NCBI RefSeq assembly: GCF_009696075.1
Contig: NZ_VUMR01000001.1
Coordinates: 1 to 64,000, forward strand
Source: Holdemanella porci
GTDB taxonomy: Bacteria > Bacillota_I > Bacilli_A > Erysipelotrichales > Erysipelotrichaceae
DNA length: 64,000 nucleotides
Direction of reading: 5' to 3'
Every line of letters starts with the position of its first letter. Positions within the stretch are counted from its first letter, which is position 1. The position numbers and the translations under genes are program-made. Below are positions 1 to 64,000 of the stretch, one piece after another. The notes beneath the pieces were generated by a model. The model saw only the letters and a list, made by a program, of their open reading frames with translations, searched no databases and was not told the origin of the DNA.

Positions 1-10
1 TCACGGGGCT

Positions 11-307
11 TTACTTGCCCAGTATGCCAATAGCTTTTTTTAATACTTCTAACGCGTCCTTTGTGTCTTTTAGTTCCTTTTTCAATTTGGCGATTTCTTT
101 AGCTTCATCACTTGCATAATTACCGCTGCCTCTAACAATAACTTGATTGTCATTGCTGCGATATTGTTTCATCCACCCAGCAATCGTTGTAGGATGAACA
201 CCGAATTTATTTCCAAGTGCAGTGTATTTTTCTTCTGGATGTTCTAAAACATAATTAATAACATTTTCTTTAAATTCTTGGTCATAGGCTTTACTGTTTC
301 TTGACAT
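11..307 (-). CDS. IS3-family transposase OrfA (helix-turn-helix subunit)
   Basis: This 98-residue protein is the DNA-binding OrfA of an IS3/IS150-type transposase. Residues 10-50 form the helix-turn-helix, with the typical GVHPTTIAGWMKQY recognition region. A C-terminal coiled coil (about 68-95) ends in the family hallmark LKKAIGILGK. The ATG at 307 follows a good AAAGGAG site. The two lysine codons in LKKA form an A7 slippery run at 35-41. A -1 shift there leads into an open frame (SYWHTGQ...) that would continue into OrfB outside the window. Length and motifs match intact family members, so this part looks undamaged. Confidence 0.88.
   Translation of the reverse strand: MSRNSKAYDQEFKENVINYVLEHPEEKYTALGNKFGVHPTTIAGWMKQYRSNDNQVIVRGSGNYASDEAKEIAKLKKELKDTKDALEVLKKAIGILGK
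35..41 (-). other. Probable programmed -1 ribosomal frameshift site
   Basis: Seven A residues on the minus strand are read TTA-AAA-AAA-GCT near the end of orfA. IS3-family elements use A-rich slippery heptamers here to make the OrfAB fusion. The -1 frame has no stop before the window edge. A stimulatory downstream structure cannot be judged because the sequence ends. Confidence 0.6.
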
Positions 308-468
308 TTTTTATACTCCTTTGTTATTGTCTTGACATTGTACCATATGCACAAGAATCTACAATATCCAGGACAGTCATGTTCAATATCTCATTCTATT
401 TTTAATGTGATTGGTTCCTTATCAAATCAAATTCGAGATGTTTTACCTGTCCTATAAATATACTAGCA
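308..468. other. Junction region between the IS element and the truncated sugar gene
   Basis: No gene is visible. The stretch must hold the upstream end of the IS. A 7-bp inverted repeat, AGGACAG at 370-376 and CTGTCCT at 447-453, brackets about 70 bp. It could be an element end or a small leftover, but it is too short to be sure. The coding frame of the ketoisomerase loses family similarity right at 468, so the break point of that gene is at or next to this region. Confidence 0.4.
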
Positions 469-759
469 TCACATCTTCGGAATATACACTCCCATCATTG
501 GTTTATTTAATTCAACAATTATTTCTTCATCCCCATCAGTGATTCTAACTTTACTTGTACCAGCAACATTTATAAGAACAAATTCTGATTCACGATTAGC
601 ATGCTCTCCTCTCACAACTGATGCATCAGACCCATAGATATAAAAAACTCTTTGTATTTCAAAAGGAATACCTGTTCCACCTTCTATAACAACTAACTTT
701 CCTCTTTCATCCCCTAAATCACTGAACTCAATAATAGGACATTTATCTTTTAAACTCAT
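469..759 (-). pseudogene. FdtA/QdtA-like dTDP-4-keto-6-deoxyglucose 3,4-ketoisomerase, 3'-truncated
   Basis: The first 96 residues match the small cupin-type sugar ketoisomerases (FdtA/QdtA/WxcM C-domain) that turn dTDP-4-keto-6-deoxyglucose into the 3-keto isomer for transamination. Visible features are the early DERGKL segment, the RGEHANRESEF metal/active-site strand and the cupin strands up to GVYIPKM. Family members continue for about 35-40 residues with a WKDMYDF-like segment and a YDESDYIRDY-like tail, and these are missing: a TGA follows PKM at once. I chose the ATG at 759 because of the AAGGAG site; an ATG at 816 would run into the upstream gene. The protein is probably inactive. Deletion linked to the adjacent IS is the likely cause. 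Confidence 0.75.
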
Positions 760-802
760 AATATCTCTCCTTGTGTATGTAATAGATTTAATACAATAAA
801 AC

Positions 803-1897
803 TTATTTAAATTCATTTATAGCTTTTATAACAATATTTTGTTCTTCCTCTGTCATACCATTATACATTGGAATAGACAAAACTGTCTTTGCTAAATATT
901 CAGTAATTGGGAAGTCTCCCACTTTGTGTCCAAGATACTTATAACATTCCTGAAGGTGTGGAGGTACTGGATAATGAATAATAGTACCTATCTCTTTGCT
1001 GTCTAAATAATCAATTAATCGATCTCTTTCCTCACAAGTAATAACATATTGATGCCATACGCATGATGCACCGTCTGCTACCTTTGGAAGTTTAATTAAA
1101 GGATTCTTAATTTCTTTGTTATACCTTTCAGCAATTTTGCATTTTTCCTCTGTTAATTCATCCAAATGTTTTAATCTTATTCTTAATAAACCCGCTTGCA
1201 ATTCATCCAAACGAGAATTAGCACCAACAACTTCATTATAATAGCGCTTTTGAGATCCATAATTTCTAAAAGTTCGAAATGCTTTATTTAATTCTGGATT
1301 ATTTGTTGTAATTGCTCCACCATCTCCAAAAGCCCCTAAATTCTTAGATGGATAAAATGAAAAACAACCAATGTCACCAAAACTACCCGTCATTTTTCCG
1401 TTATAACAAGCCCCATGAGACTGAGCACAATCTTCTACCAATTTAAGATTATGTTTTTTACAAATTTTAACAATCTCATCCATTCTTGATGCCATACCAT
1501 ATAAATGAGTAACTAAGATTGCCTTGGTTTTGTCCGTAATAGCATGTTCAATCTTTTCTGGATCCATCCCAAAATGTTCATCAGGTTCAATAAAGATAGG
1601 TGTAGCATTATTAATAGTAATTCCCATAACAGATGCTATATAGGTGTTCCCCTGTACTAATACCTCATCACCAGGACCGATATTTAACAATCGAAAAGCA
1701 ATCCAAAGTGCATCAAGTCCTGAGGCTAAACCTACACAATACTTTGTTCCAACATAAGAAGCAAATTCCTCTTCAAAAGCAGAAACTTCATTACCTAATA
1801 CATACCAACCAGACCGTAATACATCCAGTGCTTTATTTTCAAATTCTTTTTGATACTGAAAGAATCCTCTATCCATTCTATTAGGCATAATTTTCAT
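803..1897 (-). CDS. DegT/DnrJ/EryC1/StrS-family sugar aminotransferase (FdtB/QdtB-like)
   Basis: This PLP-dependent aminotransferase of 364 residues probably converts a dTDP-3-keto-6-deoxyhexose to the 3-amino sugar using glutamate. The PLP-binding lysine is in FSFYPSKNLGAFGDGG, the conserved ED of the cofactor pocket in LKLVEDCAQSHG, and the substrate-side ALWIAF/GLASGLDAL loop is present. The ATG at 1897 follows AAGGAGG; the longer in-frame start at 1930 has no site. The gene is followed 43 nt later by the ketoisomerase that normally makes its substrate, which fits an Fdt/Qdt pathway fed by RmlA and RmlB from cluster A. Because that partner is truncated, the enzyme may now lack substrate. 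Assignment to Fuc3N rather than Qui3N cannot be made from sequence. Confidence 0.85.
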   Translation of the reverse strand: MKIMPNRMDRGFFQYQKEFENKALDVLRSGWYVLGNEVSAFEEEFASYVGTKYCVGLASGLDALWIAFRLLNIGPGDEVLVQGNTYIASVMGITINNATPIFIEPDEHFGMDPEKIEHAITDKTKAILVTHLYGMASRMDEIVKICKKHNLKLVEDCAQSHGACYNGKMTGSFGDIGCFSFYPSKNLGAFGDGGAITTNNPELNKAFRTFRNYGSQKRYYNEVVGANSRLDELQAGLLRIRLKHLDELTEEKCKIAERYNKEIKNPLIKLPKVADGASCVWHQYVITCEERDRLIDYLDSKEIGTIIHYPVPPHLQECYKYLGHKVGDFPITEYLAKTVLSIPMYNGMTEEEQNIVIKAINEFK

Positions 1898-2044
1898 ATA
1901 ACTAATCCTCCTTATTTTATGTAATTTCAAAAACGTAAATAAATTAAATGTTTACTACAGTGTAATAAAATTTAACTATTTTAATATAACAAATCATATG
2001 CAAATAAACTTACATTTTTATCTTAAACAACTGATGTAGAAAAT

Positions 2045-2695
2045 TTATTTATCTTTTACTAGCCAATCTAAATCATTTTTATTTTTTAATTCCTTATATA
2101 AATTATCGATATGATCATTCACCATTTCTTTTGTTAATTTACTATAGTCAACTTTAACAAGTTCCTTTATCATATCTGGATCAAATCTATACTTAATTAG
2201 TTTAGCTGGAACACCTCCAACTATAGCATAAGCAGGAACATCTCTTGTAACCACTGACCCAGCAGCAATCACAGCTCCCTGCCCAATAGTCACACCTGAC
2301 ATAATTGTTGAGCCAAAACCAATCCAAACATCATCACCAATATTAATGTCGCCTTTAGAAATAGCTTCGCATTTTTGAGTGTGTAATAACATAGCTTTAT
2401 ATGGATATGTAGAAAAATGATTTAAGGGATGATCAGCGTCAATAATAAAACTAGTATTTTGCCCAATAGAACAGTAACACCCTATTTTAATTTTAGAGAT
2501 ATTATTAAACTTATAAATATTCAAATCTCCATACGTACCTTTACCAATTTTTACATCTTCGATTGGAAAAAAAGTCATAGGTACTGTTTGATTTTCATAA
2601 TTATTTAAATACCATTTTAATTTAAAAATAAAAAATTTAATTTTAACATATAAACCTTTTGTAACTGATTTAATAATATATCTTAAAACTTTCAT
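2045..2695 (-). CDS. Left-handed beta-helix sugar acetyltransferase (CatB/XAT-like hexapeptide family)
   Basis: This 216-residue acyltransferase carries hexapeptide repeats in its central and C-terminal half (for example [20 protein letters not shown] and [22 protein letters not shown]) and a CSIGQNTSF...ADHP segment typical of xenobiotic/CatB-like acetyltransferases. In this neighbourhood it most likely O-acetylates the glycan or N-acetylates the 3-amino sugar made by the next gene. The ATG at 2695 overlaps the stop of the preceding gene (TGATG), so translation is probably coupled; a GTG one codon earlier is an alternative. A gap of 147 AT-rich bases with no gene separates it from the aminotransferase. 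An antibiotic-resistance role is unlikely given the operon. Confidence 0.8.
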
Positions 2696-3816
2696 CACTC
2701 TGTAACTCTCTTTATCGCTTTTAAATAACTATCATCATCATGTTCATCAGGCTCTAGATAAGCGCCTTCTCCCCACTCATTCCACGCAGTAAGAAAAATA
2801 TACTCTTTATTCATTTGATCAGAAACCTCTAATAACTCTCTTAAATATTTTTCAAACTTTTTCGGAGTTTGACCTAATATAATCTTAGCTTTTTTTCCTC
2901 TTCTAGGAGTATCATCAAATCCAACAAAACCACCATAAAATTGCTTTTTATTTTTACAATTTTTGGCATCCGAAATAATTTTCTTCCAAATTTTATCATA
3001 ATCGTATATTCTTAATTTTGGGAAATATCTATTTTTAATGTTTTGAATTCTTGATATCATTAATTCTTTATTTGTATTAACACTTAAAGGCTCATATTTA
3101 AAAGAATAATCTAAATTTGCATTTTTATAGTTACATTTAGAAACAAAACACATACCATTAAATCCATTTTCTTTTGCTAATGAATTCCAATATTCGCACA
3201 TTTTTTTTACAGTTTCATAATCATTATCTGGTTGAAAAAAGCCAAACATTGGACAATTATTTTTTTTTATATATCTTTTATCATTAAAAAACTTACACAA
3301 ATAATCAAAATGTTTTTTCCAATCTTCTTCATTACCATATTTTAATTCTGCTAACATTCCATTGTCTGTATTTGAGTTACCATTAACCTCTAATTCTTTT
3401 CTATTGTCGAATTCAGGTGCCCAATCATTACCTCTCTTTACATTACTCCAGGTTCTTTTCCAACTACCATTGTCCCAGATAAACATAAAATTAATATCAA
3501 TTTCTTTAGAATCTAAAAGAATTTCTGCTGGTTTTTGCAATAATTGCATGTCAGATGAGAACCAATAATGATATATACCAAATCCATAAATGCCATTATT
3601 TTTTGCTAATTCTGCTTGCCATTTTATTACGTCTTTATCATCCAAAGAATAATAATTTTTGTTTTTAGGAATTCTAGGTTGTAAATGATTTTCGAATAAT
3701 GGAGTTGATTTTTTGACTGCTACCCAATCCGTATACCCTTTTCCCCAAAAACGATTATTCTCCGGAATTTCATGAAATTGCGGTAAATAATTTGCAATAA
3801 TTTTTGTTTTAAACAT
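2695..3816 (-). CDS. WbsX-type glycan biosynthesis protein (GH99-like fold)
   Basis: The 373-residue protein belongs to the WbsX family, found in O-antigen and capsule loci and related in fold to GH99 endo-mannosidases. The opening [20 protein letters not shown], the GFGIYHYWF strand, the [10 protein letters not shown] strand and the [13 protein letters not shown] motif near the C terminus are the hallmarks. There is no signal peptide, so it acts in the cytoplasm. Its role, glycosyltransferase or other, is unproven for the family. The start follows AAGGAG at a long spacing of about 12. It is 25 nt downstream of the polymerase gene and overlaps the acetyltransferase start, so it is an internal operon gene. 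Confidence 0.8.
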
Positions 3817-3841
3817 AAAATTACTAATCTCCTTTTCTACT

Positions 3842-5056
3842 TTAGTTTATTTTACAATTAATTAATACAATAAATAGCCAAAACATATTAGATGAAAATG
3901 CTTCTTGCATAAATATTAAAGGTATTAATGAACTACAAAGCAAAACATATCTAATTGAAATAGCCATTTCTTTTTTTCTAAAAAAAGAAATAATAAAAGA
4001 GCACCAAATTAGAATCCCAATTAAGCCTAGTTCGGTAGAAACTCTAGCAAATCCACTTAATGTCATTCCAAAATACTGTATTATATATTTTGACACATAC
4101 ATTGAACCAGTACCGATACCACTTCCTAAAAGCATATTGTGTGACCAAGCTTCTTGTACAACCATAACCCAAGCCCTAAATCTAACAAAACCTGAAGAAG
4201 CGTCACGATTATAAACTAATAATTCTTGTAATCGACTTAAAAAATAACCACCTAGATTTGTGAAAGAAATTACTATAGTTCCTATAATAACACAGACTAT
4301 AAATAATGGAACCATCCTATTCCAAAACAACTTTTTTTTAAACATTGTAATAGATAATATAAATAATCCAATTATAAAAATCAAAATTCCAGTTCCTGAA
4401 AAAGTAGTTACCAATGCTAACATCTGTAAAATTACAGAGAAAATGTTTTTCCTAGTTCTCTCTTGTTTATATAAAATAATCGGAACATATAAAAGCAAGC
4501 TAATTGCAAGCATTTGAGAAAAATATGAAGGCTCTCGAAATATTGCATTACTACGATATAATGTTTGTCCAAATATATAAATAGTATTTGTCCAGTTGTA
4601 ACCTGTAACCATATGTCCTTTAATAACTATATCTGTAAATGGAAAGTGGAACAATCTTCCAACTAATTGATATATTCCATATATAGACATATATGTCATT
4701 ATTCTTTGAAATAACCTACAATATCCCTCAAATTCATAAACTTTTTCATCTCTATAGCTCAATAAAGCTAGGATTAAAAAATATAAAGCTAATACAAATG
4801 AAGATGTGTTTTCAAATTCAAAATAGGTGTAATTAATAAATAAATAAATTATAAAAAGCAATAATATAACTGATTGCTGCGTGATTTTTAAATATCTATT
4901 GCGATTATTTATAATATTGTGTACTAAAACAAATATCGAAACAATTGTAAATATTGTAACAGGATATGTTTTAATATAAACTAATGCATATGCATCAAAA
5001 AAAACAGATAAAACTAAAAGTGAATAGATATTTAATTTTCGTATTTTTAATTTCAT
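3842..5056 (-). CDS. Wzy-like O-antigen/EPS polymerase, multi-pass membrane protein
   Basis: This 404-residue protein has about ten or more hydrophobic segments and a large extracytoplasmic loop in the C-terminal half (about residues 265-330, holding SRLQELLVYNRDASSGFVRFRAW and a GSGIGTGSMY turn). That loop is a typical place for catalytic residues in Wzy/Wza-ligase superfamily proteins. It would join lipid-linked repeat units made by cluster B on the outer membrane face. Sequence identity in this family is very low, so the call rests on topology and context. A clean AAAGGAG site precedes the ATG. It is the only polymerase-like protein in the window. Confidence 0.75.
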   Translation of the reverse strand: MKLKIRKLNIYSLLVLSVFFDAYALVYIKTYPVTIFTIVSIFVLVHNIINNRNRYLKITQQSVILLLFIIYLFINYTYFEFENTSSFVLALYFLILALLSYRDEKVYEFEGYCRLFQRIMTYMSIYGIYQLVGRLFHFPFTDIVIKGHMVTGYNWTNTIYIFGQTLYRSNAIFREPSYFSQMLAISLLLYVPIILYKQERTRKNIFSVILQMLALVTTFSGTGILIFIIGLFILSITMFKKKLFWNRMVPLFIVCVIIGTIVISFTNLGGYFLSRLQELLVYNRDASSGFVRFRAWVMVVQEAWSHNMLLGSGIGTGSMYVSKYIIQYFGMTLSGFARVSTELGLIGILIWCSFIISFFRKKEMAISIRYVLLCSSLIPLIFMQEAFSSNMFWLFIVLINCKIN

Positions 5057-5136
5057 TCAAAACTCCTTTTTATGAAACTATATCCAATCATTTAACAAAT
5101 CTCAGAAATTTTACATTTTTGAATTTTTAATTTTGT

Positions 5137-6327
5137 TCACAAATTCTTAAACTTAAATATTTCATTAAATAAAGTTAAATACTTGTCTCCAATCTTATTC
5201 CAAGTATAATTTAATTCGAAATAATTATACACTTCACTTTCTGGATAAGATTTAGTTCCATTTAATATATCTACACAATATTTAGCAAATCCATTGCTAT
5301 CATCTGCAACAGGAATAAGATGATTAGCATAATATGTTCCTTCAACACCCACTGATGTTGATACAATAGGCTTTTTAAAACTTATTGCTTCAAGAAGCTT
5401 AACTTTAACTCCACCACCATTTTTTAATGGTAAAACAACTAAGTCTGCATTATTATAATATTCTGAAACATCATCAACCATACCAGTTACGACAACGTGA
5501 TCAGATTCTAAATTTTTAACCTCATCAACAGGATCTTTACCAACAATATAAAAAGTTAGATTTGATAATCCTTCATCTTTTAGCAATTTTGGCATTACTT
5601 CTTTGCTAAACCATGTAACAGCCTCTATATTTGGTCCATATGACATTTTACCAACAAACACTATATTTATTCCTTTGTGTGTACTGTGTTTAATTTCATG
5701 CTTATCTGCACCAACTGGTATAAGAACTGCTTGCTTATGATTAATAATGCCATTATCAATCATAAATTTCATATCTTTCGAAGAAACAAAAGTAACTCTT
5801 GAAAATTTATGTTTTTTAAATAAATTTCTTTCATAATGTTTTAATCTATAGCTATCTACAAAATATGCCAGTTTGTTTAGAACGTTCTTATGGCTCTTTG
5901 CTATTGTTCTATAAACCTTCCATTCAATATTGTGCTCATTTAAAACTATAGGAATATCACAATTCAATTTTTCTAAACAAGCACACATATGGGGAAAATC
6001 CACATTAATAACATCAATATGATTATCATCAATACATTTTTTTAAATCATTCTCCATCTCAGATATTACTCGAGAAGAAACTGTGAAAGGATATTTCCAT
6101 AACTTTAGAATTCCTGAAATCTTATTTTTATTTCTGCTATAAGCATGCACTTCTTTACAATATTTTTTTAGTTCTTCAACATATGTTAATTCATTATCAT
6201 TATCATATGGATAGAACAAGTAAATATCTTCTGTTTTAGAAATCTGTTCTAAGCGTTTATAAACACCAATTCTTCCTCCGGTATTAGCAGGAAGAATTGA
6301 TTCCAGTGTTATCCAAAGAATTTTCAC
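5137..6327 (-). CDS. GT4-family glycosyltransferase
   Basis: This is a GT-B glycosyltransferase of 396 residues. The N-terminal half has the acceptor domain with VLNEHNIEW. The C-terminal nucleotide-sugar domain starts at IVFVGKMSYGPN and holds the donor-binding GGGVKVKLLEAI segment, with the EX7E-type glutamate in LLEA. The start is a GTG at 6327 behind GGAGTTGGTAAC. It resembles the next gene in architecture (KxKxLEA motif and a VDDV turn), so the two are probably old paralogues. Donor is unknown; the nearby GDP-heptose genes make a heptosyl transfer possible but unproven. Confidence 0.85.
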   Translation of the reverse strand: MKILWITLESILPANTGGRIGVYKRLEQISKTEDIYLFYPYDNDNELTYVEELKKYCKEVHAYSRNKNKISGILKLWKYPFTVSSRVISEMENDLKKCIDDNHIDVINVDFPHMCACLEKLNCDIPIVLNEHNIEWKVYRTIAKSHKNVLNKLAYFVDSYRLKHYERNLFKKHKFSRVTFVSSKDMKFMIDNGIINHKQAVLIPVGADKHEIKHSTHKGINIVFVGKMSYGPNIEAVTWFSKEVMPKLLKDEGLSNLTFYIVGKDPVDEVKNLESDHVVVTGMVDDVSEYYNNADLVVLPLKNGGGVKVKLLEAISFKKPIVSTSVGVEGTYYANHLIPVADDSNGFAKYCVDILNGTKSYPESEVYNYFELNYTWNKIGDKYLTLFNEIFKFKNL

Positions 6328-6343
6328 GTTACCAACTCCATTT

Positions 6344-7603
6344 TTATTCTATATTTAATAAATTTTCAAAATTATTTTTTGCTACTTCCCAAGTGAAATT
6401 ATGTAAAATATAATTTCTCGCACAAGATGACATATCATGTTGTAATTTTTGATTATTTAAGATATTTAATATACAGTTTGCAAATCCAGAGTATGTATCT
6501 TCAATAAACCAATCTACACCATTAACTGCATTTATATTTTCTGCTCCAATTGTAGTTGTAACAACAGGTAATCCCATTGCCATTGCTTCGAGATTTTTTG
6601 TCTTAATTCCGCTTCCAAATGTCATTGGGCAAACAAAAACCTTACTTTTTGCAAGATAATCCCTAACATCATCTACTCTTCCAGTAAATTCTACATTACT
6701 TGAGCTGTAAGACAATAATTTATCTGATGCCCCACCACCTATAATTGAAAATAACGTATCTGGTTGCTTTTGTAAGACTAAAGGGAATATATTTTCTATA
6801 AAATTGATTACTGCATTTTCATTATGAGCAACATTTAAAGCGCCTAAAAATGAAATAATATTTCTATTTTCTAAATTCTTGACAGGAAAAAAATAATCTA
6901 CATCGACTCCTATTGGTACTGCCACTGCTTTATTTTCCTTTAATTGTGAATTAAATTCCTTTACTTCTTTCTCTGCAACAAATACAGTTTTATCACAACT
7001 CTTGCCTATTTCTAGCTCATACTTATCGAGCAATTTTATTTCTCTCTTTAATACAAAAACTTTTAATGGTTTTAATAGGGCTATTTTTTGCAAAAATTTT
7101 GGAATTGTATATATAAATGCACCATAAGGATTAACATTTTCAATATCTGTATTTAATTGTCTTTTATACCTTAATGAGATTCTATCATCCAAGTCTGCTA
7201 TACTGTAGATGTCTCTGTCTCTTATATACTCAGTACATCGAACCATATCACTAATAATTATTTTTGGTTTTTCACTTTCGACAAGATTATCGATTTGATT
7301 CATTGCACGCTTACTTAAAAACAACGATACTTGCAAAGGTACTTTTCCTTTGATTATCGATTTAAAAATAATATTGTTAATTTTTTCTTTTTTTAATGGT
7401 TTTTTTAATATTACTAATTTATCGATAAAATCCGGTTTTAAATTTGGATCATCTCCACTTTCTAAGAAAGCAGCTACAACTAGACGATACCCTAATTCCT
7501 GTGAAAGAATCTTACAATAATGATATAAAGAAGTTTTGCGTCCTGAAACAGCTGGAAAAGGAAGTCTTGGCATGACAAAGAGTATTGTTTTTTCTTTATT
7601 CAT
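6344..7603 (-). CDS. GT4-family glycosyltransferase
   Basis: This 419-residue GT-B enzyme begins with the loop ILFVMPRLPFPAVSGRK, typical of EPS GT4 proteins. Its C-terminal donor domain carries SFLGALNVAHNENAV, FTGRVDDV and FGSGIKTKNLEAMAMGLPVV. The start overlaps the last 8 nt of the upstream heptose fusion gene, giving coupled translation. It most likely adds one sugar of the cluster B repeat unit on the cytoplasmic side. The overlap with the heptose gene makes it the best candidate for a heptosyltransferase, which is inference only. Confidence 0.85.
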   Translation of the reverse strand: MNKEKTILFVMPRLPFPAVSGRKTSLYHYCKILSQELGYRLVVAAFLESGDDPNLKPDFIDKLVILKKPLKKEKINNIIFKSIIKGKVPLQVSLFLSKRAMNQIDNLVESEKPKIIISDMVRCTEYIRDRDIYSIADLDDRISLRYKRQLNTDIENVNPYGAFIYTIPKFLQKIALLKPLKVFVLKREIKLLDKYELEIGKSCDKTVFVAEKEVKEFNSQLKENKAVAVPIGVDVDYFFPVKNLENRNIISFLGALNVAHNENAVINFIENIFPLVLQKQPDTLFSIIGGGASDKLLSYSSSNVEFTGRVDDVRDYLAKSKVFVCPMTFGSGIKTKNLEAMAMGLPVVTTTIGAENINAVNGVDWFIEDTYSGFANCILNILNNQKLQHDMSSCARNYILHNFTWEVAKNNFENLLNIE

Positions 7604-9521
7604 CCTCTATTTCTCCATAAAAATAATCTTCTAACATCAGACACAGACAATGATAAACAGGTAAGTGCAATTCTTGAATCATATACGTTTCGGTTTCAGG
7701 TACTTTAATGCATACATCTGCTATTTCAGATAGCTTACTCTCTTTTTGTCCAGTAAGCCCTATTACTTTCATTCCCTTTGCATGTGCTGTAACTGCAGCA
7801 TATAGAACATTTTTACTGTTTCCACTCGTAGAAATACCTAAAAAGATATCCCCCGCATTACCAAATCCGTTTACTTGTTGAGCAAAACATAATAACGGTT
7901 CACAATCATTCATATATGCCGTTGATAGTGCTAAATGCCCATCTAAAGCAATTGCGGGTAAAGCTCCCTGTAAATTTTTAGATAACACAAGACCTAATTC
8001 TTCATCTTCTTGAATTAATTTACTTTTAAATTCTTTATCTAGTTTTCGAGGCAACTTAAAACTTTTCATTAGTTCCCCTACAACATGTTCAGAGTCAGCA
8101 GCTGATCCACCATTGCCTGCTACTAAAAGCTTGTTTTCGTTTGCATAAGACTCTTCCAACAAATAATAAGCATTTAAAATATCATCTTTACAAGATTCTA
8201 AAGCAGGATATCTTTCTATTAACAAATCAACATGTAATAATATTTTTTTCATATTTCTTCCTACCACTCTATTAACAAACGAAAATAATGAATCTACAGT
8301 CAAATCCTGTCCATAATCTTCACTTCCAATTAATGCAGTTCTACATCCAGCATTCTTTCCAGCTTGAATATCATTCTTTCCATCACCAATCATCCATGAT
8401 TGTTCTAAATCAATATTTAGATCTTGCGCAGCCTTGAATAACATGCCTGGTTTTGGCTTTCTACATTCACACTCAAACTTTAATTCTTTAATTTCTCCCT
8501 CATATCCACTATCAGGGTGGTGCGGGCAGAAGTAAATGCCATCTAAATATGCACCATCTTCTCCAAGAAGAGTTTCCATTTTATTATGGATTTCTTGCAA
8601 ACCTTCATATGTTACTTCACCTCTAGCAATTACAGGTTGATTTGTAACAACAACAGCTAAATATCCTGACTGATTGATTGTCTTAATAGCTTCAGAAACT
8701 CCTTCTAACAATTCAAACTGTTTTGTATCTCTCAAGAAACCTACATATTTATTAATTGTACCATCACGATCAACAAATATAGCTTTTTGTTTATTTTTAA
8801 GATTTCTTCCTTCCACAATGCCGTTTTTAAAATCCTTGCATACCCCTTCAAATCTATCAGGAGTTCCCATATCTTTTACATATTCAGGACTATCATAACA
8901 GTACATTGTACCAGTACCGCATAACGGTTTTAATACTTGTCTATCTAAATCTACTTTTTCTGTAGTAAATTGCATATTTAAAACTTCTGGACTAATAACA
9001 TGCAAACCTGCATTCACTCTATTCTGATAGAATTTTGGTCTTACATCTTCTTTAGCAAGCCATTTTTCCACTTGTTTATCTTTATTTGCAATAATCAATC
9101 CACTATCATAAGGATGATTATTAGGATGCGTAAACAAAGTTACTAACCCTTTGTGTTCTTTATGGAAGTTTACAAAGCGATTAAAGTCCACATTAAACAT
9201 TGCATCAGCATTTAACAAAAGAAAATCCTCTGTTAATTTATCCTTTAATTGGAATAATGCACCTGCATTTCCTAATGGTTGTTTTTCCACAAAATAGTCA
9301 ATATGAACTCCTAACTGAGACCCATCGTTAAAATAGTCCATAATCACATTTGCCTTATAACCTACAGTCAAAATAATATCCGTAAATCCCTGTTCCTTTA
9401 AAGAACAGATTTCTCTTTCCAACACCGGAACTCCACACACTGGTATCATTGGTTTAGGAATATCTGGAAACAATTCTGATATTCTTGTACCTTTACCTCC
9501 AGCCATAATCACTACTTTCAT
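7596..9521 (-). CDS. Trifunctional GDP-heptose enzyme: HddC-like nucleotidyltransferase + GmhB phosphatase + GmhA isomerase
   Basis: A single 641-residue chain joins three enzymes. Residues 1-225 form a sugar-1-phosphate nucleotidyltransferase (MAGGKGTRISELFPDIPKPM; NADAMF for the metal site), like HddC. Residues 246-400 form a HAD phosphatase of the GmhB type, with DRDGT (D251 and D253), TNQ, the zinc-loop pattern CPHHP...CECRKP and GDGKNDI. Residues 424-641 form a SIS isomerase of the GmhA type, with AGNGGSAADSEHVVGEL and STSGNS. Together they would cover sedoheptulose-7-phosphate isomerisation, bisphosphate dephosphorylation and GDP transfer. Only the kinase is missing, and it is the gene just upstream. 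The ATG at 9521 has GGAGG 9 nt ahead; an earlier in-frame start would run into that kinase. Confidence 0.87.
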   Translation of the reverse strand: MKVVIMAGGKGTRISELFPDIPKPMIPVCGVPVLEREICSLKEQGFTDIILTVGYKANVIMDYFNDGSQLGVHIDYFVEKQPLGNAGALFQLKDKLTEDFLLLNADAMFNVDFNRFVNFHKEHKGLVTLFTHPNNHPYDSGLIIANKDKQVEKWLAKEDVRPKFYQNRVNAGLHVISPEVLNMQFTTEKVDLDRQVLKPLCGTGTMYCYDSPEYVKDMGTPDRFEGVCKDFKNGIVEGRNLKNKQKAIFVDRDGTINKYVGFLRDTKQFELLEGVSEAIKTINQSGYLAVVVTNQPVIARGEVTYEGLQEIHNKMETLLGEDGAYLDGIYFCPHHPDSGYEGEIKELKFECECRKPKPGMLFKAAQDLNIDLEQSWMIGDGKNDIQAGKNAGCRTALIGSEDYGQDLTVDSLFSFVNRVVGRNMKKILLHVDLLIERYPALESCKDDILNAYYLLEESYANENKLLVAGNGGSAADSEHVVGELMKSFKLPRKLDKEFKSKLIQEDEELGLVLSKNLQGALPAIALDGHLALSTAYMNDCEPLLCFAQQVNGFGNAGDIFLGISTSGNSKNVLYAAVTAHAKGMKVIGLTGQKESKLSEIADVCIKVPETETYMIQELHLPVYHCLCLMLEDYFYGEIEDE

Positions 9522-9522
9522 A

Positions 9523-10542
9523 TTATTTTTCCTCCAAAGGCACATAAGTTTCTGGTGTATAATGGATTACTCTTGTACCTCCATCTTCAAACTTAAATGG
9601 AATATGCATTAGATCTTTCATAGCTTCTTTTACAGCATCCTGGCATTCAGGCTGAACATAGAACACCAAGAAGCCTCCACCACCAGCACCTAGTAATTTT
9701 CCACCTAATGCACCAGCTTTCATACCTTTATCATATAACTCATCAATGTTATTAGTAGAAACAGCTGATCCTGTTTGTTTTTTTAAATTCCATGTATGAT
9801 CCAACATTCTTCCAAAATCATCTAAATCAGCAGCACTATCAGTTAATATATTTTCCGCTTTATCTACCAAAGATAACATTTCAAGGTATCTTTTTTCCTT
9901 AGCTTCTCGTGTTTCAATTGATCCAGCATTTGCCTTTTGTACATCAGATGAAAATCTAGTAAATCCCGTAAAAAACATCATTAAATTATTATTTAATTGT
10001 TTCTTTCTTTCCGGCGAAATAATTACAGGTAAAACATCATAAGTACCATCTGTATTAAAATTAATTCTGTTAAATCCACCAAATGAGGCGGCTATTTGAT
10101 CTTGCCAACCACCAGCTTCATCACATAGAACTCGTTCAAGATAAATAGCTTCATCAGCTAATTTTCTCTTGTCTGCATATTTGCCTTTTAAAGCATAAAA
10201 TGCATTCAACATTCCTACCGCAAATGATGAACTAGTACCTAGTCCACTTCTAGCAGGTAAGTCAGCTTCATATGTCAAACGAATTTCATGCATATCTAAC
10301 ATCTGCATTGCATTACGAATCGCTGGATGCTCAATATCATTTACATTTGTTACTCGTTCTGTACGCGAATAAGAAAGTTCAGTACTATAGTCAAAAAACC
10401 TAGGTAAATGTCTAACATTGACATAGCAATATTTATCAAATGTAGTGGATAAAACAGCTCCTCCATGTTTTTTAAAAAAGCTTTCTATATCTGTACCACC
10501 ACCAAAAAAAGACATTCGAAATGGTGTTTGTGTAATAATCAT
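9523..10542 (-). CDS. hddA: D-glycero-D-manno-heptose 7-phosphate kinase (GHMP kinase)
   Basis: The 339-residue protein is a GHMP-superfamily kinase. It has the N-terminal TPFRMSFFGGGTDI, the ATP-binding ARSGLGTSSSFAVG loop and the C-terminal GAGGGGFLVFY. These features match HddA, which phosphorylates D-glycero-D-manno-heptose 7-phosphate at C1. The stop lies just inside the upstream side of the trifunctional gene start, so the two are tightly coupled and together encode all four steps from sedoheptulose 7-phosphate to GDP-D-glycero-alpha-D-manno-heptose. A good AAAAGGAG site precedes the ATG. A fucokinase-like alternative is less likely given the GmhA/GmhB partner. Confidence 0.88.
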   Translation of the reverse strand: MIITQTPFRMSFFGGGTDIESFFKKHGGAVLSTTFDKYCYVNVRHLPRFFDYSTELSYSRTERVTNVNDIEHPAIRNAMQMLDMHEIRLTYEADLPARSGLGTSSSFAVGMLNAFYALKGKYADKRKLADEAIYLERVLCDEAGGWQDQIAASFGGFNRINFNTDGTYDVLPVIISPERKKQLNNNLMMFFTGFTRFSSDVQKANAGSIETREAKEKRYLEMLSLVDKAENILTDSAADLDDFGRMLDHTWNLKKQTGSAVSTNNIDELYDKGMKAGALGGKLLGAGGGGFLVFYVQPECQDAVKEAMKDLMHIPFKFEDGGTRVIHYTPETYVPLEEK

Positions 10543-10574
10543 AATATATATTCTCCTTTTGTTTTCTTTTAATT

Positions 10575-12026
10575 TTAAACCGCACCTTTTTTACATACTA
10601 CAACTAGTACAGTTTTTAATAGAATCTTAATATCTAAACCAAGATTCCAATTCTCAATATAATATTTATCAAGTTTAACTACTTCTTCAAAATCTATAAT
10701 TTCACTTCTTCCACTCACTTGCCACATTCCAGTTATACCTGGTTTTATAGCTAGTCTTGCAAAGTGTTGATACTCATATAGATTTGTTTCTGATATTAAA
10801 GGAGGTCTAGTTCCTACAATAGACATATCTCCTTTTAATACATTAAAAAATTGTGGAAATTCATCTAAACTTGTTTTGCGAATGAATTCACCAACACCTG
10901 TTTTATGAGTTCCATCCGACATGACTTTATTTCCAATAACTCGAGGATCAAAATCAAGTTTAAACATTTTACCATCCCCAAGCTTATTGTCTTTCATTAA
11001 TTCTGCTTTTCTTTCTTCCGCATCTAAGTACATACTGCGAAATTTATACATCTTAAATTTCTTGCCATTCTTACCAACACGTTCTTGTGAAAAGAAAATG
11101 GGGCCTGGACTAGCAATATAAATTGCAGGTCCTATAAAGATACAAATAATTAATGTTAATATGCATCCTAATAAACCACAAACAATATCAAATATTCTCT
11201 TTAAGAACAATTCATTTAATGAAGCATAATTTATACTTGTAGTAAGAACCGTATAATCCCCAATCTTTTCAACAAACTGTTTCTTACCAGGTGAATTAAC
11301 AACCTTAGCTAAATTCATATGTACTGTAATACCAGCCTCTGTTAATTGTTCAATCAAAGTATTTGGATAAGCAATTTCTTTAGGTAAAACAATTAATACT
11401 TCATCTACCCATTCTTTACATGCATACATACCAACTGTTTCATTATTTGCTACTACAGAAACATTATTAATTTGATTTCCAATCAAATCCTTATCTAATA
11501 ATGCAAAACCAACAATGTCATAACGAGAATAATTATTCTTTTCAACATTCTCAATTACTTTATCTGCAATCGTACTAGATGTGACTATTAATAGTTTTCT
11601 TCTCTTACCACTATTCACACCCTTTTTTATATGAGTCTTCCACAGTTCTCTTAATATATATGTCAATATAAAATAAATGCCGATTGTTAAGAATAAAATA
11701 AATCTTGAAAAGAAAACTCCCTTTTGAACTGTAAACAAATATAAAACAGCCAATAAGCAAACAATAAAGCTATGTTTTAATGTTTTTACAAACTCTTGAT
11801 AATGCCCTCTTTTTAATACACCCTTTAATGTACCAAAAATCAGTAAAACCATTAAATCTGCTGCTTCTAATATGATAGCCATATTCCTATATAAGAAATT
11901 ATTATATAGGTGTATATTTCCATTCTTAATAAAATAAGCCACGACAAATGCAATTTGCAAACATATCATATCAAGAATGATAAAATCGATATGTTTCAAC
12001 CACCCATTTGTATTCTTCCTATACAT
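10575..12026 (-). CDS. Initiating polyprenyl-phosphate glycosylphosphotransferase (WbaP/CpsE-type)
   Basis: This 483-residue enzyme is a long-form PGT. Four or five membrane helices (about 12-120) precede a nucleotide-binding-like cytoplasmic domain (about 130-250). A re-entrant/TM segment (about 268-295) leads into the catalytic domain with FKMYKFRSMYLDAEER and GEFIRKTSLDEFPQFFNVL...DMSIVGTRPP. It would transfer a sugar-1-phosphate to undecaprenyl phosphate, the first step of cluster B. It is the first gene of the operon, behind a structured leader with a terminator hairpin 26 nt before the start. The window has a second, short-form PGT at the head of cluster A, implying two separate glycans. 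Confidence 0.9.
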   Translation of the reverse strand: MYRKNTNGWLKHIDFIILDMICLQIAFVVAYFIKNGNIHLYNNFLYRNMAIILEAADLMVLLIFGTLKGVLKRGHYQEFVKTLKHSFIVCLLAVLYLFTVQKGVFFSRFILFLTIGIYFILTYILRELWKTHIKKGVNSGKRRKLLIVTSSTIADKVIENVEKNNYSRYDIVGFALLDKDLIGNQINNVSVVANNETVGMYACKEWVDEVLIVLPKEIAYPNTLIEQLTEAGITVHMNLAKVVNSPGKKQFVEKIGDYTVLTTSINYASLNELFLKRIFDIVCGLLGCILTLIICIFIGPAIYIASPGPIFFSQERVGKNGKKFKMYKFRSMYLDAEERKAELMKDNKLGDGKMFKLDFDPRVIGNKVMSDGTHKTGVGEFIRKTSLDEFPQFFNVLKGDMSIVGTRPPLISETNLYEYQHFARLAIKPGITGMWQVSGRSEIIDFEEVVKLDKYYIENWNLGLDIKILLKTVLVVVCKKGAV

Positions 12027-12051
12027 ATTATTCTCCCATTCCTATAAACAT

Positions 12052-12089
12052 AAAAAAAGCTCATTAGAATTTTACAAGCCTTAATAAGC
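12052..12089 (-). terminator. Intrinsic terminator inside the cluster B leader (putative attenuator)
   Basis: On the minus strand GCTTATTA (12089-12082) pairs with TAATGAGC (12066-12059) across a 15-nt loop, with one G-U pair, and is followed directly by seven U (12058-12052). It lies between the operon promoter and the first gene, so it can only stop transcripts that would otherwise enter the operon. The stem is AT-rich and may be leaky. Confidence 0.6.
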
Positions 12090-12258
12090 AATAAAATATG
12101 AAATTTTAGATACATTTCTCCCTATCCAAACCCTGATAGAAGATAAACGAATCAATTAAAAATGCGGTAAACCAGCTATTTCTAACATCATCTAAATGTA
12201 GCATTTTTATTCCTATTACCTTACAACAGTCATACTTATTCCATGATAAAACTATTGT
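12059..12258 (-). promoter_or_regulatory. Structured 5' leader of polysaccharide cluster B
   Basis: About 200 nt separate the predicted transcription start (near 12258) from the U-tract of the attenuator. Within it AAAAATGC (12208-12201) pairs perfectly with GCATTTTT (12165-12158), closing an inner region that holds a small ACAT...ATGT hairpin and a GGTTTACC segment. Further on, CTATC and GATAG (near 12137-12120) form another hairpin. GGTAA upstream could instead pair with TTACC inside the first stem loop, so alternative folds are possible. I do not recognise a known riboswitch and see no leader peptide. With the attenuator it looks like a cis-acting regulatory RNA. Confidence 0.5.
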
Positions 12259-12264
12259 CTAATA

Positions 12265-12292
12265 ATTTTATCCTATATATATAATATGTCAA
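12265..12292 (-). promoter_or_regulatory. Promoter of polysaccharide cluster B
   Basis: A consensus -35 TTGACA (12292-12287) is followed after 16 bp by TAAAAT (12270-12265) on the minus strand. It is the best promoter in the 518-bp gap 12027-12544 and would start transcription near 12258, about 230 nt before the first gene. Confidence 0.7.
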
Positions 12293-12487
12293 TTACCATT
12301 TAATACCTGAAAATTCACATAAAAAGCACAAAAGTTAAAGATATACTTTATTTAAAAGAAATATTAAAAATATAGAGAAGCAAAATAAATTTTATAAAAT
12401 TTGCTTTACATATCGATTAATTTCATGAATGCAATCAATTGAATTTATAACCAATTAAATGTAAACGCATACACGTATTGAGCGAGT

Positions 12488-12530
12488 TCAATATAAATCA
12501 AAGCCTCCACTCTTGTGATATGTGAAGGCT
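12488..12530 (-). terminator. Terminator of the anchored wall protein gene
   Basis: AGCCTTCAC (12530-12522) pairs with GTGGAGGCT (12510-12502), one G-U pair, followed by TTGATTTATATT. It ends transcription of the gene at 12545 before the cluster B promoter. Between this hairpin and that promoter (12293-12487) I see only AT-rich sequence. Confidence 0.7.
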
Positions 12531-12544
12531 CTGTTTATTCTTAT

Positions 12545-13645
12545 TTAACTTTTAACATTTTTCTTCTTTATTAAGATATACATTATCACTGCAATACTAG
12601 ATATCATTGACAAATAATACATTGAGGTTAAATTTGATACACCTGTTACAACTTTTGCTTCTGTTTTCGCAGATTCTTTATTTGCTTTGGTTTCAATGTT
12701 TATACTTGTGTTCTTATCAGAAGCACCTGCATGTTTAATTTTATCTTTATTCGAAGTATTAACTGAATGTAAGGGTTCTTTCTTTTCATCATTACTTGGA
12801 TGATTAGTTACTTCAGGTTTTATTTGTTGTAACTTGTTTTCTAAGATTGTAAATATATCATTCTCAATGATTTCATACTTATAATTTCTTGATTTACTTT
12901 TTACGGTAAGTTTATAATTGCCAACACCTTCGCCAACTTCTCTTGTTAATATGTAATCATCTGTTTCTAATACTGGATCCTTTTCTCCAACATACTTTTG
13001 ATACTTATTTAATCTTAGATGTACTGTTTTAGGAAGAATCGTAACCTTGAATGGAATGGATTCATAATAATTAGAATCAACATTGAAACTTACAATGTAT
13101 TCTCCAACATTCTTAAATGAAATTGGACTAATAGAATCCACTTTACTATCAATCACGATATCAGAACCTGTATAAACATATTCAACATCTGGATGAGTAA
13201 TTGTTGTTTTAACTATTTCTACATCCTTCTTATTCTTTGGCTCAAATTCAAATTTGTAGTTATCATCATAATCTGTTTTAAAATCACCGTTTACATAAGA
13301 ACTTAATATAAATTCATAGTCACCATCATACTCACATAAATATCGATTTTCTTCTGGATCTCCTGGTCTCCAATCTTTGTTATATTTTACTTTCACATGA
13401 ACTACTTTTGGAGTAATTTCATACTCAATATTACTGCCATCCGAATAAATAGCTCGATACCTTCCACAATCCATTGGAGCTTCAGATACATGTATACCAT
13501 CATCAAGTAGGTAATATGCAAACGCTCCCTTAATCTCTATCTGGTGACCCGTATATTCAAAAGATAACACCTCCTCATCTGCTTGTATACCCATTGGTAT
13601 ACAAAACATAAAAAGCGCCAATAATACACCTAATAATTTTTTCAT
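12545..13645 (-). CDS. Secreted, membrane/wall-anchored protein with MBG-like domains
   Basis: This 366-residue protein has a signal peptide (1-22, ending near GIQA). Beta-rich MBG/Ig-like modules follow (about 25-255; see the VEYVYTGSDIVIDS and VGNYKLTVKS motifs). A charged, Lys/Glu/Asn-rich stalk spans about 275-330. The C-terminal membrane helix (about 338-359) ends in KKKNVKS. The VVTGVSN just before the helix looks like a degenerate sortase-type signal, but there is no LPxTG, so simple membrane anchoring is equally likely. It has its own promoter (13684-13692) and terminator. A role in adhesion or wall surface display is inferred; no enzyme motif is seen. Confidence 0.7.
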   Translation of the reverse strand: MKKLLGVLLALFMFCIPMGIQADEEVLSFEYTGHQIEIKGAFAYYLLDDGIHVSEAPMDCGRYRAIYSDGSNIEYEITPKVVHVKVKYNKDWRPGDPEENRYLCEYDGDYEFILSSYVNGDFKTDYDDNYKFEFEPKNKKDVEIVKTTITHPDVEYVYTGSDIVIDSKVDSISPISFKNVGEYIVSFNVDSNYYESIPFKVTILPKTVHLRLNKYQKYVGEKDPVLETDDYILTREVGEGVGNYKLTVKSKSRNYKYEIIENDIFTILENKLQQIKPEVTNHPSNDEKKEPLHSVNTSNKDKIKHAGASDKNTSINIETKANKESAKTEAKVVTGVSNLTSMYYLSMISSIAVIMYILIKKKNVKS

Positions 13646-13683
13646 ACCCTTTTGTTCCTTTCTATAGGTAATACTTTATACTT

Positions 13684-13692
13684 ACTATATCA
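13684..13692 (-). promoter_or_regulatory. Extended -10 promoter of the anchored wall protein
   Basis: TGATATAGT on the minus strand (TGn plus TATAGT) lies about 39 nt before the ATG at 13645. No good -35 is seen at 16-18 bp, which is normal for extended -10 promoters. The rest of 13646-13831 is AT-rich with no gene. Confidence 0.5.
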
Positions 13693-13831
13693 TGGAACAT
13701 TTGGTAATTGATTCAAATTGTTAATAAATGCAAACAAACGATTAATTTGTGCAAACTTTTTATAACTGTATGATCATATTATGCTTTATATACATTGTTT
13801 TGATATTTCTTGTTCAATTATTTCTATAACC

Positions 13832-13862
13832 AAAAATAGAGTTCAGCAATCACTGAACTCTA
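13832..13862 (-). terminator. Terminator of the amidase/glucosaminidase gene
   Basis: A perfect 10-bp stem, TAGAGTTCAG (13862-13853) with CTGAACTCTA (13846-13837), 6-nt loop, then TTTTTGG on the minus strand, directly after the stop of the large autolysin gene. Confidence 0.85.
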
Positions 13863-13867
13863 ACTTA

Positions 13868-16800
13868 CTATTTCTTCAACAATACATTTACCATGTTCAC
13901 AATATCATGACCATAGCTCTTAGAAGTAGCCCATCCATATCCATTTGGATTTTCTTTAATTCCTAACCATTCCACATATTGAGCAATACCACGCTTCACT
14001 AAATTGAATCTTGGATCCACACATGGATTTGTTAATGGGGATACGGAACCATAAGCTTTTAGATGTTGAATCTGAGCACGAATACCCATTCTTACATTGC
14101 TAAAGCTAGCTCCATGAACTGCTCCAGTTGCACCAATACCTGCAAAGTTATATTGGTTTGGAAGAACGTCTCCACCATATTTTAAGAAACCTGTTTCTTT
14201 CATACATTGTGTAAAGGCAACTTCAGCTCTAACACCCTCAGCCGTTGCTTCTTCATAGAAGATTTGAGCAAATTGGTTGATTGTACTAGCTCCACCCTTA
14301 GCTAAACATCCATCATATTTACCGTTGTATTTTGCTTTAAATGTATCATAACCTAACGCATTCGCATTGTAGTAACGAACCATTTGAGCCACTGTAGTTT
14401 GACTAGTACCCATGATCTGCATCAAACCACCCGTTGCATTCGTATTAATATATTCAAACACCCATTTTTGTGCATTTGTGTTATTTGATGTATATAGCTG
14501 AATGTTTGAACATCTACGGATTTTACCATCTTTTACATCCAAGACCATAGTTGAATTCAAGGCAGAAACAATACGTAAATTTTGATTATTATCAAACATT
14601 ACAATCCATTTTTGATTGTAGTCGTTCGTTTGTTTTTGTTGATAAACGTTAGCCGTTATACCACTACCACTAGCTGTCAAATACATACCTGAACCAACAT
14701 TTTGGAAAGAAACATATCCAGTTGAATCATGTGTAATTTTCCATTTTTGTGCATTTGTTTTATTTAATGAATACAACTGAACGTTTGCACCACCATACAG
14801 ACTTCCATCCGCAACATCTAACGCAAATCCAACATTTTGATTTTTGATGTAATAAACACCATCAGCCATACGATCCTTATTTTGACTGGCATACGAATCA
14901 CAACGCTCACGCTCTGTTACATATTTATTAAAAGTCCATTGTTGTGCTGCTGTATTATTACTCTTATATAGTTGAATATTAGAGCCAGAATAAACAGAAC
15001 CATTTCTAATATCTAAAGCAAAACTTGTATCTATCGCAGAAACAATTGAATATCCGGAACCACTCTGTTGTACAATCCATTTTTGTGCACGAGTACCGTT
15101 TGATGCGTATTGATGAATATTTCTACCATTTTTTGTGATAGCTCCATCTAAGTCAATTACTTTACCCGAATTAATATTTGTGAATGTGACAAAACCTTGA
15201 GAATCATGACTCACTCTAAATGCTTGTGCTTGTGTTCCATTACGTAAGTATAATTGAACATTCGCGCCATTTCTTGTTGAAGCTGAATTAACATCTAAAG
15301 TATAATTACTGTTTTTTACACTATTGATCTCGTATACACCATCGGCTAATGTGTTCTTGTTTTGTGCCGCCAAATTATTGATTCTTTCATCTTTACTTAC
15401 ATACTTAGTAATATTCCATCTTTGTGAATTTGAACCTGTTACAGAATGCAATTGAATATTACTTCCATTTCGAACAGATCCACTATTTAAATCAAGAATA
15501 TAGTTTGGATTTATTGCAGACATCACAACATATCCATTACCATCTTGCTTTACAATCCATTTTTGAGCACGTGTACCATTGGAAGTGTATTGCTGTATAT
15601 TACCTGCATCTTTTACAATTGCTCCATTTAAATCTAATACTCTTCCAGATTTTACATTTGTAAATGTTACATAACCTTGAGAGTCATGTGAAACTTTAAA
15701 TTGTTGAGCTGCCGTATCATTTGCTTCATATAATTGAATATTGGCTCCATTTGATGTTGAGCCATCTTTTACATCTAATACATAATTAGAATTTAATAAA
15801 GTCGAAATCGTATATGTACCATCTGCTAAAACATTTCTTTTTTCCGCTGCTAACGTATCTATATCAGCATTTTTAGCTTGTAAACCCAATGCACTTACAA
15901 TCCCCTTCGCATCCGCAATACCAAGTTGTTGTAACTTAGCATTTGAACCTAAATATTTATCAAACTCTTCTTTATTACTAATAAAACAATGTTCAACAAT
16001 CAATCCCGTGATATTTGCTTGTTTTGCATAACGGATGACTCCATAATAATCTTGATCACTACTGTTTGGATTTGATGAAGTTGTACCATCCGTATAGTTA
16101 CGTATCTTAATACCACGATCATATAAACCTAATGCAGCTAATTGACTTTGAATCGCCTTAGCTAGATTCTGTCCATTACTAGAAAGGTTCTTATTGCCAC
16201 TTGTATTTGGATAATAAACTTCTGCACCATGAGCTGCTGAATTTTGGGCAGAATTAATGTGAATACTAATAAAGTAAGAAGCACCTGCTTTTTTAGCTAC
16301 TTCCACACGATTTTTCAAATCCATAGCCGCTTCTTCACTTAAACGAGTATCTGTAGTTCTAGTCATAACTACATTTACATCATATTTCGATAATTCTTCC
16401 TTACAATATTGAGCAATCTTTAAAGTTAAATCCGATTCCTTTGCCCCAAATGCAGTAGCACCAGAATCACTACCACCATGTCCTGGATCCAAACAAATTG
16501 TCATTCCACCAGTCGCATGTCTTGAAAACTCATCTACTGACATTATAGCCGGTTGACTCGCAACCCCATTCACAATCTCTTCTTCAGCCTTATTTACATC
16601 CGTAACTTCAATAACACCTTCTGAACTTATTGAATCCTCTGTTAAATCCGGTAACGTTGCATCATACCCATCATATTCTTGATCCACACCAAACTTAACA
16701 TCCATTTCTAAATCACTAAAGTTTAAATAATAAGCTTGTCCATTATATACATAATGAAGTGTAGTCACACTATATTGTCCTTTTTCTTCTTCAGTAAACA

Positions 16801-17227
16801 CTCTAGAAAATTTCACTAAATTATCAACTTGTTCAGAACTCTCTAAATCAAAAGTAGACCCATCCTCTTTTTGAATGGTCAATCTAAAATCTGAATACCC
16901 CTCTGCATTATTTAATGAAAGAACAAAGTTTTCTGTTTCTCCATTTGATAATACGGGATTATCGACCAAGAAATATTCCATCATATTCGAATCACCCAAT
17001 TGCTCTTCTTCCACAACTGGCTCTTTCTCAACAACTGGAACTTCTTCCTCTTCTACAGTAGGAACTTGCTCTTCTGTAGTCTCTTCTTCTGTTTGTGTTT
17101 CTTCTACAATAGGCCCTTCTTGTGTAATTTCATCATCTGCACGAACTGTATACATATTATTCAATGTTGATACAGACATAAATACACTTAATACGAGAGC
17201 CAAAAGTGGTTTTAATTTTTTTGCCAT
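13868..17227 (-). CDS. Secreted bifunctional autolysin: Amidase_3 + three ricin-type trefoils + glucosaminidase
   Basis: The 1119-residue protein starts with a signal peptide (1-30) and an acidic Glu/Thr-rich linker. An N-acetylmuramoyl-L-alanine amidase domain follows (242-450), with zinc ligands H250 (in DPGHGG), E264 and H323 and catalytic E412. Three ricin-B-type beta-trefoil modules span about 468-608, 628-768 and 788-926, each with AQxW/QKW repeats. A LytD/FlgJ-like glucosaminidase domain closes the protein (about 933-1119; likely catalytic E1011 in CMKETGF). It should cleave both the stem-peptide link and the glycan strand of peptidoglycan, with the trefoils binding a wall carbohydrate. 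It has its own TTGAAA/TAAAAT promoter and a strong terminator. It sits between the two glycan clusters beside another trefoil enzyme with near-identical modules. Confidence 0.88.
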   Translation of the reverse strand: MAKKLKPLLALVLSVFMSVSTLNNMYTVRADDEITQEGPIVEETQTEEETTEEQVPTVEEEEVPVVEKEPVVEEEQLGDSNMMEYFLVDNPVLSNGETENFVLSLNNAEGYSDFRLTIQKEDGSTFDLESSEQVDNLVKFSRVFTEEEKGQYSVTTLHYVYNGQAYYLNFSDLEMDVKFGVDQEYDGYDATLPDLTEDSISSEGVIEVTDVNKAEEEIVNGVASQPAIMSVDEFSRHATGGMTICLDPGHGGSDSGATAFGAKESDLTLKIAQYCKEELSKYDVNVVMTRTTDTRLSEEAAMDLKNRVEVAKKAGASYFISIHINSAQNSAAHGAEVYYPNTSGNKNLSSNGQNLAKAIQSQLAALGLYDRGIKIRNYTDGTTSSNPNSSDQDYYGVIRYAKQANITGLIVEHCFISNKEEFDKYLGSNAKLQQLGIADAKGIVSALGLQAKNADIDTLAAEKRNVLADGTYTISTLLNSNYVLDVKDGSTSNGANIQLYEANDTAAQQFKVSHDSQGYVTFTNVKSGRVLDLNGAIVKDAGNIQQYTSNGTRAQKWIVKQDGNGYVVMSAINPNYILDLNSGSVRNGSNIQLHSVTGSNSQRWNITKYVSKDERINNLAAQNKNTLADGVYEINSVKNSNYTLDVNSASTRNGANVQLYLRNGTQAQAFRVSHDSQGFVTFTNINSGKVIDLDGAITKNGRNIHQYASNGTRAQKWIVQQSGSGYSIVSAIDTSFALDIRNGSVYSGSNIQLYKSNNTAAQQWTFNKYVTERERCDSYASQNKDRMADGVYYIKNQNVGFALDVADGSLYGGANVQLYSLNKTNAQKWKITHDSTGYVSFQNVGSGMYLTASGSGITANVYQQKQTNDYNQKWIVMFDNNQNLRIVSALNSTMVLDVKDGKIRRCSNIQLYTSNNTNAQKWVFEYINTNATGGLMQIMGTSQTTVAQMVRYYNANALGYDTFKAKYNGKYDGCLAKGGASTINQFAQIFYEEATAEGVRAEVAFTQCMKETGFLKYGGDVLPNQYNFAGIGATGAVHGASFSNVRMGIRAQIQHLKAYGSVSPLTNPCVDPRFNLVKRGIAQYVEWLGIKENPNGYGWATSKSYGHDIVNMVNVLLKK

Positions 17228-17253
17228 TTTTCTATCCCTCTTCCAATAAATCT

Positions 17254-17282
17254 ATTTTAAATGAATATTTAAAATATTTCAA
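17254..17282 (-). promoter_or_regulatory. Promoter of the amidase/glucosaminidase gene
   Basis: TTGAAA (17282-17277), 17-bp spacer, TAAAAT (17259-17254) on the minus strand, 27 nt ahead of the ATG at 17227, which has an AGAGGGA ribosome binding site. Confidence 0.7.
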
Positions 17283-17288
17283 TCTAAC

Positions 17289-17322
17289 CAAAAAATAACC
17301 AGACACTTTTGTGCCTGGTTAT
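17289..17322 (-). terminator. Terminator of the C39 trefoil protein gene
   Basis: ATAACCAGGCAC (17322-17311) pairs with GTGTCTGGTTAT (17306-17295), loop AAAA, one G-U pair, followed by TTTTTTGG on the minus strand, only 5 nt after the stop codon. Confidence 0.85.
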
Positions 17323-17326
17323 AAAA

Positions 17327-20300
17327 TTAGATTTTTGTTAGTTTAAATTTCTGAGCATTTGTGCCATTACTTTGATATAGTTGTATATTTTGTTGGTTTT
17401 TAACAATCCCTGCATTAATATCTAATACGTAGTTCGCATCTAAAGCAGATACAAATGTCAAACTACCATCTGTATTCTTCTTCGCAATCCATTTCTGAGC
17501 ATAGGTGTTATTAAGTTCATATTGCCAAATATTGGCACCATTATTCACACTCGCATTTGAAACGTCAAGTGCTTTATTAGATCCAACATTAATAAATGTG
17601 ATATAACCTACTGAATCCTTTTTTACTTTCCATTTTTGTGCATTAGTATTATTTGATTTGTAAACTTGTAGGTTACCACAATTTGACTTTGAACCACCAT
17701 CAATATCTAACACATAATTAGGATTTGAATAACTTGTAACTACATACGTTGTTTCTTCAATACTAGAATTGTATTGTTTAGCCATGTTATTTAATTTTTC
17801 ACGTGGAGATTCATATTTTGAAAAATACCAACGTTGTGCAGCCGTATCATTTGATTTATAAGCCTGAATATTTTGATAATTTCTTGTCAAAGCAGAATCT
17901 AAATCCAAGACATAGCTTGTATTTAACGCAGACATAATTTTAAAACCTTTGTTTTGTTGTACTACAATCCATTTTTGAGCATATGTATTATTAGAAGTAT
18001 ATTGACTAATATTCTGTCCATTATAAGCAGATCCATCTTTGACATCGATTGCTTTTCCTGAACCAATATTTATAAACGTAACATACCCTTTTGAATCGTG
18101 ACTGACTTTCCATCCTTGTGCTAAAGTACCATTACTTTGATATAGTTGAATATTACCAAAATTTACTTTAGAACCACCATTTACATCCAATACATAACTT
18201 TTATTTATAGATGAATGGATTGTATAAGTACCATCACTTAATGTGTTTTTGTTCTTTGATGCTAATGCATCCATTTCTTCACGAAGATTTTTTACTTTCA
18301 ACAATTTCCATGCTTGTGCAGAACTACCATTTACGGTATAAAGTTGAACTTTATTACCATTGTCTAATTTTGCCCCATTCAAATCAAATACATATCTAGA
18401 ATCCCAAGCTGAAGAAATAATCCACTGTCCATTACTATTTCTAGTAAAAATGAATTGACCTGCTTTTGAAGAAGCATTTACGCCTTGAATTAATGAATTA
18501 TAATTTCCCATTGTGTTCCAATCTGTACTAATACCTACATATAAATTAGAACCAACATTCTTAATTGTATAGTAGCCATTTTGATTTTTATTCACTACAA
18601 ATTGTTGTGCTTGCGTACCGTTCCAATTATAAATTTGAATACTAGCACCAGATGCTTTTGAACCATCTTTTATATCAAGTACTTTATTACTATTTAATGA
18701 AGAAATAATTTCATAAGTTCCATTAGACATTTCATCCTTAATAATGTCAAAAGAAACATTCAATGTACCTGTAAAGGCATTAATACCAATAATAATGGCT
18801 GTACCTTTACCTAAATTTACATTATTCGAATAAACAACTTTATAATCTCTTCCTTGAACCAATGCTGTATTTTTCAATGAAAGATTTACTTCTGGTTCAA
18901 CATTATTACCTGTATAATAAACACTTCCTACATGAGCATTTCCCTTAGAAACATCTAGATATAAATTTTGATCTCTAAGTTTACCTAACGAGAAGAATGG
19001 ACCACCATTCTTTCTATCACTACTATCCCATGATGGATGATTGAAGACCTCACTAATATGTACACGACCATTACGTGAACTTGTATATGGATCATATACT
19101 GTTGTATAGCCCTGTGCATCTAAACCAAATAATAATATTTCATGCGTTACACCATACCATGGACAGAATTTTCCGCCACCAACAGCCGCCGCAATCATAT
19201 TCCCCTTTAATAATTCTTGTTTAGCTGATTCCACATTTAAATTATTCTTATAACTCAAGCCAAATTTATTCGCAACAAACTGCCAAGACTCTCCACCAGT
19301 ACCAATGGAACTTGTGTTGAAGTAACCAGCATTATGCAAAATTTGACCAACTTGATAAGGCGTATAGTTTGTACCATTGATTGTATTTACGATCATAGTA
19401 ACCGTAGTAGGAACACATCCTGAACCACCAAAACGGTAACCACCAACCGTATTCCAAGCCCATCTTCCATCATTTTGGCAGAAGTAAGAAACACCATTCC
19501 AACTTGCTTTTGTAATGAAGCCATTACCATCTGTTTGATATGTTACTTTATCAACTGTAAAAGAACCACTCATTCTTCTACCCAAATTGTCATAGTATTT
19601 CACACTATTTCCAATATTCACAAAGCCAACAGATAAACTACCATCTTCCTTGAAATTGTACCAATATCCATTTGCCTGCTTTTCACCAACACTCTGCAAT
19701 CCTTTATCGAAATAATAAACTTTCCCCTCTAAATTTATCATTCCACTATAAGCAGCTCCATTATCTAAATAGTAGTGTAATTTACCATCTTCTTTTCTTA
19801 AAGAATATACGGCAACACCCGTTTCTTGATCATGAAGAACTTGTAAACCCGTCTGCATCATACCAGACTCATTAAAATAATATGAATCTGTACCAATTGT
19901 TTTAAAACCTGTTACCTTGTTTCCATTCTCATCAAAATAATATTTTTGACCATCAATCTCTGCAAAACGATTCGTAACATAAGCACCATCTTTAACATAC
20001 TGTAAAGAATCACTTGACCAACCCTCAGTTAATTTAGCACTGGCATCACTACCACCACCAACTGTTGTAGTCTCTTCATCTTCTTTTGGAACATCTGTTT
20101 CTTCCGTGTTTTCAGGAACATTTGTTTCTTCAGTGTTTTCAGGAACATTTGTATCTTCAACAACCGCATCAATAACATCTGTTAATTCATCTTGATTTTC
20201 TACAGGTGCAGTCTCTTTTACAGGCTCAACACTTGTTTCTTCAGCATGAACGATAGTATCTGCAAAATTATAACTCATAACCGCTGCAAGAACGGCAAAA

Positions 20301-20329
20301 CCAACTTTAGCAATATCTCTATTATTCAT
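17327..20329 (-). CDS. Secreted C39-like cysteine peptidase with choline-binding-like repeats and three ricin-type trefoils
   Basis: The 1000-residue protein has a signal peptide (1-29) and a Glu/Thr-rich linker with the 9-residue repeat NVPENTEET (61-79). Cell-wall/choline-binding-like repeats follow (about 104-275; KVTGFKTIGTDSYYF type). The C39-like papain-fold peptidase (about 278-430) has the triad C305 (GSGC), H396 (GVTHEILL) and D413 (VYDPY). A MBG-like module (about 455-530) and three ricin-type trefoils (about 538-676, 698-838, 858-1000) complete it. Peptidase_C39_2 domains on wall proteins usually act as amidases or peptidases outside the cell; here peptidoglycan or a surface protein is the likely substrate. 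The trefoils closely resemble those of the neighbouring autolysin, so both probably share a ligand. Confidence 0.85.
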   Translation of the reverse strand: MNNRDIAKVGFAVLAAVMSYNFADTIVHAEETSVEPVKETAPVENQDELTDVIDAVVEDTNVPENTEETNVPENTEETDVPKEDEETTTVGGGSDASAKLTEGWSSDSLQYVKDGAYVTNRFAEIDGQKYYFDENGNKVTGFKTIGTDSYYFNESGMMQTGLQVLHDQETGVAVYSLRKEDGKLHYYLDNGAAYSGMINLEGKVYYFDKGLQSVGEKQANGYWYNFKEDGSLSVGFVNIGNSVKYYDNLGRRMSGSFTVDKVTYQTDGNGFITKASWNGVSYFCQNDGRWAWNTVGGYRFGGSGCVPTTVTMIVNTINGTNYTPYQVGQILHNAGYFNTSSIGTGGESWQFVANKFGLSYKNNLNVESAKQELLKGNMIAAAVGGGKFCPWYGVTHEILLFGLDAQGYTTVYDPYTSSRNGRVHISEVFNHPSWDSSDRKNGGPFFSLGKLRDQNLYLDVSKGNAHVGSVYYTGNNVEPEVNLSLKNTALVQGRDYKVVYSNNVNLGKGTAIIIGINAFTGTLNVSFDIIKDEMSNGTYEIISSLNSNKVLDIKDGSKASGASIQIYNWNGTQAQQFVVNKNQNGYYTIKNVGSNLYVGISTDWNTMGNYNSLIQGVNASSKAGQFIFTRNSNGQWIISSAWDSRYVFDLNGAKLDNGNKVQLYTVNGSSAQAWKLLKVKNLREEMDALASKNKNTLSDGTYTIHSSINKSYVLDVNGGSKVNFGNIQLYQSNGTLAQGWKVSHDSKGYVTFINIGSGKAIDVKDGSAYNGQNISQYTSNNTYAQKWIVVQQNKGFKIMSALNTSYVLDLDSALTRNYQNIQAYKSNDTAAQRWYFSKYESPREKLNNMAKQYNSSIEETTYVVTSYSNPNYVLDIDGGSKSNCGNLQVYKSNNTNAQKWKVKKDSVGYITFINVGSNKALDVSNASVNNGANIWQYELNNTYAQKWIAKKNTDGSLTFVSALDANYVLDINAGIVKNQQNIQLYQSNGTNAQKFKLTKI

Positions 20330-20353
20330 TACGTATAACCCTCCATGGGTTCT

Positions 20354-20396
20354 ATTTTATACCGATATTGGAAGCGTTACAATTATCAAACGTTAC
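20354..20396 (-). promoter_or_regulatory. Promoter and direct-repeat operator of the C39 trefoil gene
   Basis: TTGTAA (20382-20377), 17-bp spacer, TAAAAT (20359-20354) on the minus strand. The hexamer GTAACG occurs twice in the same orientation, 16 bp apart (20396-20391 and 20380-20375), with the second copy overlapping the -35. This layout would suit an activator or response regulator. It resembles but does not match the WalR box, whose half-sites are 5 bp apart. Confidence 0.5.
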
Positions 20397-20406
20397 TAAT
20401 CCATTC

Positions 20407-20447
20407 AAAGAAAAATAAAAAGCTTAATATACATATGTATATTAAGC
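20407..20447 (-). terminator. Terminator at the end of polysaccharide cluster A
   Basis: A perfect palindrome, GCTTAATATAC-ATAT-GTATATTAAGC (20447-20422), is followed by TTTTTATTTTTC on the minus strand. The rmlD stop codon (20444-20442) lies inside the stem. It closes the long cluster A. Confidence 0.85.
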
Positions 20448-21353
20448 AAGTTCTTTTAAATATCGAGCCAATGCATCCTGCCAAGTAGGTAGTGGTTTAA
20501 AACCATTTTCTACAAGTTTAGATTTATCTAAACGAGAATTAAATGGACGAGCTGCCTTAGATAAACCATATTCTTCTGTTGTTACAGGATTTACTTTTGT
20601 TGTATATCCAGCTTGTTTAAAGATTTCACACGCAAAATCATACCAGCTGATATATCCACCTTCATTTGTTGCATGATAATAACCATATTTATCGGTTTCA
20701 ATCATGTCAACTAATAATCTAGCTAAATCAAAAGTATAGGTTGGCGTACCAATCTGATCATTTACTACTCGTAATGTATCAAATTTCTTTCCTACATTTA
20801 ACATGGTCTTAATGAAGTTATTTCCATTCTTTCCAAATACCCACGCAATACGAACAATGAAATATTTAGATAACGTATTTGAAACAGCTAGTTCTCCACC
20901 TAGTTTAGTCTTTCCATAAACATTTAATGGTTTATAATCTTTACAATCCGGTTGCCAAGGCTTAGTTCCTTGTCCATCAAATACATAGTCTGTAGAAATA
21001 TAGACCATCTTCGCATCTACTTCTTTACAAGCATCCGCAATATTCTGAGTTCCATCCACATTGATAGCTTTAACCTTAGCCTGTTTATCTTCATCTTCTG
21101 CTAAGTCTACTGCCGTCCATGCCGCACAGTGTACAACTACATCTGGATTTACTGCTTTAATTGTATTCATTACAGCCTCTTTATTTGTGATATCCAAAGA
21201 TACATATTCAGCTGTAGTTACATAAGAACCATCCTGAATACCACTATAACTTTCAGCTAAGTCTGTACCTACTCCAACATATCCTCTAGAAGCCAATTCA
21301 TTCATTACATCATGACCTAATTGTCCAGCCACACCTGTCACAAAAACTTTCAT
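20442..21353 (-). CDS. rmlD: dTDP-4-dehydrorhamnose reductase
   Basis: The 303-residue SDR enzyme makes dTDP-L-rhamnose, the last step of the Rml pathway. The NADPH site FVTGVAGQLGHDV opens the protein. STDYVFDG and the catalytic YGKTKLGGE (Y...K) follow, then RIAWVFGKNGNNF, typical of RmlD. The start has GAAGGAG and overlaps the end of the upstream glycosyltransferase by 4 nt. It is the final gene of cluster A. Together with rmlA, rmlC and rmlB it gives a complete rhamnose set, separated from rmlB only by two glycosyltransferase genes. Confidence 0.95.
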   Translation of the reverse strand: MKVFVTGVAGQLGHDVMNELASRGYVGVGTDLAESYSGIQDGSYVTTAEYVSLDITNKEAVMNTIKAVNPDVVVHCAAWTAVDLAEDEDKQAKVKAINVDGTQNIADACKEVDAKMVYISTDYVFDGQGTKPWQPDCKDYKPLNVYGKTKLGGELAVSNTLSKYFIVRIAWVFGKNGNNFIKTMLNVGKKFDTLRVVNDQIGTPTYTFDLARLLVDMIETDKYGYYHATNEGGYISWYDFACEIFKQAGYTTKVNPVTTEEYGLSKAARPFNSRLDKSKLVENGFKPLPTWQDALARYLKELA

Positions 21354-22495
21354 TCTAATTCTCCTTCAAACCTTTTCAATAATTCAATCCATCTCTTATA
21401 TGCATTCTCTTTACTAAACTCGTCAAAGTTTTTAAGTGCATTTTTTGAAATGTTTATTAATAATTCTTTATCATTCATTAATTCAGCCGTTCGATTCACA
21501 ATATCTTCAACCGTATTTTCTACAAAACCATCTTCCTTATCATGAATCACTTCAAAAACACCGTCTCCCCAATTTGTAGAAATGGTAGGTACACCTTTGG
21601 CCTTAGCTTCAATAATTGTCATACTCATTCCTTCAAAATCAGAAGTTAACCATAATAAAGAATAGTTATCGAAAATATTTTTATCATTACAGAAACCACA
21701 TAAATGAACATTTTCACTTAAGTCATTTTCTTCAATTAGTTTCGCAATATCATCAACTAAGACTCCTGTACCATACATATCGAGTGTAAAATCAGGAATC
21801 TGTTTCTTCAATTGCTTTGCACACTCAATCATTTTCGGAAGATTCTTTTCTTTTCCAAATCGTCCCATATAGATAATTTTATGTTTTCTTATCTTTTCAC
21901 CAATACTTACCGTATCATTGAAAAGTTCTTTATTAATAAAGTTATAAGAATATGTAGAGTTAAAATATTTACTTGCCTTTTCCATATCAGACTTTGTTCT
22001 AAAAACAGTGATGTATGGTTTTGACATCAATTTACTTTGAAGTCTTCCTAATTTATTAGTTCCCCAAAAATACTCAAACTTTGTATGTATTTCCAATATA
22101 AATCGATTTTTTGAACTCATAAACATAGCAGCTGCAGGAGAAGAAACGATGATAATATCTTCTGAAGAAAAGAACTTTTTCATTTTAATACGTGATATGG
22201 GTATATAACAGAAATAACATAACAATTTAAATAACTCTTTCAACAATAAAAGCAACTTAAAGCTTTTCAAACTATCCGATATAATTTCCATCCTAGGAAA
22301 GAAATCGTGTTTTGAAACATTTATGATTTCACAATCCGAAAACATATCATGTCTAGTAAGATTAGAATTAATGATACTAATAACCTTAATTGTATAGTCA
22401 TCTTTTAATAATTGTATTAATGATGCATATGCTGAGACAAGTCCACCAGCTTCATTTGAATGTAATTTATCAAAAACAATATAGATGTTTTTCAT
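21350..22495 (-). CDS. GT4-family glycosyltransferase
   Basis: This 381-residue GT-B enzyme has the acceptor-side IYIVFDKLHSNEAGGLV at the N terminus. The GT4 donor domain shows IIYMGRFGKEKNLPKMIE, VHLCGFCNDKNIF and DFEGMSMTIIEAKAKGVP with the EX7E signature. The ATG at 22495 follows AGGGGC and starts just after the stop of the GT14 gene, so it is co-translated within the rml operon. The position between rmlB and rmlD suggests a rhamnan-related transfer, but the donor is not readable from sequence. Confidence 0.85.
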   Translation of the reverse strand: MKNIYIVFDKLHSNEAGGLVSAYASLIQLLKDDYTIKVISIINSNLTRHDMFSDCEIINVSKHDFFPRMEIISDSLKSFKLLLLLKELFKLLCYFCYIPISRIKMKKFFSSEDIIIVSSPAAAMFMSSKNRFILEIHTKFEYFWGTNKLGRLQSKLMSKPYITVFRTKSDMEKASKYFNSTYSYNFINKELFNDTVSIGEKIRKHKIIYMGRFGKEKNLPKMIECAKQLKKQIPDFTLDMYGTGVLVDDIAKLIEENDLSENVHLCGFCNDKNIFDNYSLLWLTSDFEGMSMTIIEAKAKGVPTISTNWGDGVFEVIHDKEDGFVENTVEDIVNRTAELMNDKELLINISKNALKNFDEFSKENAYKRWIELLKRFEGELE

Positions 22496-22496
22496 T

Positions 22497-23351
22497 TTAG
22501 CCCCTATCTAATACTTTACTAATTACTTGTCTATCTTTATTCATATCAAATTTACGTGCAAACATATATTGTCCATTCATAAAACAATCCATGTCCTTAA
22601 CACCTAATGTTTTTGGACTGGCATTCAATCCTTCAAAAACAATGTATCTTGAATTATATTTTAATACTTTATCTTTATACTTTGAATTCATCAAGAGTAC
22701 TTGAAAGAAATGTTCATCTGGACATGCTGTATATTTAAATTTAGAACAGTAATCATTCTCGCGAATATACGACAAGATATATTTCATACAATCATAAGTA
22801 ATACTAAACCATGAAGACCCTTTATACAATTCAAATCCTTTAAAATTTTTTCTTCGAACAAAAGGCATTTGAATTAAACGAAGAACTATATCAGTCAATC
22901 GATACAATTTCTTTCGATTGTTTGGATTTTCTCTAAAGAAAGAATATTGCGTTAATCTCCATTTATAGCTATCAATATCATTCACTTCTACAAATTGTTT
23001 ATCTGCACCTTTACTTTCAATATACGCATCCATTTGCGCATGTGACATTAAAGGTAGATCCTGCCCACTTATAAAATGAATATAATCATATATTCTTTCA
23101 GTCGATTCAACCAATTCAAGCAATTTAAGAGTCGCTTGAACTTGACTAAAACCAGACCAGTTTACACTTATTCTATCTTCAACAAAGAAAATATTGGGTT
23201 TATTTTTATACATTTCTTTTAGATTTTGGTATAAAGCTTCTTGTTTTTTATCAACATGAATATAAACATCTCCAAAATGAAGAGCAGTTACTAAGACTTG
23301 TAACTGCTCCATATTTGTATGCACGCTCATTATAAAAGCATGTCTTAACAT
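22497..23351 (-). CDS. GT14-family (core-2/I-branching-like) glycosyltransferase
   Basis: The 284-residue protein matches bacterial GT14 enzymes, related to animal beta-1,6-N-acetylglucosaminyl- and xylosyltransferases. Visible features are the start AFIMSVHTNMEQL, VYIHVDKKQE, ISVNWSGFSQVQATLKLL, the FISGQDLPLMS donor-site motif and the GSSWFSIT strand. No transmembrane segment is seen, so it works in the cytoplasm. It lies between rmlB and a GT4 gene with 1-nt and 5-nt gaps. It may add a beta-linked branching sugar to the polysaccharide; xylose or GlcNAc donors are typical of the family. Confidence 0.85.
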   Translation of the reverse strand: MLRHAFIMSVHTNMEQLQVLVTALHFGDVYIHVDKKQEALYQNLKEMYKNKPNIFFVEDRISVNWSGFSQVQATLKLLELVESTERIYDYIHFISGQDLPLMSHAQMDAYIESKGADKQFVEVNDIDSYKWRLTQYSFFRENPNNRKKLYRLTDIVLRLIQMPFVRRKNFKGFELYKGSSWFSITYDCMKYILSYIRENDYCSKFKYTACPDEHFFQVLLMNSKYKDKVLKYNSRYIVFEGLNASPKTLGVKDMDCFMNGQYMFARKFDMNKDRQVISKVLDRG

Positions 23352-23356
23352 AAAGA

Positions 23357-24391
23357 TTATTCCTTAGCTCTTCCTTTTTCTACATACATCTTTTCAAAAT
23401 AGTTTTGGTATTCACCACTAATGATGTTTTCCCACCATTCTTTATTGTCTAAATACCATTGAATTGTCATTGGAATACCTGTATCAAATGTATATTTTGG
23501 TTTCCATCCAAGTTCTGTTTCCAACTTCGTAGGGTCAATCGCATAACGCATGTCATGACCTTTTCTATCTGTTACATACGTAATTAAGCTTTCAGGTTTG
23601 TTTAATGCATGTAATACAGTTTTCACAACTTCTAAGTTTGTTCTTTCGTTGTGACCACCCACATTATAAACTTCACCAACACGTCCCTTACGAACAATTA
23701 AATCGATTGCTACACAGTGATCATATACATGTAACCAGTCACGTACATTTTCACCAGTTCCATATACTGGAATTGTTTCATCATTTAATGCACGAGAAAT
23801 AATTAATGGAATTAATTTTTCTGGGAAATGATAAGGACCATAGTTATTTGAACAACGACTAATTGTTACTGGCAAACCATACGTTCTGTGGTATGCAAGT
23901 ACAAACAAGTCAGCACTTGCCTTCGCACTTGAATAAGGACTTGAAGTGTGAAGTGGAGTGTTTTCAGTAAAGAACAAGTCTGGACGGTCTAATGGTAAAT
24001 CACCATATACTTCGTCTGTTGATACTTGGTGATATCTTTGAATACCATACTTAACACAAGCATCTAATAATGTTGTTGTACCCATTACATTTGTCTTTAC
24101 AAAGATTTCAGGATCTTCAATACTACGGTCAACATGACTTTCAGCCGCAAAGTTAACTACGACATCAAATTTTTCTTTTTCAAACAAATCCATGATAAAT
24201 TCACGATCTGCAATATCACCCTTGATAAACTTATAGTTAGGCTTATCTTCTACAGGCTTACAAGTCTCTAAGTTACCTGCATATGTCAATTTATCCAAGT
24301 TCACAATCATATCCTCAGGATATTTATTTACCATATAATGTACAAAGTTTCCACCAATGAAACCAGCACCACCCGTTACTAAAATTTTCAT
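23357..24391 (-). CDS. rmlB: dTDP-glucose 4,6-dehydratase
   Basis: This 344-residue extended SDR converts dTDP-glucose to dTDP-4-keto-6-deoxyglucose. It has ILVTGGAGFIGGNFVHYMV for NAD, NFAAESHVDRSIE, STDEVYGDL and the active-site YSSAKASAD (Y...K). The ATG at 24391 is chosen because GAAGGAG, embedded in the last codons of rmlC, lies 8 nt ahead; the longer frame to 24415 has no site. Its product is used by RmlC/RmlD and is also the substrate of the FdtA/FdtB-type genes of cluster B. Confidence 0.95.
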   Translation of the reverse strand: MKILVTGGAGFIGGNFVHYMVNKYPEDMIVNLDKLTYAGNLETCKPVEDKPNYKFIKGDIADREFIMDLFEKEKFDVVVNFAAESHVDRSIEDPEIFVKTNVMGTTTLLDACVKYGIQRYHQVSTDEVYGDLPLDRPDLFFTENTPLHTSSPYSSAKASADLFVLAYHRTYGLPVTISRCSNNYGPYHFPEKLIPLIISRALNDETIPVYGTGENVRDWLHVYDHCVAIDLIVRKGRVGEVYNVGGHNERTNLEVVKTVLHALNKPESLITYVTDRKGHDMRYAIDPTKLETELGWKPKYTFDTGIPMTIQWYLDNKEWWENIISGEYQNYFEKMYVEKGRAKE

Positions 24392-24395
24392 ATTT

Positions 24396-24968
24396 TTATT
24401 CTCCTTCATATACAAATTGATTGTTTGACTCTTCTAAAGTAGGTCCAACCTGATCTTTTTCACTCAAGACAGGCTCAATACCATTTAATAATGAACCCCA
24501 ATCCACATTACAAGTTGGATCATCATAACGCATTCCACCTTCTGATTCTTTATTGTAGACATTATCTACTTTATATCTAAACTCAACATTATCCGTTAAA
24601 GTTAAGAATCCATGCGCAAATCCCTGAGGAATAAAGAACTGTCTATGATTCTCTTCACTCAATTCCACACTTACCCATTGACCAAATGTAGGACTCCCCT
24701 TACGAATATCCACAGCCACATCAATGACTGTACCCTTCGTACAAGAAACCAATTTACTCTGTGCATAAGGCGGATTTTGCCAGTGCAAACCACGAAGCGT
24801 ACCCTTCTGCGCACTAAAAGACATATTGTCCTGTACAAAATCGACGGTAATACCCATCTTCTCATATTTAGGCTTCGAATACGTCTCCGTAAAATATCCT
24901 CTATGATCACCAAATACATCCGTATCAATAATCAATACGCCAGGAATCTTTGTTTCCGTTACCTTCAT
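24396..24968 (-). CDS. rmlC: dTDP-4-dehydrorhamnose 3,5-epimerase
   Basis: The 190-residue cupin-fold epimerase shows the RmlC pattern: DHRGYFTETYS, DNMSFSAQKGTLRGLHWQ with the catalytic-side His, GTVIDVAVDIRKGSPTFGQW and FIPQGFAHGFLTL. It acts on the RmlB product. I place the start at the ATG at 24968, 7 nt after GGGGG; a GTG one codon upstream is possible. It is separated from rmlA by 14 nt and from rmlB by 4 nt. Confidence 0.95.
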   Translation of the reverse strand: MKVTETKIPGVLIIDTDVFGDHRGYFTETYSKPKYEKMGITVDFVQDNMSFSAQKGTLRGLHWQNPPYAQSKLVSCTKGTVIDVAVDIRKGSPTFGQWVSVELSEENHRQFFIPQGFAHGFLTLTDNVEFRYKVDNVYNKESEGGMRYDDPTCNVDWGSLLNGIEPVLSEKDQVGPTLEESNNQFVYEGE

Positions 24969-24982
24969 CACTATACCCCCAA

Positions 24983-25861
24983 TTACTTAATATACTTACG
25001 ATCCATGATTTTCTTCAAATAAGCACCATACTGATTCTTCTTATAAATTTCATACGTAGATGCCAATTCCTCATCACCAATCCAACCATTGTCATACGCA
25101 ATCTCTTCAAGACACGCAATCTTACGATGCTGGTGCTCTTCAATTGTCTTCACAAAATTTGTCGCATCCACTAAAGACTCATGCGTACCCGTATCCAACC
25201 AAGTAAATCCATCGCCAAGTAAAGTGACATTCAATTCACCATTCTCTAAATAAATACGGTTCAAATCTGTGATTTCCAATTCCCCACGAGCACTTGGCTT
25301 CAAATTCTTCGCATACTCAACCACTTTATTATCATAGAAATATAGTCCTGTTACCGCATAATTTGACTTAGGACAAGCTGGCTTTTCTTCAAGACTAATC
25401 GCCTTACCCTCAGAATCAAATTCCACAACCCCAAAACGTTCAGGATCCTCTACATAATAACCAAATACGGTAGCCCCCACTTCATTTTCAGCAGCCGCAC
25501 GAAGACGCTTCGTCAAACCATGACCATGGAAAATATTATCACCCAAAATCATCGCACAACTATCATTGCCAATAAACTCCTCACCCAAGATAAACGCTTG
25601 AGCAAGTCCATCTGGACTTGGCTGAACTTTATAAGAAAGCTCAATACCAAATTGATGACCATCCCCCAATAACTCTTGAAAACGAGGTGTATCATCCGGA
25701 GTTGAAATAATTAAAATCTCACGAATACCAGCCTGCATTAAAATTGACATAGGATAATAAATCATAGGCTTGTCATAAATAGGAAGTAATTGTTTACTAG
25801 TCACCTTAGTCAAAGGATACAAACGAGTACCACTACCACCAGCTAAAATAATACCTTTCAT
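24983..25861 (-). CDS. rmlA: Glucose-1-phosphate thymidylyltransferase
   Basis: The 292-residue enzyme activates glucose 1-phosphate with dTTP, the entry step to dTDP-sugars. The signature [17 protein letters not shown], the [12 protein letters not shown] segment, [10 protein letters not shown]-like [11 protein letters not shown] and EEKP are present. The ATG at 25861 has GGAGG 8 nt upstream; the frame extends 5 codons further without a site. It is the first gene of the rml transcription unit, behind an extended -10 promoter and a terminator that closes the preceding gene. Length and motifs are standard for RmlA. Confidence 0.96.
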
Positions 25862-25886
25862 AATGTGTACCTCCATAATTGATTAC

Positions 25887-25895
25887 ATTATATCA
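25887..25895 (-). promoter_or_regulatory. Extended -10 promoter of the rml genes
   Basis: TGATATAAT on the minus strand (TGn + perfect TATAAT) about 26 nt before the rmlA start. No convincing -35. It lies just downstream of the terminator at 25899-25930, so rmlA-C-B-GT14-GT4-rmlD form their own transcription unit. Confidence 0.65.
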
Positions 25896-25898
25896 CAT

Positions 25899-25930
25899 AT
25901 AAACAATAAACCCTAACGTTACGTTAGGGT
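25899..25930 (-). terminator. Terminator between the GT2 gene and rmlA
   Basis: ACCCTAACG (25930-25922) and CGTTAGGGT (25918-25910) form a perfect 9-bp stem with a 3-nt loop, then TTTATTGTTTA on the minus strand. The GT2 stop codon overlaps the start of the stem. Confidence 0.8.
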
Positions 25931-26919
25931 CAAGCTTTTTTCTTTAATAGCTTATAAATCGGTATAGTTAAATGCAATTTAACCAAACATTTATATACCT
26001 TATATTTAAAATCTAAGTCAGAATAATGTATTTTAATATTCTTTAATCCAGATTGATTCATAAACATTTTGATACGATCCAATCCATCTTCTGAATTTGG
26101 ATTTTGTGTTTCCTGGTTAATTACACCAAACCAACACTTTAAATATAAATACAAAATGTCATTTTGCGATATTGTATAATTTGATTTTGAAGCAATTCTT
26201 TTTAGATTTGCCTCATAATTTAGAATATGATCCGTATATTTTTTATTATACGTTCTCATTACCGAAGTTTGTCTTTGGTAATAATGATATAAACAATCCG
26301 ATTTAAAAACTACTTTTTTACAATACTGTAAATACTCAACATTAAATAAGAAATCCTCTCCAACACTTTGTCCCACTGGAAATTCAATCTTATTCATCTT
26401 TAAAATGTCTGCCCTATACACTTTATTCAAACAAAACTGTTTGACTTTTTCATCCATATTCTGTCTAATATACCATGTAAATCCAGCATTATCACACAAG
26501 TTTAATATTTCATCATTTAAATCATTTAACACAGTTTCATGATCATCATAAGTTAAACAATAATCAAAACACAATAAATCAAAATCTAAAGTTTGAATAT
26601 ACTCCATTATCTTTGGTAGATATTGCTCGTCCACAAAGTCATCGCCATCCACAAAAGTAACATATTTTCCTTTTGATAGGACTATACCTAAATTACGTGC
26701 CGAACTGACTCCACCATTTTCTTTCTTTATGTAATGAATATTTGGATAATTCTTTTCATGATTTTTTATCACTTCACAAGACCCATCTGGACTACCATCA
26801 TCTACAACTAGTATTTCAACTCTATTATCTGATGTTTTTAATGAATTTAAACATTTACCAATATAATCCTGAACATTATAAACCGGTATAACAATTGAAA
26901 GTAAAATATCTGTTTCCAT
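25930..26919 (-). CDS. GT2-family glycosyltransferase
   Basis: A GT-A enzyme of 329 residues: ILLSIVIPVYNVQDYIGKCL opens the fold, EILVVDDGSPDGS holds the nucleotide site, and VTFVDGDDFVDEQY holds the DxD-type metal motif (about residue 90). The C-terminal third (YHYYQRQTSVMR) is typical of capsule GT2 proteins. There is no membrane segment. The ATG follows AAAGGGG and is 4 nt after the flippase gene stop. It is the last gene before the terminator at 25899-25930. Confidence 0.88.
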   Translation of the reverse strand: METDILLSIVIPVYNVQDYIGKCLNSLKTSDNRVEILVVDDGSPDGSCEVIKNHEKNYPNIHYIKKENGGVSSARNLGIVLSKGKYVTFVDGDDFVDEQYLPKIMEYIQTLDFDLLCFDYCLTYDDHETVLNDLNDEILNLCDNAGFTWYIRQNMDEKVKQFCLNKVYRADILKMNKIEFPVGQSVGEDFLFNVEYLQYCKKVVFKSDCLYHYYQRQTSVMRTYNKKYTDHILNYEANLKRIASKSNYTISQNDILYLYLKCWFGVINQETQNPNSEDGLDRIKMFMNQSGLKNIKIHYSDLDFKYKVYKCLVKLHLTIPIYKLLKKKA

Positions 26920-26923
26920 TCTT

Positions 26924-28432
26924 TTACCCCTTTATAAAAAGACTTTTTACAACATTAAATGTTGAATTAAATGTCTTTCGATCAAACAATACATTCACCA
27001 ATAACACAAACACACTAATTGCGACAAAATAGATAATTCCATATTGGATCCACGTTAAGTAATTATAAATGTTTGGCTCCATTACTTGTTGTAGAAGGAA
27101 TACAACTACAATGCTTGCGACTAAATTAAGAAATAATTTCTTAAACGTACTTAGACTCGATGTTTTTAAGATATGTTTATGTGCATAGAATATAAAATCA
27201 AACGTACGATACGAAAACGATAATACGCATCCTAAAAGAATACCATTCAATCCAAACATTTTACCAAACACAAACTGTCCTAGAACATTTAATGTCATTT
27301 CTAAAACAGCTCTCCATTTTGTTTCTTTAAAATGGCCCGCACTAGTAACAATGGTAGATGTTGGAATTCTTATATTATTGGCAATACCAACTAAAATAAA
27401 CAATTTAGCAAGAGTAGGATAAATGTAATTAATATCTGTCATATTGACTGTATAGATTTCAATAAAAGGCATAATCAACAAATATGTACAGGAAAATAAA
27501 ATCGTAATAACAATATAGTACACAAATTCATAAATATTAAATGTACGAATTAAAACATCTCTTTGCCCTTTAGCGATAACTTCTCCAAAAGAGGCATAGA
27601 TGGCCGTTGAAATTATAGAACATATTGTGTTAATTCCCTGGAAAACAATCAAATATACCGCAAATACACTGGCTTCTTTTAAGCCTAGAATTAAACTTAC
27701 AATCAAAGTCGAACTTCCCATGACTACCAGTGTAGAAACTTGGTGAACAATTGCATCATTTCTTTGAGATATCTTTTCAAATGTCGGTTTAACTGATAAA
27801 TCTAAATATTTATATTTTCTTTTTGCGTATACTGTTAAAATAACAATTCTACAAAGATATACTGCACTCATCCCTAATTCTGCCACTACCACATTTTGTT
27901 TTAAGCGGACTAAAACAATCAATAAGATCAAATTCGTTAAAGAACCAATGGTTTGTGCAATCGCAACAACATAGTTTTCTTGATTAGCCGATAATAAAGC
28001 ATTGTATTTACCACACAAATAAAATTCTGAAGCACCACTAATACCAATCACTAAAACCAATGCGAACGCAATAGAATAATCAACCTGATTGCGAACTGTC
28101 AAAGGATATATAATCGCAACAAGTAATGTGATGGCAGAAAACACATTTCCTGCTCGAGTAAACATTTTTCGAGTTGCATTATATATACCATTTAAAGATT
28201 CATAATCCTTGTCAGCAATTGGTTTATACATTGCAAACGTACTCGCCTGCGCAATACCTGCACCAGTTAGCTGTACATATTGCATAATTTGACGAATTGT
28301 AGATACCAATCCATTTAAAGTAGAGCCAAAAGTAGATACTAAAATAGGTGGCATAATAAAATTCACGATAATATTCACGACTTGCTGTAAGACATTGAAT
28401 ATTAGATTTTTTAAAGCCTTTTTAAATCTCAT
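26924..28432 (-). CDS. Wzx/PST-type polysaccharide flippase
   Basis: This 502-residue membrane protein has about 12-14 hydrophobic helices and begins with an amphipathic LKNLIFNVLQQVVNIIVNFIMPP, as in PST/MATE-like flippases. GSTLNGLVSTIRQIMQYVQL is a typical first loop. It would flip an undecaprenyl-linked sugar or repeat unit. As cluster A also has an ABC exporter, its likely cargo is either an undecaprenyl-phosphate sugar for side-chain addition (like GacK of streptococci) or the cluster B unit, since cluster B has a polymerase but no flippase of its own. Both remain open. Confidence 0.85.
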   Translation of the reverse strand: MRFKKALKNLIFNVLQQVVNIIVNFIMPPILVSTFGSTLNGLVSTIRQIMQYVQLTGAGIAQASTFAMYKPIADKDYESLNGIYNATRKMFTRAGNVFSAITLLVAIIYPLTVRNQVDYSIAFALVLVIGISGASEFYLCGKYNALLSANQENYVVAIAQTIGSLTNLILLIVLVRLKQNVVVAELGMSAVYLCRIVILTVYAKRKYKYLDLSVKPTFEKISQRNDAIVHQVSTLVVMGSSTLIVSLILGLKEASVFAVYLIVFQGINTICSIISTAIYASFGEVIAKGQRDVLIRTFNIYEFVYYIVITILFSCTYLLIMPFIEIYTVNMTDINYIYPTLAKLFILVGIANNIRIPTSTIVTSAGHFKETKWRAVLEMTLNVLGQFVFGKMFGLNGILLGCVLSFSYRTFDFIFYAHKHILKTSSLSTFKKLFLNLVASIVVVFLLQQVMEPNIYNYLTWIQYGIIYFVAISVFVLLVNVLFDRKTFNSTFNVVKSLFIKG

Positions 28433-28456
28433 AGTTACCTCTTTTCAATAAATAAA

Positions 28457-29374
28457 TCAGCTATTTAAACTCAACATCATAAATCGATATATTTTATTTA
28501 AATAATATTTCGAACTAAACAACAAACAAAAACCATCTTTAATAAAAGATAAGATTTGTTTATCTGACATTTCCTGCAACATACGGTTAAAGATCACATT
28601 CGCCTTTAAGTATTTATTTGAATCCTTCTCATTTAGATGTTGCTGCACATAGGCATATGCCTTATCAACTGAGGCAACACGCTTATTCTTATATTCATTT
28701 GTGATATAAGACATATATAAGTATTGCTCAAATAAATTACTTCTAGAAATTGAATTTGAAGTCATGCGATACTTAAGCACAGCCTCATTTAAGTTTGAAA
28801 TCACAAAACCATTCAATACAGCTCTTAAAGTAAAATCATAATCTTCACATAAAGGCATATGACGATATCCAGCATTTTTTTCAAAAACTTCTTTTTTTCC
28901 TAACCAAGTTGGATGCGCAATACATTGACTATAACGCAATGCCTTATTAATTTTTTTAGGATCTGTAGGAACACTTTTTATACTATATAACAAAGAACCA
29001 TTTTCATTAATCATCTCTGTAATTCCACCAATTAAATCATAATGATTCTTTTCTAAGTACTCCATTTGTCTTTCTAAACGATCCGGTAAACTAATATCAT
29101 CCGCATCCATACGAGCTATATATTCACCATGACACAAAGAAAGGCCACGATTTAATGAATCTGTAAGCCCCATATTCTTTTCATTGATATAAAAATGAAT
29201 TCGATCATCTTTTATAGCATATTCTTCTATTACTCTTTTATGAACATCATTATCCGGGTAATCCAGTATAATAATATATTCAAAATCTTTATACGTCTGA
29301 TTTAATATTGATTCAATCGATTCGCGAAGCAGTTTCTCATCTTCTTTATATGTAGACATAATTACAGATATCAT
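28457..29374 (-). CDS. GT2-family glycosyltransferase
   Basis: The 305-residue GT-A enzyme has VIMSTYKEDEKLLRESIESI at the N terminus, YIIILDYPDND in the second strand and the metal motif YIARMDADDISLPDRLE (about residues 88-104). LCEDYDFTLRAVL is the acceptor-side ED motif. The start overlaps the stop of the MerR-methyltransferase gene by 4 nt (ATGA), giving translational coupling. It resembles side-chain GlcNAc/Gal transferases of capsule loci; the exact donor is unknown. Confidence 0.87.
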   Translation of the reverse strand: MISVIMSTYKEDEKLLRESIESILNQTYKDFEYIIILDYPDNDVHKRVIEEYAIKDDRIHFYINEKNMGLTDSLNRGLSLCHGEYIARMDADDISLPDRLERQMEYLEKNHYDLIGGITEMINENGSLLYSIKSVPTDPKKINKALRYSQCIAHPTWLGKKEVFEKNAGYRHMPLCEDYDFTLRAVLNGFVISNLNEAVLKYRMTSNSISRSNLFEQYLYMSYITNEYKNKRVASVDKAYAYVQQHLNEKDSNKYLKANVIFNRMLQEMSDKQILSFIKDGFCLLFSSKYYLNKIYRFMMLSLNS

Positions 29375-30528
29375 TGAATCACCCTCTTTCTACAAACAAA
29401 TAGTCCAGCTTCTTTTGTCACTACTATTTTACCATTATTCTCTAACAATTCTCCAATATATTCCTTGAACTCATTGAGTCTAGGCCCCAATATTTCATTT
29501 TGATTGCCATGACAAGACATAATATAGTCAATCAATGGTTTTGACTCTGTTATTTCCAGTGAATCATGATAATCCATTCTTTCAATATTTGAGAAATATT
29601 TACTTAATACATCTTCACCATTCTCTAAACCAAAGATATCATACAAACTATGATTTGATAGATTGATTCTAGAATCAAAGTTCTGTACGATTTCCGTGAT
29701 TTCTTTCATATGGTTCTTTCCATATGTACTACAGTATAGAATTCCGTTTGGTTTTAACACTCTACTTATTTCTTTTAAGCCAAGATTCAAATCATTCAAA
29801 TAGAATAGAACATGATTGGCAATAATAGAATCAAAGTACTCATCTTTAAAAGGAATCTTTTCAGCATCCGCTACAATGCAGTTAAAATCAGAACCTAATT
29901 TATTTCTTACTTCTTCAACCATACCTTCACTAATATCCGATAAGAAGATTTCTCTATTTCTTAAATCAATTCTATTTTCTTGCCACAATTTACCATTACC
30001 ACAACCAAGTTCTAATAAACGATTGACTTTACTAAAATCGATTTGATAGAATAACCAATTAAACCAACCCTGCTTATTTGTAGAATACTTCTCGTGTAAA
30101 GATATACGATCATTTAAGTTCTTCGCATTCTTATATTGTTCAATAATATTCGTTTCCTCATTCGATAATTGAACTAAAGATAGAATCATATTCCAACTTA
30201 AATCCGGCGTTTGACTCGCTCTTTTTAAAGCATCCTTTAAAGACTGTAAATGATTGATTTTATCTTCAATCAAATCAATCTGTAACTCAAAGCTTTCTTT
30301 TAAGTTCGTATTATCCATAACCATAGGAAAGATTTCTTCAATACTAAACCCCAAGTGCTTTAAAGATAAAATCTTCTGTAACTTTAATAAATCCAAATCA
30401 CTATATTGACGATATCCATTTTCCATAACAAAAGAGGGTTTTAATAACCCTATTTTGTCATAATATCGAATTGTTCTTTCACTCACATTCGCTAGTTTTG
30501 CGAATTGTCCTGTCTTGTAGTAGTTCAT
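29371..30528 (-). CDS. MerR-type DNA-binding domain fused to a SAM-dependent methyltransferase
   Basis: Residues 1-70 are a MerR helix-turn-helix (TGQFAKLANVSERTIRYYDKIGLLKPS, then the winged YRQYSDLDLLKLQKI), followed by the usual helical linker (about 75-115). Residues about 160-385 are a class I methyltransferase: LLELGCGNGKLW for SAM, IFLSDISEGM, and FDSIIANHVLFYLND. Such fusions occur in Firmicutes, with unknown effector. The gene lies inside the polysaccharide operon with 4-nt links on both sides, so it is co-translated with glycosyltransferases. It could sense a metabolite and regulate, methylate a small molecule or sugar, or do both. No promoter with a MerR-style 19-bp spacer was found nearby. 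Confidence 0.85.
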   Translation of the reverse strand: MNYYKTGQFAKLANVSERTIRYYDKIGLLKPSFVMENGYRQYSDLDLLKLQKILSLKHLGFSIEEIFPMVMDNTNLKESFELQIDLIEDKINHLQSLKDALKRASQTPDLSWNMILSLVQLSNEETNIIEQYKNAKNLNDRISLHEKYSTNKQGWFNWLFYQIDFSKVNRLLELGCGNGKLWQENRIDLRNREIFLSDISEGMVEEVRNKLGSDFNCIVADAEKIPFKDEYFDSIIANHVLFYLNDLNLGLKEISRVLKPNGILYCSTYGKNHMKEITEIVQNFDSRINLSNHSLYDIFGLENGEDVLSKYFSNIERMDYHDSLEITESKPLIDYIMSCHGNQNEILGPRLNEFKEYIGELLENNGKIVVTKEAGLFVCRKRVIQ

Positions 30529-30532
30529 AATA

Positions 30533-32494
30533 TTAATAATTTACCTTTAATAAATAATAAGGATTTAGATTTTGTTCATTTGATAGTACTAAACTATCTC
30601 CATCACATTCCAATATATCCGCTGCATTTTTATTAAATACCAAAATATATTGAATATTTTCTTTCTTCAAAATATCATGTACTTCTGTATATGTTAAATT
30701 TCCTGACATACAAAACGAATTTAATTTTGAAAAATCTTTATCATTGAATTTTTTAAATCCATCACTGTTTGAAACATGCAAACGATTTGTAGACATCTCA
30801 AAGCCACCATCCGATGTGCCCATACCACCATCTGTATTAAAATTATGACAAGTATACATTTTATAGTTATCATATGGTAAAGTATTAAAATAATCTCCGA
30901 CTTCGACAAAAATATCTGGAATCATTTTTGTGTTCATATCAAATACTCTTGAAAAATTCCATCCAGCTGCACTTATGCCAGAACTAAGAAAATTATATTT
31001 TACAATTTCATTTACATTATGACGAAAAAAGACACAAACTAACGCAACCAATCCTACTATCGCTAGATTTGGTATAAAATACATCTTTTTAAAGATTGAC
31101 TCGTATATGCACAAGACACAGATACCAAAAAAGAACAAAATTAAGTATTGTATAGATGAGACTGTTCTCATTGTAACAAAGAAATAATTAAAAGATGTAA
31201 TTGTTAATAATACAGTAAATATTTCTTTCCATACTAAAACATATAAAACCAATACCATACCAACAATACTTCTAGATTGCGAATTTTTAGATAATACAAA
31301 CATTAATGCAAAAACAACAAAACCATACTTTAACAATGAGTCATGATCATACCATTCTTGTTGAAAGCCATGATAACGAGTTACGTTGTATACAAATTCT
31401 TCTGTGTTTATATTTAAATATCTTGTTGCGAGCAAAAAGCCAACAACAACTAGAATTCCTAGAATAGAAACTATCATCCATTTTGTTTCTTTCGCTTTAA
31501 ATGCTTCAACAAAACAATATACACATTTAATCGTTATTGCCGCAATGAAAAATAAAATAACAACTTGAACATATATTGTTGAAAACGAGATCATGGAAAT
31601 AGACATTAAAACAATATATATAATCTTCTTGGATTCCATTTTTTCTACTAATGGTAAAGAATAAATAATCAGAATAGGCACTGCCATCATTCTAACAATA
31701 GATCCACCATAAAATGCTGCAGTTTGAAACTGCCATAAATCGTATGAATAAACTCTTATACATTCATAGATTCCTGTTTGTAGAAAACCAGCTGGAATCA
31801 GAAAATAAAATAACGGAACAATGGCATATTGTGAATATTTTTCTTTTACAAAAAGCGATGCCAATTGTTTGTATACAATTCCAAATAATACATAATTGTG
31901 CAATGACATAGTCACCCTACAAAAATAAGGTAAATAAATGTGGAAGAGTGTCCCAAAATAAGAATAACTCAATTCGTATGTATTGATAACACGAATTAAA
32001 TCAAGTCCATTAATATGAATTAAAGAACCATTAAAATAATTCTCATTCATTAAATGTGGAGTGCCCACATGATTAACAACCTTACCTATATAATAAACAT
32101 CATCATAATTTAAATCATAATATGGCAATTGGTTTGCGATAGAAAAAGATATAAATACACCTGCAAATAAAATTAAAACCCAATTATTCATCAAAATACG
32201 TTGTAATTTAATTTCGTGTCTACAAAATATATTCTTTCTATTCTCAAATAACAAGTATCCATCTACAACGACAAATAAAATAGATTGTAATATAAAGTAT
32301 AGTGTCCAGGATAAATGAAGAACCTGACATACAAATCCAATAATAAACGTTAAAAAGAAAGTAGATAAAAATCCTGAAATTAGAATTGTTCTAGTATTCT
32401 TATTATAACCAAATAAATCTAAGCATTCATTCCCTAACAAATAATACTGAAAAGAAAGACAGACATAAAACACTACACTCAAAACTAAATTCAT
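30533..32494 (-). CDS. GT-C-like multi-pass membrane protein (putative polyprenyl-sugar-dependent glycosyltransferase)
   Basis: The 653-residue protein has about 12-13 hydrophobic helices and a soluble C-terminal domain (about 520-653). After the helix near residue 115 comes an extracytoplasmic loop with LNYDDVYYIGKVVNHVG. An acidic pair at this position is the hallmark of GT-C glycosyltransferases that use polyprenyl-phosphate sugars outside the membrane. It shares topology, the (D)DxYYIG motif and the SFCRV-like CRVTMSLHNYVLF segment with the protein at 33555-35453, so the two are paralogues. Neighbouring DUF2304 and DPM1-like genes could supply its lipid-linked donor. Function inferred, not proven. 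Confidence 0.65.
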   Translation of the reverse strand: MNLVLSVVFYVCLSFQYYLLGNECLDLFGYNKNTRTILISGFLSTFFLTFIIGFVCQVLHLSWTLYFILQSILFVVVDGYLLFENRKNIFCRHEIKLQRILMNNWVLILFAGVFISFSIANQLPYYDLNYDDVYYIGKVVNHVGTPHLMNENYFNGSLIHINGLDLIRVINTYELSYSYFGTLFHIYLPYFCRVTMSLHNYVLFGIVYKQLASLFVKEKYSQYAIVPLFYFLIPAGFLQTGIYECIRVYSYDLWQFQTAAFYGGSIVRMMAVPILIIYSLPLVEKMESKKIIYIVLMSISMISFSTIYVQVVILFFIAAITIKCVYCFVEAFKAKETKWMIVSILGILVVVGFLLATRYLNINTEEFVYNVTRYHGFQQEWYDHDSLLKYGFVVFALMFVLSKNSQSRSIVGMVLVLYVLVWKEIFTVLLTITSFNYFFVTMRTVSSIQYLILFFFGICVLCIYESIFKKMYFIPNLAIVGLVALVCVFFRHNVNEIVKYNFLSSGISAAGWNFSRVFDMNTKMIPDIFVEVGDYFNTLPYDNYKMYTCHNFNTDGGMGTSDGGFEMSTNRLHVSNSDGFKKFNDKDFSKLNSFCMSGNLTYTEVHDILKKENIQYILVFNKNAADILECDGDSLVLSNEQNLNPYYLLKVNY

Positions 32495-32841
32495 TCGCCT
32501 TTCTCCTTGTTACTTTCATATTCTTTAATACTCAATTTCTGAATTAAATCTTTTTGTTTCTCTTTTAGTTTGGAAATTTGTGCAGTTTGTGTAAACAACA
32601 TGATATATAAAAAGAAAATAAATACACAGAAAATAAAGTTACTCGTTGACATAAATCCCAATTGTTTTGAAATCCATGTTGGGATTTGAGGAAATACACT
32701 AATAATTAGAAGAAGAATAGACCATAAGATCCACATAATCGCATCATCAATATTTAATCCATGTTTTTGAATCTTTTTAATGACAAAAACAAATGTTATT
32801 AAACTCGCAAAGATAAATACTAATTGTAATTTTAATCCCAT
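32491..32841 (-). CDS. DUF2304 small membrane protein (GacJ-like)
   Basis: The 116-residue protein has three membrane helices (about 4-22, 34-50, 66-88) and a charged C-terminal helix, the pattern of DUF2304. In group A streptococcus the DUF2304 protein GacJ binds and stimulates GacI, the enzyme that makes GlcNAc-phosphate-undecaprenol. Here the GacI-like gene is directly upstream (3-nt gap), and the next gene is a GT-C-like protein that overlaps by 4 nt. This arrangement supports the same partnership. The GT2 partner has no clear membrane helices, so this protein probably anchors it. Confidence 0.82.
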   Translation of the reverse strand: MGLKLQLVFIFASLITFVFVIKKIQKHGLNIDDAIMWILWSILLLIISVFPQIPTWISKQLGFMSTSNFIFCVFIFFLYIMLFTQTAQISKLKEKQKDLIQKLSIKEYESNKEKGE

Positions 32842-32844
32842 AAT

Positions 32845-33528
32845 CTACACCTTTCTAAATGGTTGAATCAAAAAGATTGAAACCATCATTCGACTCATAT
32901 ATTTGATCGTATTTACTAAATTTAAATAAGATTCTCCAAATTCACGTTCAGACATTTGAACTTGAATCTCTTTAATTTTTCTTTTTTTACGATACATATA
33001 AACCAATGTATCTGGTTCAGGAGGATTGTTCATATCCAAAGCATAATCTTTAATACAAGCCTTACCATATGCTCTAAAACCACTTGTTGGATCCTTTACC
33101 TTTTTACCAGTTACAAGTTTAATGGCCCATGCGATTAAACGACTACCAATCATACGTGCAGTAAAGGGTTTCTTTTCGCTCACAAAACGAGAACCAATCA
33201 CAATATCATTTCCATTTTCAACCTCTTTAACCATCGCATCAATATATTTAGCTGAGTGCTGTCCATCTCCATCAAATTGGATAACAACATCATAATTTTC
33301 TTTCATGGCTAATTTAAAACCCGTTTGAACAGCTCCAAACAATCCTAAGTTACAAAAACCATCAATATGATTAAAATTATTTTTTTGAATAACTTCTAAA
33401 GTATTATCTTTAGAACCATCATTCACAACAACATAATCAACATCTGGCGCATTTTGTTGTATATCCTTTACTGTTTTTTCAATATTTAAAGCCTCATTAT
33501 AGGCTGGTATTACCACCAAAGTCTTCAT
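32845..33528 (-). CDS. DPM1/GacI-like GT2, polyprenyl-phosphate sugar synthase
   Basis: The 227-residue GT-A enzyme matches the dolichyl-phosphate-mannose-synthase-like branch of GT2: LVVIPAYNEALNIEKTVKDI, VVNDGSKDNT, VVIQFDGDGQHSAKYID with the DxD, SRFVSEKKP and KDPTSGFRAYGKACI. It should transfer a sugar from a nucleotide donor to undecaprenyl phosphate. It has no obvious C-terminal membrane pair, unlike GtrB-type enzymes; the DUF2304 protein encoded 3 nt downstream likely provides the anchor. The start has AAGGAG. Context points to side-chain addition on the cluster A polysaccharide. Confidence 0.87.
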   Translation of the reverse strand: MKTLVVIPAYNEALNIEKTVKDIQQNAPDVDYVVVNDGSKDNTLEVIQKNNFNHIDGFCNLGLFGAVQTGFKLAMKENYDVVIQFDGDGQHSAKYIDAMVKEVENGNDIVIGSRFVSEKKPFTARMIGSRLIAWAIKLVTGKKVKDPTSGFRAYGKACIKDYALDMNNPPEPDTLVYMYRKKRKIKEIQVQMSEREFGESYLNLVNTIKYMSRMMVSIFLIQPFRKV

Positions 33529-33554
33529 ATCTCTTCTCCTTTTTATTGTTAAGC

Positions 33555-35453
33555 TTATCTCTTAACATATATAGAATAATATGTACCTGCTCTATCATCA
33601 TTTACTGTATCCACTTTATAGTATTCATTATACGAATCTTGTGTGTTATCTTTACCTTCCAACACAAAACATTGTATTGAATACTCATCTAATATCGGAA
33701 TTAATGCATCAAAAGATTTTCGATCTTTAGAAGCATTAAAATTTTCAAACACACTCTGCTGATCAAGAGTAAATTTTGAATATACCTTGTTAATAGAACT
33801 CATCGCATATCTTGGTATTGCTGAAACAGACACTACATCATCACTTACACTCGTAGCTATAATTGCTAATGAAGTTAAATATCCATCTGTTGTTACAAAC
33901 TGAGGCATCAATGTATATAGTTTTTCACCATTAGAAACCTTATCTAATTTTTGTCCCAATTCATAAATTGAATTAGGTACTAGCTTTGGATTTTGTATAA
34001 CTACTTCCATAGAATGAATCATTGATTTTCTTGCCCCAAAATACGATAAAGATGACATAAACAAGAAAATTACACTCATTAATAGTATAAAACCTTTTGT
34101 CAACATTTCACTTGTGATTGTGAATATTCCATACAATAAGAATACAAATCCAACAATATATATTGTATAAAACAAGCATGTAAGAACACGTAAAGCTACA
34201 AAGTAATAAACAGATAATGTTTGATATACATTACATAATCCTGGAATCAACATAAATCCAGTAATTAAAACTAAAACTTCTGTGACCTTAAATACAATTG
34301 GTTTTCGAATAATTGCAAATGCAAAGATATATACTAAAACAAATGATAAAAACACAATAGATTTTAAGTTTGACATAAACATGCCTTCTACATTTGCATA
34401 GATCTCTTCTTTATTCGGCAAAACCATCCCTAAAACAACTAATAATACAAGAGTCCCAAAGGCAATAAGCCCTTTTATATTGAATTGCGTATATACACTA
34501 ATAAGTGTAGCTATAGCTGCAACAAACACAATAGGTATTGCGATAGAAGATTTAGACACTAGAACAACCGACATGACAATTAGTTGCAATATGTGTTTAA
34601 TCATAATCTTCTCATTATCAATAAAGAAAACCAAAACCCATAAAATTCCCATTGTACGTGGTATTGATGAACCCAAATACATAGCTGAACTAAATTGCCA
34701 ATAATCTTGTAAAATCATTAAATTGCAGTTTGTAGCAACAATCATAAGAATAGTAAATACAAATAAAATGATAGGAGTCCATTGTGCATACTTATTAAAT
34801 TCACCACTCAATTTGCATACTGTACTTTTGGCAAATTCACAAACTGTAACAACTAACAACAAATAATTTTGAAAGTTTAAGAATACACGACAAAATGTGA
34901 ATACATTCATATGCAATATATTCGTATACACAGATGCTTCCAATTGCCAAACATCAAACAAATACGAATTAAATTGATGTCTATTATCTAAACCCACAGG
35001 AAAGTTATAATAATATGGATTTTTATAGGAAGCTAAATGAGAAATTCTACCAATATAATATCCATCATCTAAATGGTTATTCAACCACATAACATGTACA
35101 TTCGCAAATGACAATATAAGTAGTATAAATGTAATCAAAAATAAAGCATAATTATTCTTAAATCCATTTAATACTTCATTTTTAGTAATTTTAAAATCAT
35201 TCTTCTTAAGCCTATACATAATAAATATGATCATGACTAGAATAGATACTATAAAATATATTAAAGCAATCCTCCATGGTAATCCAAGTAATTGAATGAT
35301 TATAAAACCAACTGCTAAAACAAAGCTATATCCAATATATCCAACAAGCAAACTTGTCGTAAAACTTTTTTGATTTGTTATGGCTGTGCCTAAGAAATAA
35401 CAAAGACATAGAATCCAAAAAATATATATAAAACCACTTATATAATCCAACAT
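33555..35453 (-). CDS. GT-C-like multi-pass membrane protein, paralogue of the 30533-32494 product
   Basis: This 632-residue protein has about 12 membrane helices and an extracytoplasmic C-terminal part. The first large outer loop has NNHLDDGYYIGRISHLAS, again an acidic pair placed as in GT-C enzymes, and the FCRVFLNFQNYLLLV helix echoes the paralogue. It is probably a GT-C glycosyltransferase using an undecaprenyl-phosphate sugar. The start follows AGGAAG. It is the first gene after the terminator-like hairpin at 35471-35500, 27 nt ahead of the GacI-like gene. Two GT-C enzymes with a single donor synthase suggests two side-chain linkages, or two subunits. Confidence 0.65.
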   Translation of the reverse strand: MLDYISGFIYIFWILCLCYFLGTAITNQKSFTTSLLVGYIGYSFVLAVGFIIIQLLGLPWRIALIYFIVSILVMIIFIMYRLKKNDFKITKNEVLNGFKNNYALFLITFILLILSFANVHVMWLNNHLDDGYYIGRISHLASYKNPYYYNFPVGLDNRHQFNSYLFDVWQLEASVYTNILHMNVFTFCRVFLNFQNYLLLVVTVCEFAKSTVCKLSGEFNKYAQWTPIILFVFTILMIVATNCNLMILQDYWQFSSAMYLGSSIPRTMGILWVLVFFIDNEKIMIKHILQLIVMSVVLVSKSSIAIPIVFVAAIATLISVYTQFNIKGLIAFGTLVLLVVLGMVLPNKEEIYANVEGMFMSNLKSIVFLSFVLVYIFAFAIIRKPIVFKVTEVLVLITGFMLIPGLCNVYQTLSVYYFVALRVLTCLFYTIYIVGFVFLLYGIFTITSEMLTKGFILLMSVIFLFMSSLSYFGARKSMIHSMEVVIQNPKLVPNSIYELGQKLDKVSNGEKLYTLMPQFVTTDGYLTSLAIIATSVSDDVVSVSAIPRYAMSSINKVYSKFTLDQQSVFENFNASKDRKSFDALIPILDEYSIQCFVLEGKDNTQDSYNEYYKVDTVNDDRAGTYYSIYVKR

Positions 35454-35470
35454 TAAACTTCCTACTTTCC

Positions 35471-35500
35471 AAGAAAAAGAACTAGTTACATAACTAGCTC
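35471..35500 (-). terminator. Terminator-like hairpin after the double GT2 gene
   Basis: GAGCTAGTTA (35500-35491) pairs with TAACTAGTTC (35488-35479), one G-U pair and a 2-4 nt loop, followed by TTTTTCTT on the minus strand. A weak promoter-like TTAAAA-17-TGA-TATAAA (35534-35506) just upstream could restart transcription at the hairpin itself; it is not convincing enough to list separately. Confidence 0.65.
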
Positions 35501-35530
35501 TTATATTTATATCATATTTTTGTGATTTTT

Positions 35531-38005
35531 TTAAGCCTTAGGATATGTAAACGGTCCTTTATCCAAATCAAAGTTAGGGTTATGGAAAGGATCTCCATTC
35601 TTTAAAATCTCTGGCCATTTCTTTTGAAAACGAGCAATTTCACTTTGGAAACGAGCTTGTTTTTCTGGTGTATCCTCTAAACCTCTAGATTTAGATTCAT
35701 AGTGATACCAAACAGAGAATACATCTTCAACAATCCATTTATTTAAGCTTCTAATTTTTAAACATAAGTCTACATCGTTGCATGCAACTTTAAAATCTTC
35801 ATCAAAGCCACCCACTTCATCAAAGATTTCTCGTTTTGTCATTAAACATGCGGCTGTTACTGCAGATACATCCCATGAAACACGAGGTCTACCCATATAA
35901 CCAAAATCATTTCTGTCGATCAATGAGAATGCAGCTGTCGCATAACCATGATATCCAACTACGACACCACAATGCTGTACTGTATCATCTTCATACAATA
36001 ATTTAGCTCCAACAGCACCCACATCTTCTCTTTGACATACCCCTAGCATGTCTTCAATGGAATCTGGCTCAATAACTTTCGTATCATTGTTTAAGAACAA
36101 GATATATTCACCATGCGTGTATTTCACACCATAGTTATTGATCTTTGAATAGTTAAAATCACCCTCATAATAAATAACTTTTACATTTGAATATGTTTCT
36201 TCAAGCTCTTTATAGTAATCAAATATTTCTTGTTCCGTCGAATTGTTTTCAACAATCACAATCTCAATATTTGAATATGTATTTACATTCATTAACGATT
36301 CAATACAACCCTTTAATAAATCTTTATGATTGTAGTTCGGAATTAAAATAGAAACCAACGGATGATCTTTCACTGTATATTTACAATGATACATTCCATA
36401 TAAAGGACGAGGCAACATTTCAACTGTTGCATCAATACCAACACGTTTAAAATGGGATTCAATCGCTTTTTTACCAGATGTGTAACAATACATCTTACTT
36501 TCTGGATCCATAGCCGTTGATAATGGGTGCATTCTCCAGTGATACAAAATCTTTGGAACGTGGTGTACACTATTTGCCTGCTCTACACATCTAAAGATAA
36601 AATCATGATCTTGTGATCCATCATATTCACTACGCATTCCACCTACTTTACGAACAATATCCATATTCACAACAAAGAAGTGTGTAATGTAGTTATGAGA
36701 ACACAATAAGTCAATACTGAAATCTGGTTTAAAGTGTGGATCTTCAAATTTCTTTGTCTTATCATTCAACTTATCTTCATCCGAATATACACAATCATGA
36801 TGAACTTCCTGCATGGAAGCTACAAATTCATATAAACAATCCGGTGTCAATAAATCATCATGATCAAATAAGCCCACATAATCACCTGTAACTAATTCCA
36901 AGGCACCATTCATATTTCCAGAAATACCATAGTTTTTTTCTAATCTCTTAAATACGATTCTTGAATCATCCCCATAATGTTCTTTCACGTATTTTTCTGC
37001 CGCATCATTAGTACTTCCATCACCAATGCACAATTGCCAATTAGAATACGATTGATTACGTACAGAATCAATCATTTCCTTTAAGTACTCTTCTTTCGTA
37101 TTAAATGTCGCAACAATAATACTAATCATCGGAGCAAATTCAAACTTTGTATTTCTTTGTCTTTCTAATTCTTCTTCCGTTACTTTAGTGGCATTAAACC
37201 ATTCATCGTATTCTGCCCAATTACTTGAACCATGAACAATACGATCAATAACACCAGAAAAACCTTTTTTTCTAAGAATTCTAAAACCATTTTTAATATG
37301 TTGATAACTCATCATTTTAAATAGTTTAGGAACTTTTGAAAGCACATTTTGACTAGGCGTTTTTTCTTGAAGAATCTCTTTACTTTGATAATTCTTAGTC
37401 TTCAACACAAAACTATACTTTTCTTTCGCATTCCCTTTCCATTTAATTGTATAACCACAATCAATTTGATCTTCATCAACCATAGATAAAGAATATAAAT
37501 CAACTCTACCCTTTGATTTATAATCAAATTCAACTTCTTTTCCTGCTGCATTTAATATAGAGAATGTAATTGGTTCTTTCTCATATGAGAAAGCCCATCC
37601 CTTAACTTGATACGTTTTTGTTTCTTCATTATAACTAAACTCATCAATATAGTTTCTAATTCCTCTTTTATCTCTATATTTATTTATTTTTCTTTGATCA
37701 TAATTCAAAATACATTCGCTCAGTGTATCCGTATATGCATTTACTTCAATTGAAGTAGGCTCAACATCACAAGGTACAGTTATTCTAAATCCAATATGCG
37801 TATTCTTAAAGCCCAAATCATAGCCATTTATAATGTCTTCACGACCAGGTCGAAATAACTCAAAATCAACTTCTTTTCCGTCCAGTTTAATGTGATAATT
37901 GACACTTTCATTATCTTCTTGATAGCACCAGCCGACAATGGTAATGAATTGTTTTGTTTTTAAATCATGAAACTCAAATCTTTCAATTCTGTATTTCAAA
38001 GTCAT
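35531..38005 (-). CDS. Large double-GT2 glycosyltransferase with two N-terminal beta-sandwich modules
   Basis: The 824-residue cytoplasmic protein has two GT-A domains. The first (about 290-520) shows ISIIVATFNTKEEYLKEM and GLFDHDDLLTPD. The second (about 548-800) shows SILIPNYNHKDLLKGCIESL, LFLNNDTKVIEP and GFDEDFKVACNDVDL. Ahead of them lie two related modules of about 85 residues (9-92 and 119-205), each with a GW strand, an R-x-D turn (PGREDIINGY; KGRVDLYSL) and a G[FY]xI strand. The same module occurs at the C terminus of the exporter ATPase encoded two genes upstream. It probably builds or finishes the main chain, like the rhamnan synthesis proteins of streptococci; specificity unknown. 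Confidence 0.85.
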   Translation of the reverse strand: MTLKYRIERFEFHDLKTKQFITIVGWCYQEDNESVNYHIKLDGKEVDFELFRPGREDIINGYDLGFKNTHIGFRITVPCDVEPTSIEVNAYTDTLSECILNYDQRKINKYRDKRGIRNYIDEFSYNEETKTYQVKGWAFSYEKEPITFSILNAAGKEVEFDYKSKGRVDLYSLSMVDEDQIDCGYTIKWKGNAKEKYSFVLKTKNYQSKEILQEKTPSQNVLSKVPKLFKMMSYQHIKNGFRILRKKGFSGVIDRIVHGSSNWAEYDEWFNATKVTEEELERQRNTKFEFAPMISIIVATFNTKEEYLKEMIDSVRNQSYSNWQLCIGDGSTNDAAEKYVKEHYGDDSRIVFKRLEKNYGISGNMNGALELVTGDYVGLFDHDDLLTPDCLYEFVASMQEVHHDCVYSDEDKLNDKTKKFEDPHFKPDFSIDLLCSHNYITHFFVVNMDIVRKVGGMRSEYDGSQDHDFIFRCVEQANSVHHVPKILYHWRMHPLSTAMDPESKMYCYTSGKKAIESHFKRVGIDATVEMLPRPLYGMYHCKYTVKDHPLVSILIPNYNHKDLLKGCIESLMNVNTYSNIEIVIVENNSTEQEIFDYYKELEETYSNVKVIYYEGDFNYSKINNYGVKYTHGEYILFLNNDTKVIEPDSIEDMLGVCQREDVGAVGAKLLYEDDTVQHCGVVVGYHGYATAAFSLIDRNDFGYMGRPRVSWDVSAVTAACLMTKREIFDEVGGFDEDFKVACNDVDLCLKIRSLNKWIVEDVFSVWYHYESKSRGLEDTPEKQARFQSEIARFQKKWPEILKNGDPFHNPNFDLDKGPFTYPKA

Positions 38006-38013
38006 ATTAACAC

Positions 38014-38805
38014 CTACAATTCTTCCGCAAACCCTTTTTCCAACTTTTTGAAAATCATGTATCCAATACCTAAAACAACCAATGAGAAGACAAATACTAA
38101 ACCTAAAGCTTTAAAATCAGGCCATTGATGATACATAAACGCATTACGATAAGAACCAATAATGGTTGTCAACGGGTTGATTGTTATTAGTGTATATAGA
38201 ATACCTGCACTTGATGCAGAGAATTGGCTTAGGTGATAAATAATTGGAGTACCATACATCAACATATTTAAAATGAAGGCTACAATATTCTCAATATCTT
38301 GTACATATACATCGATTGCACTTAAAATCAATACAATACCTAATGTTAGTAAAGATTGAACGATAAGAATTGGGAATACCGCAATAACATGATAGCTAAG
38401 TCCTGTACCTGTTCCAATACAGAAAATAATGATAATTAAGCATGAAATCAAAAAGTTTACAATTCCACTAAGAACTTGTGATAACGGAATGATTTCTCTT
38501 GGGAAATATACTTTTTTAATAATCCCCCCATTTGCCTTAATCGAACTAGTTCCCATATTTACGGATGTCATAAAGAATGTCCATGGAATAATACCTGTAA
38601 TCAAATAAATTAAGTAATTTTCACCAGTTACTCCACGACCAAACAAGTATGGAAATACAATCCAATACACTACAACTTGTAACAATGGATTTAAAAAGGA
38701 CCACAAGATTCCTAAAAAAGATCCTTTGTATCTGCCACGAATATCCTTTTTAACATTCGTTTTTAATAACTCTCGATAATTATAAAGATTTTTAAATATA
38801 CTCAT
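38014..38805 (-). CDS. ABC-2 type polysaccharide exporter permease (Wzm/TagG/RgpC-like)
   Basis: The 263-residue protein has six membrane helices. The amphipathic N-terminal segment FKNLYNYRELLKTNVKKDIRGRYKGSFLGILWSFLNP is a clear ABC2 membrane hallmark. IVFPYLFGRG, IKKVYFPREIIPLSQ (coupling helix) and INPLTTIIGSYRNAF are family landmarks. With the ATPase encoded 13 nt upstream it exports undecaprenyl-linked polysaccharide. This implies that the cluster A main chain is finished in the cytoplasm, in contrast to the Wzy route of cluster B. Confidence 0.93.
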   Translation of the reverse strand: MSIFKNLYNYRELLKTNVKKDIRGRYKGSFLGILWSFLNPLLQVVVYWIVFPYLFGRGVTGENYLIYLITGIIPWTFFMTSVNMGTSSIKANGGIIKKVYFPREIIPLSQVLSGIVNFLISCLIIIIFCIGTGTGLSYHVIAVFPILIVQSLLTLGIVLILSAIDVYVQDIENIVAFILNMLMYGTPIIYHLSQFSASSAGILYTLITINPLTTIIGSYRNAFMYHQWPDFKALGLVFVFSLVVLGIGYMIFKKLEKGFAEEL

Positions 38806-38818
38806 ACGCCATCACCTT

Positions 38819-39949
38819 CTATACATTTTCAAACTCAATTTCTTTAGAGGCCAAAATACATTCTTTCTCTTTACACTCAACTTTAAATTTATGTTTACCT
38901 TTTTCTAAGGTTGTTAAATCATACTGGAATTGCCATCCAATAGTATTTACATCCATAAACCCAACATAATGATCAAAATATGCATCATATACATCTTTTC
39001 TGTATGTACGATCCACTTTAATATCCATAGGATTTCCATCTAAATAGAAATGAATTGTGGCATCATCTGAATCCGAGATTTGCCATCCCTTAAACAAGTG
39101 TTGTTTATCTGTTGCATCCACTTTTGAAATATCTCTAGGACTATCAATATAAACAACAGCCTTACTTTTTTGTTTACCACTCTCAATATTCTTTTGTCTT
39201 TCCTGCTTATGGTCTTGTGCCACTTGTTCTAAATACTCATCAACAACATAAGTAGGATCTCCATCTAAACGTAACTCACCTTTATAGATCCAGATGACAC
39301 GAGTACACAAGTCTTTTACAACTTCCAAACTATGTGTAACAATCACAATTGTTTTATTTGAATCACGCAATTCTCTTAATTTGTTGTAGCACTTTTCTTG
39401 GAAGTGTTGGTCTCCTACAGCTAAAATTTCATCGATCAATAAAATTTCAGCATCCACGTTAATGGCTACAGAGAAAGCTAGACGCATATACATACCCGAA
39501 GAATACGTACGAATTGGATTATCAATAAATTCACCTAATTCACTAAATTCAATAATGTCATCAATACGAGCATCGATTTCTTTTCTAGTTAAACCAAAAA
39601 TAGACGCATTGAAATAAATATTTTCACGACCCGTAAAATCTGGGTGGAACCCAGCCCCTAACTCTAGCAATGAAGTTAATTTTCCATCCGTTTCAATTGT
39701 TCCTTTTGTTGGATAAATAATTTTAGTCATCAACTTTAATAAAGTTGATTTACCAGAACCATTCACACCAATTAAGGCTACAGTTTCCCCTTTTTTGATA
39801 TTTAAATTTATATTGTTTAATACCTGATGAAACTCAGGCTTTTTTCGATTCCAAAATATTAATTTTGTCTTTAACGTATTTGCCTTATCATATTCTACCT
39901 TGAACTGCTTCGACATATTACGTACTTCTATCGCATTTGTCTTGTCCAT
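38819..39949 (-). CDS. ABC-type polysaccharide exporter ATPase (Wzt/TagH/RgpD-like) with C-terminal accessory domain
   Basis: The 376-residue ATPase has Walker A ALIGVNGSGKSTLLKL, the Q-loop region LTSLLELGAGFHPDFTGREN, an ABC signature in TYSSGMYMRLAFSVA, Walker B ILLIDEILAVGD and the H-loop IVIVTHS, all in the first 235 residues. An extra domain (about 265-376) begins at VVYIDSPRD and shows KGWQISDSDDATIHFYLDG and RKDVYDAY. That pattern recurs twice at the N terminus of the large glycosyltransferase at 35531-38005. In E. coli Wzt the C-terminal domain reads the chain terminus; here the fold differs but the role may be similar. I chose the ATG at 39949, with GAGAGG upstream. Confidence 0.92.
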   Translation of the reverse strand: MDKTNAIEVRNMSKQFKVEYDKANTLKTKLIFWNRKKPEFHQVLNNINLNIKKGETVALIGVNGSGKSTLLKLMTKIIYPTKGTIETDGKLTSLLELGAGFHPDFTGRENIYFNASIFGLTRKEIDARIDDIIEFSELGEFIDNPIRTYSSGMYMRLAFSVAINVDAEILLIDEILAVGDQHFQEKCYNKLRELRDSNKTIVIVTHSLEVVKDLCTRVIWIYKGELRLDGDPTYVVDEYLEQVAQDHKQERQKNIESGKQKSKAVVYIDSPRDISKVDATDKQHLFKGWQISDSDDATIHFYLDGNPMDIKVDRTYRKDVYDAYFDHYVGFMDVNTIGWQFQYDLTTLEKGKHKFKVECKEKECILASKEIEFENV

Positions 39950-39972
39950 TGGATTACCTCTCAAACATTCCT

Positions 39973-39981
39973 ATTTTAGCA
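39973..39981 (-). promoter_or_regulatory. Possible extended -10 promoter of the exporter genes
   Basis: TGCTAAAAT on the minus strand (TGn + TAAAAT), 24 nt before the ATPase start and just after the terminator-like hairpin. No good -35 (TTCTTT at 17 bp). It may give the exporter genes some independent expression. Confidence 0.35.
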
Positions 39982-39984
39982 TAT

Positions 39985-40015
39985 TCACATCAAAAAAAGA
40001 ACAAAAGTCCTTTTT
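39985..40015 (-). terminator. Terminator-like hairpin after the GT4 gene
   Basis: AAAAAGGAC (40015-40007) pairs with GTTCTTTTT (40002-39994), loop TTTT, one G-U pair, then TT on the minus strand, overlapping the GT4 stop. Stem is AT-rich, so read-through is likely. Confidence 0.5.
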
Positions 40016-41114
40016 ATAGCTTTGTAATTACTTCATTCCATGATTTACAAACATTCGGGCTTGTGTTCTTATACGTTGCCAAACTGAAAACATCTTCTTT
40101 CAATATAGCCTTTTTCATCTTTACTTTTAAATCGTCTGCATCATTCACATCAAAGAAACAAACACCATCATACGTTCCTACAGTTTCATGAGCATATGGT
40201 AAATCAGCCACAATCATTGGCAAATCAAATTCCTTCGCTTCACTTATTGGTAACCCCCAAGTTTCAAGCTTTGAAGGAAAAATTAAACAACTGGATTTCT
40301 TATAATATGTAAACACTTCATCTAAAGATAATAATCCAGTAAAGTGAATGTTCGAAACAGAATTATACTGATTCACAACATCTTTTGCATACGTATCTTC
40401 AGATCCATCAATTGTAAGCACAACTTGATATAAGTCTTGATTGATTTCACGATTTAATCTTTTTGTGGCTTCACAAATAATTTCAAAATTTTTGAAATGA
40501 CGACTCACACTTGGAAAAAAGAAAGTATATGGTTGAATCTTTTCAATATTTTGATATTTACTTGTATCAATCTCATGTTCAGCACGCATTACACAAATGT
40601 GATTCAAGTCCATGTTCAATAGCTTCTGCATAGAACTGGCAATCCAATCTTGTTGGACAATGACATAATCATTGGCATGCACATTGATTTTATACAAATA
40701 TTTATAAAATAGAGAAAATAAGAATACTTTCTTATTATATTTAAAATCTTTCCATCCCGCTTTATACGCAAACGTTGGATTATGAAAATATGTAACTTGA
40801 TGTTTCGCATATACTTTTGGAGTCATGTCATGAATTGAAATCCATAAATAGATATCTTTGTCTTTCGAATATTTTTTAAAGTACGAATACTCATAATACA
40901 TTCTTTTAAACCAGCTTTTACGTGATTCAGGAAGTTCAATAATTTCAAAATAAGATTGGTATTTTTCAAACAACGATACCTTATGCACAAATAATATGAA
41001 ATAATATTTTTCATATAATTTGGACTGAATGATTTCATCACAGAAATTGTAATAAACCGTTAACGTACCACCTTGAAATAAGTTAATACCCGAGACAACA
41101 ATCGTTGGTTTCAT
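40014..41114 (-). CDS. GT4-family glycosyltransferase
   Basis: The 366-residue GT-B protein opens with IVVSGINLFQGGTLTVYYN, the GGT loop of GT4 rhamnosyl/mannosyl-like enzymes. HQVTYFHNPTFAY follows. The donor domain starts at FFFPSVSRHFKNFEI and shows IHFTGLLSLDEVFTYY and IFPSKLETWGLPISEA with the EX7E pattern. The start has GGGGA and comes 3 nt after the LCP gene. It probably adds a sugar early in main-chain assembly of cluster A. Confidence 0.87.
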   Translation of the reverse strand: MKPTIVVSGINLFQGGTLTVYYNFCDEIIQSKLYEKYYFILFVHKVSLFEKYQSYFEIIELPESRKSWFKRMYYEYSYFKKYSKDKDIYLWISIHDMTPKVYAKHQVTYFHNPTFAYKAGWKDFKYNKKVFLFSLFYKYLYKINVHANDYVIVQQDWIASSMQKLLNMDLNHICVMRAEHEIDTSKYQNIEKIQPYTFFFPSVSRHFKNFEIICEATKRLNREINQDLYQVVLTIDGSEDTYAKDVVNQYNSVSNIHFTGLLSLDEVFTYYKKSSCLIFPSKLETWGLPISEAKEFDLPMIVADLPYAHETVGTYDGVCFFDVNDADDLKVKMKKAILKEDVFSLATYKNTSPNVCKSWNEVITKL

Positions 41115-41116
41115 TT

Positions 41117-42766
41117 CTATTCCCCATCTTCAGGTAATGGTTCTTCATTTATAGAAGGTTCTTCATACTGTTCTTGATCTGTATATCCATAATCATAGTT
41201 TTGTGAATAATCATAATATACACTTCCTTGAGCCTGAGCATTTTCCTGCTCAATATATCCTTCAGCCACACCAGCTGCACCTGTATCATATTCATCTTTG
41301 ATCTTATTTGCTGATTTTCCATCAAGTACAGCTTCAATCTTTTGACGAGCAATACTAACACAATAATCTTCTGGCATGACAACCGAAAGCTCTTGAGCCA
41401 TAGATGCACAAACCGCTGAACCATTTGTACCTCTTAATACATAGTTTTGGAATTTCCAATTCGGCATGGCCTGCAATTCATATTGAAGTAATGTTGTGAT
41501 TTCATTGGTTGACATATTGGTATCAAATGCATTTTTGAATGATTTTAATAATTTTGTATAGTTTGTCAAAATCTTTGAAGAAGCTGCCTTTTTAATAATA
41601 GCTTCCAATACTTGTTGCTGATTCTTTGCACGCTGAATATCACCATCTACATAGGCATGTCTTTCACGCGCATAAGCTAGAGCTCTAGCTCCATTTAAGT
41701 GATTCCATCCTTCATGAACACCTTCCAAAGCCCAATCCGCATTTAATCTTTCTACAGCCATTCCTTCAGGCACTTCAATATCAACACCATCCAATGCATC
41801 TACTATATCTTCTGCACTTGAGAAGTTCACTCTAAATGTATAGTTGATATCAATACCTAATAAGTTTTCTACAGTTTGTTTCGTTTCTTCAATACCATAC
41901 ATACCCGTATGTGTTAATTTATCATATCCATATGAAGTTTGTACATAATAATCTCTAGGAATATTCACCATCAATACAGTTGACGTAGTTGGATTTACCG
42001 TAACAATCATATCCACATCACTTCTTGATAATTCATCAATATCTCCATATGTATCATTACCACTGACAAAGATTGTAAATGGATTCTTTGTGATATCATC
42101 AACCACTAAAGCATCATTTTCATTATTTGTATAATACACAGCTTGATAAATCGATTTTGTTTCATTTGAAAAACCACTATACTCTTCCATTTCCTCTACA
42201 TTTGCACGATAAATTTCATTCATCACTATAGCCTGCACTTCATCTTCATATAGTGCTTTTACTAATGCTTGCAAGTTATCATATTTTTTGTATGAAAAAG
42301 AATATTTTTTTAATTTTTTTTGGCACTTCTTTGTTCCCACAGAATCAATGTTTCTTAATACACCAATCTTTTCATTCTTTAAACTCTGAATTTCTTCATC
42401 ATGATCCGTTTTGGTAATTACTGAAATTGTATTTTTAATAGATCCCTTTTCAGCACCTGTAACAGAAGTTAGTGTACTGTATGTCTCATATAAATATACA
42501 TTTCCAAATCCCATAGTACATCCTACTAGAATCACTAAAATTACACTAATCGCTTTTGTCCAAATCGCATGTGTCGCAAAATTCATTAATAAAATTAAAA
42601 TCGCATTTAAAATCACAATAATTAAAATGACTGGTAATAATAAATTACTAGGCAATACATTTAATGTCACAATTTGATATGCCACAAAGCCAGACAAAAC
42701 CAAAAGTACAATTGATAAAAGTGCTGCAAAAATTCTATATATTAAGCTCGTTGTATTCTTTTCCAT
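41117..42766 (-). CDS. LCP (LytR-CpsA-Psr) family glycopolymer ligase
   Basis: The 549-residue membrane protein has three N-terminal helices (about 9-31, 38-61, 70-93). An outer accessory region follows (about 110-230), then the LCP catalytic domain (about 240-400). That domain has RSDVDMIVTVNPTTSTVLMVNIPRD-type strands, YDKLTHTGMYG, and the arginine-rich AYARERHAYVDGDIQRAKNQQQVL motif (the R-x-R and D-x-x-R pyrophosphate-binding residues). A Gly/Tyr/Gln-rich tail ends the protein. LCP enzymes move undecaprenyl-linked glycans onto peptidoglycan. Its place among the cluster A genes indicates that this polysaccharide is wall-attached. AAAGGAG precedes the ATG. Confidence 0.93.
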   Translation of the reverse strand: MEKNTTSLIYRIFAALLSIVLLVLSGFVAYQIVTLNVLPSNLLLPVILIIVILNAILILLMNFATHAIWTKAISVILVILVGCTMGFGNVYLYETYSTLTSVTGAEKGSIKNTISVITKTDHDEEIQSLKNEKIGVLRNIDSVGTKKCQKKLKKYSFSYKKYDNLQALVKALYEDEVQAIVMNEIYRANVEEMEEYSGFSNETKSIYQAVYYTNNENDALVVDDITKNPFTIFVSGNDTYGDIDELSRSDVDMIVTVNPTTSTVLMVNIPRDYYVQTSYGYDKLTHTGMYGIEETKQTVENLLGIDINYTFRVNFSSAEDIVDALDGVDIEVPEGMAVERLNADWALEGVHEGWNHLNGARALAYARERHAYVDGDIQRAKNQQQVLEAIIKKAASSKILTNYTKLLKSFKNAFDTNMSTNEITTLLQYELQAMPNWKFQNYVLRGTNGSAVCASMAQELSVVMPEDYCVSIARQKIEAVLDGKSANKIKDEYDTGAAGVAEGYIEQENAQAQGSVYYDYSQNYDYGYTDQEQYEEPSINEEPLPEDGE

Positions 42767-42815
42767 GCAAGATCTCCTTTATAAACATACCGTATTCTAC
42801 CACAATCCATAAATT

Positions 42816-43685
42816 CTATAAATATTCTGGATAGTTTTGTTTTAAAAATTCAAGCAATTCTGTATATTCCTTTTTCTTTGATTGACTAATCAAACTAAAA
42901 ATACATTTCTTAAATTTATAATAACCATATTCAAAACGTACCTTTTTCTTATAATTCAAATGATTCTTTTTCCCATAATAAATCATTGAATCCCAACTCA
43001 TTTTAATACGCTCTTTCGATGCGTCTGTACATCCGCCCTCTAAATGAATCATTTTTAGCCCTTTATTGAATTTCACTTCTGCATGAGGATATATACTTTT
43101 AATACGACTTGTTAAATCAGACTCTTCAAAATACATAAATATATTCTCATCAAACATGCCCACATTCATAAACATATCTTTTCTTACAAATAAGTTTGCC
43201 CCTGTTATAAACATGTTCTTCTCATTAAACCGTCCCCATTTATTCCATAATTTAATTGTCCAATTTCGCCACAATTTTGTATTGTACTCAAAATAAAAGG
43301 AGTACCCTGGACTCAAATCCTTCTTCAACAATCGAATACCTTCAATCGCTAAATTTGTATTCTTTTCAAAATCTGAATAAATTTGTTTGAAAATTGGTTC
43401 AATCAACACTATATCTGGATTTACAAAACCAATTACCTCGCCCTGACTAACCTTGGCACCCACATTATTACCAGCACCAAAACCTTTATTATCGGAAGGT
43501 ATATATTGAATATTTTGTATACTCGATTGCTTCACGAAAGACTCTACTCTTTCATTGACAGGACTATTATCCACTACAATGACTTCTAAATCATCCTTTA
43601 AATCATTGTACTTTTCAATTGAATTTAAACAATCCAACAAAATATTTCCATTTTTATATGCCACTATAACTAATGAAATCTTCAT
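42816..43685 (-). CDS. GT2-family glycosyltransferase, rhamnosyltransferase-like
   Basis: This 289-residue GT-A enzyme shows ISLVIVAYKNGNILLDCLNSI, VIVVDNSPVNE and the metal-site variant VIGFVNPDIVLIEP (NPD in place of DxD), which is common in rhamnosyltransferases. DENIFMYFEESDLTSRI is the acceptor-side motif. I chose the ATG at 43685 behind GAAGGT; the frame extends 10 codons into the upstream gene. With two further GT2 genes upstream it fits main-chain rhamnan assembly, where the rml genes of the same cluster supply the donor. Confidence 0.87.
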   Translation of the reverse strand: MKISLVIVAYKNGNILLDCLNSIEKYNDLKDDLEVIVVDNSPVNERVESFVKQSSIQNIQYIPSDNKGFGAGNNVGAKVSQGEVIGFVNPDIVLIEPIFKQIYSDFEKNTNLAIEGIRLLKKDLSPGYSFYFEYNTKLWRNWTIKLWNKWGRFNEKNMFITGANLFVRKDMFMNVGMFDENIFMYFEESDLTSRIKSIYPHAEVKFNKGLKMIHLEGGCTDASKERIKMSWDSMIYYGKKNHLNYKKKVRFEYGYYKFKKCIFSLISQSKKKEYTELLEFLKQNYPEYL

Positions 43686-43687
43686 AT

Positions 43688-44662
43688 CTACCTTCTTATT
43701 CCTTGTTTTAAACAAAATACCAAATCCATTACACGTGCTCTTGGTGTTTTGATCACTTTATAATACGAACTGAAATTTTGAAATAACACTCTGAAAAAAC
43801 TACCTTTTTTCAAGTATTGAATGTGTTTCTCACAAAAATCAGAATAACAATCAAAATCCTTAACATTCTTCTCAAAATCATGATCTACACTCTTTAACAC
43901 ATGTATCACATGCAAAGCAGATTCACAAAATGCAGTACGCGCATATAAAGCATCCGTCACTGTGTTTGATGTCGTAACATCTTTTAATCCAATCGCATTT
44001 TTATCATGTATCCTATATTGAAATAAGGGTGCATTATAAAAATACATGGAATTCGTTTCACTTGCCAATAATACAATCAACCAATCATGTACAAACTCTT
44101 CTGTAAAACATTCTAGAAAACGAGCACATAATTTCTTAGTTAAACATAAGGCACAACCTTGAAAACTATTGCGAATCGATAATTCATAAAAACTGATGGG
44201 TACAACTTCATTGGTTTTAACCTTTTTCATTAAAAGATTATTGTTGGACATTCGAGAATCTAAAGGAACCGTAAAAACATCTCCCTTTTGATCTATAAAT
44301 TCAAAAGAAGAAGCTAGGACTGAAATATTCGAGTTCTTTTCCATAATAGAAATCATATCTTCTACTTTATTGAATTTCCAAATATCATCTTGATCACTTA
44401 AGAAAACATAATCTCCATGACATAATGAAATTGCTTTTTTAAAATTCTTTTTATACCCAAGATTTTCTTCATTCTTATATAACTTAATATCTATATCTTT
44501 ATGGGATAAAATATATTGTTCTATAACACGAACTGTTGAATCAGTAGAACAATCATCTACAATAATGATTTCATCCACTTTGCATGTTTGAGTATAAATA
44601 GAATCCATTTGTTCTTGAATATATGTTTCCCCATTAAACGTAGCCATCGCAACTGAAATCAT
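43688..44662 (-). CDS. GT2-family glycosyltransferase (RgpB-like), tandem paralogue 2
   Basis: The 324-residue protein begins ISVAMATFNGETYIQEQMDS and has IIIVDDCSTDST and the metal motif YVFLSDQDDIWKFNKV, as in streptococcal rhamnan glycosyltransferases of the RgpB/GacC type. It aligns end to end with the product of the adjacent gene 44659-45627, including the tail FSSYYKVIKTPRARVMDL. The start overlaps the stop of that gene by 4 nt. The pair arose by tandem duplication and probably forms successive or alternate linkages. Confidence 0.88.
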   Translation of the reverse strand: MISVAMATFNGETYIQEQMDSIYTQTCKVDEIIIVDDCSTDSTVRVIEQYILSHKDIDIKLYKNEENLGYKKNFKKAISLCHGDYVFLSDQDDIWKFNKVEDMISIMEKNSNISVLASSFEFIDQKGDVFTVPLDSRMSNNNLLMKKVKTNEVVPISFYELSIRNSFQGCALCLTKKLCARFLECFTEEFVHDWLIVLLASETNSMYFYNAPLFQYRIHDKNAIGLKDVTTSNTVTDALYARTAFCESALHVIHVLKSVDHDFEKNVKDFDCYSDFCEKHIQYLKKGSFFRVLFQNFSSYYKVIKTPRARVMDLVFCLKQGIRR

Positions 44663-45627
44663 CGAATCACCTTTTCTTTCAGCACATACAATAAATCCAT
44701 GACTCTTGCCTTCTTTGTTTTAATAAGTGAATAATAAGGACTTGTATTTTGACACAACAACTTAAAAAACTTCTTATTTTCTAATGCTTGAATATGTTGA
44801 TAAAAAAAAGCACTCATATGACTAAACTCTTCTTGATTCTCTTGATAATAATCCGAATTTGCCAGTCGAATTATATTTAAAACATTTAACGCATTATGAG
44901 CATTCTGTGTACGAATCTTTAATGTATTTGCTCGTTGCAAATGCTCCTCTTTTGTTTGCGTATCATATTGTGCGCCAATAGAATTGTTTTCGTGCAAACG
45001 ATACTGAAACAATGGCTTATTATAAAAGTACATACTACTATAACTAGCCGCAATACTATTAATTAAATAGTCATGTTCAATATCTGTAGAGTAATGTTCT
45101 AAAACTAAATCCTTGATCCACTTATCCAATAGAAGAGAACAGCCTTGAAAGTAGTTCATAGCAAGATAATCCAAGAAATCCACTTGATATAAACTATCTT
45201 TTTCAACAGGACGACAATATAAATTATTATTGGAACGACTCTTATCCACTTTCATTTGTATTTCTTGATTCTTATCATCAATATAAATAAAAGAAGAAGA
45301 CAATACATGCATATTCGAATGACTTTTCATCATACGCATCATTTCTTCCACTTTATTAGGTAACCAAATATCATCTTGGTCACACAAAAAAATATAATCC
45401 CCGCTACATAATTCCATAGCTTTTTTAAAGTTAAGACGATACCCTAGATTCATATCATTTTGTACTACCTTAACTGGGTATTTTTTTAATAATTCTATAG
45501 TTGAATCACTCGATCCATCATCACAAACAATGATTTCATCCACTTTCATAGATTGATTAAGAATGGATTCTATTTGTTCGCAAATATATTTTTCACCATT
45601 ATACGTAGTCATTGCGACTGAAATCAT
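44659..45627 (-). CDS. GT2-family glycosyltransferase (RgpB-like), tandem paralogue 1
   Basis: The 322-residue GT-A enzyme begins ISVAMTTYNGEKYICEQIES and carries IIVCDDGSSDST and YIFLCDQDDIWLPNKV. Its end (TSPYYSLIKTKKARVMDLL) matches the downstream paralogue. Other shared blocks are the SRSNNNLYCRPV and YFQGCSLLLDKW regions. Members of this GT2 branch often transfer rhamnose from dTDP-rhamnose. The ATG follows AGGTGA, 18 nt after the upstream GT4 gene. Confidence 0.88.
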   Translation of the reverse strand: MISVAMTTYNGEKYICEQIESILNQSMKVDEIIVCDDGSSDSTIELLKKYPVKVVQNDMNLGYRLNFKKAMELCSGDYIFLCDQDDIWLPNKVEEMMRMMKSHSNMHVLSSSFIYIDDKNQEIQMKVDKSRSNNNLYCRPVEKDSLYQVDFLDYLAMNYFQGCSLLLDKWIKDLVLEHYSTDIEHDYLINSIAASYSSMYFYNKPLFQYRLHENNSIGAQYDTQTKEEHLQRANTLKIRTQNAHNALNVLNIIRLANSDYYQENQEEFSHMSAFFYQHIQALENKKFFKLLCQNTSPYYSLIKTKKARVMDLLYVLKEKVIR

Positions 45628-45645
45628 TCTTAATCACCTAGCTTT

Positions 45646-46749
45646 CTAAAAAATTCGATTTAAAGCCTCATCTAATGTGGCATTAAATTTCTTTGTCGTA
45701 AAGTATGTATTATACAAATTCTGAATATTCTTTCTTCTTTGAAGCTGCACATCCATACTTTCTGAACAAATCCTTTCTGCCACTTCTTTTATATTCGACT
45801 TTTTCAAATTGAAACCAATATCCCATTCTTCACAAAAATCTTTTGTGTCCCCCTTAATTGTATTTATGATAGGAAGTCCCGCACACATATAGTCTAGTGA
45901 CTTCATAGTCAACCCAACTACTACACTGGACTTCATGACATTAAAGCCATAATTACACTGATCAAACACTTCTTGTTTGCGTTGAAAATCGTATACTTCC
46001 TTATGGTCAACTACATTGACTCCTACACATAATACCTCTTGAATGAAATATTCTTTATTTTCACCATCACCAATAATATGCAACGTACACTTTTTATGAG
46101 CACTGCACTCCCTTAAAAAAGCAGTGATTCTAGGAATGTCTATAATATTATTTATAGAACCCAAGTAACAGAACTGCAACTCATCTTCACTTAAATACGG
46201 ATTCATTGGCAAACACTCTCTATCAATTGCCCAATATAGAACATTTCCACAATGTACATATTTCTTAAACAATTCACATTCACAGAAAACGACATCTCCA
46301 CTTGATAAATACTTATCACGATTATTCTTCCATATTTTAAAAGGTAATAATCCCTTATATCGATCAATCGGCATGGATTCTGGCCATAAATCAATAATGT
46401 CATACATCACTTTAACATTATGATGTTTCTTTTTATATTTCGCCATTTCTTTTACAAGCGTATTACACGGAATAATACAATGAATTAAATCTGGTTGAAT
46501 GTCTTCCATAGCCTTTCTTGCCTTTTTAGAAAACTCAATATGAGATAAGATTCTATCCGCAGAAAGATTCTTATGATACTCTCGAACAGGAATCACAACA
46601 TCAGCTTCAGCTTGATAAACCGCTTTTTTTCTATGCGAAAAATTTGAAGTCACACTCACAACATCAAACCCCTTAGAAGTGTAGTATTTCTTCAATAAAT
46701 GAATACGATCCAAACATGTATCAAACGCATATACTAATGCTACGACCAT
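45646..46749 (-). CDS. GT4-family glycosyltransferase
   Basis: This 367-residue GT-B protein starts MVVALVYAFDTCLDRIHLL. IHCIIPCNTLVKEMAKYKKK and MYDIIDLWPESMP match the acceptor-domain loop seen in WcaI/EpsD-like GT4 enzymes. LCYLGSINNIIDIPRI-type FCYLGSINNIIDIPRI starts the donor domain, which holds GLTMKSLDYMCAGLPIINTIKGD. It lies right after the initiating transferase gene (52-nt gap with no other feature), so it is a candidate for adding the second sugar of cluster A. Confidence 0.83.
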   Translation of the reverse strand: MVVALVYAFDTCLDRIHLLKKYYTSKGFDVVSVTSNFSHRKKAVYQAEADVVIPVREYHKNLSADRILSHIEFSKKARKAMEDIQPDLIHCIIPCNTLVKEMAKYKKKHHNVKVMYDIIDLWPESMPIDRYKGLLPFKIWKNNRDKYLSSGDVVFCECELFKKYVHCGNVLYWAIDRECLPMNPYLSEDELQFCYLGSINNIIDIPRITAFLRECSAHKKCTLHIIGDGENKEYFIQEVLCVGVNVVDHKEVYDFQRKQEVFDQCNYGFNVMKSSVVVGLTMKSLDYMCAGLPIINTIKGDTKDFCEEWDIGFNLKKSNIKEVAERICSESMDVQLQRRKNIQNLYNTYFTTKKFNATLDEALNRIF

Positions 46750-46801
46750 AGATAACTCCCCAACCTAAATATGATATAAACGAAGACCTTATAACTATCC
46801 C

Positions 46802-47419
46802 TTAGTTATTATTATCTTTATTATGGATACTTCCCGTACCACCTTCGACAACCCCATCATGTTTTAACACGGAAAAGATTGTCATAAAAAAACATTTCAC
46901 ATCAAATGAAAAACTTAAATTCTTACAATACTCTCCATCAAGCTTAGCCTTAACATCTATTTCCAGCTCATCACGACCATTTACCTGCGCCCAACCAGTA
47001 AGACCAGGAAGTACATCATTGGCGCCATAATGATCTCTCAATTCAATTAAATCATATTGATTCCATAGAGCAGGTCTTGGACCCACAATTGCCATTTCCC
47101 CTTTAAATATATTAAACAACTGTGGAAGCTCATCCAAAGACGTCTTTCTCAAAAATTTACCAATACTCGTAATATATTGATCTGGATTTTCCAATAAATG
47201 CGTAGGCATATCTTTCGGTGTATCAATACGCATTGTTCTAAACTTTAAAATATTAAAATAAGACTTATGAATTCCCACACGCTTCTGCTTAAAAAACACA
47301 GGTCCCGGAGAAGTCACCTTAATTAAAACCATTAATACAATCAATAGTGGAGATAAGATTATGATTCCAGCCAAACTCAAAAGAAAATCTATCGTTCGCT
47401 TTCCATATTTCGAATACAT
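46802..47419 (-). CDS. Initiating phosphoglycosyl transferase, short form (PglC/WcaJ-C-type)
   Basis: The 205-residue enzyme has one re-entrant N-terminal helix (about 8-33: DFLLSLAGIIILSPLLIVL) and the catalytic domain with GPVFFKQKRVG, FNILKFRTM, GKFLRKTSLDELPQLFNIFKG and AIVGPRPALWNQ. It moves a sugar-1-phosphate to undecaprenyl phosphate to start cluster A glycan synthesis. Its GPRPA end is typical of UDP-Gal/GalNAc/diNAcBac users, but the donor is not certain. It is the first gene of cluster A, behind an extended -10 promoter and a hairpin just upstream of its ribosome binding site. Confidence 0.92.
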   Translation of the reverse strand: MYSKYGKRTIDFLLSLAGIIILSPLLIVLMVLIKVTSPGPVFFKQKRVGIHKSYFNILKFRTMRIDTPKDMPTHLLENPDQYITSIGKFLRKTSLDELPQLFNIFKGEMAIVGPRPALWNQYDLIELRDHYGANDVLPGLTGWAQVNGRDELEIDVKAKLDGEYCKNLSFSFDVKCFFMTIFSVLKHDGVVEGGTGSIHNKDNNN

Positions 47420-47439
47420 AAAAACACTCTCCTATTTTT

Positions 47440-47456
47440 GTAGAGATTTTCTCTAC
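47440..47456 (-). promoter_or_regulatory. Hairpin in the 5' leader of cluster A
   Basis: GTAGAGA (47456-47450) pairs with TCTCTAC (47446-47440), 3-nt loop, perfect 7 bp, near the start of the transcript and 8 nt before the AGGAG site of the first gene. It has no U-tract, so it is not a terminator; it may affect translation or mRNA stability, or be a repressor site. Confidence 0.45.
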
Positions 47457-47463
47457 GTAGAAA

Positions 47464-47492
47464 AGTATACCATAATAAAAAGCCTGAAACAA
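47464..47492 (-). promoter_or_regulatory. Promoter of polysaccharide cluster A
   Basis: TTGTTT (47492-47487), 17-bp spacer, TATACT (47469-47464) preceded by TGG (extended -10) on the minus strand. Transcription would start near 47457, about 38 nt before the first gene. Confidence 0.65.
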
Positions 47493-47571
47493 AAAAAGTT
47501 AAGAAAGTTAAATTAAACTCTTTTAATATCATCTTTATATAAGGGATATATTAAAATTATGTGATAATGTC

Positions 47572-47596
47572 AAAAAAAAGAGAACTTCATGTTCCC
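47572..47596 (-). terminator. Terminator of the 45-residue membrane protein gene
   Basis: GGGAAC (47596-47591) pairs with GTTCTC (47585-47580), one G-U pair, loop ATGAA, followed by eight U on the minus strand. It lies immediately after the small gene and insulates cluster A. Confidence 0.75.
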
Positions 47597-47734
47597 TTAT
47601 ATAAGTAGTGCTACCATCTTAAACACAAAAACTGCAACCAACAAAATCCCAATCCACTTAATGAACTTAAATGCGACTTTGATCCCAAAATAAATTAAGG
47701 CTATTGAAACCACAAAACCAAGAATGTCTGACAT
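47597..47734 (-). CDS. Small hydrophobic membrane protein, 45 residues
   Basis: A short reading frame starts MSDILGFVVSIALIYFGIK and ends KMVALLI. It is almost all hydrophobic: one long helix (about 4-18), a short basic turn (KVAFKFIKW) and a second helix (about 27-45), giving a likely hairpin in the membrane. Support is strong for its size. It has a GGAGG site 7 nt before the ATG, its own TTGAAA-17-TAAAAT promoter and its own terminator right after the stop. I do not recognise the family. It sits between the beta-galactosidase and the start of cluster A. It may be a regulator or partner of a membrane complex, or a type I toxin-like peptide. Confidence 0.7.
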   Translation of the reverse strand: MSDILGFVVSIALIYFGIKVAFKFIKWIGILLVAVFVFKMVALLI

Positions 47735-47758
47735 CTTTCAACCTCCAATTTAACAACT

Positions 47759-47787
47759 ATTTTAATTGATTTTTACCTTCCTTTCAA
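47759..47787 (-). promoter_or_regulatory. Promoter of the 45-residue membrane protein gene
   Basis: TTGAAA (47787-47782), 17-bp spacer, TAAAAT (47764-47759) on the minus strand, 24 nt before the ATG. It is back to back with the lacZ promoter. Confidence 0.65.
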
Positions 47788-47797
47788 TACTTGCCTT

Positions 47798-47806
47798 TGA
47801 TATAAT
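47798..47806 (+). promoter_or_regulatory. Extended -10 promoter of the beta-galactosidase gene
   Basis: TGATATAAT (TGn + perfect TATAAT) 31 nt before the ATG at 47838. No good -35 at 16-18 bp. No catabolite-repression (cre) or operator palindrome was recognised. Confidence 0.6.
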
Positions 47807-47837
47807 TTAAGTTACCAATAACACAAGGAGTGATACA

Positions 47838-50735
47838 ATGCGAACACCAGACTTAAACTGGATCAAAGACCCACGTGTCTTTCAAGTAAACAGACTACAA
47901 ACTTACAGCGACCACATATATACAATTGGAAAGGACAAAAAACCAAGCTCATTCTCACTAAATGGAACATGGAAATTCAACCTTTCAAAAAATTATGATT
48001 CATGCTTTAAATTCTTCTATAATACAGAATTTAATGACTCCAACTGGAACGACATCCAAGTACCCGGACACATCCAGCTCCAAGGATTCGATAACCCACA
48101 CTATACAGACGTTACCTACCCTTGGGATGGGCATGACGTGGTAAAACCCGGACAAATTGATATGGACAAAAACAAAGTCTATCAATACCGTAAAACATTT
48201 GATTGTCCACAAGACTTTATCGGAAATAAACTCATTCTATCCTTTGAAGGCGTAGAATCCAATATCTACGTATGGCTAAATGGTAAATTTATCGGATATG
48301 CAGAAGATTCCTTTACTCCAAGCCGCTTTGACATCACAAAATACATACAAGAAAAAGATAACATACTCTGCGTACGCATCTTTCAAAAATGCACAGGCAC
48401 ATGGCTAGAAGACCAAGACATGTGGCGCTTTACAGGCATATTTAGAGATGTCATGATCTATAAACAACCAAATCTTCATATACAAGACTTAAAAATCGAT
48501 ACAAACATTGATCTAGACACACACAAAAGTGTTCTTAGTTGTGTTTGTAAAATGAGCAGCAATGAATCCCATACACTACAAGCCAAACTATATGATCCAC
48601 AAGGAAACATCGTATGGAATGGCAATATGCAAGATTCATTTGAAATCCCAGTAGAAAACACATGCCTATGGAGCAGTGAATTTCCGAATCTGTATCAATT
48701 AGAACTCGTTTTATACGATACAAACAACGAAATCATAGAAACCATTCAAGAACAAGTTGGATTTCGAAAATTCACGCTCGAATACGGCATTATGAAACTC
48801 AATGGAAAACGAATTGTATTTCACGGCATCAACCGCCATGAATGGGATCCAAAAACAGGAAGATGTTTATCTCAAGAAAAAATGGAAGAAGACATTCATA
48901 TCTTAAAATCACTAAACATCAACGCCATACGAACATCTCACTATCCAAACAACAGCTATTGGTATAAACTATGTGACCAATACGGAATCTACGTCATTGA
49001 CGAAATGAATCTAGAAACCCACGGAGCCAATGATATCCTTCCACAAAACAAAACCGAATGGACAGATTGTTTATTAGATAGAGCTAGAAGCATGTATGAA
49101 AGAGACAAAAACCATGCCTGCATCTTAATGTGGTCACTTGGAAATGAATCTGGCAGCGGATCCAACTTCATGCTCCTACACGACTACTTCAAAGAACAAG
49201 ACCCATCAAGACTTGTTCACTATGAAGGCATCACACAAGATCGTACATTCGAAAATGCATCCGACATTGAATCTAGAATGTATACATCTCCAGAAAATGT
49301 GAAAGCCTATCTAGAAAGCCATCCAATGAAACCATTTATGCTATGTGAATATATGCACGCCATGGGAAATAGTCTTGGAGGCATGGAAGAATATACCAAT
49401 CTAGAAGACGAATACGAACAATACCAAGGCGGCTTTGTATGGGACTATGTAGACCAAGCCATTTTAAAAGACGGACAATACTATTATGGACAAGACTTTG
49501 ACGACTACCCTAATGACTCTAACTTTTGTGGAGATGGCATCCTATTGCCAAATCGAGAAGAAACCGGTAAAAGCCAAGAACTAAAACAACTCTACCGCTA
49601 TGTCGATATGGAAATCCATTTCGATTCGGTAACCATTAAAAATAAAAACCTATTCTACGACCTAAGCAAAGATACCTTTATCTTTGAATTGAAACAAAAT
49701 GGACTCGTTATACAATCCGGCATCTTTAAAACAAGCGTAGAACCAGGCACTACAAAAACAATGCCCGTACAATTTAAACAAATCAATACCCCAGGCTATT
49801 ACACAAAAACCATCTACTACAAAACACCATTAGGCATTCAATCCTTTGACCAACAAGTCTTTGAAGTCAAACAAGACCCACCCAAAGAACAAGCCATGCT
49901 CGTAGTAGAAGGCAAAGAAACAATCGGCATTCAATTTATCGATACCGAATACTTATTCGATAAACGAAAAGGTTTAGTATCCATTCAAGTAAATGATGAA
50001 GAAATACTTCAACAAGCACCAAAACCCATCTTCTACAGAGCCTTAACCGACAATGATCGTGGTGCCAAACAAACCTATGCCAACTGGCTAAATGCAAGCC
50101 TATTTCAAAATGTAGTTGACTTTAAAATGATACGAAACTCCAAATGCGCACAAATAATCTATACAATACAACTTGAATCTATTGAAGAAGAATGTAAACT
50201 CGTCTATACAGTCTACAACAATCAAAGTATTCAAATCCAGTTGCACCTAGACAAAAACTCACAAAGACAAACACTACCACTCTTTGGAATCGAGTTTGCT
50301 CTAAAAGAAGAGTTCAAAAACTTCGCTTACTTTGGAAAAGGCGAAAAAGACACATATATAGATCGAGACCATGCCTTAACCGATTTCTACTTTGAAAACG
50401 TAGACACAAACTACATTCCATACTTAAAGCCACAAGAACACGGCAACCACACAGACTGCAAATGGTGCAGCCTATCCAACGACACCATTCAAGTAAACAT
50501 CAAGTCTGAAAAAATGGAATGCATGGCAAGCAAGTATTCCTTTATGCACCTATATAATGCTAACCACACATTTGAACTTCCACAAACCAATACAACCCAT
50601 CTAAGAATCACAAAACAACAAATGGGCGTAGGCGGAATCAACAGCTGGGGCGCAAAAGTACAACCACAATACTTAATTGACCAATCTAAAAACCTAGACT
50701 TTACATGTACACTCTATATTTCAAAGAAGGATTAA
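47838..50735 (+). CDS. lacZ: GH2 beta-galactosidase
   Basis: The 965-residue enzyme has the LacZ order: sugar-binding jelly roll (about 1-205, WNDIQVPGHIQLQGFD), Ig-like domain (about 206-305), TIM barrel (about 306-600), Ig-like domain, and the Bgal small-chain domain (about 690-960). The acid/base E437 is in MWSLGNESGSG, the nucleophile E504 in MLCEYMHAMGNS, and the HGINRHEWDP segment is classic LacZ. There is no signal peptide, so it cleaves lactose or other beta-galactosides inside the cell. It is monocistronic, with its own promoter and a terminator whose loop contains its stop codon. No permease or regulator lies next to it. AAGGAG precedes the ATG. Confidence 0.94.
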   Translation: MRTPDLNWIKDPRVFQVNRLQTYSDHIYTIGKDKKPSSFSLNGTWKFNLSKNYDSCFKFFYNTEFNDSNWNDIQVPGHIQLQGFDNPHYTDVTYPWDGHDVVKPGQIDMDKNKVYQYRKTFDCPQDFIGNKLILSFEGVESNIYVWLNGKFIGYAEDSFTPSRFDITKYIQEKDNILCVRIFQKCTGTWLEDQDMWRFTGIFRDVMIYKQPNLHIQDLKIDTNIDLDTHKSVLSCVCKMSSNESHTLQAKLYDPQGNIVWNGNMQDSFEIPVENTCLWSSEFPNLYQLELVLYDTNNEIIETIQEQVGFRKFTLEYGIMKLNGKRIVFHGINRHEWDPKTGRCLSQEKMEEDIHILKSLNINAIRTSHYPNNSYWYKLCDQYGIYVIDEMNLETHGANDILPQNKTEWTDCLLDRARSMYERDKNHACILMWSLGNESGSGSNFMLLHDYFKEQDPSRLVHYEGITQDRTFENASDIESRMYTSPENVKAYLESHPMKPFMLCEYMHAMGNSLGGMEEYTNLEDEYEQYQGGFVWDYVDQAILKDGQYYYGQDFDDYPNDSNFCGDGILLPNREETGKSQELKQLYRYVDMEIHFDSVTIKNKNLFYDLSKDTFIFELKQNGLVIQSGIFKTSVEPGTTKTMPVQFKQINTPGYYTKTIYYKTPLGIQSFDQQVFEVKQDPPKEQAMLVVEGKETIGIQFIDTEYLFDKRKGLVSIQVNDEEILQQAPKPIFYRALTDNDRGAKQTYANWLNASLFQNVVDFKMIRNSKCAQIIYTIQLESIEEECKLVYTVYNNQSIQIQLHLDKNSQRQTLPLFGIEFALKEEFKNFAYFGKGEKDTYIDRDHALTDFYFENVDTNYIPYLKPQEHGNHTDCKWCSLSNDTIQVNIKSEKMECMASKYSFMHLYNANHTFELPQTNTTHLRITKQQMGVGGINSWGAKVQPQYLIDQSKNLDFTCTLYISKKD

Positions 50736-50752
50736 CCTCCTTCTTTTTGTTT
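50723..50752 (+). terminator. Terminator of lacZ
   Basis: AAAGAAGGA (50723-50731) pairs perfectly with TCCTTCTTT (50738-50746). The 6-nt loop holds the lacZ stop codon. T-rich tail TTGTTTAT follows. Confidence 0.8.
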
Positions 50753-50767
50753 ATACGTTTCACTATA

Positions 50768-50803
50768 ATACGTATTGTGTATGCACGTATATTTTGATAT
50801 GAT
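50768..50803 (+). promoter_or_regulatory. Promoter and operator of the hicAB remnant
   Basis: TTGTGT (50775-50780), 17-bp spacer, TATGAT (50798-50803) preceded by TGA (extended -10). ATACGT (50768-50773) and ACGTAT (50785-50790) form a 6-bp inverted repeat that brackets the -35, a good site for HicB autorepression. Confidence 0.5.
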
Positions 50804-50824
50804 AATTGTGCAAAGAGGACACAT

Positions 50825-50979
50825 ATGCCAATGACGTCAAAGGATATGGAGCGACTTATCCTTACGGATGGATGGGTTCCCACAGGCAATACAAACACCC
50901 AACGAAAAAAGGTAAAGTGACTATACCATTATCAAAGTCAACTGAACAATCCATTCTAAAACAAGCAGGGCTTAAATAA
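50825..50979 (+). pseudogene. hicA: hicA mRNA-interferase toxin, frameshifted remnant
   Basis: The first frame reads MPMTSKDMERLILTDGW, the normal HicA start. After the GGATGG at about 50868-50873 the similarity moves to another frame that reads GSHRQYKHPTKKGKVTIPL...SILKQAGLK, with the active-site histidine in GSHRQY, and ends at the TAA at 50977-50979. About seven residues between GW and GSH are missing and the two parts are out of frame. The HG...KG stretch after TIP is also shortened. The toxin is therefore broken, while the antitoxin gene 35 nt downstream is intact. An AGAGG site and a promoter remain upstream. Confidence 0.8.
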
Positions 50980-51014
50980 CTCTGCTTGAATATTTTAAAA
51001 AGGAGGTAAACAAC

Positions 51015-51437
51015 ATGTTGTCAATTTATCCAGCTTGTTTCTTTAAAGAAGAAAATCATTACTCTGTCATTTTTCCAGACTTCAATTACCTTTCCACATG
51101 TGGAGATTCACTACAAGACGCAATGGAAATGGCCGTAGATTGTCTAGCCGGTGCATTGTTCAGCGCAAAACTAGACAATGAAGATATTCCAATTCCTTCA
51201 AAGTTAGAAGAAATTGATCCAACACAAATCGCATCTGAACTTGAATTCGAATTTAAACAATCTTTTGTCACCCTTGTATCTGTTGATGTTGAAGAATATG
51301 CAAAAACACATTTCAATAAAGCTATCAAAAAAACATTAACCATACCCGAATGGTTAAACAATGAAGCTATGAGCAAGAAAATCAATTTCTCGCAAGTTCT
51401 TCAAGAAGCATTGATTGCCAAATTGCATTCGTTGTGA
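51015..51437 (+). CDS. hicB: HicB-family antitoxin
   Basis: The 140-residue protein has the HicB fold: an RNase H-like N-terminal half (YPACFFKEENHYSVIFPDF, then CGDSLQDAMEMAVDCLAGAL) and a C-terminal DNA-binding/RHH-like helix pair (KKTLTIPEWLNNEAM...FSQVLQEALIAKL). HicB binds HicA and represses the operon through its C-terminal domain. A very good AAAAAGGAGG site precedes the ATG. As hicA upstream is broken, this is an antitoxin left alone; it may persist as an autoregulated protein or protect against related toxins. A second, decayed hicB piece lies about 110 nt downstream. Confidence 0.88.
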   Translation: MLSIYPACFFKEENHYSVIFPDFNYLSTCGDSLQDAMEMAVDCLAGALFSAKLDNEDIPIPSKLEEIDPTQIASELEFEFKQSFVTLVSVDVEEYAKTHFNKAIKKTLTIPEWLNNEAMSKKINFSQVLQEALIAKLHSL

Positions 51438-51466
51438 ATTATAAATATCTAACACATTATACGATC

Positions 51467-51535
51467 AACCCTCATACCTTCTATTAAACTATTCCTTTTT
51501 ACTTGGAGTACAAACAATGATACTATCACACCCTC
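51467..51535 (-). repeat. Repeat copy 1: relic of an unknown small gene
   Basis: This stretch aligns with 53500-53578 (shared blocks include ATACCTTCTAT, TTAAACTATTCC and ACACCCTCA-like ends). On the minus strand a short frame reads GCDSIIVCTPSKKE, matching GAGSIIICNPDKG in copy 2. It is a decayed duplicate; the two copies flank the ATPase/TOPRIM genes. Confidence 0.5.
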
Positions 51536-51545
51536 AAAAACAGTA

Positions 51546-51617
51546 GACCACGATAAGGTCGCAAAAGAACTCGAATTTGAATACAAAAGTTGCTTTATTA
51601 AACAGATTGAGCTGTAG
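51546..51617 (+). pseudogene. hicB fragment
   Basis: The frame DHDKVAKELEFEYKSCF followed by IKQIEL and TAG matches the middle of the intact HicB upstream (DPTQIASELEFEFKQSFVTL). Everything before and after is lost, so this is a remnant of a second hicB. The TAG lies in the stem of a strong terminator. Confidence 0.6.
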
Positions 51618-51640
51618 TTACAAACTACAGCTCATTTTCT
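51609..51640 (+). terminator. Terminator after the hicB fragment
   Basis: GAGCTGTAGTT (51609-51619) pairs perfectly with AACTACAGCTC (51623-51633), 3-nt loop ACA, followed by ATTTTCT. It faces the minus-strand TOPRIM gene, whose own terminator I could not find. Confidence 0.75.
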
Positions 51641-51722
51641 GATTCAACCAAAGAGAACTTACAAAAACAATTCAAATCTTGATTTTTTTCATTTTTTGGA
51701 AATTACGCAAATGTTTTCCCTT

Positions 51723-52226
51723 TTATTTCTTAATCAAATTACTATCATTCTTATACTTCGTAAATGCTCCTTTTGGATTTTGATTCCAAAAGGAGTTAAT
51801 ATCAAAATGATGGTTTATTAAAACTTGTTTAAGATTCTTACATTTTGCTAAATCACTCTTATACTCACTATTCGATTTACTCTTCATGAGCTCCTTTACA
51901 TTTGCAATATTACAACTACGCACTAACTCATCCTCTAGATTTTTCACTTCAGGAATAATAATCACCTTTTTCACATTAGACTGTTTTTTTAAGAAATGAA
52001 GATTGTAGTCTAATATATCCGTTTCATCTTTATCTGTATCAAACACCAAGATAACAATCGTTCCAGGTTTTAATTTCATTAAAATATTTTTGTTCAATTT
52101 ATTCTGAATAACATTAAATACATCCACTTTTCCAGCTTGAATACATTGAAAATCTGTTTTTAATGTATTAATAATGGCACGTTCCCCTTCACCTTCAACA
52201 AAGAAATGATAAATATTTTTAGACAT
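51723..52226 (-). CDS. TOPRIM-like small protein, partner of the adjacent ATPase
   Basis: The 167-residue protein resembles compact TOPRIM/RloB-like nuclease domains. The first strand ends in a conserved acidic FFVEGEGERAII motif. VILVFDTDKDETDIL gives the DxD-type second motif (about residues 61-72), and IIIPEVKNLEDELVRS follows, a motif seen in TOPRIM proteins of this type. There are no other domains and no signal peptide. The gene starts 17 nt after the ATPase stop and shares its promoter. ATPase + TOPRIM pairs are known from OLD, PARIS (AriA/AriB) and RloA/RloB-like systems. This pair is smaller than PARIS and I cannot place it in a named type. Nuclease activity is inferred. Confidence 0.65.
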   Translation of the reverse strand: MSKNIYHFFVEGEGERAIINTLKTDFQCIQAGKVDVFNVIQNKLNKNILMKLKPGTIVILVFDTDKDETDILDYNLHFLKKQSNVKKVIIIPEVKNLEDELVRSCNIANVKELMKSKSNSEYKSDLAKCKNLKQVLINHHFDINSFWNQNPKGAFTKYKNDSNLIKK

Positions 52227-52243
52227 GGCAATGGCTCCTAATC

Positions 52244-53371
52244 TTACAAATCTTCAATTTCATATAATAAATCTAAATTTGGTGAAACCGAAAACAAGTC
52301 ATTATCAACTGCATTTCTCAATGAATCCGTACTCTTCTTTAGATAATCGGCCGCATTTATTACCTTAATGACTTGATCATCTTCAAATATTTCTTTCTTT
52401 AAGAAGTTAAAACTATGCTTAGGAAGAGGCAGATCCAATATATCTAAATTATGTGTTGTAAAAAACAACTGACTATTGGGTTTCAACAAAGAAATCATTA
52501 ATGATAAAAAGCCTTTTTCGATATCTGAATGTACATACGAAAATTTTTCATCACAATAATAAAAACTATGTTTATCCGATTTAATAGAAGCTACAATTCC
52601 CGCAATATCAAGACCAGATTTTGTACCACTAGACAACATAGACGGATTTAATATCTTACCATCTTTTATAAGAATCTCTTCCTTTCCCATCTGAATCGCA
52701 TAAGTATCTTCAAGTTCATTTAATTTTATAATTCCCTTAATTGCAGGATCTAATACTTTTAAAGTATGATTCAACACTCTCAAATATTCTTCATTCTCTT
52801 CAATGCGATATCTAGTTTTAAAGAACGCATCAAACGGAAACGAAAATAGCCATGATAAATTCTTCAATTTTTCTAATTCCATAATGTAATTCGTATCTGT
52901 AAAACCTGTCATTATTGAATCTAGTCTTTTTGCACAAGTCTCATAATTTTCTCTTTGCTTAATATCAGTCGACTCAATTCGAATTTTAATATTCTCAGAA
53001 GAATAATCATGATTTTCACTAGGATCAAACTCTGCATTAATTCTGTATAACTTATAAATATCATGATCCATATTCACAAAATCCATTGAAAAAGAAGCTT
53101 TTTTATCTTTATCCGCAATATATGACGTAATAATTTCTACATTTCTTTTTCCAATCAAAATAAATATAGAAAGAATCAGACGACCTAAAGACGTCTTTCC
53201 TGTCGCATTTGAACCCATAATAATATTCACTTTCTTATAGCGAAAATTTGGTAACCCATCCAAATGTTCATGTTCAATATATGAATTCACAATTTTTTTT
53301 GGATACGAAAAATTCACATGAAAATTTCTAAATGCACATAAATTATCCAATTTTAAATCCATAACGATCAT
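52244..53371 (-). CDS. AAA_15/OLD-like ABC-class ATPase, putative defence protein
   Basis: The 375-residue ATPase begins DLKLDNLCAFRNFHVNFSYP, the RecF/SMC-like first strands. Walker A is in IIMGSNATGKTSLGRLIL, an ABC signature-like element in MLSSGTKSGLD, Walker B in FYYCDEKFSYVHSDIEKGF and the H-loop in FFTTHNLDIL. There is no long coiled-coil arm. The DExFSYVHSD pattern is typical of AAA_15 proteins linked to RloA-type and retron or PARIS-like defence. I set the start at the ATG at 53371 (AGAGG upstream). A frame open to 53494 lies upstream of the TTGAGA/TATACT promoter, so it is not the real start. A TOPRIM gene follows. Confidence 0.75.
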   Translation of the reverse strand: MIVMDLKLDNLCAFRNFHVNFSYPKKIVNSYIEHEHLDGLPNFRYKKVNIIMGSNATGKTSLGRLILSIFILIGKRNVEIITSYIADKDKKASFSMDFVNMDHDIYKLYRINAEFDPSENHDYSSENIKIRIESTDIKQRENYETCAKRLDSIMTGFTDTNYIMELEKLKNLSWLFSFPFDAFFKTRYRIEENEEYLRVLNHTLKVLDPAIKGIIKLNELEDTYAIQMGKEEILIKDGKILNPSMLSSGTKSGLDIAGIVASIKSDKHSFYYCDEKFSYVHSDIEKGFLSLMISLLKPNSQLFFTTHNLDILDLPLPKHSFNFLKKEIFEDDQVIKVINAADYLKKSTDSLRNAVDNDLFSVSPNLDLLYEIEDL

Positions 53372-53423
53372 ATTTCTCAACCTCTCTTTTTTTGTATTAC
53401 TTCTACTTATTAGAACTAATATC

Positions 53424-53452
53424 AGTATATACTTATATTGCATTTTTCTCAA
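53424..53452 (-). promoter_or_regulatory. Promoter of the ATPase/TOPRIM pair
   Basis: TTGAGA (53452-53447), 17-bp spacer, TATACT (53429-53424) on the minus strand, about 53 nt before the ATPase start. It is the only good promoter upstream, and it decides the start of that gene. Confidence 0.65.
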
Positions 53453-53490
53453 CCAGAAAAGAAAAGTATAGTTCGTTTGATTTTTAGATA

Positions 53491-53728
53491 TCAAAATGCC
53501 CCATACCTTCTATAGATATGAGGCTTTAAACTATTCCCTTTATCCGGATTGCAAATGATAATACTACCAGCACCCTCAATATATAAATAAGCCTCATACT
53601 TCTCTTTAGCAAATTCAATCAAATGACCTGTATTACCCAACCCTAATACTTTGGATATTCTTTAGACACCCAATTCACTAACAAGAATAATGATTGCACT
53701 TCATCCTGGTATTCCGTATATTCAATCA
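53491..53728 (-). pseudogene. Frameshifted relic of an unknown small gene (repeat copy 2)
   Basis: In one minus frame it reads VIEYTEYQDEVQSLFLLV then NWVSKEYPKY and a stop. One base out of frame it continues KVLGLGNTGHLIEFAKE, KYEAYLYIEGAGSIIICNPD and ends HIYRRYGAF plus TGA at 53493-53491. The join suggests one decayed gene of about 80 residues that lost its start. I do not recognise the family. Its 3' part (53500-53578) repeats at 51467-51535. It fills most of the 354-bp gap between the ATPase start and the carboxypeptidase gene. Confidence 0.45.
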
Positions 53729-54706
53729 CTCTTTAATTTCATAGTTAATAGTTCCATGACCATCTTTGATTTCAACTCTAGCCATGGCACCATTTACTAC
53801 ATACATATGCGGATACGTATGACCAATATCCACCTGAAATACAACATTAATATCAGGTAGTGCTTTTTTAAAAGCGTCTTCATACCCAATTAAATCCGAA
53901 ACATTCTTAAATAGTACACGACCTACCAATATAGCCTTTGTATATTTAAAATACCCCATATACTTCATCTTCAGTAAAGCACGATACACATCACATGAAT
54001 TCATTGAAAAAATATCAAAGAACCAAATAATCCCATCTTCTTTATAACGTTCATTAAATTCTTTTACAAAATCATAAGGCGTGCCCGCCATATCATTTAT
54101 ACTCTCAAAACAACCACCAAGTAATCTACCCGATACACTACAATCACCCACATACTCTGTCTTTGTGTTAAGTATTGGAGCACCATCATTATAAAAATCA
54201 ACATCCTGATGCATAGAACTTGAATGCAATTCACTATTCTTTCCCTTTAAAAAATCAAGACACAAACTCGAATATTCATTAATACTATATTCATCAAAAC
54301 TACCCGCATTAAAACCATACACCGTAGCCAAATCACACTTACAAGTTATGGGAAACAATAAATTTGTAGGATCACTCGCCCCCAAGTACCACTTGGGATT
54401 CTTTTCAATCCAATCAAAATCCATATACGGCAACGTCTCAAACTGAAAGTCACCACCAGCCGCCAACCATATAGCTCCAACACTAGAATCATTCACCAAC
54501 AAATTCAATTCATCAACACGAGTTTTGGCATCAATACTTGGTTCACTATTATTACGAACACTAGCAGTTTCAACAATATGATACCCATTGGATTCAATAT
54601 ACTCTATAGACGCATCAAAACTATCTAGCTTATGCCCTACACCACTCGACATAGCACAAACACCAATTGTATTATACTTCTCATTTAAAAATTTAGGATA
54701 TTTCAT
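53726..54706 (-). CDS. S66-family LD-carboxypeptidase / MccF-like serine peptidase
   Basis: The 326-residue protein fits the S66 family, which removes D-Ala from tetrapeptide murein fragments or, as MccF, hydrolyses microcin C-type nucleotide peptides. The nucleophile serine is in YLGASDPTNLL, the glutamate in LLGGCFESIND and the histidine in VDIGHTYPHMYV, giving the Ser-Glu-His triad. IWLAAGGDFQFETLP is the conserved early loop. I chose the ATG at 54706; a TATAAT box lies at 54734-54729, so the longer frame to 54775 would start upstream of the promoter. No signal peptide: it is cytoplasmic, either peptidoglycan recycling or immunity. Confidence 0.85.
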   Translation of the reverse strand: MKYPKFLNEKYNTIGVCAMSSGVGHKLDSFDASIEYIESNGYHIVETASVRNNSEPSIDAKTRVDELNLLVNDSSVGAIWLAAGGDFQFETLPYMDFDWIEKNPKWYLGASDPTNLLFPITCKCDLATVYGFNAGSFDEYSINEYSSLCLDFLKGKNSELHSSSMHQDVDFYNDGAPILNTKTEYVGDCSVSGRLLGGCFESINDMAGTPYDFVKEFNERYKEDGIIWFFDIFSMNSCDVYRALLKMKYMGYFKYTKAILVGRVLFKNVSDLIGYEDAFKKALPDINVVFQVDIGHTYPHMYVVNGAMARVEIKDGHGTINYEIKE

Positions 54707-54728
54707 ACACAAAAAAACCTCCACACCC

Positions 54729-54756
54729 ATTATAAAGGAAAAACGACAAGACACAA
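54729..54756 (-). promoter_or_regulatory. Promoter of the S66 peptidase gene
   Basis: TTGTGT (54756-54751), 16-bp spacer, TATAAT (54734-54729) on the minus strand. GGAGG lies 11 nt before the ATG at 54706. Confidence 0.6.
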
Positions 54757-54894
54757 AGTCCTGCCGCATTTCCAATAGTTTAAAATAGAAAGGAAGTTTT
54801 ATGTATTAGCACTTAATACACTTTTATTATAATCCCTATACAACCATTTGTCTTTGTACTTTTTAGTGAATTTGTATTAAAATCAGTCATAAAC

Positions 54895-55062
54895 TAACAT
54901 CTTTCAATACTAAATACTGCTTCGAACATAGATTTTCTAAACGAACATCAATAAGAAAACCATTAACATGAATTGCGATATTCAAATTACCATACTCGCT
55001 TCACTTTGTTTCTTAATATTACTATCTACACGAACACTAAAGCTTATTGTATCCATACTCAT
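54895..55062 (-). pseudogene. relB/dinJ antitoxin relic
   Basis: On the minus strand from 55062 the frame reads MSMDTISFSVRVDSNIKKQS then EASMVI and stops. This matches the start of the intact RelB-like gene at 55347-55607 (MDNTTSFNICVDSDILKQ). In another frame NLNIAIHVN, GFLIDVRLENL and later pieces continue the antitoxin pattern. It has at least one frameshift and no toxin gene beside it. The rest of the 571-bp gap 54776-55346 holds no intact gene. Confidence 0.55.
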
Positions 55063-55122
55063 TTATATGGATGTCAATACAAGAGGATAGCCTTAGCCTT
55101 AATAAAATATATTGTGTAAAAT

Positions 55123-55206
55123 CCGATTGATGGTAGAAATACCAAAAACGGTGTACCCTACCAAAACCAAACGGAAAGTGATTGGAAACGTCAGCCTGGA
55201 CCCAGG
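55123..55206 (+). other. Possible transposase N-terminal fragment and GC-rich hairpin
   Basis: A short frame starting ATG at about 55130 reads MVEIPKTVYPTKTKRKVIGN then VSLDPG and stops. The R-K-x-I-G-x-x-x-P-x-[TP]-G pattern is like the start of some IS4/IS1634-type transposases, but the piece is too short to be certain. It ends in a 7-bp hairpin, AGCCTGG/CCAGGCT (about 55192-55207), unusually GC-rich for this region, which may be the end of a lost element. Confidence 0.25.
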
Positions 55207-55346
55207 CTAAAAACAATGAGGACTCGGTAAGATGTTCAGACTCACAACAATCAAATTTAGAGCTTTTACTCTTTTTTTATTCCATTTCGGCAGTCTCAAG
55301 CTAGCGTTTCTTCATTTTCTTAAATATATTTGTTTTCAATGTATAC

Positions 55347-55607
55347 TCACTCTTTCAATACTCTTAACGCTTCCTCTACGTCAGAGTATCGTTTTACCAA
55401 AGGATCACACACAATACGTTCAGCCTCCAACATAGCTGCCATTGTTTCCTTGTTTACATCAAAAGGAAAACCACCTACACAAAGAGACTTATTAAGAAAC
55501 ACATTGATCGCAGTATTCAAATCAACACCTAATTCACCATACATGGCTTCACATTGTTTTAAAATATCACTATCTACACAAATATTGAAACTTGTTGTAT
55601 TATCCAT
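55347..55607 (-). CDS. RelB/DinJ-family antitoxin, orphan
   Basis: The 86-residue protein has the N-terminal ribbon-helix-helix of RelB/DinJ (MDNTTSFNICVDSDILKQCE, then DLNTAINVFLNKSL) and a C-terminal toxin-binding arm (SDVEEALRVLKE). AAAGGAG precedes the ATG. A RelE/YafQ-type toxin normally follows at once; on this strand the next 115 bases (55232-55346) have no such gene. It is therefore an antitoxin without a visible toxin. A decayed copy lies about 285 bp further on. Confidence 0.82.
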   Translation of the reverse strand: MDNTTSFNICVDSDILKQCEAMYGELGVDLNTAINVFLNKSLCVGGFPFDVNKETMAAMLEAERIVCDPLVKRYSDVEEALRVLKE

Positions 55608-55677
55608 AATATTAGCTCCTTTACATTTAAATTTTCATTAAATTATGCTATGCAATTAAGGCAAAAGTAATACTACA

Positions 55678-55832
55678 CTACCCTTTTGCTTTTCTTAACC
55701 CATAAGATATTTCTGCACTCTTTATGGAATCACTTAATTCTTTGATAATTGTCCACTTAACTGTGTATTAATCGTTTTTCCAAATGCATAGGTCGTTCCA
55801 AAGAAACTTTTTTTATTTCTAGTAAGTTTAGA
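55678..55832 (-). pseudogene. Possible relic of an unknown small gene
   Basis: One minus frame reads KKSFFGTTYAFGKTINTQL then SGQLSKN and stops; a neighbouring frame continues ELSDSIKSAEISYGLRKAK to a TAG at 55680-55678. Reading across the shift gives a continuous peptide of about 50 residues. It has no recognisable family and no start, so this is a weak call. Confidence 0.3.
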
Positions 55833-55863
55833 ATCAATTCATTTCAAAGAACAGTTACGTACT

Positions 55864-56031
55864 TCATTTACTGAATCCAAACATTTTTTTGAATTCTTCA
55901 ACATCTTTTAGATCATGATGATCATTTGTTGTTTGAATTTTGATTTTCTTTGTATCCGACATAATACGACAAAATCGATCTATATCAGAACCTTTAATTT
56001 TAAATGTATCTGTAAAACTCTTGATTGCCAT
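55864..56031 (-). CDS. Small hypothetical protein, 55 residues
   Basis: The peptide starts MAIKSFTDTFKIKGSDIDRF and ends DVEEFKKMFGFSK. I place the start at the ATG at 56031, 8 nt after AGGTAGGG; the open frame reaches 56097 without a better site. It is polar and charged with no membrane segment. The composition and its place among toxin-antitoxin remnants suggest a TA-associated or similar accessory small protein, but I do not recognise a family. Codon use looks like that of its neighbours. Confidence 0.5.
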   Translation of the reverse strand: MAIKSFTDTFKIKGSDIDRFCRIMSDTKKIKIQTTNDHHDLKDVEEFKKMFGFSK

Positions 56032-56143
56032 ACAACATACCCTACCTTTCAAAAATAAATAACGCTTACCTAGGCCACAACGGTGTGGAAGACGCATCTT
56101 TTACCCACTTCAGACGTTCCTATATCTATAATACACAAAGTTT

Positions 56144-56181
56144 AACCAACAAAAAAGAGTAGGCGCGCATTCCTACTCTTT
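56144..56181 (-). terminator. Terminator downstream of the cupin gene
   Basis: AAAGAGTAGG (56181-56172) pairs perfectly with CCTACTCTTT (56163-56154), loop of 8, then TTTGTTGG on the minus strand. It could serve the cupin-trpS-galE group. The 163 bases from 56182 to 56344 hold no gene; a plus-strand TTGACG...TATTAT pair there (about 56219-56250) is promoter-like but leads nowhere clear. Confidence 0.6.
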
Positions 56182-56344
56182 ATGCATCCTCTATTAAGTC
56201 GCGATTTAAGAGAATAAATTGACGGATTATTTCTCACAGAAATATTATAGAGAGAAATAGTTCTATGTGCGAAATCGCTTTCACAAAACCAATAGTATTA
56301 TATATCAATTTTGTTTATCATGTTTGCACAAATTAGCAATCTGT

Positions 56345-56689
56345 TTATATTTTTTGTTGAGAATCATAAATAATCAAAGCCATGAAGACAAGATCCTCAT
56401 CTTGTTCATTCAAAATACTATGACCCTTGCCACTTGGCGTAAAATAATGTTCCCCTGGCTTTAAATATAAAGTTCGCTCATGATTATCATCCAGTGTTGC
56501 CACTCCAGAAAGAACGAAATAATCTTCGCCATCTCCATTATGCACATGATAACCAACACTACAACCCTTCTTTAAAGTGACCTTGGCATACACACGATTC
56601 ATACCATGCATCTCTTGAGTACTCATGATATGTTCAAAATGTGCAATACCAGTACCACCCATAAAATTTTCTTTATCTACAACTACCAT
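56345..56689 (-). CDS. Cupin-domain protein
   Basis: The 114-residue protein is a single cupin. It has the first motif GYHVHNGDGEDYFVLSGVA (His ligands and Glu) and the second motif KPGEHYFTPSGKGHSILN, so a metal-binding beta barrel is likely. Members of this type are often sugar isomerases, small-molecule binding proteins or sensors; no specific function can be assigned. It lies 11 nt after trpS with an AGGGG site, so it is the last gene of the galE-trpS-cupin set. Confidence 0.8.
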   Translation of the reverse strand: MVVVDKENFMGGTGIAHFEHIMSTQEMHGMNRVYAKVTLKKGCSVGYHVHNGDGEDYFVLSGVATLDDNHERTLYLKPGEHYFTPSGKGHSILNEQDEDLVFMALIIYDSQQKI

Positions 56690-56700
56690 TTTCTATACCC

Positions 56701-57759
56701 CTAGATCAAAGAATTATCTTTGAAATAATTGATCTTCATACTTGACTTCACTTCATCCAAAGTCTTTTCCGCTGTCGCATACGCCTTTTTCGTACCCTCT
56801 TCTAGAATCTTAACAACTTCAGGAAGTTTAGCCTGCCATTCCAATCTTCTTTCACGAATTGGAGCCAACTCTTCTTGCATAACACTATTTAAGAAACGTT
56901 TCACCTTCACATCTCCTAAACCACCACGCTGATAGTGTGCTTTTAATGCATCCAAATTTTCATATTCCGGCAAATACTTTTCGAAATGCTCTGGCTTACA
57001 GAACGCATCCAAATATGTAAATACACAGTTTCCCTCAATCTTACCAGGATCACTCACCTTAATATGATCAGGATCTGTATACATACTCATAACTTTCTTC
57101 TTGATTGTCTCTTCATCATCCGACAAATAAATACAGTTACCTAAAGACTTAGACATCTTTGCCTTACCATCTGTACCCGGAAGTCTTAAACAAGCACAGT
57201 TTTGTGGTAATAAGATTTTAGGTTCTACCAAAGTTTCCCCATAAATCGAATTGAATTTGTGAACGATCTCCTGCGTCTGTTCAATCATAGGCATCTGATC
57301 TTCACCAGCAGGAACCGTAGTTGCCTTAAATGCCGTAATGTCGGCAGCCTGTGAAATTGGATAACACTGGAAGCCAACCGGAATGCTCGCATCAAATCCA
57401 CGCATCTTAATTTCAGCCTTCACAGTTGGATTTCTTTGAAGACGACTTACAGAAACTAAGTTCATATAATAGAATGTCAATTCTGTCAATTGACTGATTT
57501 CAGACTGAATAAAAATTGTTGTCTTACTCGGATCAATACCACAAGCCAAATAATCCAAAGCCACCTCTAAAATGTTTTCACGCACCTTATCCGGATTATC
57601 AAAATTATCTGTCAATGCCTGTGCATCCGCAATCATAATATAAATTTCATCATATTCTCCAGAATTCTGTAAAAGAACACGATTTCTTAAGGAACCCACA
57701 TAATGTCCAATATGCAATTTACCCGTCGGACGATCCCCCGTTAAAATAATCTTAGCCAT
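56701..57759 (-). CDS. trpS: Tryptophanyl-tRNA synthetase
   Basis: The 352-residue class I enzyme charges tRNA-Trp. It has the HIGH box in DRPTGKLHIGHYVGSL, the IADAQALTD strand, the AGEDQMPMIEQTQEIV segment and the KMSKS loop in DGKAKMSKSLGN. I chose the ATG at 57759 behind TGAGGT; an upstream frame to 57819 overlaps galE and lacks a site. Its length is standard for bacterial TrpS. No T-box leader is possible here because it follows galE by 10 nt. Confidence 0.95.
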   Translation of the reverse strand: MAKIILTGDRPTGKLHIGHYVGSLRNRVLLQNSGEYDEIYIMIADAQALTDNFDNPDKVRENILEVALDYLACGIDPSKTTIFIQSEISQLTELTFYYMNLVSVSRLQRNPTVKAEIKMRGFDASIPVGFQCYPISQAADITAFKATTVPAGEDQMPMIEQTQEIVHKFNSIYGETLVEPKILLPQNCACLRLPGTDGKAKMSKSLGNCIYLSDDEETIKKKVMSMYTDPDHIKVSDPGKIEGNCVFTYLDAFCKPEHFEKYLPEYENLDALKAHYQRGGLGDVKVKRFLNSVMQEELAPIRERRLEWQAKLPEVVKILEEGTKKAYATAEKTLDEVKSSMKINYFKDNSLI

Positions 57760-57769
57760 AAATACCTCA

Positions 57770-58771
57770 CTATAATAATTGTTTCTTCGCAAAATTCCAT
57801 GTGTCTCTACACATGTCATCTAGATTCTTTTCAGCCACCCAGCCAAGCTGTTCCTTAGCACGAGTCGGATCTGCGTAGCAAGTCGCAATATCACCTGGAC
57901 GTCTTGGTTTGATCACATAAGGAATCTTGATTCCATTCACTCTTTCAAAGGCATGCACAATATCCAATACACTATATCCTTTTCCTGTTCCCAAGTTACA
58001 AATATGCACACCCGGCGTATTGTACTTTTCAATTGCTAATACATGACCTTTAGCCAAGTCAACCACATGAATATAGTCACGAACACCCGTTCCATCCGGT
58101 GTATCATAATCATCTCCAAATACACCAAGTTCTGGAAGTTCACCCGTTGCCACTTTCATAATATATGGCATCAAGTTATTTGGAATTCCCTTTGGATTTT
58201 CACCAATCAAACCCGACTCATGCGCTCCAATAGGATTGAAATAACGAAGTAAAGTTACACTCATTTCTGGGTTGGCAAACTGCACATCTGTTAAGATTCT
58301 TTCCATCATCGCCTTTGTAGCTCCATAAGGATTGGTTGTAACACCAAGCTTACAGTCTTCTGTTAAAGGAACCACTTCAGGATCTCCATATACAGTCGCA
58401 CTTGAACTAAACACAATACTTGGAACATGATACTTTTTCATCATTTTGGCAACTACTAAAGTAGTCATCAAGTTATTTGTATAATACTCAATTGGTTTTT
58501 GAACACTTTCACCAACTGCTTTAAATGCACAACAATGAATCACCGCATCCAATTTATTTTCCTTAAATACAGACTCTGTTTTTTCTTCATCTAACACATT
58601 GAATTCATAAAACTTAACATGTTTTCCTGTAATTTTATAAATCGATTCCAACACATCTGGTTTTGAATTTGAGAAATCATCAATCACGACAACATCATGA
58701 CCACTTTCTAATAATTCAACACAAATATGACTACCAATATATCCAGTACCACCGGCAATTAAAATATTCAT
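57770..58771 (-). CDS. galE: UDP-glucose 4-epimerase
   Basis: This 333-residue SDR interconverts UDP-glucose and UDP-galactose. Motifs are ILIAGGTGYIGSHICVELL (NAD), VIDDFSNSKPDVLE, HCCAFKAVGESV, SSSATVYG and the active-site NPYGATK (Y...K). I place the start at the ATG at 58771 behind GAGGT. It may feed UDP-Gal to either glycan cluster and also handle galactose released by the beta-galactosidase. It is followed 10 nt later by trpS. Confidence 0.95.
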   Translation of the reverse strand: MNILIAGGTGYIGSHICVELLESGHDVVVIDDFSNSKPDVLESIYKITGKHVKFYEFNVLDEEKTESVFKENKLDAVIHCCAFKAVGESVQKPIEYYTNNLMTTLVVAKMMKKYHVPSIVFSSSATVYGDPEVVPLTEDCKLGVTTNPYGATKAMMERILTDVQFANPEMSVTLLRYFNPIGAHESGLIGENPKGIPNNLMPYIMKVATGELPELGVFGDDYDTPDGTGVRDYIHVVDLAKGHVLAIEKYNTPGVHICNLGTGKGYSVLDIVHAFERVNGIKIPYVIKPRRPGDIATCYADPTRAKEQLGWVAEKNLDDMCRDTWNFAKKQLL

Positions 58772-58818
58772 ACGTAAAACCTCATTTCTATCCAACATTA
58801 TAACCTATTTTGACCATA

Positions 58819-59301
58819 CTACAAAATAAGAATCTCTTTACATTCCTCTTTGGTTAAAGATACAGCCTTATCCTCAAACCAAAGACAACCATTCTTCTTG
58901 TCATAATAATCAAATTTGATACTACGACCCAATTTCTTTTCCAACTGCTTCTTTTTAACCAGTACAAGTTTAGGATTTAAACACTGATCATAGATCTTAA
59001 AAGCCAAAAGAAACTGTGAAACACTATGACAAAGTACAACCCTCTCATCTTCACACAAATTATCTATATTCTTTTGTTGTGTCAAAACAAGATTAAACTT
59101 CTTTTTCGGATCCCGATATAGGAATGGATAGTACAAATAAAACATCGACTTACACTTTTGACATTGATGTATAAAATACGAACCATCATTCAAGCGAATT
59201 CTAGCGACACTATCCATTTGTGCAATCACAACCGTATCTCTTTTTATCTCAAAAACATGCCCACAATGTGGACATGTGATGGGTATCATTCTTTCTTTCA
59301 T
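58819..59301 (-). CDS. CpXC-domain protein
   Basis: The 160-residue protein has the CpXC N-terminal pattern: MIPITCPHCGHVFEI with a CxxC, then IHQCQKCKSMFYLYYP with a second CxxC, so it probably binds zinc. The C-terminal half is helical and poorly conserved. The ATG at 59301 overlaps the pepP stop (TGATG), giving coupled translation. The function of CpXC proteins is unknown. Confidence 0.8.
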   Translation of the reverse strand: MKERMIPITCPHCGHVFEIKRDTVVIAQMDSVARIRLNDGSYFIHQCQKCKSMFYLYYPFLYRDPKKKFNLVLTQQKNIDNLCEDERVVLCHSVSQFLLAFKIYDQCLNPKLVLVKKKQLEKKLGRSIKFDYYDKKNGCLWFEDKAVSLTKEECKEILIL

Positions 59302-61079
59302 CAAATAGATCGACAAGCCGATTTTAACCACTCAGCTTCATCACTCGTTAAATAAGGACTGATCTTTTCCAATACCTCTTTATGATAGTTGTTTAACCAA
59401 GCCTTTTCTTCATTTGTCAATAAAGAAACATCCAAACCATCCAAGTCAAAAGGTACAAACGTAATTGGTTCAAAATGCATGAACTGACCATAGTTATTCA
59501 CATTGCCTTTTACGACAACCATTTCATTTTCATGACGAATACCAAACTTACCTTCACAATAGACACCCGGCTCATTTGAAGTAATCATACCCTCATCTAA
59601 TACACACATTTCATTACGATGAGGTAAGACTCTCCATCTAAAGCCATTTGGTGATTCATGTACATTCAATAAGTGACCTACACCATGTCCTGTACCACAT
59701 TGATAATCCACATCCTGATCCCATAGTGGTCCACGAGCTAGAATATCTAAGTTGATTCCTGAACATCCAAATAAGAAGTGTGCATCCGATAAACGAATAT
59801 GTCCTCTTAATGCCTTAGTAAACCAATATCGCTCTTCTTCACTAATATCACCCAACACAAATGTACGCGTAATATCTGTAGTTCCCTCTAGATATTGTCC
59901 ACCACTATCAATTAGAAGCATGCCTGAATTTGTAATTTCAACATTCGTTTCTGGCTTTGAAGAATAGTGCATCATAGCCGCATGTTCTTTATAAGCACAA
60001 ATCGTATCAAAACTATCCTCTAAATAGTTGTCTTGTTGGCTACGAAGAACTTGTAATTTAGACTGAACGCTCATTTCGCTCATCTCTATCTTACCCACAT
60101 TCTTCTTTAACCAATACATGAATTTAGTAACGGCAACACCATCTTTAATGTGCGCCCACTTTGTACACTTTAATTCTGTTTCATTCTTTAAAGCCTTCCA
60201 TAAAATGATTGGACTCTCCTTAAATACTGGCTTAGCCTTTAAATTAGAAACAATCGCATAGTTTACACTCGAAGGATCCACTAGTACTAAACCATTCAAT
60301 GCCTTTGTAGCTTCATACATATCATTATAGCCACAAACCGTAACATTGTTCTTACTAAATTCTTGTTCACTCAATTCATCCAAACGAGAAGCATCCATAT
60401 AAATAGAAGCCGAATCTAAAGATACGATTGAATATGCAAGCGCAACTGGAAAGTTAGGAATGTCATGTGCTCTTAAATTATAAAGCCATGCAATCTGATC
60501 CACACTTGTGAGTACAATGGAATCGACTTTATTTTCCCTTAAGAAAGCACGCAAACGAGAAAGCTTACTTTCCATAGATTCACCCGCAAACTTTTCCGAA
60601 TAATGGAAAGTTGGTGTACTAGGAAGCTCAGGACGATCTGTCCATACGTCATTTACTAAATCTAGATTTACATTCATGTTTAAGTGTGCCAAATCAAATA
60701 CAGATTTATAGGCCAAGGCATCCTTTGTATTCATGACACGACCATCAAATCCAACGGTATCGTTTTCTTTTAGATTTTCAACAATATACGCATCTAGTTC
60801 AGGAACTCCAGGCTGACCCATTCTCATTAAATCAATGCCTGTACCTTGCAATTGATTTGCCGCCTGAATAAAATAACGACCATCTGTCCATAGTGCAGCC
60901 TTATCCAGTAATACAACTAAGACACCTGCACTTCCAGTGAATCCAGACATATATTTACGACATGCGAAATATTCGCAAACATATTCTGTTTCATGAAAGT
61001 CAGACGTAGGAATAATATATGCCTGTACATTATTCTCCATCATCTTCTCACGCAATTTTGAAATTCTTTGAGTAATCAT
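59301..61079 (-). CDS. pepP: Xaa-Pro aminopeptidase (M24B, long three-domain type)
   Basis: The 592-residue cytoplasmic enzyme removes N-terminal residues ahead of proline. It has two creatinase-like N-terminal domains (about 1-300) and the M24 pita-bread domain (about 310-540). The metal ligands are in MLLIDSGGQYLEGTTDITRT (two Asp), HGVGHLLNVHE (His), SNEPGVYCE (Glu) and RHENEMVVV (Glu). This length is typical of the long, eukaryote-like APP1 form found in many Firmicutes. The start has an AGAAGGA site, 21 nt after the membrane protein gene. Confidence 0.93.
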   Translation of the reverse strand: MITQRISKLREKMMENNVQAYIIPTSDFHETEYVCEYFACRKYMSGFTGSAGVLVVLLDKAALWTDGRYFIQAANQLQGTGIDLMRMGQPGVPELDAYIVENLKENDTVGFDGRVMNTKDALAYKSVFDLAHLNMNVNLDLVNDVWTDRPELPSTPTFHYSEKFAGESMESKLSRLRAFLRENKVDSIVLTSVDQIAWLYNLRAHDIPNFPVALAYSIVSLDSASIYMDASRLDELSEQEFSKNNVTVCGYNDMYEATKALNGLVLVDPSSVNYAIVSNLKAKPVFKESPIILWKALKNETELKCTKWAHIKDGVAVTKFMYWLKKNVGKIEMSEMSVQSKLQVLRSQQDNYLEDSFDTICAYKEHAAMMHYSSKPETNVEITNSGMLLIDSGGQYLEGTTDITRTFVLGDISEEERYWFTKALRGHIRLSDAHFLFGCSGINLDILARGPLWDQDVDYQCGTGHGVGHLLNVHESPNGFRWRVLPHRNEMCVLDEGMITSNEPGVYCEGKFGIRHENEMVVVKGNVNNYGQFMHFEPITFVPFDLDGLDVSLLTNEEKAWLNNYHKEVLEKISPYLTSDEAEWLKSACRSI

Positions 61080-61100
61080 TTTTTTAAATCCTTCTTTCCT

Positions 61101-61799
61101 CTATGCCAATTTCTTAAGTGCATCCACCTGGTATACCATATCCAAGAAATCAAATGCCCCACAAGAAAAACATAACACAATCATAATCAAAAATAACATC
61201 TTAATAATATAAGTCACAAAATAAACCGCTTTGACACTATTCTCCAATCGCATGTATTTAAAGTGTGACCACATAATAAAAAGCGGAAACATAAACAATG
61301 CACCTTGAAACAACCAATACATCCAAGTACGATTTTGTAGAAGGTATAAGATGTTGAATACCTTATGCGCATGAAAATCAATCATGAACTGATTGATCAC
61401 AGCCACCGATGCATGCCCATTTAAAAAGCCAAGTGCACCTAGAAAGCTGACACCCGCAAATACATTCGTCAAAAAGATAACGGTTTTTGCGATTTGTTTA
61501 GGCTTCTTTGTGGTAACACGATTTGCCTGTGCCAAAAGACATAAGTGGCTCACAATAAAAAATATACCATATAAAAATGAATAGAACGGAATGAAACAAT
61601 AGAAGATACAGAAAACTATCGATATACCCAACATTAGATTTCCAATGGAATCGGTTGTCGTACGATACTTCTGAATTCTACGAATTCCATTTTTATGCAT
61701 TGAAAAAGCACGCGTAATCGCATTATAAACCGGTTTTGGAAGTATTGACATCAATACCACGAAAACAAGCACAATACCTATCACAATATAATCGCCCAT
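61101..61799 (-). CDS. Multi-pass membrane protein of unknown function
   Basis: The 232-residue protein has about six hydrophobic helices (near 4-22, 50-80, 83-100, 105-125, 155-178 and 190-220) and a basic cytoplasmic loop RAFSMHKNGIRRIQKYR. No motif is recognised. It is the first gene of the minus-strand group leading to pepP, with an AAGGGGG site, and is divergent from the HAD gene. The 75-bp gap (61800-61874) must hold both promoters; I see no strong box for either. Confidence 0.7.
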   Translation of the reverse strand: MGDYIVIGIVLVFVVLMSILPKPVYNAITRAFSMHKNGIRRIQKYRTTTDSIGNLMLGISIVFCIFYCFIPFYSFLYGIFFIVSHLCLLAQANRVTTKKPKQIAKTVIFLTNVFAGVSFLGALGFLNGHASVAVINQFMIDFHAHKVFNILYLLQNRTWMYWLFQGALFMFPLFIMWSHFKYMRLENSVKAVYFVTYIIKMLFLIMIVLCFSCGAFDFLDMVYQVDALKKLA

Positions 61800-61874
61800 T
61801 TTATCCCCCTTTTAATATTTACCTTTCTATTGTAGAATAAAAATATCATTTCGTCCAATCAGAAAGAGGTCTAT

Positions 61875-62708
61875 ATGAAACTTATATTTTTAGACGCCGA
61901 TGGCACCCTGTTTCATCACGAAGGCTACATTCCGGATAGTGCAATAGACGCTTGTATTCAAGCCCAGAAAAACGGACACAAAGTCATTCTATGCACAGGA
62001 AGACAGCGCATTGAAATCTTTGGCCCGATGCTAGAAATTGACTATGACGCCATTATTGCCGGAAGTGGGGCAACCATTGAATGTGAACACAAAATCGTAG
62101 AAGAAAATGCACTCACAAAAGAAGAAAGCCAATACCTTTCTAACTACTTATTAGAAAACAACATTCCCGCAAACTTTGAATGTTCTAATGGTATCTATGC
62201 CACTCAATATACAAAAGACACGATGTTAAAAATGGTGGAAGAACAATGTGCCGGCAAAAGTGAAGAAGAAAAAGCCAAACATGGCCTTACCATTCTAACG
62301 AGCCAAATCCGTGTTGTCGACAATATAAAAGACCTTGTCTACAACAAAGTCTCCGTTATTGACAATGGGAAAACGCCATACAAAAAGATCCAACAAGATC
62401 TGTCCGACAAATACGATGTGATTCCGGCAACCTTTGCACCACTAGGAAAAGAAAGTGGAGAAATCACTTCCTATCACATCAATAAAGCCACAGGCATGGA
62501 TGCCGTAATCAAATACTTTCATGCCGACATTAAAGATACGATTGCGATTGGAGACGGCTTTAATGATATTCCTATGTTTGAAAAAGCACATCTAAGCATC
62601 GCCATGGGAAATGCTCCACAAGAAATCAAAGATAAAGCAGATAAAATTACAACATCACTAGATGAAGATGGTATATATCATGCCTTTAAAGAATTGAATC
62701 TAATTTAA
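61875..62708 (+). CDS. Cof-type HAD-IIB phosphatase
   Basis: The 277-residue hydrolase has the HAD motif I LIFLDADGTLFHHEG (nucleophile Asp), motif II ILCTGRQ, and motif IV AIGDGFNDIPMFEKA, with the C2-cap in between, typical of the Cof/YbiV/YidA group. Such enzymes dephosphorylate sugar phosphates, FMN or PLP; the substrate cannot be predicted. AGAGG precedes the ATG. It is monocistronic and ends at a long hairpin. Confidence 0.9.
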   Translation: MKLIFLDADGTLFHHEGYIPDSAIDACIQAQKNGHKVILCTGRQRIEIFGPMLEIDYDAIIAGSGATIECEHKIVEENALTKEESQYLSNYLLENNIPANFECSNGIYATQYTKDTMLKMVEEQCAGKSEEEKAKHGLTILTSQIRVVDNIKDLVYNKVSVIDNGKTPYKKIQQDLSDKYDVIPATFAPLGKESGEITSYHINKATGMDAVIKYFHADIKDTIAIGDGFNDIPMFEKAHLSIAMGNAPQEIKDKADKITTSLDEDGIYHAFKELNLI

Positions 62709-62758
62709 AGAATATCCTACAAAAATCATATACGATTTCTGTAGGATATTCTTTGCCT
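62707..62758 (+). terminator. Long bidirectional terminator hairpin after the HAD gene
   Basis: A 15-bp stem, AAAGAATATCCTACA (62707-62721) with TGTAGGATATTCTTT (62740-62754), with a further 5-bp inner stem. The U-tract is weak on both sides. It may stop transcripts from the HAD gene and from the Fic remnant on the other strand. The rest of 62759-62824 is open on the minus strand but shows no gene. Confidence 0.65.
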
Positions 62759-62824
62759 TCAATTACCGCATAGTTTGAAAAACACGTTTGATCAGACACT
62801 TCAATCACAGGACATTCATCGATT

Positions 62825-63292
62825 TCAATTTGATTTATTATTCTCATAAGCAATTCTAAAATAATCCAAATAAGCTTTATATTTGTCTTGTGCCGACAAA
62901 CAAGTATCCATTAGATATCCTCTTTCATAATCCCATTCTTTTAAGCCGCGATAATAAAACATTTTCAACTGATCATCGATTATAAATGGGACAATATTAT
63001 ATTTCAAACATTCTTTAAATAAAATCAATCTTCCAACACGACCATTTCCATCTTGAAATGGATGAATACGCTCAAACCTTACATGAAAATCGAGTATATC
63101 TTCAAAAGTTTTTTCTTTTTTACCATTATATTCTTTTAACAATTCCTTCATTCTACTTGGAACTTCTTCAGGAAGTGCTGTATTCATTCCTCCAACTTCA
63201 TTTGGTACCTTTTTATAGTCACCGACCACAAACCATTCTTTTCTTGAATCACTTGTACCATTCTTCAAAGTCAAGTGTAAATCTTTATTGAA
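62825..63292 (-). pseudogene. Fic-family protein, 5' end lost to a TnpB element
   Basis: The frame covers the Fic core: TLKNGTSDSRKEWFVVGDYK, the VGG...PEEV segment, FHVRFERIHPFQDGNGRVGR with the full HxFxDGNGRxxR catalytic motif, and a C-terminal helical part. Fic proteins AMPylate targets with ATP. In-frame similarity starts only at about FNKDLHL (63292), where the IS right end begins. Normal family members have 50 or more residues before this point, including the inhibitory helix region in some classes. The 5' part may survive on the far side of the element beyond the window. No start codon or ribosome site is visible, so it is probably not expressed. Confidence 0.75.
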
Positions 63293-63400
63293 CCTCTCAT
63301 CACTGAAGTGACGAGATTCTTGGGAACAGGGTTTCTATCGAAACCTTTCTTACCAAGCTATCCCCGCAGTTCCTGCGGTTTTTATTAATTTTAGTTAATT
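63286..63400 (-). ncRNA. Putative omega-RNA / right end of the TnpB element
   Basis: Just after the tnpB stop, the minus strand shows three hairpins. CCGCAG/CTGCGG spans 63378-63364, GGTTTC/GAAACC spans 63345-63330, and a terminal TCTCGTCACT/AGTGATGAGA stem with one G-U pair spans 63316-63295. This order is typical of IS200/IS605 right ends, from which TnpB-associated omega-RNA is produced; the guide would start just beyond the end, in the Fic sequence near 63290. The exact RNA ends are not known. Confidence 0.6.
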
Positions 63401-64000
63401 TGCTAATATGCCCTGCATCAATATATTGATGGATGCATTTATATCTCTGTCATGATTTGAATGGCATTTTGGACATGTCCATTCTCTTACTTTTAAATCT
63501 TTTGTTCCTTCATTCTTATATCCGCAACAATGACAGGTCTGACTGCTCGCATAGAACGTGTCTACTTTCTTGATTACCTTTCCATACCACTTTGCTTTAT
63601 ATTCTAGCTGTGTTGTAAACTTTGACCAGGATACATCCGATATAGACTGGGCTAGATTGTGGTTTTTAAGCATGTTGTCGACTTTTAAGTCTTCTATACA
63701 GATGATGTCATATTCTCTAATGATTCTAGTAGATAGTTTGTTGATAAAATCCATTCTTTGACTCGCTATCTTTTCATGAAGTCTTGCAATCTTGATTCTG
63801 TTTTTGATCCAGTTGCGGCCGCCCTTTGTTTTTCGTGACTGCTGCTTCTGTAGCTTTTTCAGTTTCTCAATCGACTTCTTCAGATATTTTGGATTCTCTA
63901 CCTTTTCTCCATTACTCAATATGATAAAATCCTTGATACCTAGATCTATACCTGTTTCATTATATGTCAGTGGAAACAAGACTTCTTCTACATCCGTATA
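63395..64000 (-). CDS. tnpB: IS200/IS605-family TnpB (OrfB), C-terminal part
   Basis: The frame runs off the window end in phase. The visible 201 residues hold the RuvC-like catalytic set: Asp in NETGIDLGIKDF, Glu in DIICIEDLKVDNML and Asp in SNHDRDINASINI. They also hold the zinc finger CHCCGYKNEG...WTCPKCHS, so the nuclease looks intact here. TnpB is an RNA-guided DNA endonuclease that helps keep its element. The start and any tnpA lie beyond 64000. The element interrupts the Fic gene downstream. The sequence shows no stops or frameshifts. Confidence 0.9.
   Translation of the reverse strand, partial: YTDVEEVLFPLTYNETGIDLGIKDFIILSNGEKVENPKYLKKSIEKLKKLQKQQSRKTKGGRNWIKNRIKIARLHEKIASQRMDFINKLSTRIIREYDIICIEDLKVDNMLKNHNLAQSISDVSWSKFTTQLEYKAKWYGKVIKKVDTFYASSQTCHCCGYKNEGTKDLKVREWTCPKCHSNHDRDINASINILMQGILAN

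Follow-up and report, generated by a model that had tools for sequence, protein, structure and literature searches.

A putative GDP-heptose gene set in Holdemanella porci with a three-domain reading frame that probably arose by recent loss of a stop codon

Known heptose-nucleotide pathways and the Holdemanella porci gene set

The GDP-heptose route has been worked out for Campylobacter jejuni (PMC10680097), and a set of four genes for it is also annotated in Acholeplasma oculi (PMC4221730), in both cases according to the available parts of the papers. A first-pass annotation of the DNA studied here had presented the route as known from the S-layer glycans of Aneurinibacillus, which is an incomplete account given these two further organisms. 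In the pathway order found in the accessible text on C. jejuni, the kinase acts between the isomerase and the phosphatase (PMC10680097). The fusion described below has a parallel in the ADP-heptose route, where HldE joins two steps of heptose-nucleotide synthesis (PMC10269868, in the portion available), and ADP-heptose is a ligand of ALPK1 according to the accessible part of another report (PMC10221265). In the open-licence PMC literature, no paper was recognizable from its available text as dealing with a heptose-related fusion of nucleotidyltransferase (NT) and HAD phosphatase domains, or of both with a SIS isomerase domain, an absence that is weak evidence. By title, nothing found there for Holdemanella and heptose concerns the glycans of this genus.

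The window analyzed here, by which we mean the whole stretch of 64,000 nucleotides from H. porci, carries homologues of the enzymes that take sedoheptulose 7-phosphate to an NDP-heptose, one for each of the four steps. These four enzyme classes are adjacent, share one orientation, sit within the polysaccharide gene cluster of this Gram-positive gut bacterium, and keep their catalytic motifs, which lends support to the four-step pathway proposed in the first-pass annotation. The set resembles known GDP-heptose systems, including that of C. jejuni, in its enzyme classes, the order of its chemistry, and its surface-glycan cluster genes (PMC4221730, PMC10680097). However, the C. jejuni enzymes are separate proteins in the available text (PMC10680097), whereas in the window the NT, HAD, and SIS parts occupy one frame and score below the NCBIfam equivalog cut-offs. 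The pathway is already known in kind, and its three-domain chain is a variant private to this genome in the samples examined.

The fused gene is a real open frame of 641 codons plus a stop with the domain order NT-HAD-SIS (Table 1). It lies on the minus strand together with the kinase gene, and the plus strand of this stretch is full of stops in the frame that was translated. Numbered from an upstream ATG that would give 649 residues, profile matches place NTP_transferase at 10-230 and the HAD/GmhB-like domain at 252-406, while SIS is matched as two stretches, the best of which is 528-599. The three-domain frame that had been proposed is confirmed by these matches, and its stated length of 641 residues is right if translation begins at 9521. 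This start (ATG 9521-9519) has a strong GGAGG site (duplex dG -9.3 kcal/mol), and close homologues begin at the equivalent position; the ATG at 9545 has no ribosome site (dG 0.2). Because 9521 is the supported start, the kinase and fusion genes abut without overlapping, with 1 nt between the kinase TAA (9525-9523) and the fusion ATG. Thus, the fusion does directly follow an HddA-like kinase gene, as first noted, but the two do not overlap as had been claimed; we rejected such an overlap, which would need the ATG at 9545. The sole overlap of the fusion frame is one of 8 nt with the downstream GT4 gene.

Table 1. Features of the putative heptose gene set and its neighbors in the window
Feature	Position	Strand	Basis
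Polyprenyl glycosylphosphotransferase (glycan-unit start), gene before kinase	10575..12026	-	TIGR03025, 355.9 bits (cut-off 295.55)
GHMP kinase, HddA-like, 339 residues	9523..10542	-	PF00288/PF08544
Fused NT-HAD-SIS frame	7596..9521	-	ATG 9521, 641 codons; ATG 9545, 649 codons, no ribosome site
NT domain, HddC-like	8826..9521	-	PF00483, 94.3 bits; PDB matches
HAD-IIIA phosphatase domain, GmhB-like	8304..8792	-	DxD, TNQ, Cys/His zinc-site, and GD motifs
Junction codons 426-432 (R V V G R N M, 649-residue numbering)	8250..8270	-	Alignment
AGGAAG, Shine-Dalgarno-like, before internal SIS ATG (8252)	8257..8262	-	Anti-SD duplex dG -5.5
SIS domain, GmhA-like isomerase with insertion	7611..8252	-	Own ATG 8252; TIGR00441, PDB alignment
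GT4 glycosyltransferase, overlapping fusion 3' end	6344..7603	-	PF13692, 95.2 bits
Second GT4 glycosyltransferase	5137..6327	-	PF13692, 88.6 bits
Wzy-like membrane protein (weak)	3842..5056	-	PF04932, 28.7 bits (below 31.7 cut-off)

All four enzyme parts fall below the curated NCBIfam equivalog or subfamily cut-offs, the GmhB-like part only just. We therefore liken the set to the GDP-heptose pathway, as which it appears from its sequences to work, without certifying the single enzymes. The kinase scores 140.9 bits against the HddA model NF049969 (cut-off 600), and the solved structures that match it best are those of heptose-phosphate kinases and a “putative sugar kinase” (4usm, E 1.9e-39; 3k85, E 1.9e-36; 4n3o, E 1.6e-32), with the GLGTSSS and QDQ segments of GHMP kinases aligned. 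The NT part keeps the GGxGTR...PKP motif and scores 92.7 bits against the HddC model NF049965 (cut-off 300) and 153.8 bits against the mannose-1-phosphate guanylyltransferase model NF052502 (cut-off 440). Its nearest solved relatives are mostly named mannose-1-phosphate guanylyltransferases (7whr, E 2.1e-29; 7d72, E 3.7e-28), and the next matches are 5xhw and 6jq8, entitled “Putative 6-deoxy-D-mannoheptose pathway protein” (E 3e-22).

The HAD part reaches 169.3 bits against NF006506 (cut-off 178) and 149.3 bits against TIGR00213 (cut-off 149.6), both of which are GmhB models. Its alignment with the solved D,D-heptose 1,7-bisphosphate phosphatase 2gmw (E 3.3e-35), the GmhB of Escherichia coli, retains DRDGTIN, TNQ, CPHH, CxCRKP, and GD, including the DxD, Cys/His zinc-site, RK, and GD motifs of GmhB. 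The SIS part scores 130.9 bits against the GmhA model TIGR00441 (cut-off 209.45) in two stretches with an insertion between them, and aligns with solved GmhA structures 2xbl and 2x3y at GNGGSAAD..H...E, STSG, and QE.HL...H, so that the H, E, STSG, Q, and H residues of GmhA are present. The motifs aligned in the SIS, HAD, kinase, and NT parts are catalytic ones of their enzyme classes. The insertion amounts to about 26 residues relative to solved GmhA, follows the conserved glutamate region (7965-8045, minus strand), and also occurs in the SIS proteins of relatives.

With these parts, the SIS domain would isomerize sedoheptulose 7-phosphate, the separate GHMP kinase would supply the 1-phosphate, the HAD domain would take off the 7-phosphate, and the NT domain would attach GMP. 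The resulting GDP-heptose donor might then be used by the neighboring GT4 enzyme. GDP is the likely nucleotide, judging from the guanylyltransferases that are the nearest solved relatives of the NT part, and the genes are best read as a GDP/alpha-anomer route. HldE differs from the GDP route in its kinase class (PfkB) and its nucleotide. Its kinase domain (TIGR02198, cut-off 345 bits) has a best score of 65.4 bits in this 94.15% complete genome, which gives no sign of an ADP-heptose pathway, and the genome has no Gmd-type dehydratase over cut-off. Because neither HldE nor Gmd is found over cut-off, unmodified GDP-heptose is the likely product and ADP-heptose is not expected from the genes of the window. 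With a GDP/alpha-anomer route as the best reading and no HldE over cut-off, the connection to ALPK1 sensing drawn in the first-pass annotation is weak.

Arrangement of the genes in relatives

Genome searches gave matches in 2 of 2 genomes of the genus, 19 of 195 of the family, and 32 of 315 of the order (limit 1e-20 each), and in 17 of 392 of the phylum (1e-25). These sets overlap and include the genome itself, and part of the matches lack NT-HAD coverage. Further additions were 80 loci from named genomes (the best 80 of 585 relatives, a cut that biases the sample toward close kin), 6 viral contigs, and 3 faecal scaffolds. NT-HAD, SIS, and kinase stretches were then called by scanning every open frame of these loci with local profile models.

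In this sample, which includes the best 80 of 585 relatives, none of the 101 distinct NT-HAD stretches outside the window has SIS in the same open frame. The three-domain order that we looked for in databases is thus absent from all 101, and a trifunctional NT-HAD-SIS chain conserved in more than one lineage was not found among them. A separate SIS gene is near NT-HAD in 77 cases, and there is no SIS in the sequence examined in the other 24, some of which may be cut at contig ends. Counted by neighbors, 67 of these stretches have SIS and a kinase, 10 have SIS only, 11 have a kinase only, and 13 have neither. The common arrangement is an NT-HAD gene of two domains with SIS next to it as a gene of its own, and among related bacteria a usual order runs from the kinase through NT-HAD to this separate SIS. 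The claim that three activities are carried by one chain therefore holds for the domains in the sequence of the window, but such a chain is absent from every relative examined.

One other Holdemanella genome was available for comparison. The cassette of H. biformis DSM 3989 (L053/L009) has the same gene order, with identities of 82% for HddA, 73% for NT-HAD, and 61% for SIS. There, however, a stop codon ends NT-HAD and the SIS gene starts in a different frame.

Of 646 matching plasmid records, 3 reach a query coverage of 80% or more at a single location, and all three consist of joined pieces (two in H11, three each in H12 and H17). The pieces bear separate gene names in H11 and H12 and no gene names in H17. 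The two-domain NT-HAD protein, which NCBI calls “HAD-IIIA family hydrolase” in Lawsonia intracellularis and on Rhizobium plasmids, matches the first two domains of the window's chain and is often near GHMP kinase and SIS genes, but it has no SIS domain. On L. intracellularis plasmids of about 27 kb (H13-H15), the NT-HAD gene adjoins a GHMP kinase gene. Three contigs listed as viral in IMG/VR (L132, L133, and L134) have NT-HAD with SIS, and a kinase stretch is present in L132 and L134.

The combination of an NT-HAD gene with SIS and GHMP kinase neighbors extends beyond gut Bacillota to Bacteroidota, Spirochaetota, and other groups, and this wider pattern may matter more than the fusion in the window. 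The genes go under generic names only, as in the plasmid records, and their spread points to heptose in many surface glycans, including those of Gram-positive bacteria.

The junction, the fused chain, and competing explanations

Alignment places the joint within about 3 residues, with the NT-HAD half ending in ...SLFSFVNRVV and the SIS half starting with MKKILLHVDLL. Codons 426, 429, and 430 are each one substitution away from TGA. The AGGAAG site before the internal SIS ATG has a duplex energy close to the average for 32 listed gene starts (-6.0), but of 243 other in-frame ATGs inside genes, 19 score as well, and we regard the site from its sequence as a moderate candidate for a Shine-Dalgarno site. 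In the sample including the best 80 of 585 relatives, a SIS opening lies at most 200 nt downstream in 52 loci (not deduplicated), in another frame in 43 and in the same frame in 9. A single stop codon makes the split in 8 of these 9, which represent 7 distinct loci since L008 and L055 are one locus.

Trees were built from 33 cases with NT above 250 bits, SIS above 200 bits, and SIS at most 60 nt away. The SIS half groups with Holdemania filiformis (L010, identical to L058), with Blautia MSJ-19, and with one faecal scaffold, at a support of 90/90 that is not starred. Trees constrained to place it with H. biformis (p-AU 4.6e-47) or in the nearest clade of the NT-HAD half (1.2e-56) are both rejected. 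The NT-HAD half groups with L062, L063, and L065 (99/95). When constrained to the kin of the SIS half, it gives p-AU 0.0399 in a four-row test that includes L054, which replaces an earlier three-row grouping (L010, L037, and the window, with L054 left out) that gave p 0.004; its placement with H. biformis is not rejected (p-AU 0.088). Since the kin of the two halves differ, the SIS half appears to have a history of its own. The evidence for an exchange comes mainly from SIS, because the NT-HAD tree does not reject the H. biformis grouping and rejects the other one only at 0.04. The join could have been made, or accompanied, by a crossover close to the joint.

We put the probability at about 0.7 that the join is a recent, private loss of a stop codon and not an established trifunctional enzyme, in a heptose set of known kind whose free SIS protein is probably still made. 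That a recent loss left the old start in place is argued by the near-TGA codons, the relatives split by a single stop, and the internal ATG with its AGGAAG. Within the samples examined, the join is best read as private to the genome of the window, and the mutation itself we infer. With the stop between NT-HAD and SIS missing, ribosomes could produce the fused chain, and free SIS would probably be made as well from the retained ATG and ribosome-site-like sequence. The loss may have been accompanied by exchange of one half from another lineage.

The fused chain holds step 1 (isomerase), step 3 (phosphatase), and step 4 (nucleotidyltransferase), with step 2 left to the separate kinase. Because that step separates the isomerase from the phosphatase, the chain cannot hand the isomerase product directly to the phosphatase, and the case for channeling is weak except from step 3 to step 4, which are also joined in the two-domain NT-HAD protein of many relatives. 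Channeling of intermediates by one enzyme, taken as an established arrangement, is not supported, given the intervening kinase step, the privacy of the join in the samples, and the retained SIS start and ribosome-site-like sequence. As a molecule, the fused chain looks feasible in the model, since its frame is fully open and AlphaFold, run as one chain with a 12-row alignment, folded all three parts (mean pLDDT 79.0, pTM 0.65; 58.6 to 79.0 over five models). A helix at 412-437 runs through the joint, with pLDDT below 50 at 422-424, and other low stretches are 471-491, 521-542, and 636-641.

The open 641-codon frame, the motifs kept in each domain, the predicted helix through the joint (of low confidence right there), and the fact that NT-HAD is itself a widespread fusion would all suit an established trifunctional enzyme whose fused chain is the working form, selected for flux or for shielding of intermediates, with HddA docking. 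We find this unlikely, because no other NT-HAD stretch is fused to SIS (0 of 101, the best 80 of 585 relatives included), the SIS ATG and its Shine-Dalgarno-like site are kept, and a kinase step falls between the fused steps in the pathway order of the available text (PMC10680097). A sequencing or assembly error that hides a stop or a change of frame at the junction, with the genes in reality separate, would agree with the unfused state of every relative examined (again including the best 80 of 585) and with the draft state of the assembly (133 contigs, 94.15% complete, 2.82% contaminated). However, both halves keep conserved frames up to the joint, and the substitution error needed seems unlikely; we consider such an error improbable. 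We also rejected, by inspection, an indel in the A7 run that follows the SIS ATG, as it would shift SIS out of the frame of its own ATG.

It is similarly doubtful that the set makes another product, either because GTP is not the nucleotide that the NT part uses or because the set leads to a related sugar. Scores far under the HddC, HddA, and GmhA cut-offs would allow for this, but the solved proteins nearest to NT are mostly guanylyltransferases by name, the combination of SIS, GHMP kinase, GmhB-like HAD, and NT is seen in 67 of the 101 distinct cases (best 80 of 585 relatives included), and a Gmd over cut-off that might remodel the donor is missing from the genome.

GmhA works as a tetramer. 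A fused chain, if made, might on this pattern form a particle in which phosphatase and guanylyltransferase arms, four in number, are tethered to a fourfold isomerase core, while free SIS subunits from the internal start tune the ratio and HddA docks to close the cycle. We hold this to be a long shot, and the AlphaFold model, being a single chain, is silent on oligomers. If real, such a particle would amount to a heptose-nucleotide metabolon that assembles itself, observed just as a gene fusion is born. Under the preferred reading of a private stop-codon loss, what looks in a raw genome like a “multifunctional enzyme” of three domains can stem from a one-off event of this kind.

Glycan cluster and other fusions

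The genes around the heptose set are those of a surface glycan cluster (Table 1). The GT4 gene that overlaps the fusion is a candidate user of the NDP-heptose. The fusion is also followed by genes for a WbsX-type enzyme, a hexapeptide acetyltransferase, and an aminotransferase with an FdtA-like protein, and ABC-2 transport and LytR-CpsA-Psr genes lie further up in the window. A “Wzy-type” glycan, as first suggested, is plausible, but the score of the Wzy-like protein is below cut-off and the window also has an ABC-2 transporter gene. If heptose were confirmed chemically, it would be an extra sugar on the known surface of gut commensals.

Elsewhere in the window, two large neighboring proteins (13868-17227 and 17327-20329) have seven RicinB_lectin_2 stretches each. 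One of them also has amidase and glucosaminidase domains, and both are probably wall-acting enzymes with lectin repeats. A 194-residue frame at 63395-63979 encodes an IS605 OrfB/TnpB-type transposase (OrfB_IS605, Cas12f1-like TNB), the start of which may be shortened.

Another fusion, of NT-HAD with a P-loop kinase of the uridine kinase/phosphoribulokinase type, recurs and may be of more interest than the one in the window. It was seen in L097 (5001-6878), L099 (4995-6866), L101 (5001-6869), L103 (4989-6866), and L112 (4947-6797), with PF00485 at 43.4 bits in L097 and recognition by eye in the other four (L112 being without a PF00485 match). Its hosts are Bacteroidales, Flavobacteriales, Cryomorphaceae, and Nitrospirillum, and an HddA-like kinase is near it in L097, L101, and L103. 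In a genome of the family Erysipelotrichaceae, to which H. porci belongs, L033 (634-2121) encodes a HAD-SIS fusion of 496 amino acids (PF00702, PF13580) whose HAD part has no GmhB-like profile match. Finally, a Pacearchaeota metagenome-assembled genome carries an epimerase-NT-HAD fusion of 709 amino acids (L116, 4038-6164).

What the first reader, a model, noticed from the sequence alone, without database searches (positions are those of the whole stretch)
51723..53452. Compact ATPase + TOPRIM-like two-gene module, candidate antiviral defence system
Seen: a 375-residue ABC/AAA_15 ATPase with complete Walker A, Walker B (DEKFSYVHSD) and H-loop, followed 17 nt later by a 167-residue protein with TOPRIM-like acidic motifs (VEGEGE, VFDTDKDETD), both behind one TTGAGA-17-TATACT promoter. 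Known: split ATPase/TOPRIM pairs occur in PARIS (AriA/AriB), RloA/RloB and OLD-type systems. Inference: this is a minimal relative of these, placed in an islet full of toxin-antitoxin debris. The effector is much smaller than AriB and lacks extra domains, so it may be a distinct subtype.
Basis: partly seen in the sequence, partly recalled or inferred. Interest (0 to 1): 0.72.

Follow-up and report, generated by a model that had tools for sequence, protein, structure and literature searches.

The report
Phage-borne ATPase plus small TOPRIM pair
Two adjacent genes encode an ATP-using sensor and a very small predicted nucleic-acid-cutting enzyme; the same pair rides in many bacterial viruses and mobile elements, so it is most likely an anti-virus 'abort the infection' device related to, but separate from, the known PARIS and AbiL systems.

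Summary
In detail: ATPase (53371-52244, minus, 375 aa), 17-nt gap, small protein (52226-51723, minus, 167 aa). Only the promoter is no better than chance. The two genes form a conserved module. Every fully covered ATPase relative on viral contigs has the small gene directly downstream, often beside terminase or tail genes. In a sample of the same class, 10 of 12 ATPase loci keep it, intact or broken. In the sister species the flanking genes are adjacent and the pair is absent, so it is mobile cargo. The small protein has the TOPRIM signature: E11, DxD 63/65 and an E98-D-E100 motif at the expected points of a confident model (pLDDT 93), in register with AbiLii/RloB by profile comparison. However, no structure search recovers a TOPRIM fold. 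The module is neither PARIS (no DUF4435) nor AbiL as modelled (effector below threshold; ATPases form a separate clade, support 100/99). All members fall in two PHROG families of unknown function. Best reading: a minimal split ATPase/TOPRIM abortive-infection system of phages and mobile elements, with the ATPase as sensor and restraint and the small protein as toxic nuclease. Target (tRNA or DNA) and trigger are unknown. It is a new variant of a known kind.

The parts
52244..53371 (-). SMC/Rad50-like ABC ATPase (AAA_21), 375 aa, PHROG 5836; predicted sensor and regulator
   Evidence: ORF; AAA_21 33.3 bits over cut-off 27; PADLOC AbiLi 74 bits, AriA 35 bits; model pLDDT 86.7, Foldseek to SMC/Rad50 heads, PtuA, retron ATPases and OLD; catalytic motifs invariant
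51723..52226 (-). small TOPRIM-like protein, 167 aa, PHROG 10204; predicted metal-dependent nuclease effector
   Evidence: ORF; invariant E11, G12, D63, D65, E98, E100, K123; model pLDDT 93.2 with TOPRIM order of elements; hhalign to AbiLii/RloB prob 91%; PHROG 10204 in 15 of 15 members
53424..53452 (-). promoter-like TTGAGA-17-TATACT
   Evidence: present, but such sites are not more frequent than chance
51608..51634 (.). 12-bp hairpin between the pair and hicB, terminator-like on the + strand (i.e. for hicB); just downstream of the pair
   Evidence: 3 terminator-like sites found, 0.7 expected
51449..51538 (.). left flank; aligns to the same sister-species segment as the right flank (diverged direct repeat)
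53492..53581 (.). right flank; second diverged copy of the repeat; single copy in the sister genome, which lacks the pair

Best explanation
The pair is a minimal two-gene abortive-infection system spread by temperate phages and other mobile elements. The ATPase is an SMC/Rad50-type ABC ATPase that probably forms an oligomer, binds the small protein and keeps it inactive while monitoring the cell. On phage infection an unknown trigger makes the ATPase release or activate the small protein. That protein is a single-domain TOPRIM nuclease using Mg2+ ions held by E11, D63, D65 and E98/E100. It then cuts an essential nucleic acid, most likely RNA such as tRNA by analogy with AriB, and stops growth before the phage matures. 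SHOWN here: gene order, conserved co-occurrence, motif conservation, mobility, carriage by phages, separate lineage. INFERRED: binding, restraint, nuclease activity, target, trigger, defence phenotype.
For: Linked pair in diverse hosts. Fifteen viral-contig loci were found with the ATPase profile alone (two of them ends of loci already found with the effector). All 13 examined have the small gene immediately downstream, one of them with an internal deletion, and the other two show it. In three further viral loci found by the effector the ATPase lies directly upstream. Ten of 12 genomic ATPase loci at E<=1e-30 keep it, intact or broken. Annotated phage NatCom_17901 and Acinetobacter phage Ab105-3phi, and an Acinetobacter plasmid, carry it. 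Phage context: next to terminase large subunit (L061), terminase small subunits (L062, L068, L070), amidase (L055), baseplate/tail (L056); between portal and terminase on the opposite strand in NatCom_17901. Recent gain or loss: empty site in the sister species. Conflict-gene neighbours: ThsB-TIR directly downstream in L011. Catalytic residues of both proteins are conserved. ATPase fold is of the defence class (PtuA, retron, OLD). Effector profile matches AbiLii/RloB with E, DxD and E motifs in register, while the control comparison gave prob 0.2%. Precedent: PARIS AriB is a two-metal TOPRIM tRNase held by the AriA ATPase (PMC12409363); F. nucleatum AbiLii inhibits E. coli growth (PMC3985639); AAA-TOPRIM_OLD pairs were validated as toxin/neutraliser (PMC10440598). 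The effector is more often broken than the ATPase: frameshifted (G411, G243), internally deleted (L065) or absent (G539, G394) beside an intact ATPase, against one ATPase broken beside an intact effector (L075).
Against: No phage-challenge data for any member. Foldseek did not retrieve TOPRIM structures for the effector. The broken-effector count is small, and some breaks may be assembly errors. In this window the pair sits in a chromosomal islet, not inside a recognisable prophage. For PARIS, ariA or ariB deletion was non-toxic (PMC9122126), so restraint by the ATPase cannot be taken for granted. AbiLi did not neutralise AbiLii in F. nucleatum.
Confidence: 0.72

Rival explanations
1. Same architecture, but the small TOPRIM protein is a DNase acting on phage or host DNA (OLD/Gabija-like), with the Rad50-like ATPase sensing DNA ends or replication intermediates.
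For: ATPase fold closest to SMC/Rad50 heads and also to T. scotoductus OLD; OLD/GajA TOPRIM domains cut DNA (PMC10568477).
Against: Split genes with a tiny separate TOPRIM resemble PARIS/AbiL more than OLD; the profile match is to RloB/AbiLii; the one split system with a known target (PARIS) cuts tRNA.
Confidence: 0.3
2. Addiction-type toxin-antitoxin module that stabilises phages, plasmids and islets, with the ATPase as antitoxin and no true phage sensing.
For: Mobile carriage; effector broken more often than the ATPase; AAA-TOPRIM_OLD pairs neutralise in toxicity assays (PMC10440598).
Against: Catalytic ATPase motifs are strictly conserved, which simple binding would not need; ATPase-only loci persist (G539, G394); ATPase-TOPRIM relatives tested with phage are defence systems (PARIS, Gabija, retron Eco8).
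Confidence: 0.2
3. Housekeeping DNA repair or replication pair (RecF/RecR- or Rad50-like), not a conflict system.
For: SMC/Rad50-type ATPase; TOPRIM domains also occur in RecR and primases (general knowledge).
Against: Patchy distribution: 11 of 392 genomes of the phylum sample; absent in the sister species; carried in phage late-gene regions on the opposite strand; frequent decay.
Confidence: 0.05

Closest known systems
AbiL (AbiLi ATPase / AbiLii RloB-family), Lactococcus lactis (Deng 1999; Dy 2014 PMC3985639)
   Same: Two adjacent genes, ATPase first then a small EGxxE...DxD...FE protein; ATPase top PADLOC hit is AbiLi; profile comparisons significant for both proteins
   Different: Window ATPase scores 74 bits against AbiLi versus 227-316 for RloB-partnered ATPases; effector 14.5 bits, E 0.01; effector about 165-180 aa versus about 185-235 aa; ATPases form a separate clade, 100/99
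PARIS (AriA / AriB, DUF4435), Rousset 2022
   Same: Split AAA ATPase plus TOPRIM effector; both carried by phages or satellites; AAA_21 hit over the rule's 27-bit cut-off
   Different: No DUF4435 match in the effector or the whole genome; a DUF4435 example here is 307 aa, nearly twice the window effector; window ATPase is shorter than AriA (375 vs 464 aa)
OLD family nucleases / Gabija GajA
   Same: Rad50-like ABC ATPase combined with TOPRIM
   Different: One polypeptide in OLD and GajA; here two genes and no helicase or reverse transcriptase partner
AAA-D29 : TOPRIM_OLD pairs of the NetFlax network (Ernits 2023, PMC10440598)
   Same: AAA protein paired with separate TOPRIM_OLD toxin, validated in toxicity assays
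   Different: Whether one of its nodes (D44 = RloB, D60, M70) contains this PHROG 10204 family could not be checked; supplementary data were not available

Membership tests
PARIS | AAA_15 or AAA_21 ATPase at or above cut-off (27 bits for AAA_21) | tested here: met
   AAA_21 33.3 bits; rule quoted from PMC9122126
PARIS | DUF4435 (AriB) partner at 27 bits or more | tested here: not met
   No PF14491 match for the effector at E<=1; none in the whole genome
PARIS | Growth arrest triggered by a phage anti-restriction protein | not testable with these tools
   needs experiment
AbiL | AbiLi ATPase profile | tested here: inconclusive
   E 2e-21, 74 bits, all 16 relatives match, but RloB-partnered ATPases score 227-316 and are a separate clade
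AbiL | AbiLii / RloB-family partner | tested here: not met
   AbiLii 14.5 bits, E 0.01; no hit in own genome at E<=1e-3; no RloB Pfam hit; remote homology only by profile-profile
TOPRIM superfamily | Conserved Glu after strand 1 and DxD after strand 3 in a beta-alpha-beta fold | tested here: met
   E11 after strand 5-10, D63/D65 at the end of strand 56-63; pLDDT 93
TOPRIM superfamily | Structural similarity to solved TOPRIM domains | tested here: inconclusive
   Foldseek PDB and BFVD: no significant hit of any kind
OLD / Gabija | ATPase and TOPRIM in one chain (plus helicase in Gabija) | tested here: not met
   two separate ORFs in all loci read
PHROG 5836 + PHROG 10204 (unknown function) | profile match of both proteins | tested here: met
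   ATPase E 4e-44, effector E 4e-15; 16 of 16 and 15 of 15 members

The most novel reading that the evidence does not exclude
A third independent split ATPase/TOPRIM defence lineage beside PARIS and AbiL, with the smallest single-domain TOPRIM effector, carried as cargo in phage packaging and late-gene regions, and with a trigger and nucleic-acid target of its own.
Probability: 0.45. Interest if true: 0.6.

Novelty: new variant of a known kind. Interest (0 to 1): 0.48.

Why it matters
Split ATPase/TOPRIM systems are a large group of bacterial immune systems in which, as far as I could find, only PARIS has a known target. This module pairs two PHROG families recorded as of unknown function, supplies a bare ~165-residue TOPRIM effector that should be easy to assay and crystallise, and escapes the PARIS and AbiL detection rules, so it is probably missed by current defence-finding tools. 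If active, it would show that phages carry this kind of weapon against rivals inside their own late-gene regions.

Tried and rejected
PARIS membership: rejected, no DUF4435. AbiL proper: not filed as member, because the effector profile fails and the ATPase clade is separate. Direct PDB sequence search with effector profiles: only chance-level hits. Foldseek of the effector against PDB and BFVD: nothing usable. Promoter as evidence: rejected, not above chance. Effector search of viral contigs with the single window sequence: none; alignments were needed. Taxonomic survey centred on other hosts could not be run with locus handles. Phage database search with the window effector alone found only NatCom_17901.

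Full report
OBSERVATION. On the minus strand, an ATPase gene runs 53371-52244 (375 aa) and is followed after 17 nt by a 167-aa gene at 52226-51723, with an AGGAG ribosome-binding site. Relatives share the ATG at 53371, so the longer TTG-started ORF is not the gene. The promoter-like TTGAGA-17-TATACT is present at 53452-53424, but 13 such sites occur in the stretch against 14.0 in shuffles, so it carries no weight.

THE ATPASE. Pfam gives AAA_21 (33.3 bits, cut-off 27). PADLOC gives AbiLi first (74 bits), then Mad3 and AriA. Walker A, the LSSGT signature, Walker B D274-E275 and H307-N308 are conserved across relatives down to 25% identity. The model (mean pLDDT 86.7) matches SMC and Rad50 heads, PtuA of Septu, retron ATPases and T. 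scotoductus OLD. This is the class of ATPase used as sensor in several defence systems.

THE SMALL PROTEIN. No Pfam, NCBIfam or PDB sequence match is significant. Two independently assembled alignments leave the same invariant set: E11, G12, D63, D65, N75, E98, E100 and K123. E15, D99 and W147 are invariant or nearly so. The model is confident (mean pLDDT 93.2, pTM 0.88), with elements E5-10, H13-26, E33-36, H46-50, E56-63, H70-80, E85-93, H97-105. The Glu sits after strand 1, DxD at the end of strand 3 and the E-D-E after strand 4. That is the TOPRIM arrangement; AriB's catalytic E26 is the analogous Glu (PMC12409363). Profile-profile comparison with 15 AbiLii/RloB proteins gives probability 91%, E 1.1e-6, with EG, DxD and FE in register. 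The same query against an unrelated ATPase profile gives 0.2%. A DUF4435 protein read here shows the same triad by eye: FEGHD, DRDFD, SIENNY. Foldseek against PDB and viral models gave nothing significant. The TOPRIM call therefore rests on motifs, topology and profile comparison, not on a structural hit.

CO-OCCURRENCE. In a sample of 395 genomes of the same class, 12 ATPase loci reach E<=1e-30. Ten have the small gene, intact or broken, directly downstream; two (G539, G394) have none. A viral-contig scan made with the ATPase alignment only, so not biased towards the effector, found 15 loci. The 13 examined all have the small gene immediately downstream, one with an internal deletion. The other two are ends of contigs where both genes are truncated. 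Three further viral loci found by the effector have the ATPase directly upstream. Eighteen distinct viral contigs in all carry the pair or its remains. Every member of the two alignments matches PHROG 5836 (ATPase) and PHROG 10204 (small protein), both of unknown function.

MOBILITY AND CONTEXT. The pair occurs in annotated phage NatCom_17901, between portal and large terminase on the opposite strand. It also occurs in Acinetobacter phage Ab105-3phi near the integrase, on a mobilizable Acinetobacter plasmid, and in L006 beside a 1938-aa helicase-like ORF that looks like a conjugative element (my reading). Viral-contig neighbours include terminase large and small subunits, an amidase and a baseplate protein. 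In L011 a ThsB TIR gene follows directly. By eye, neighbours in L085, L089 and L092 look like other conflict genes. In the sister species G001, hicB and the S66 peptidase gene are neighbours and the pair is absent. Both ends of the inserted segment (51449-51538 and 53492-53581) align to the same sister segment, so the window has a diverged direct repeat around the insertion. In the ATPase tree the window copy groups with phage copies L061, L055 and L062 (this fork has support 88/83, below the starred level), which suggests derivation from phage cargo.

EFFECTOR DECAY. Beside intact ATPases the small gene is frameshifted in G411 and G243, lacks its catalytic middle in L065, and is missing in G539 and G394. 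The reverse, a broken ATPase with an intact effector, was seen once: L075, whose ATPase is cut off at its 5' end by unrelated sequence, probably an insertion. G057 and L056/L057 have both genes broken. This fits a costly or toxic effector, but numbers are small and draft assemblies may contain errors.

WHAT IT IS. Most likely a two-gene abortive-infection system: ATPase sensor and restraint, TOPRIM nuclease effector. The steps shown are anatomy, linkage, conservation and mobility. Restraint, triggering, cutting and the target are inferred. RNA, perhaps tRNA, is favoured because AriB of PARIS, the one split relative with a known target, is a two-metal tRNase (PMC12409363) and the effector resembles RloB/AbiLii; DNA cleavage as in OLD/Gabija remains a serious rival. 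PARIS gene deletions were non-toxic (PMC9122126) and AbiLi did not neutralise AbiLii in F. nucleatum (PMC3985639). By contrast, AAA proteins neutralised TOPRIM_OLD toxins in other pairs (PMC10440598). Restraint by the ATPase is therefore plausible but open.

MEMBERSHIP. It fails the published PARIS rule (DUF4435 missing). It also fails the AbiLii test (14.5 bits, E 0.01; absent from the genome at E<=1e-3). RloB-partnered ATPases score 227-316 bits against AbiLi versus 74 here, and the 27 ATPases of this module are separated from 15 RloB-partnered ones with support 100/99. It works like PARIS/AbiL but is a separate lineage. Whether one node of the NetFlax network already contains it could not be checked.

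Noticed in passing
window 50746-56147 vs L081: The stretch between lacZ and trpS is hypervariable between the two species of the genus: besides the pair, 54880-56147 (with a RelB/DinJ-like ORF at 55347-55607) is absent in G001, and G001 has its own insertions near 8918-12037 of L081, including a HigB/HigA-looking pair at 9800-10439.
   Followed up: partly
window 50806-51437: HicB-family antitoxin (PF15919) behind a HicA-like fragment whose start looks degraded: possible orphan antitoxin.
   Followed up: no
L087:10847-11455 (= L011:2038-2646): A ThsB TIR-like gene (PF08937) sits directly downstream of the pair in genome G378, with no ThsA seen nearby; could be an add-on component.
   Followed up: no
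L065:6088-6354: Viral-contig effector with an in-frame internal deletion that removes both DxD and the FEDE motif while its ATPase stays intact.
   Followed up: partly
H19-H43: RloB-type AbiL-like pairs sit on very small (3.5-5.3 kb) plasmids in Klebsiella, E. coli and Salmonella, where the defence genes make up over a third of the plasmid.
   Followed up: no
L022, L066, L067, L073, L074: In Acinetobacter prophage copies the module sits beside an integrase or umuC-like gene at the prophage end, a likely cargo hotspot.
   Followed up: no
PHROG 5836 profile: The PHROG 5836 profile is 1071 positions long although all ATPases read here are 360-450 aa; it may hold fusions of the ATPase with another domain.
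   Followed up: no
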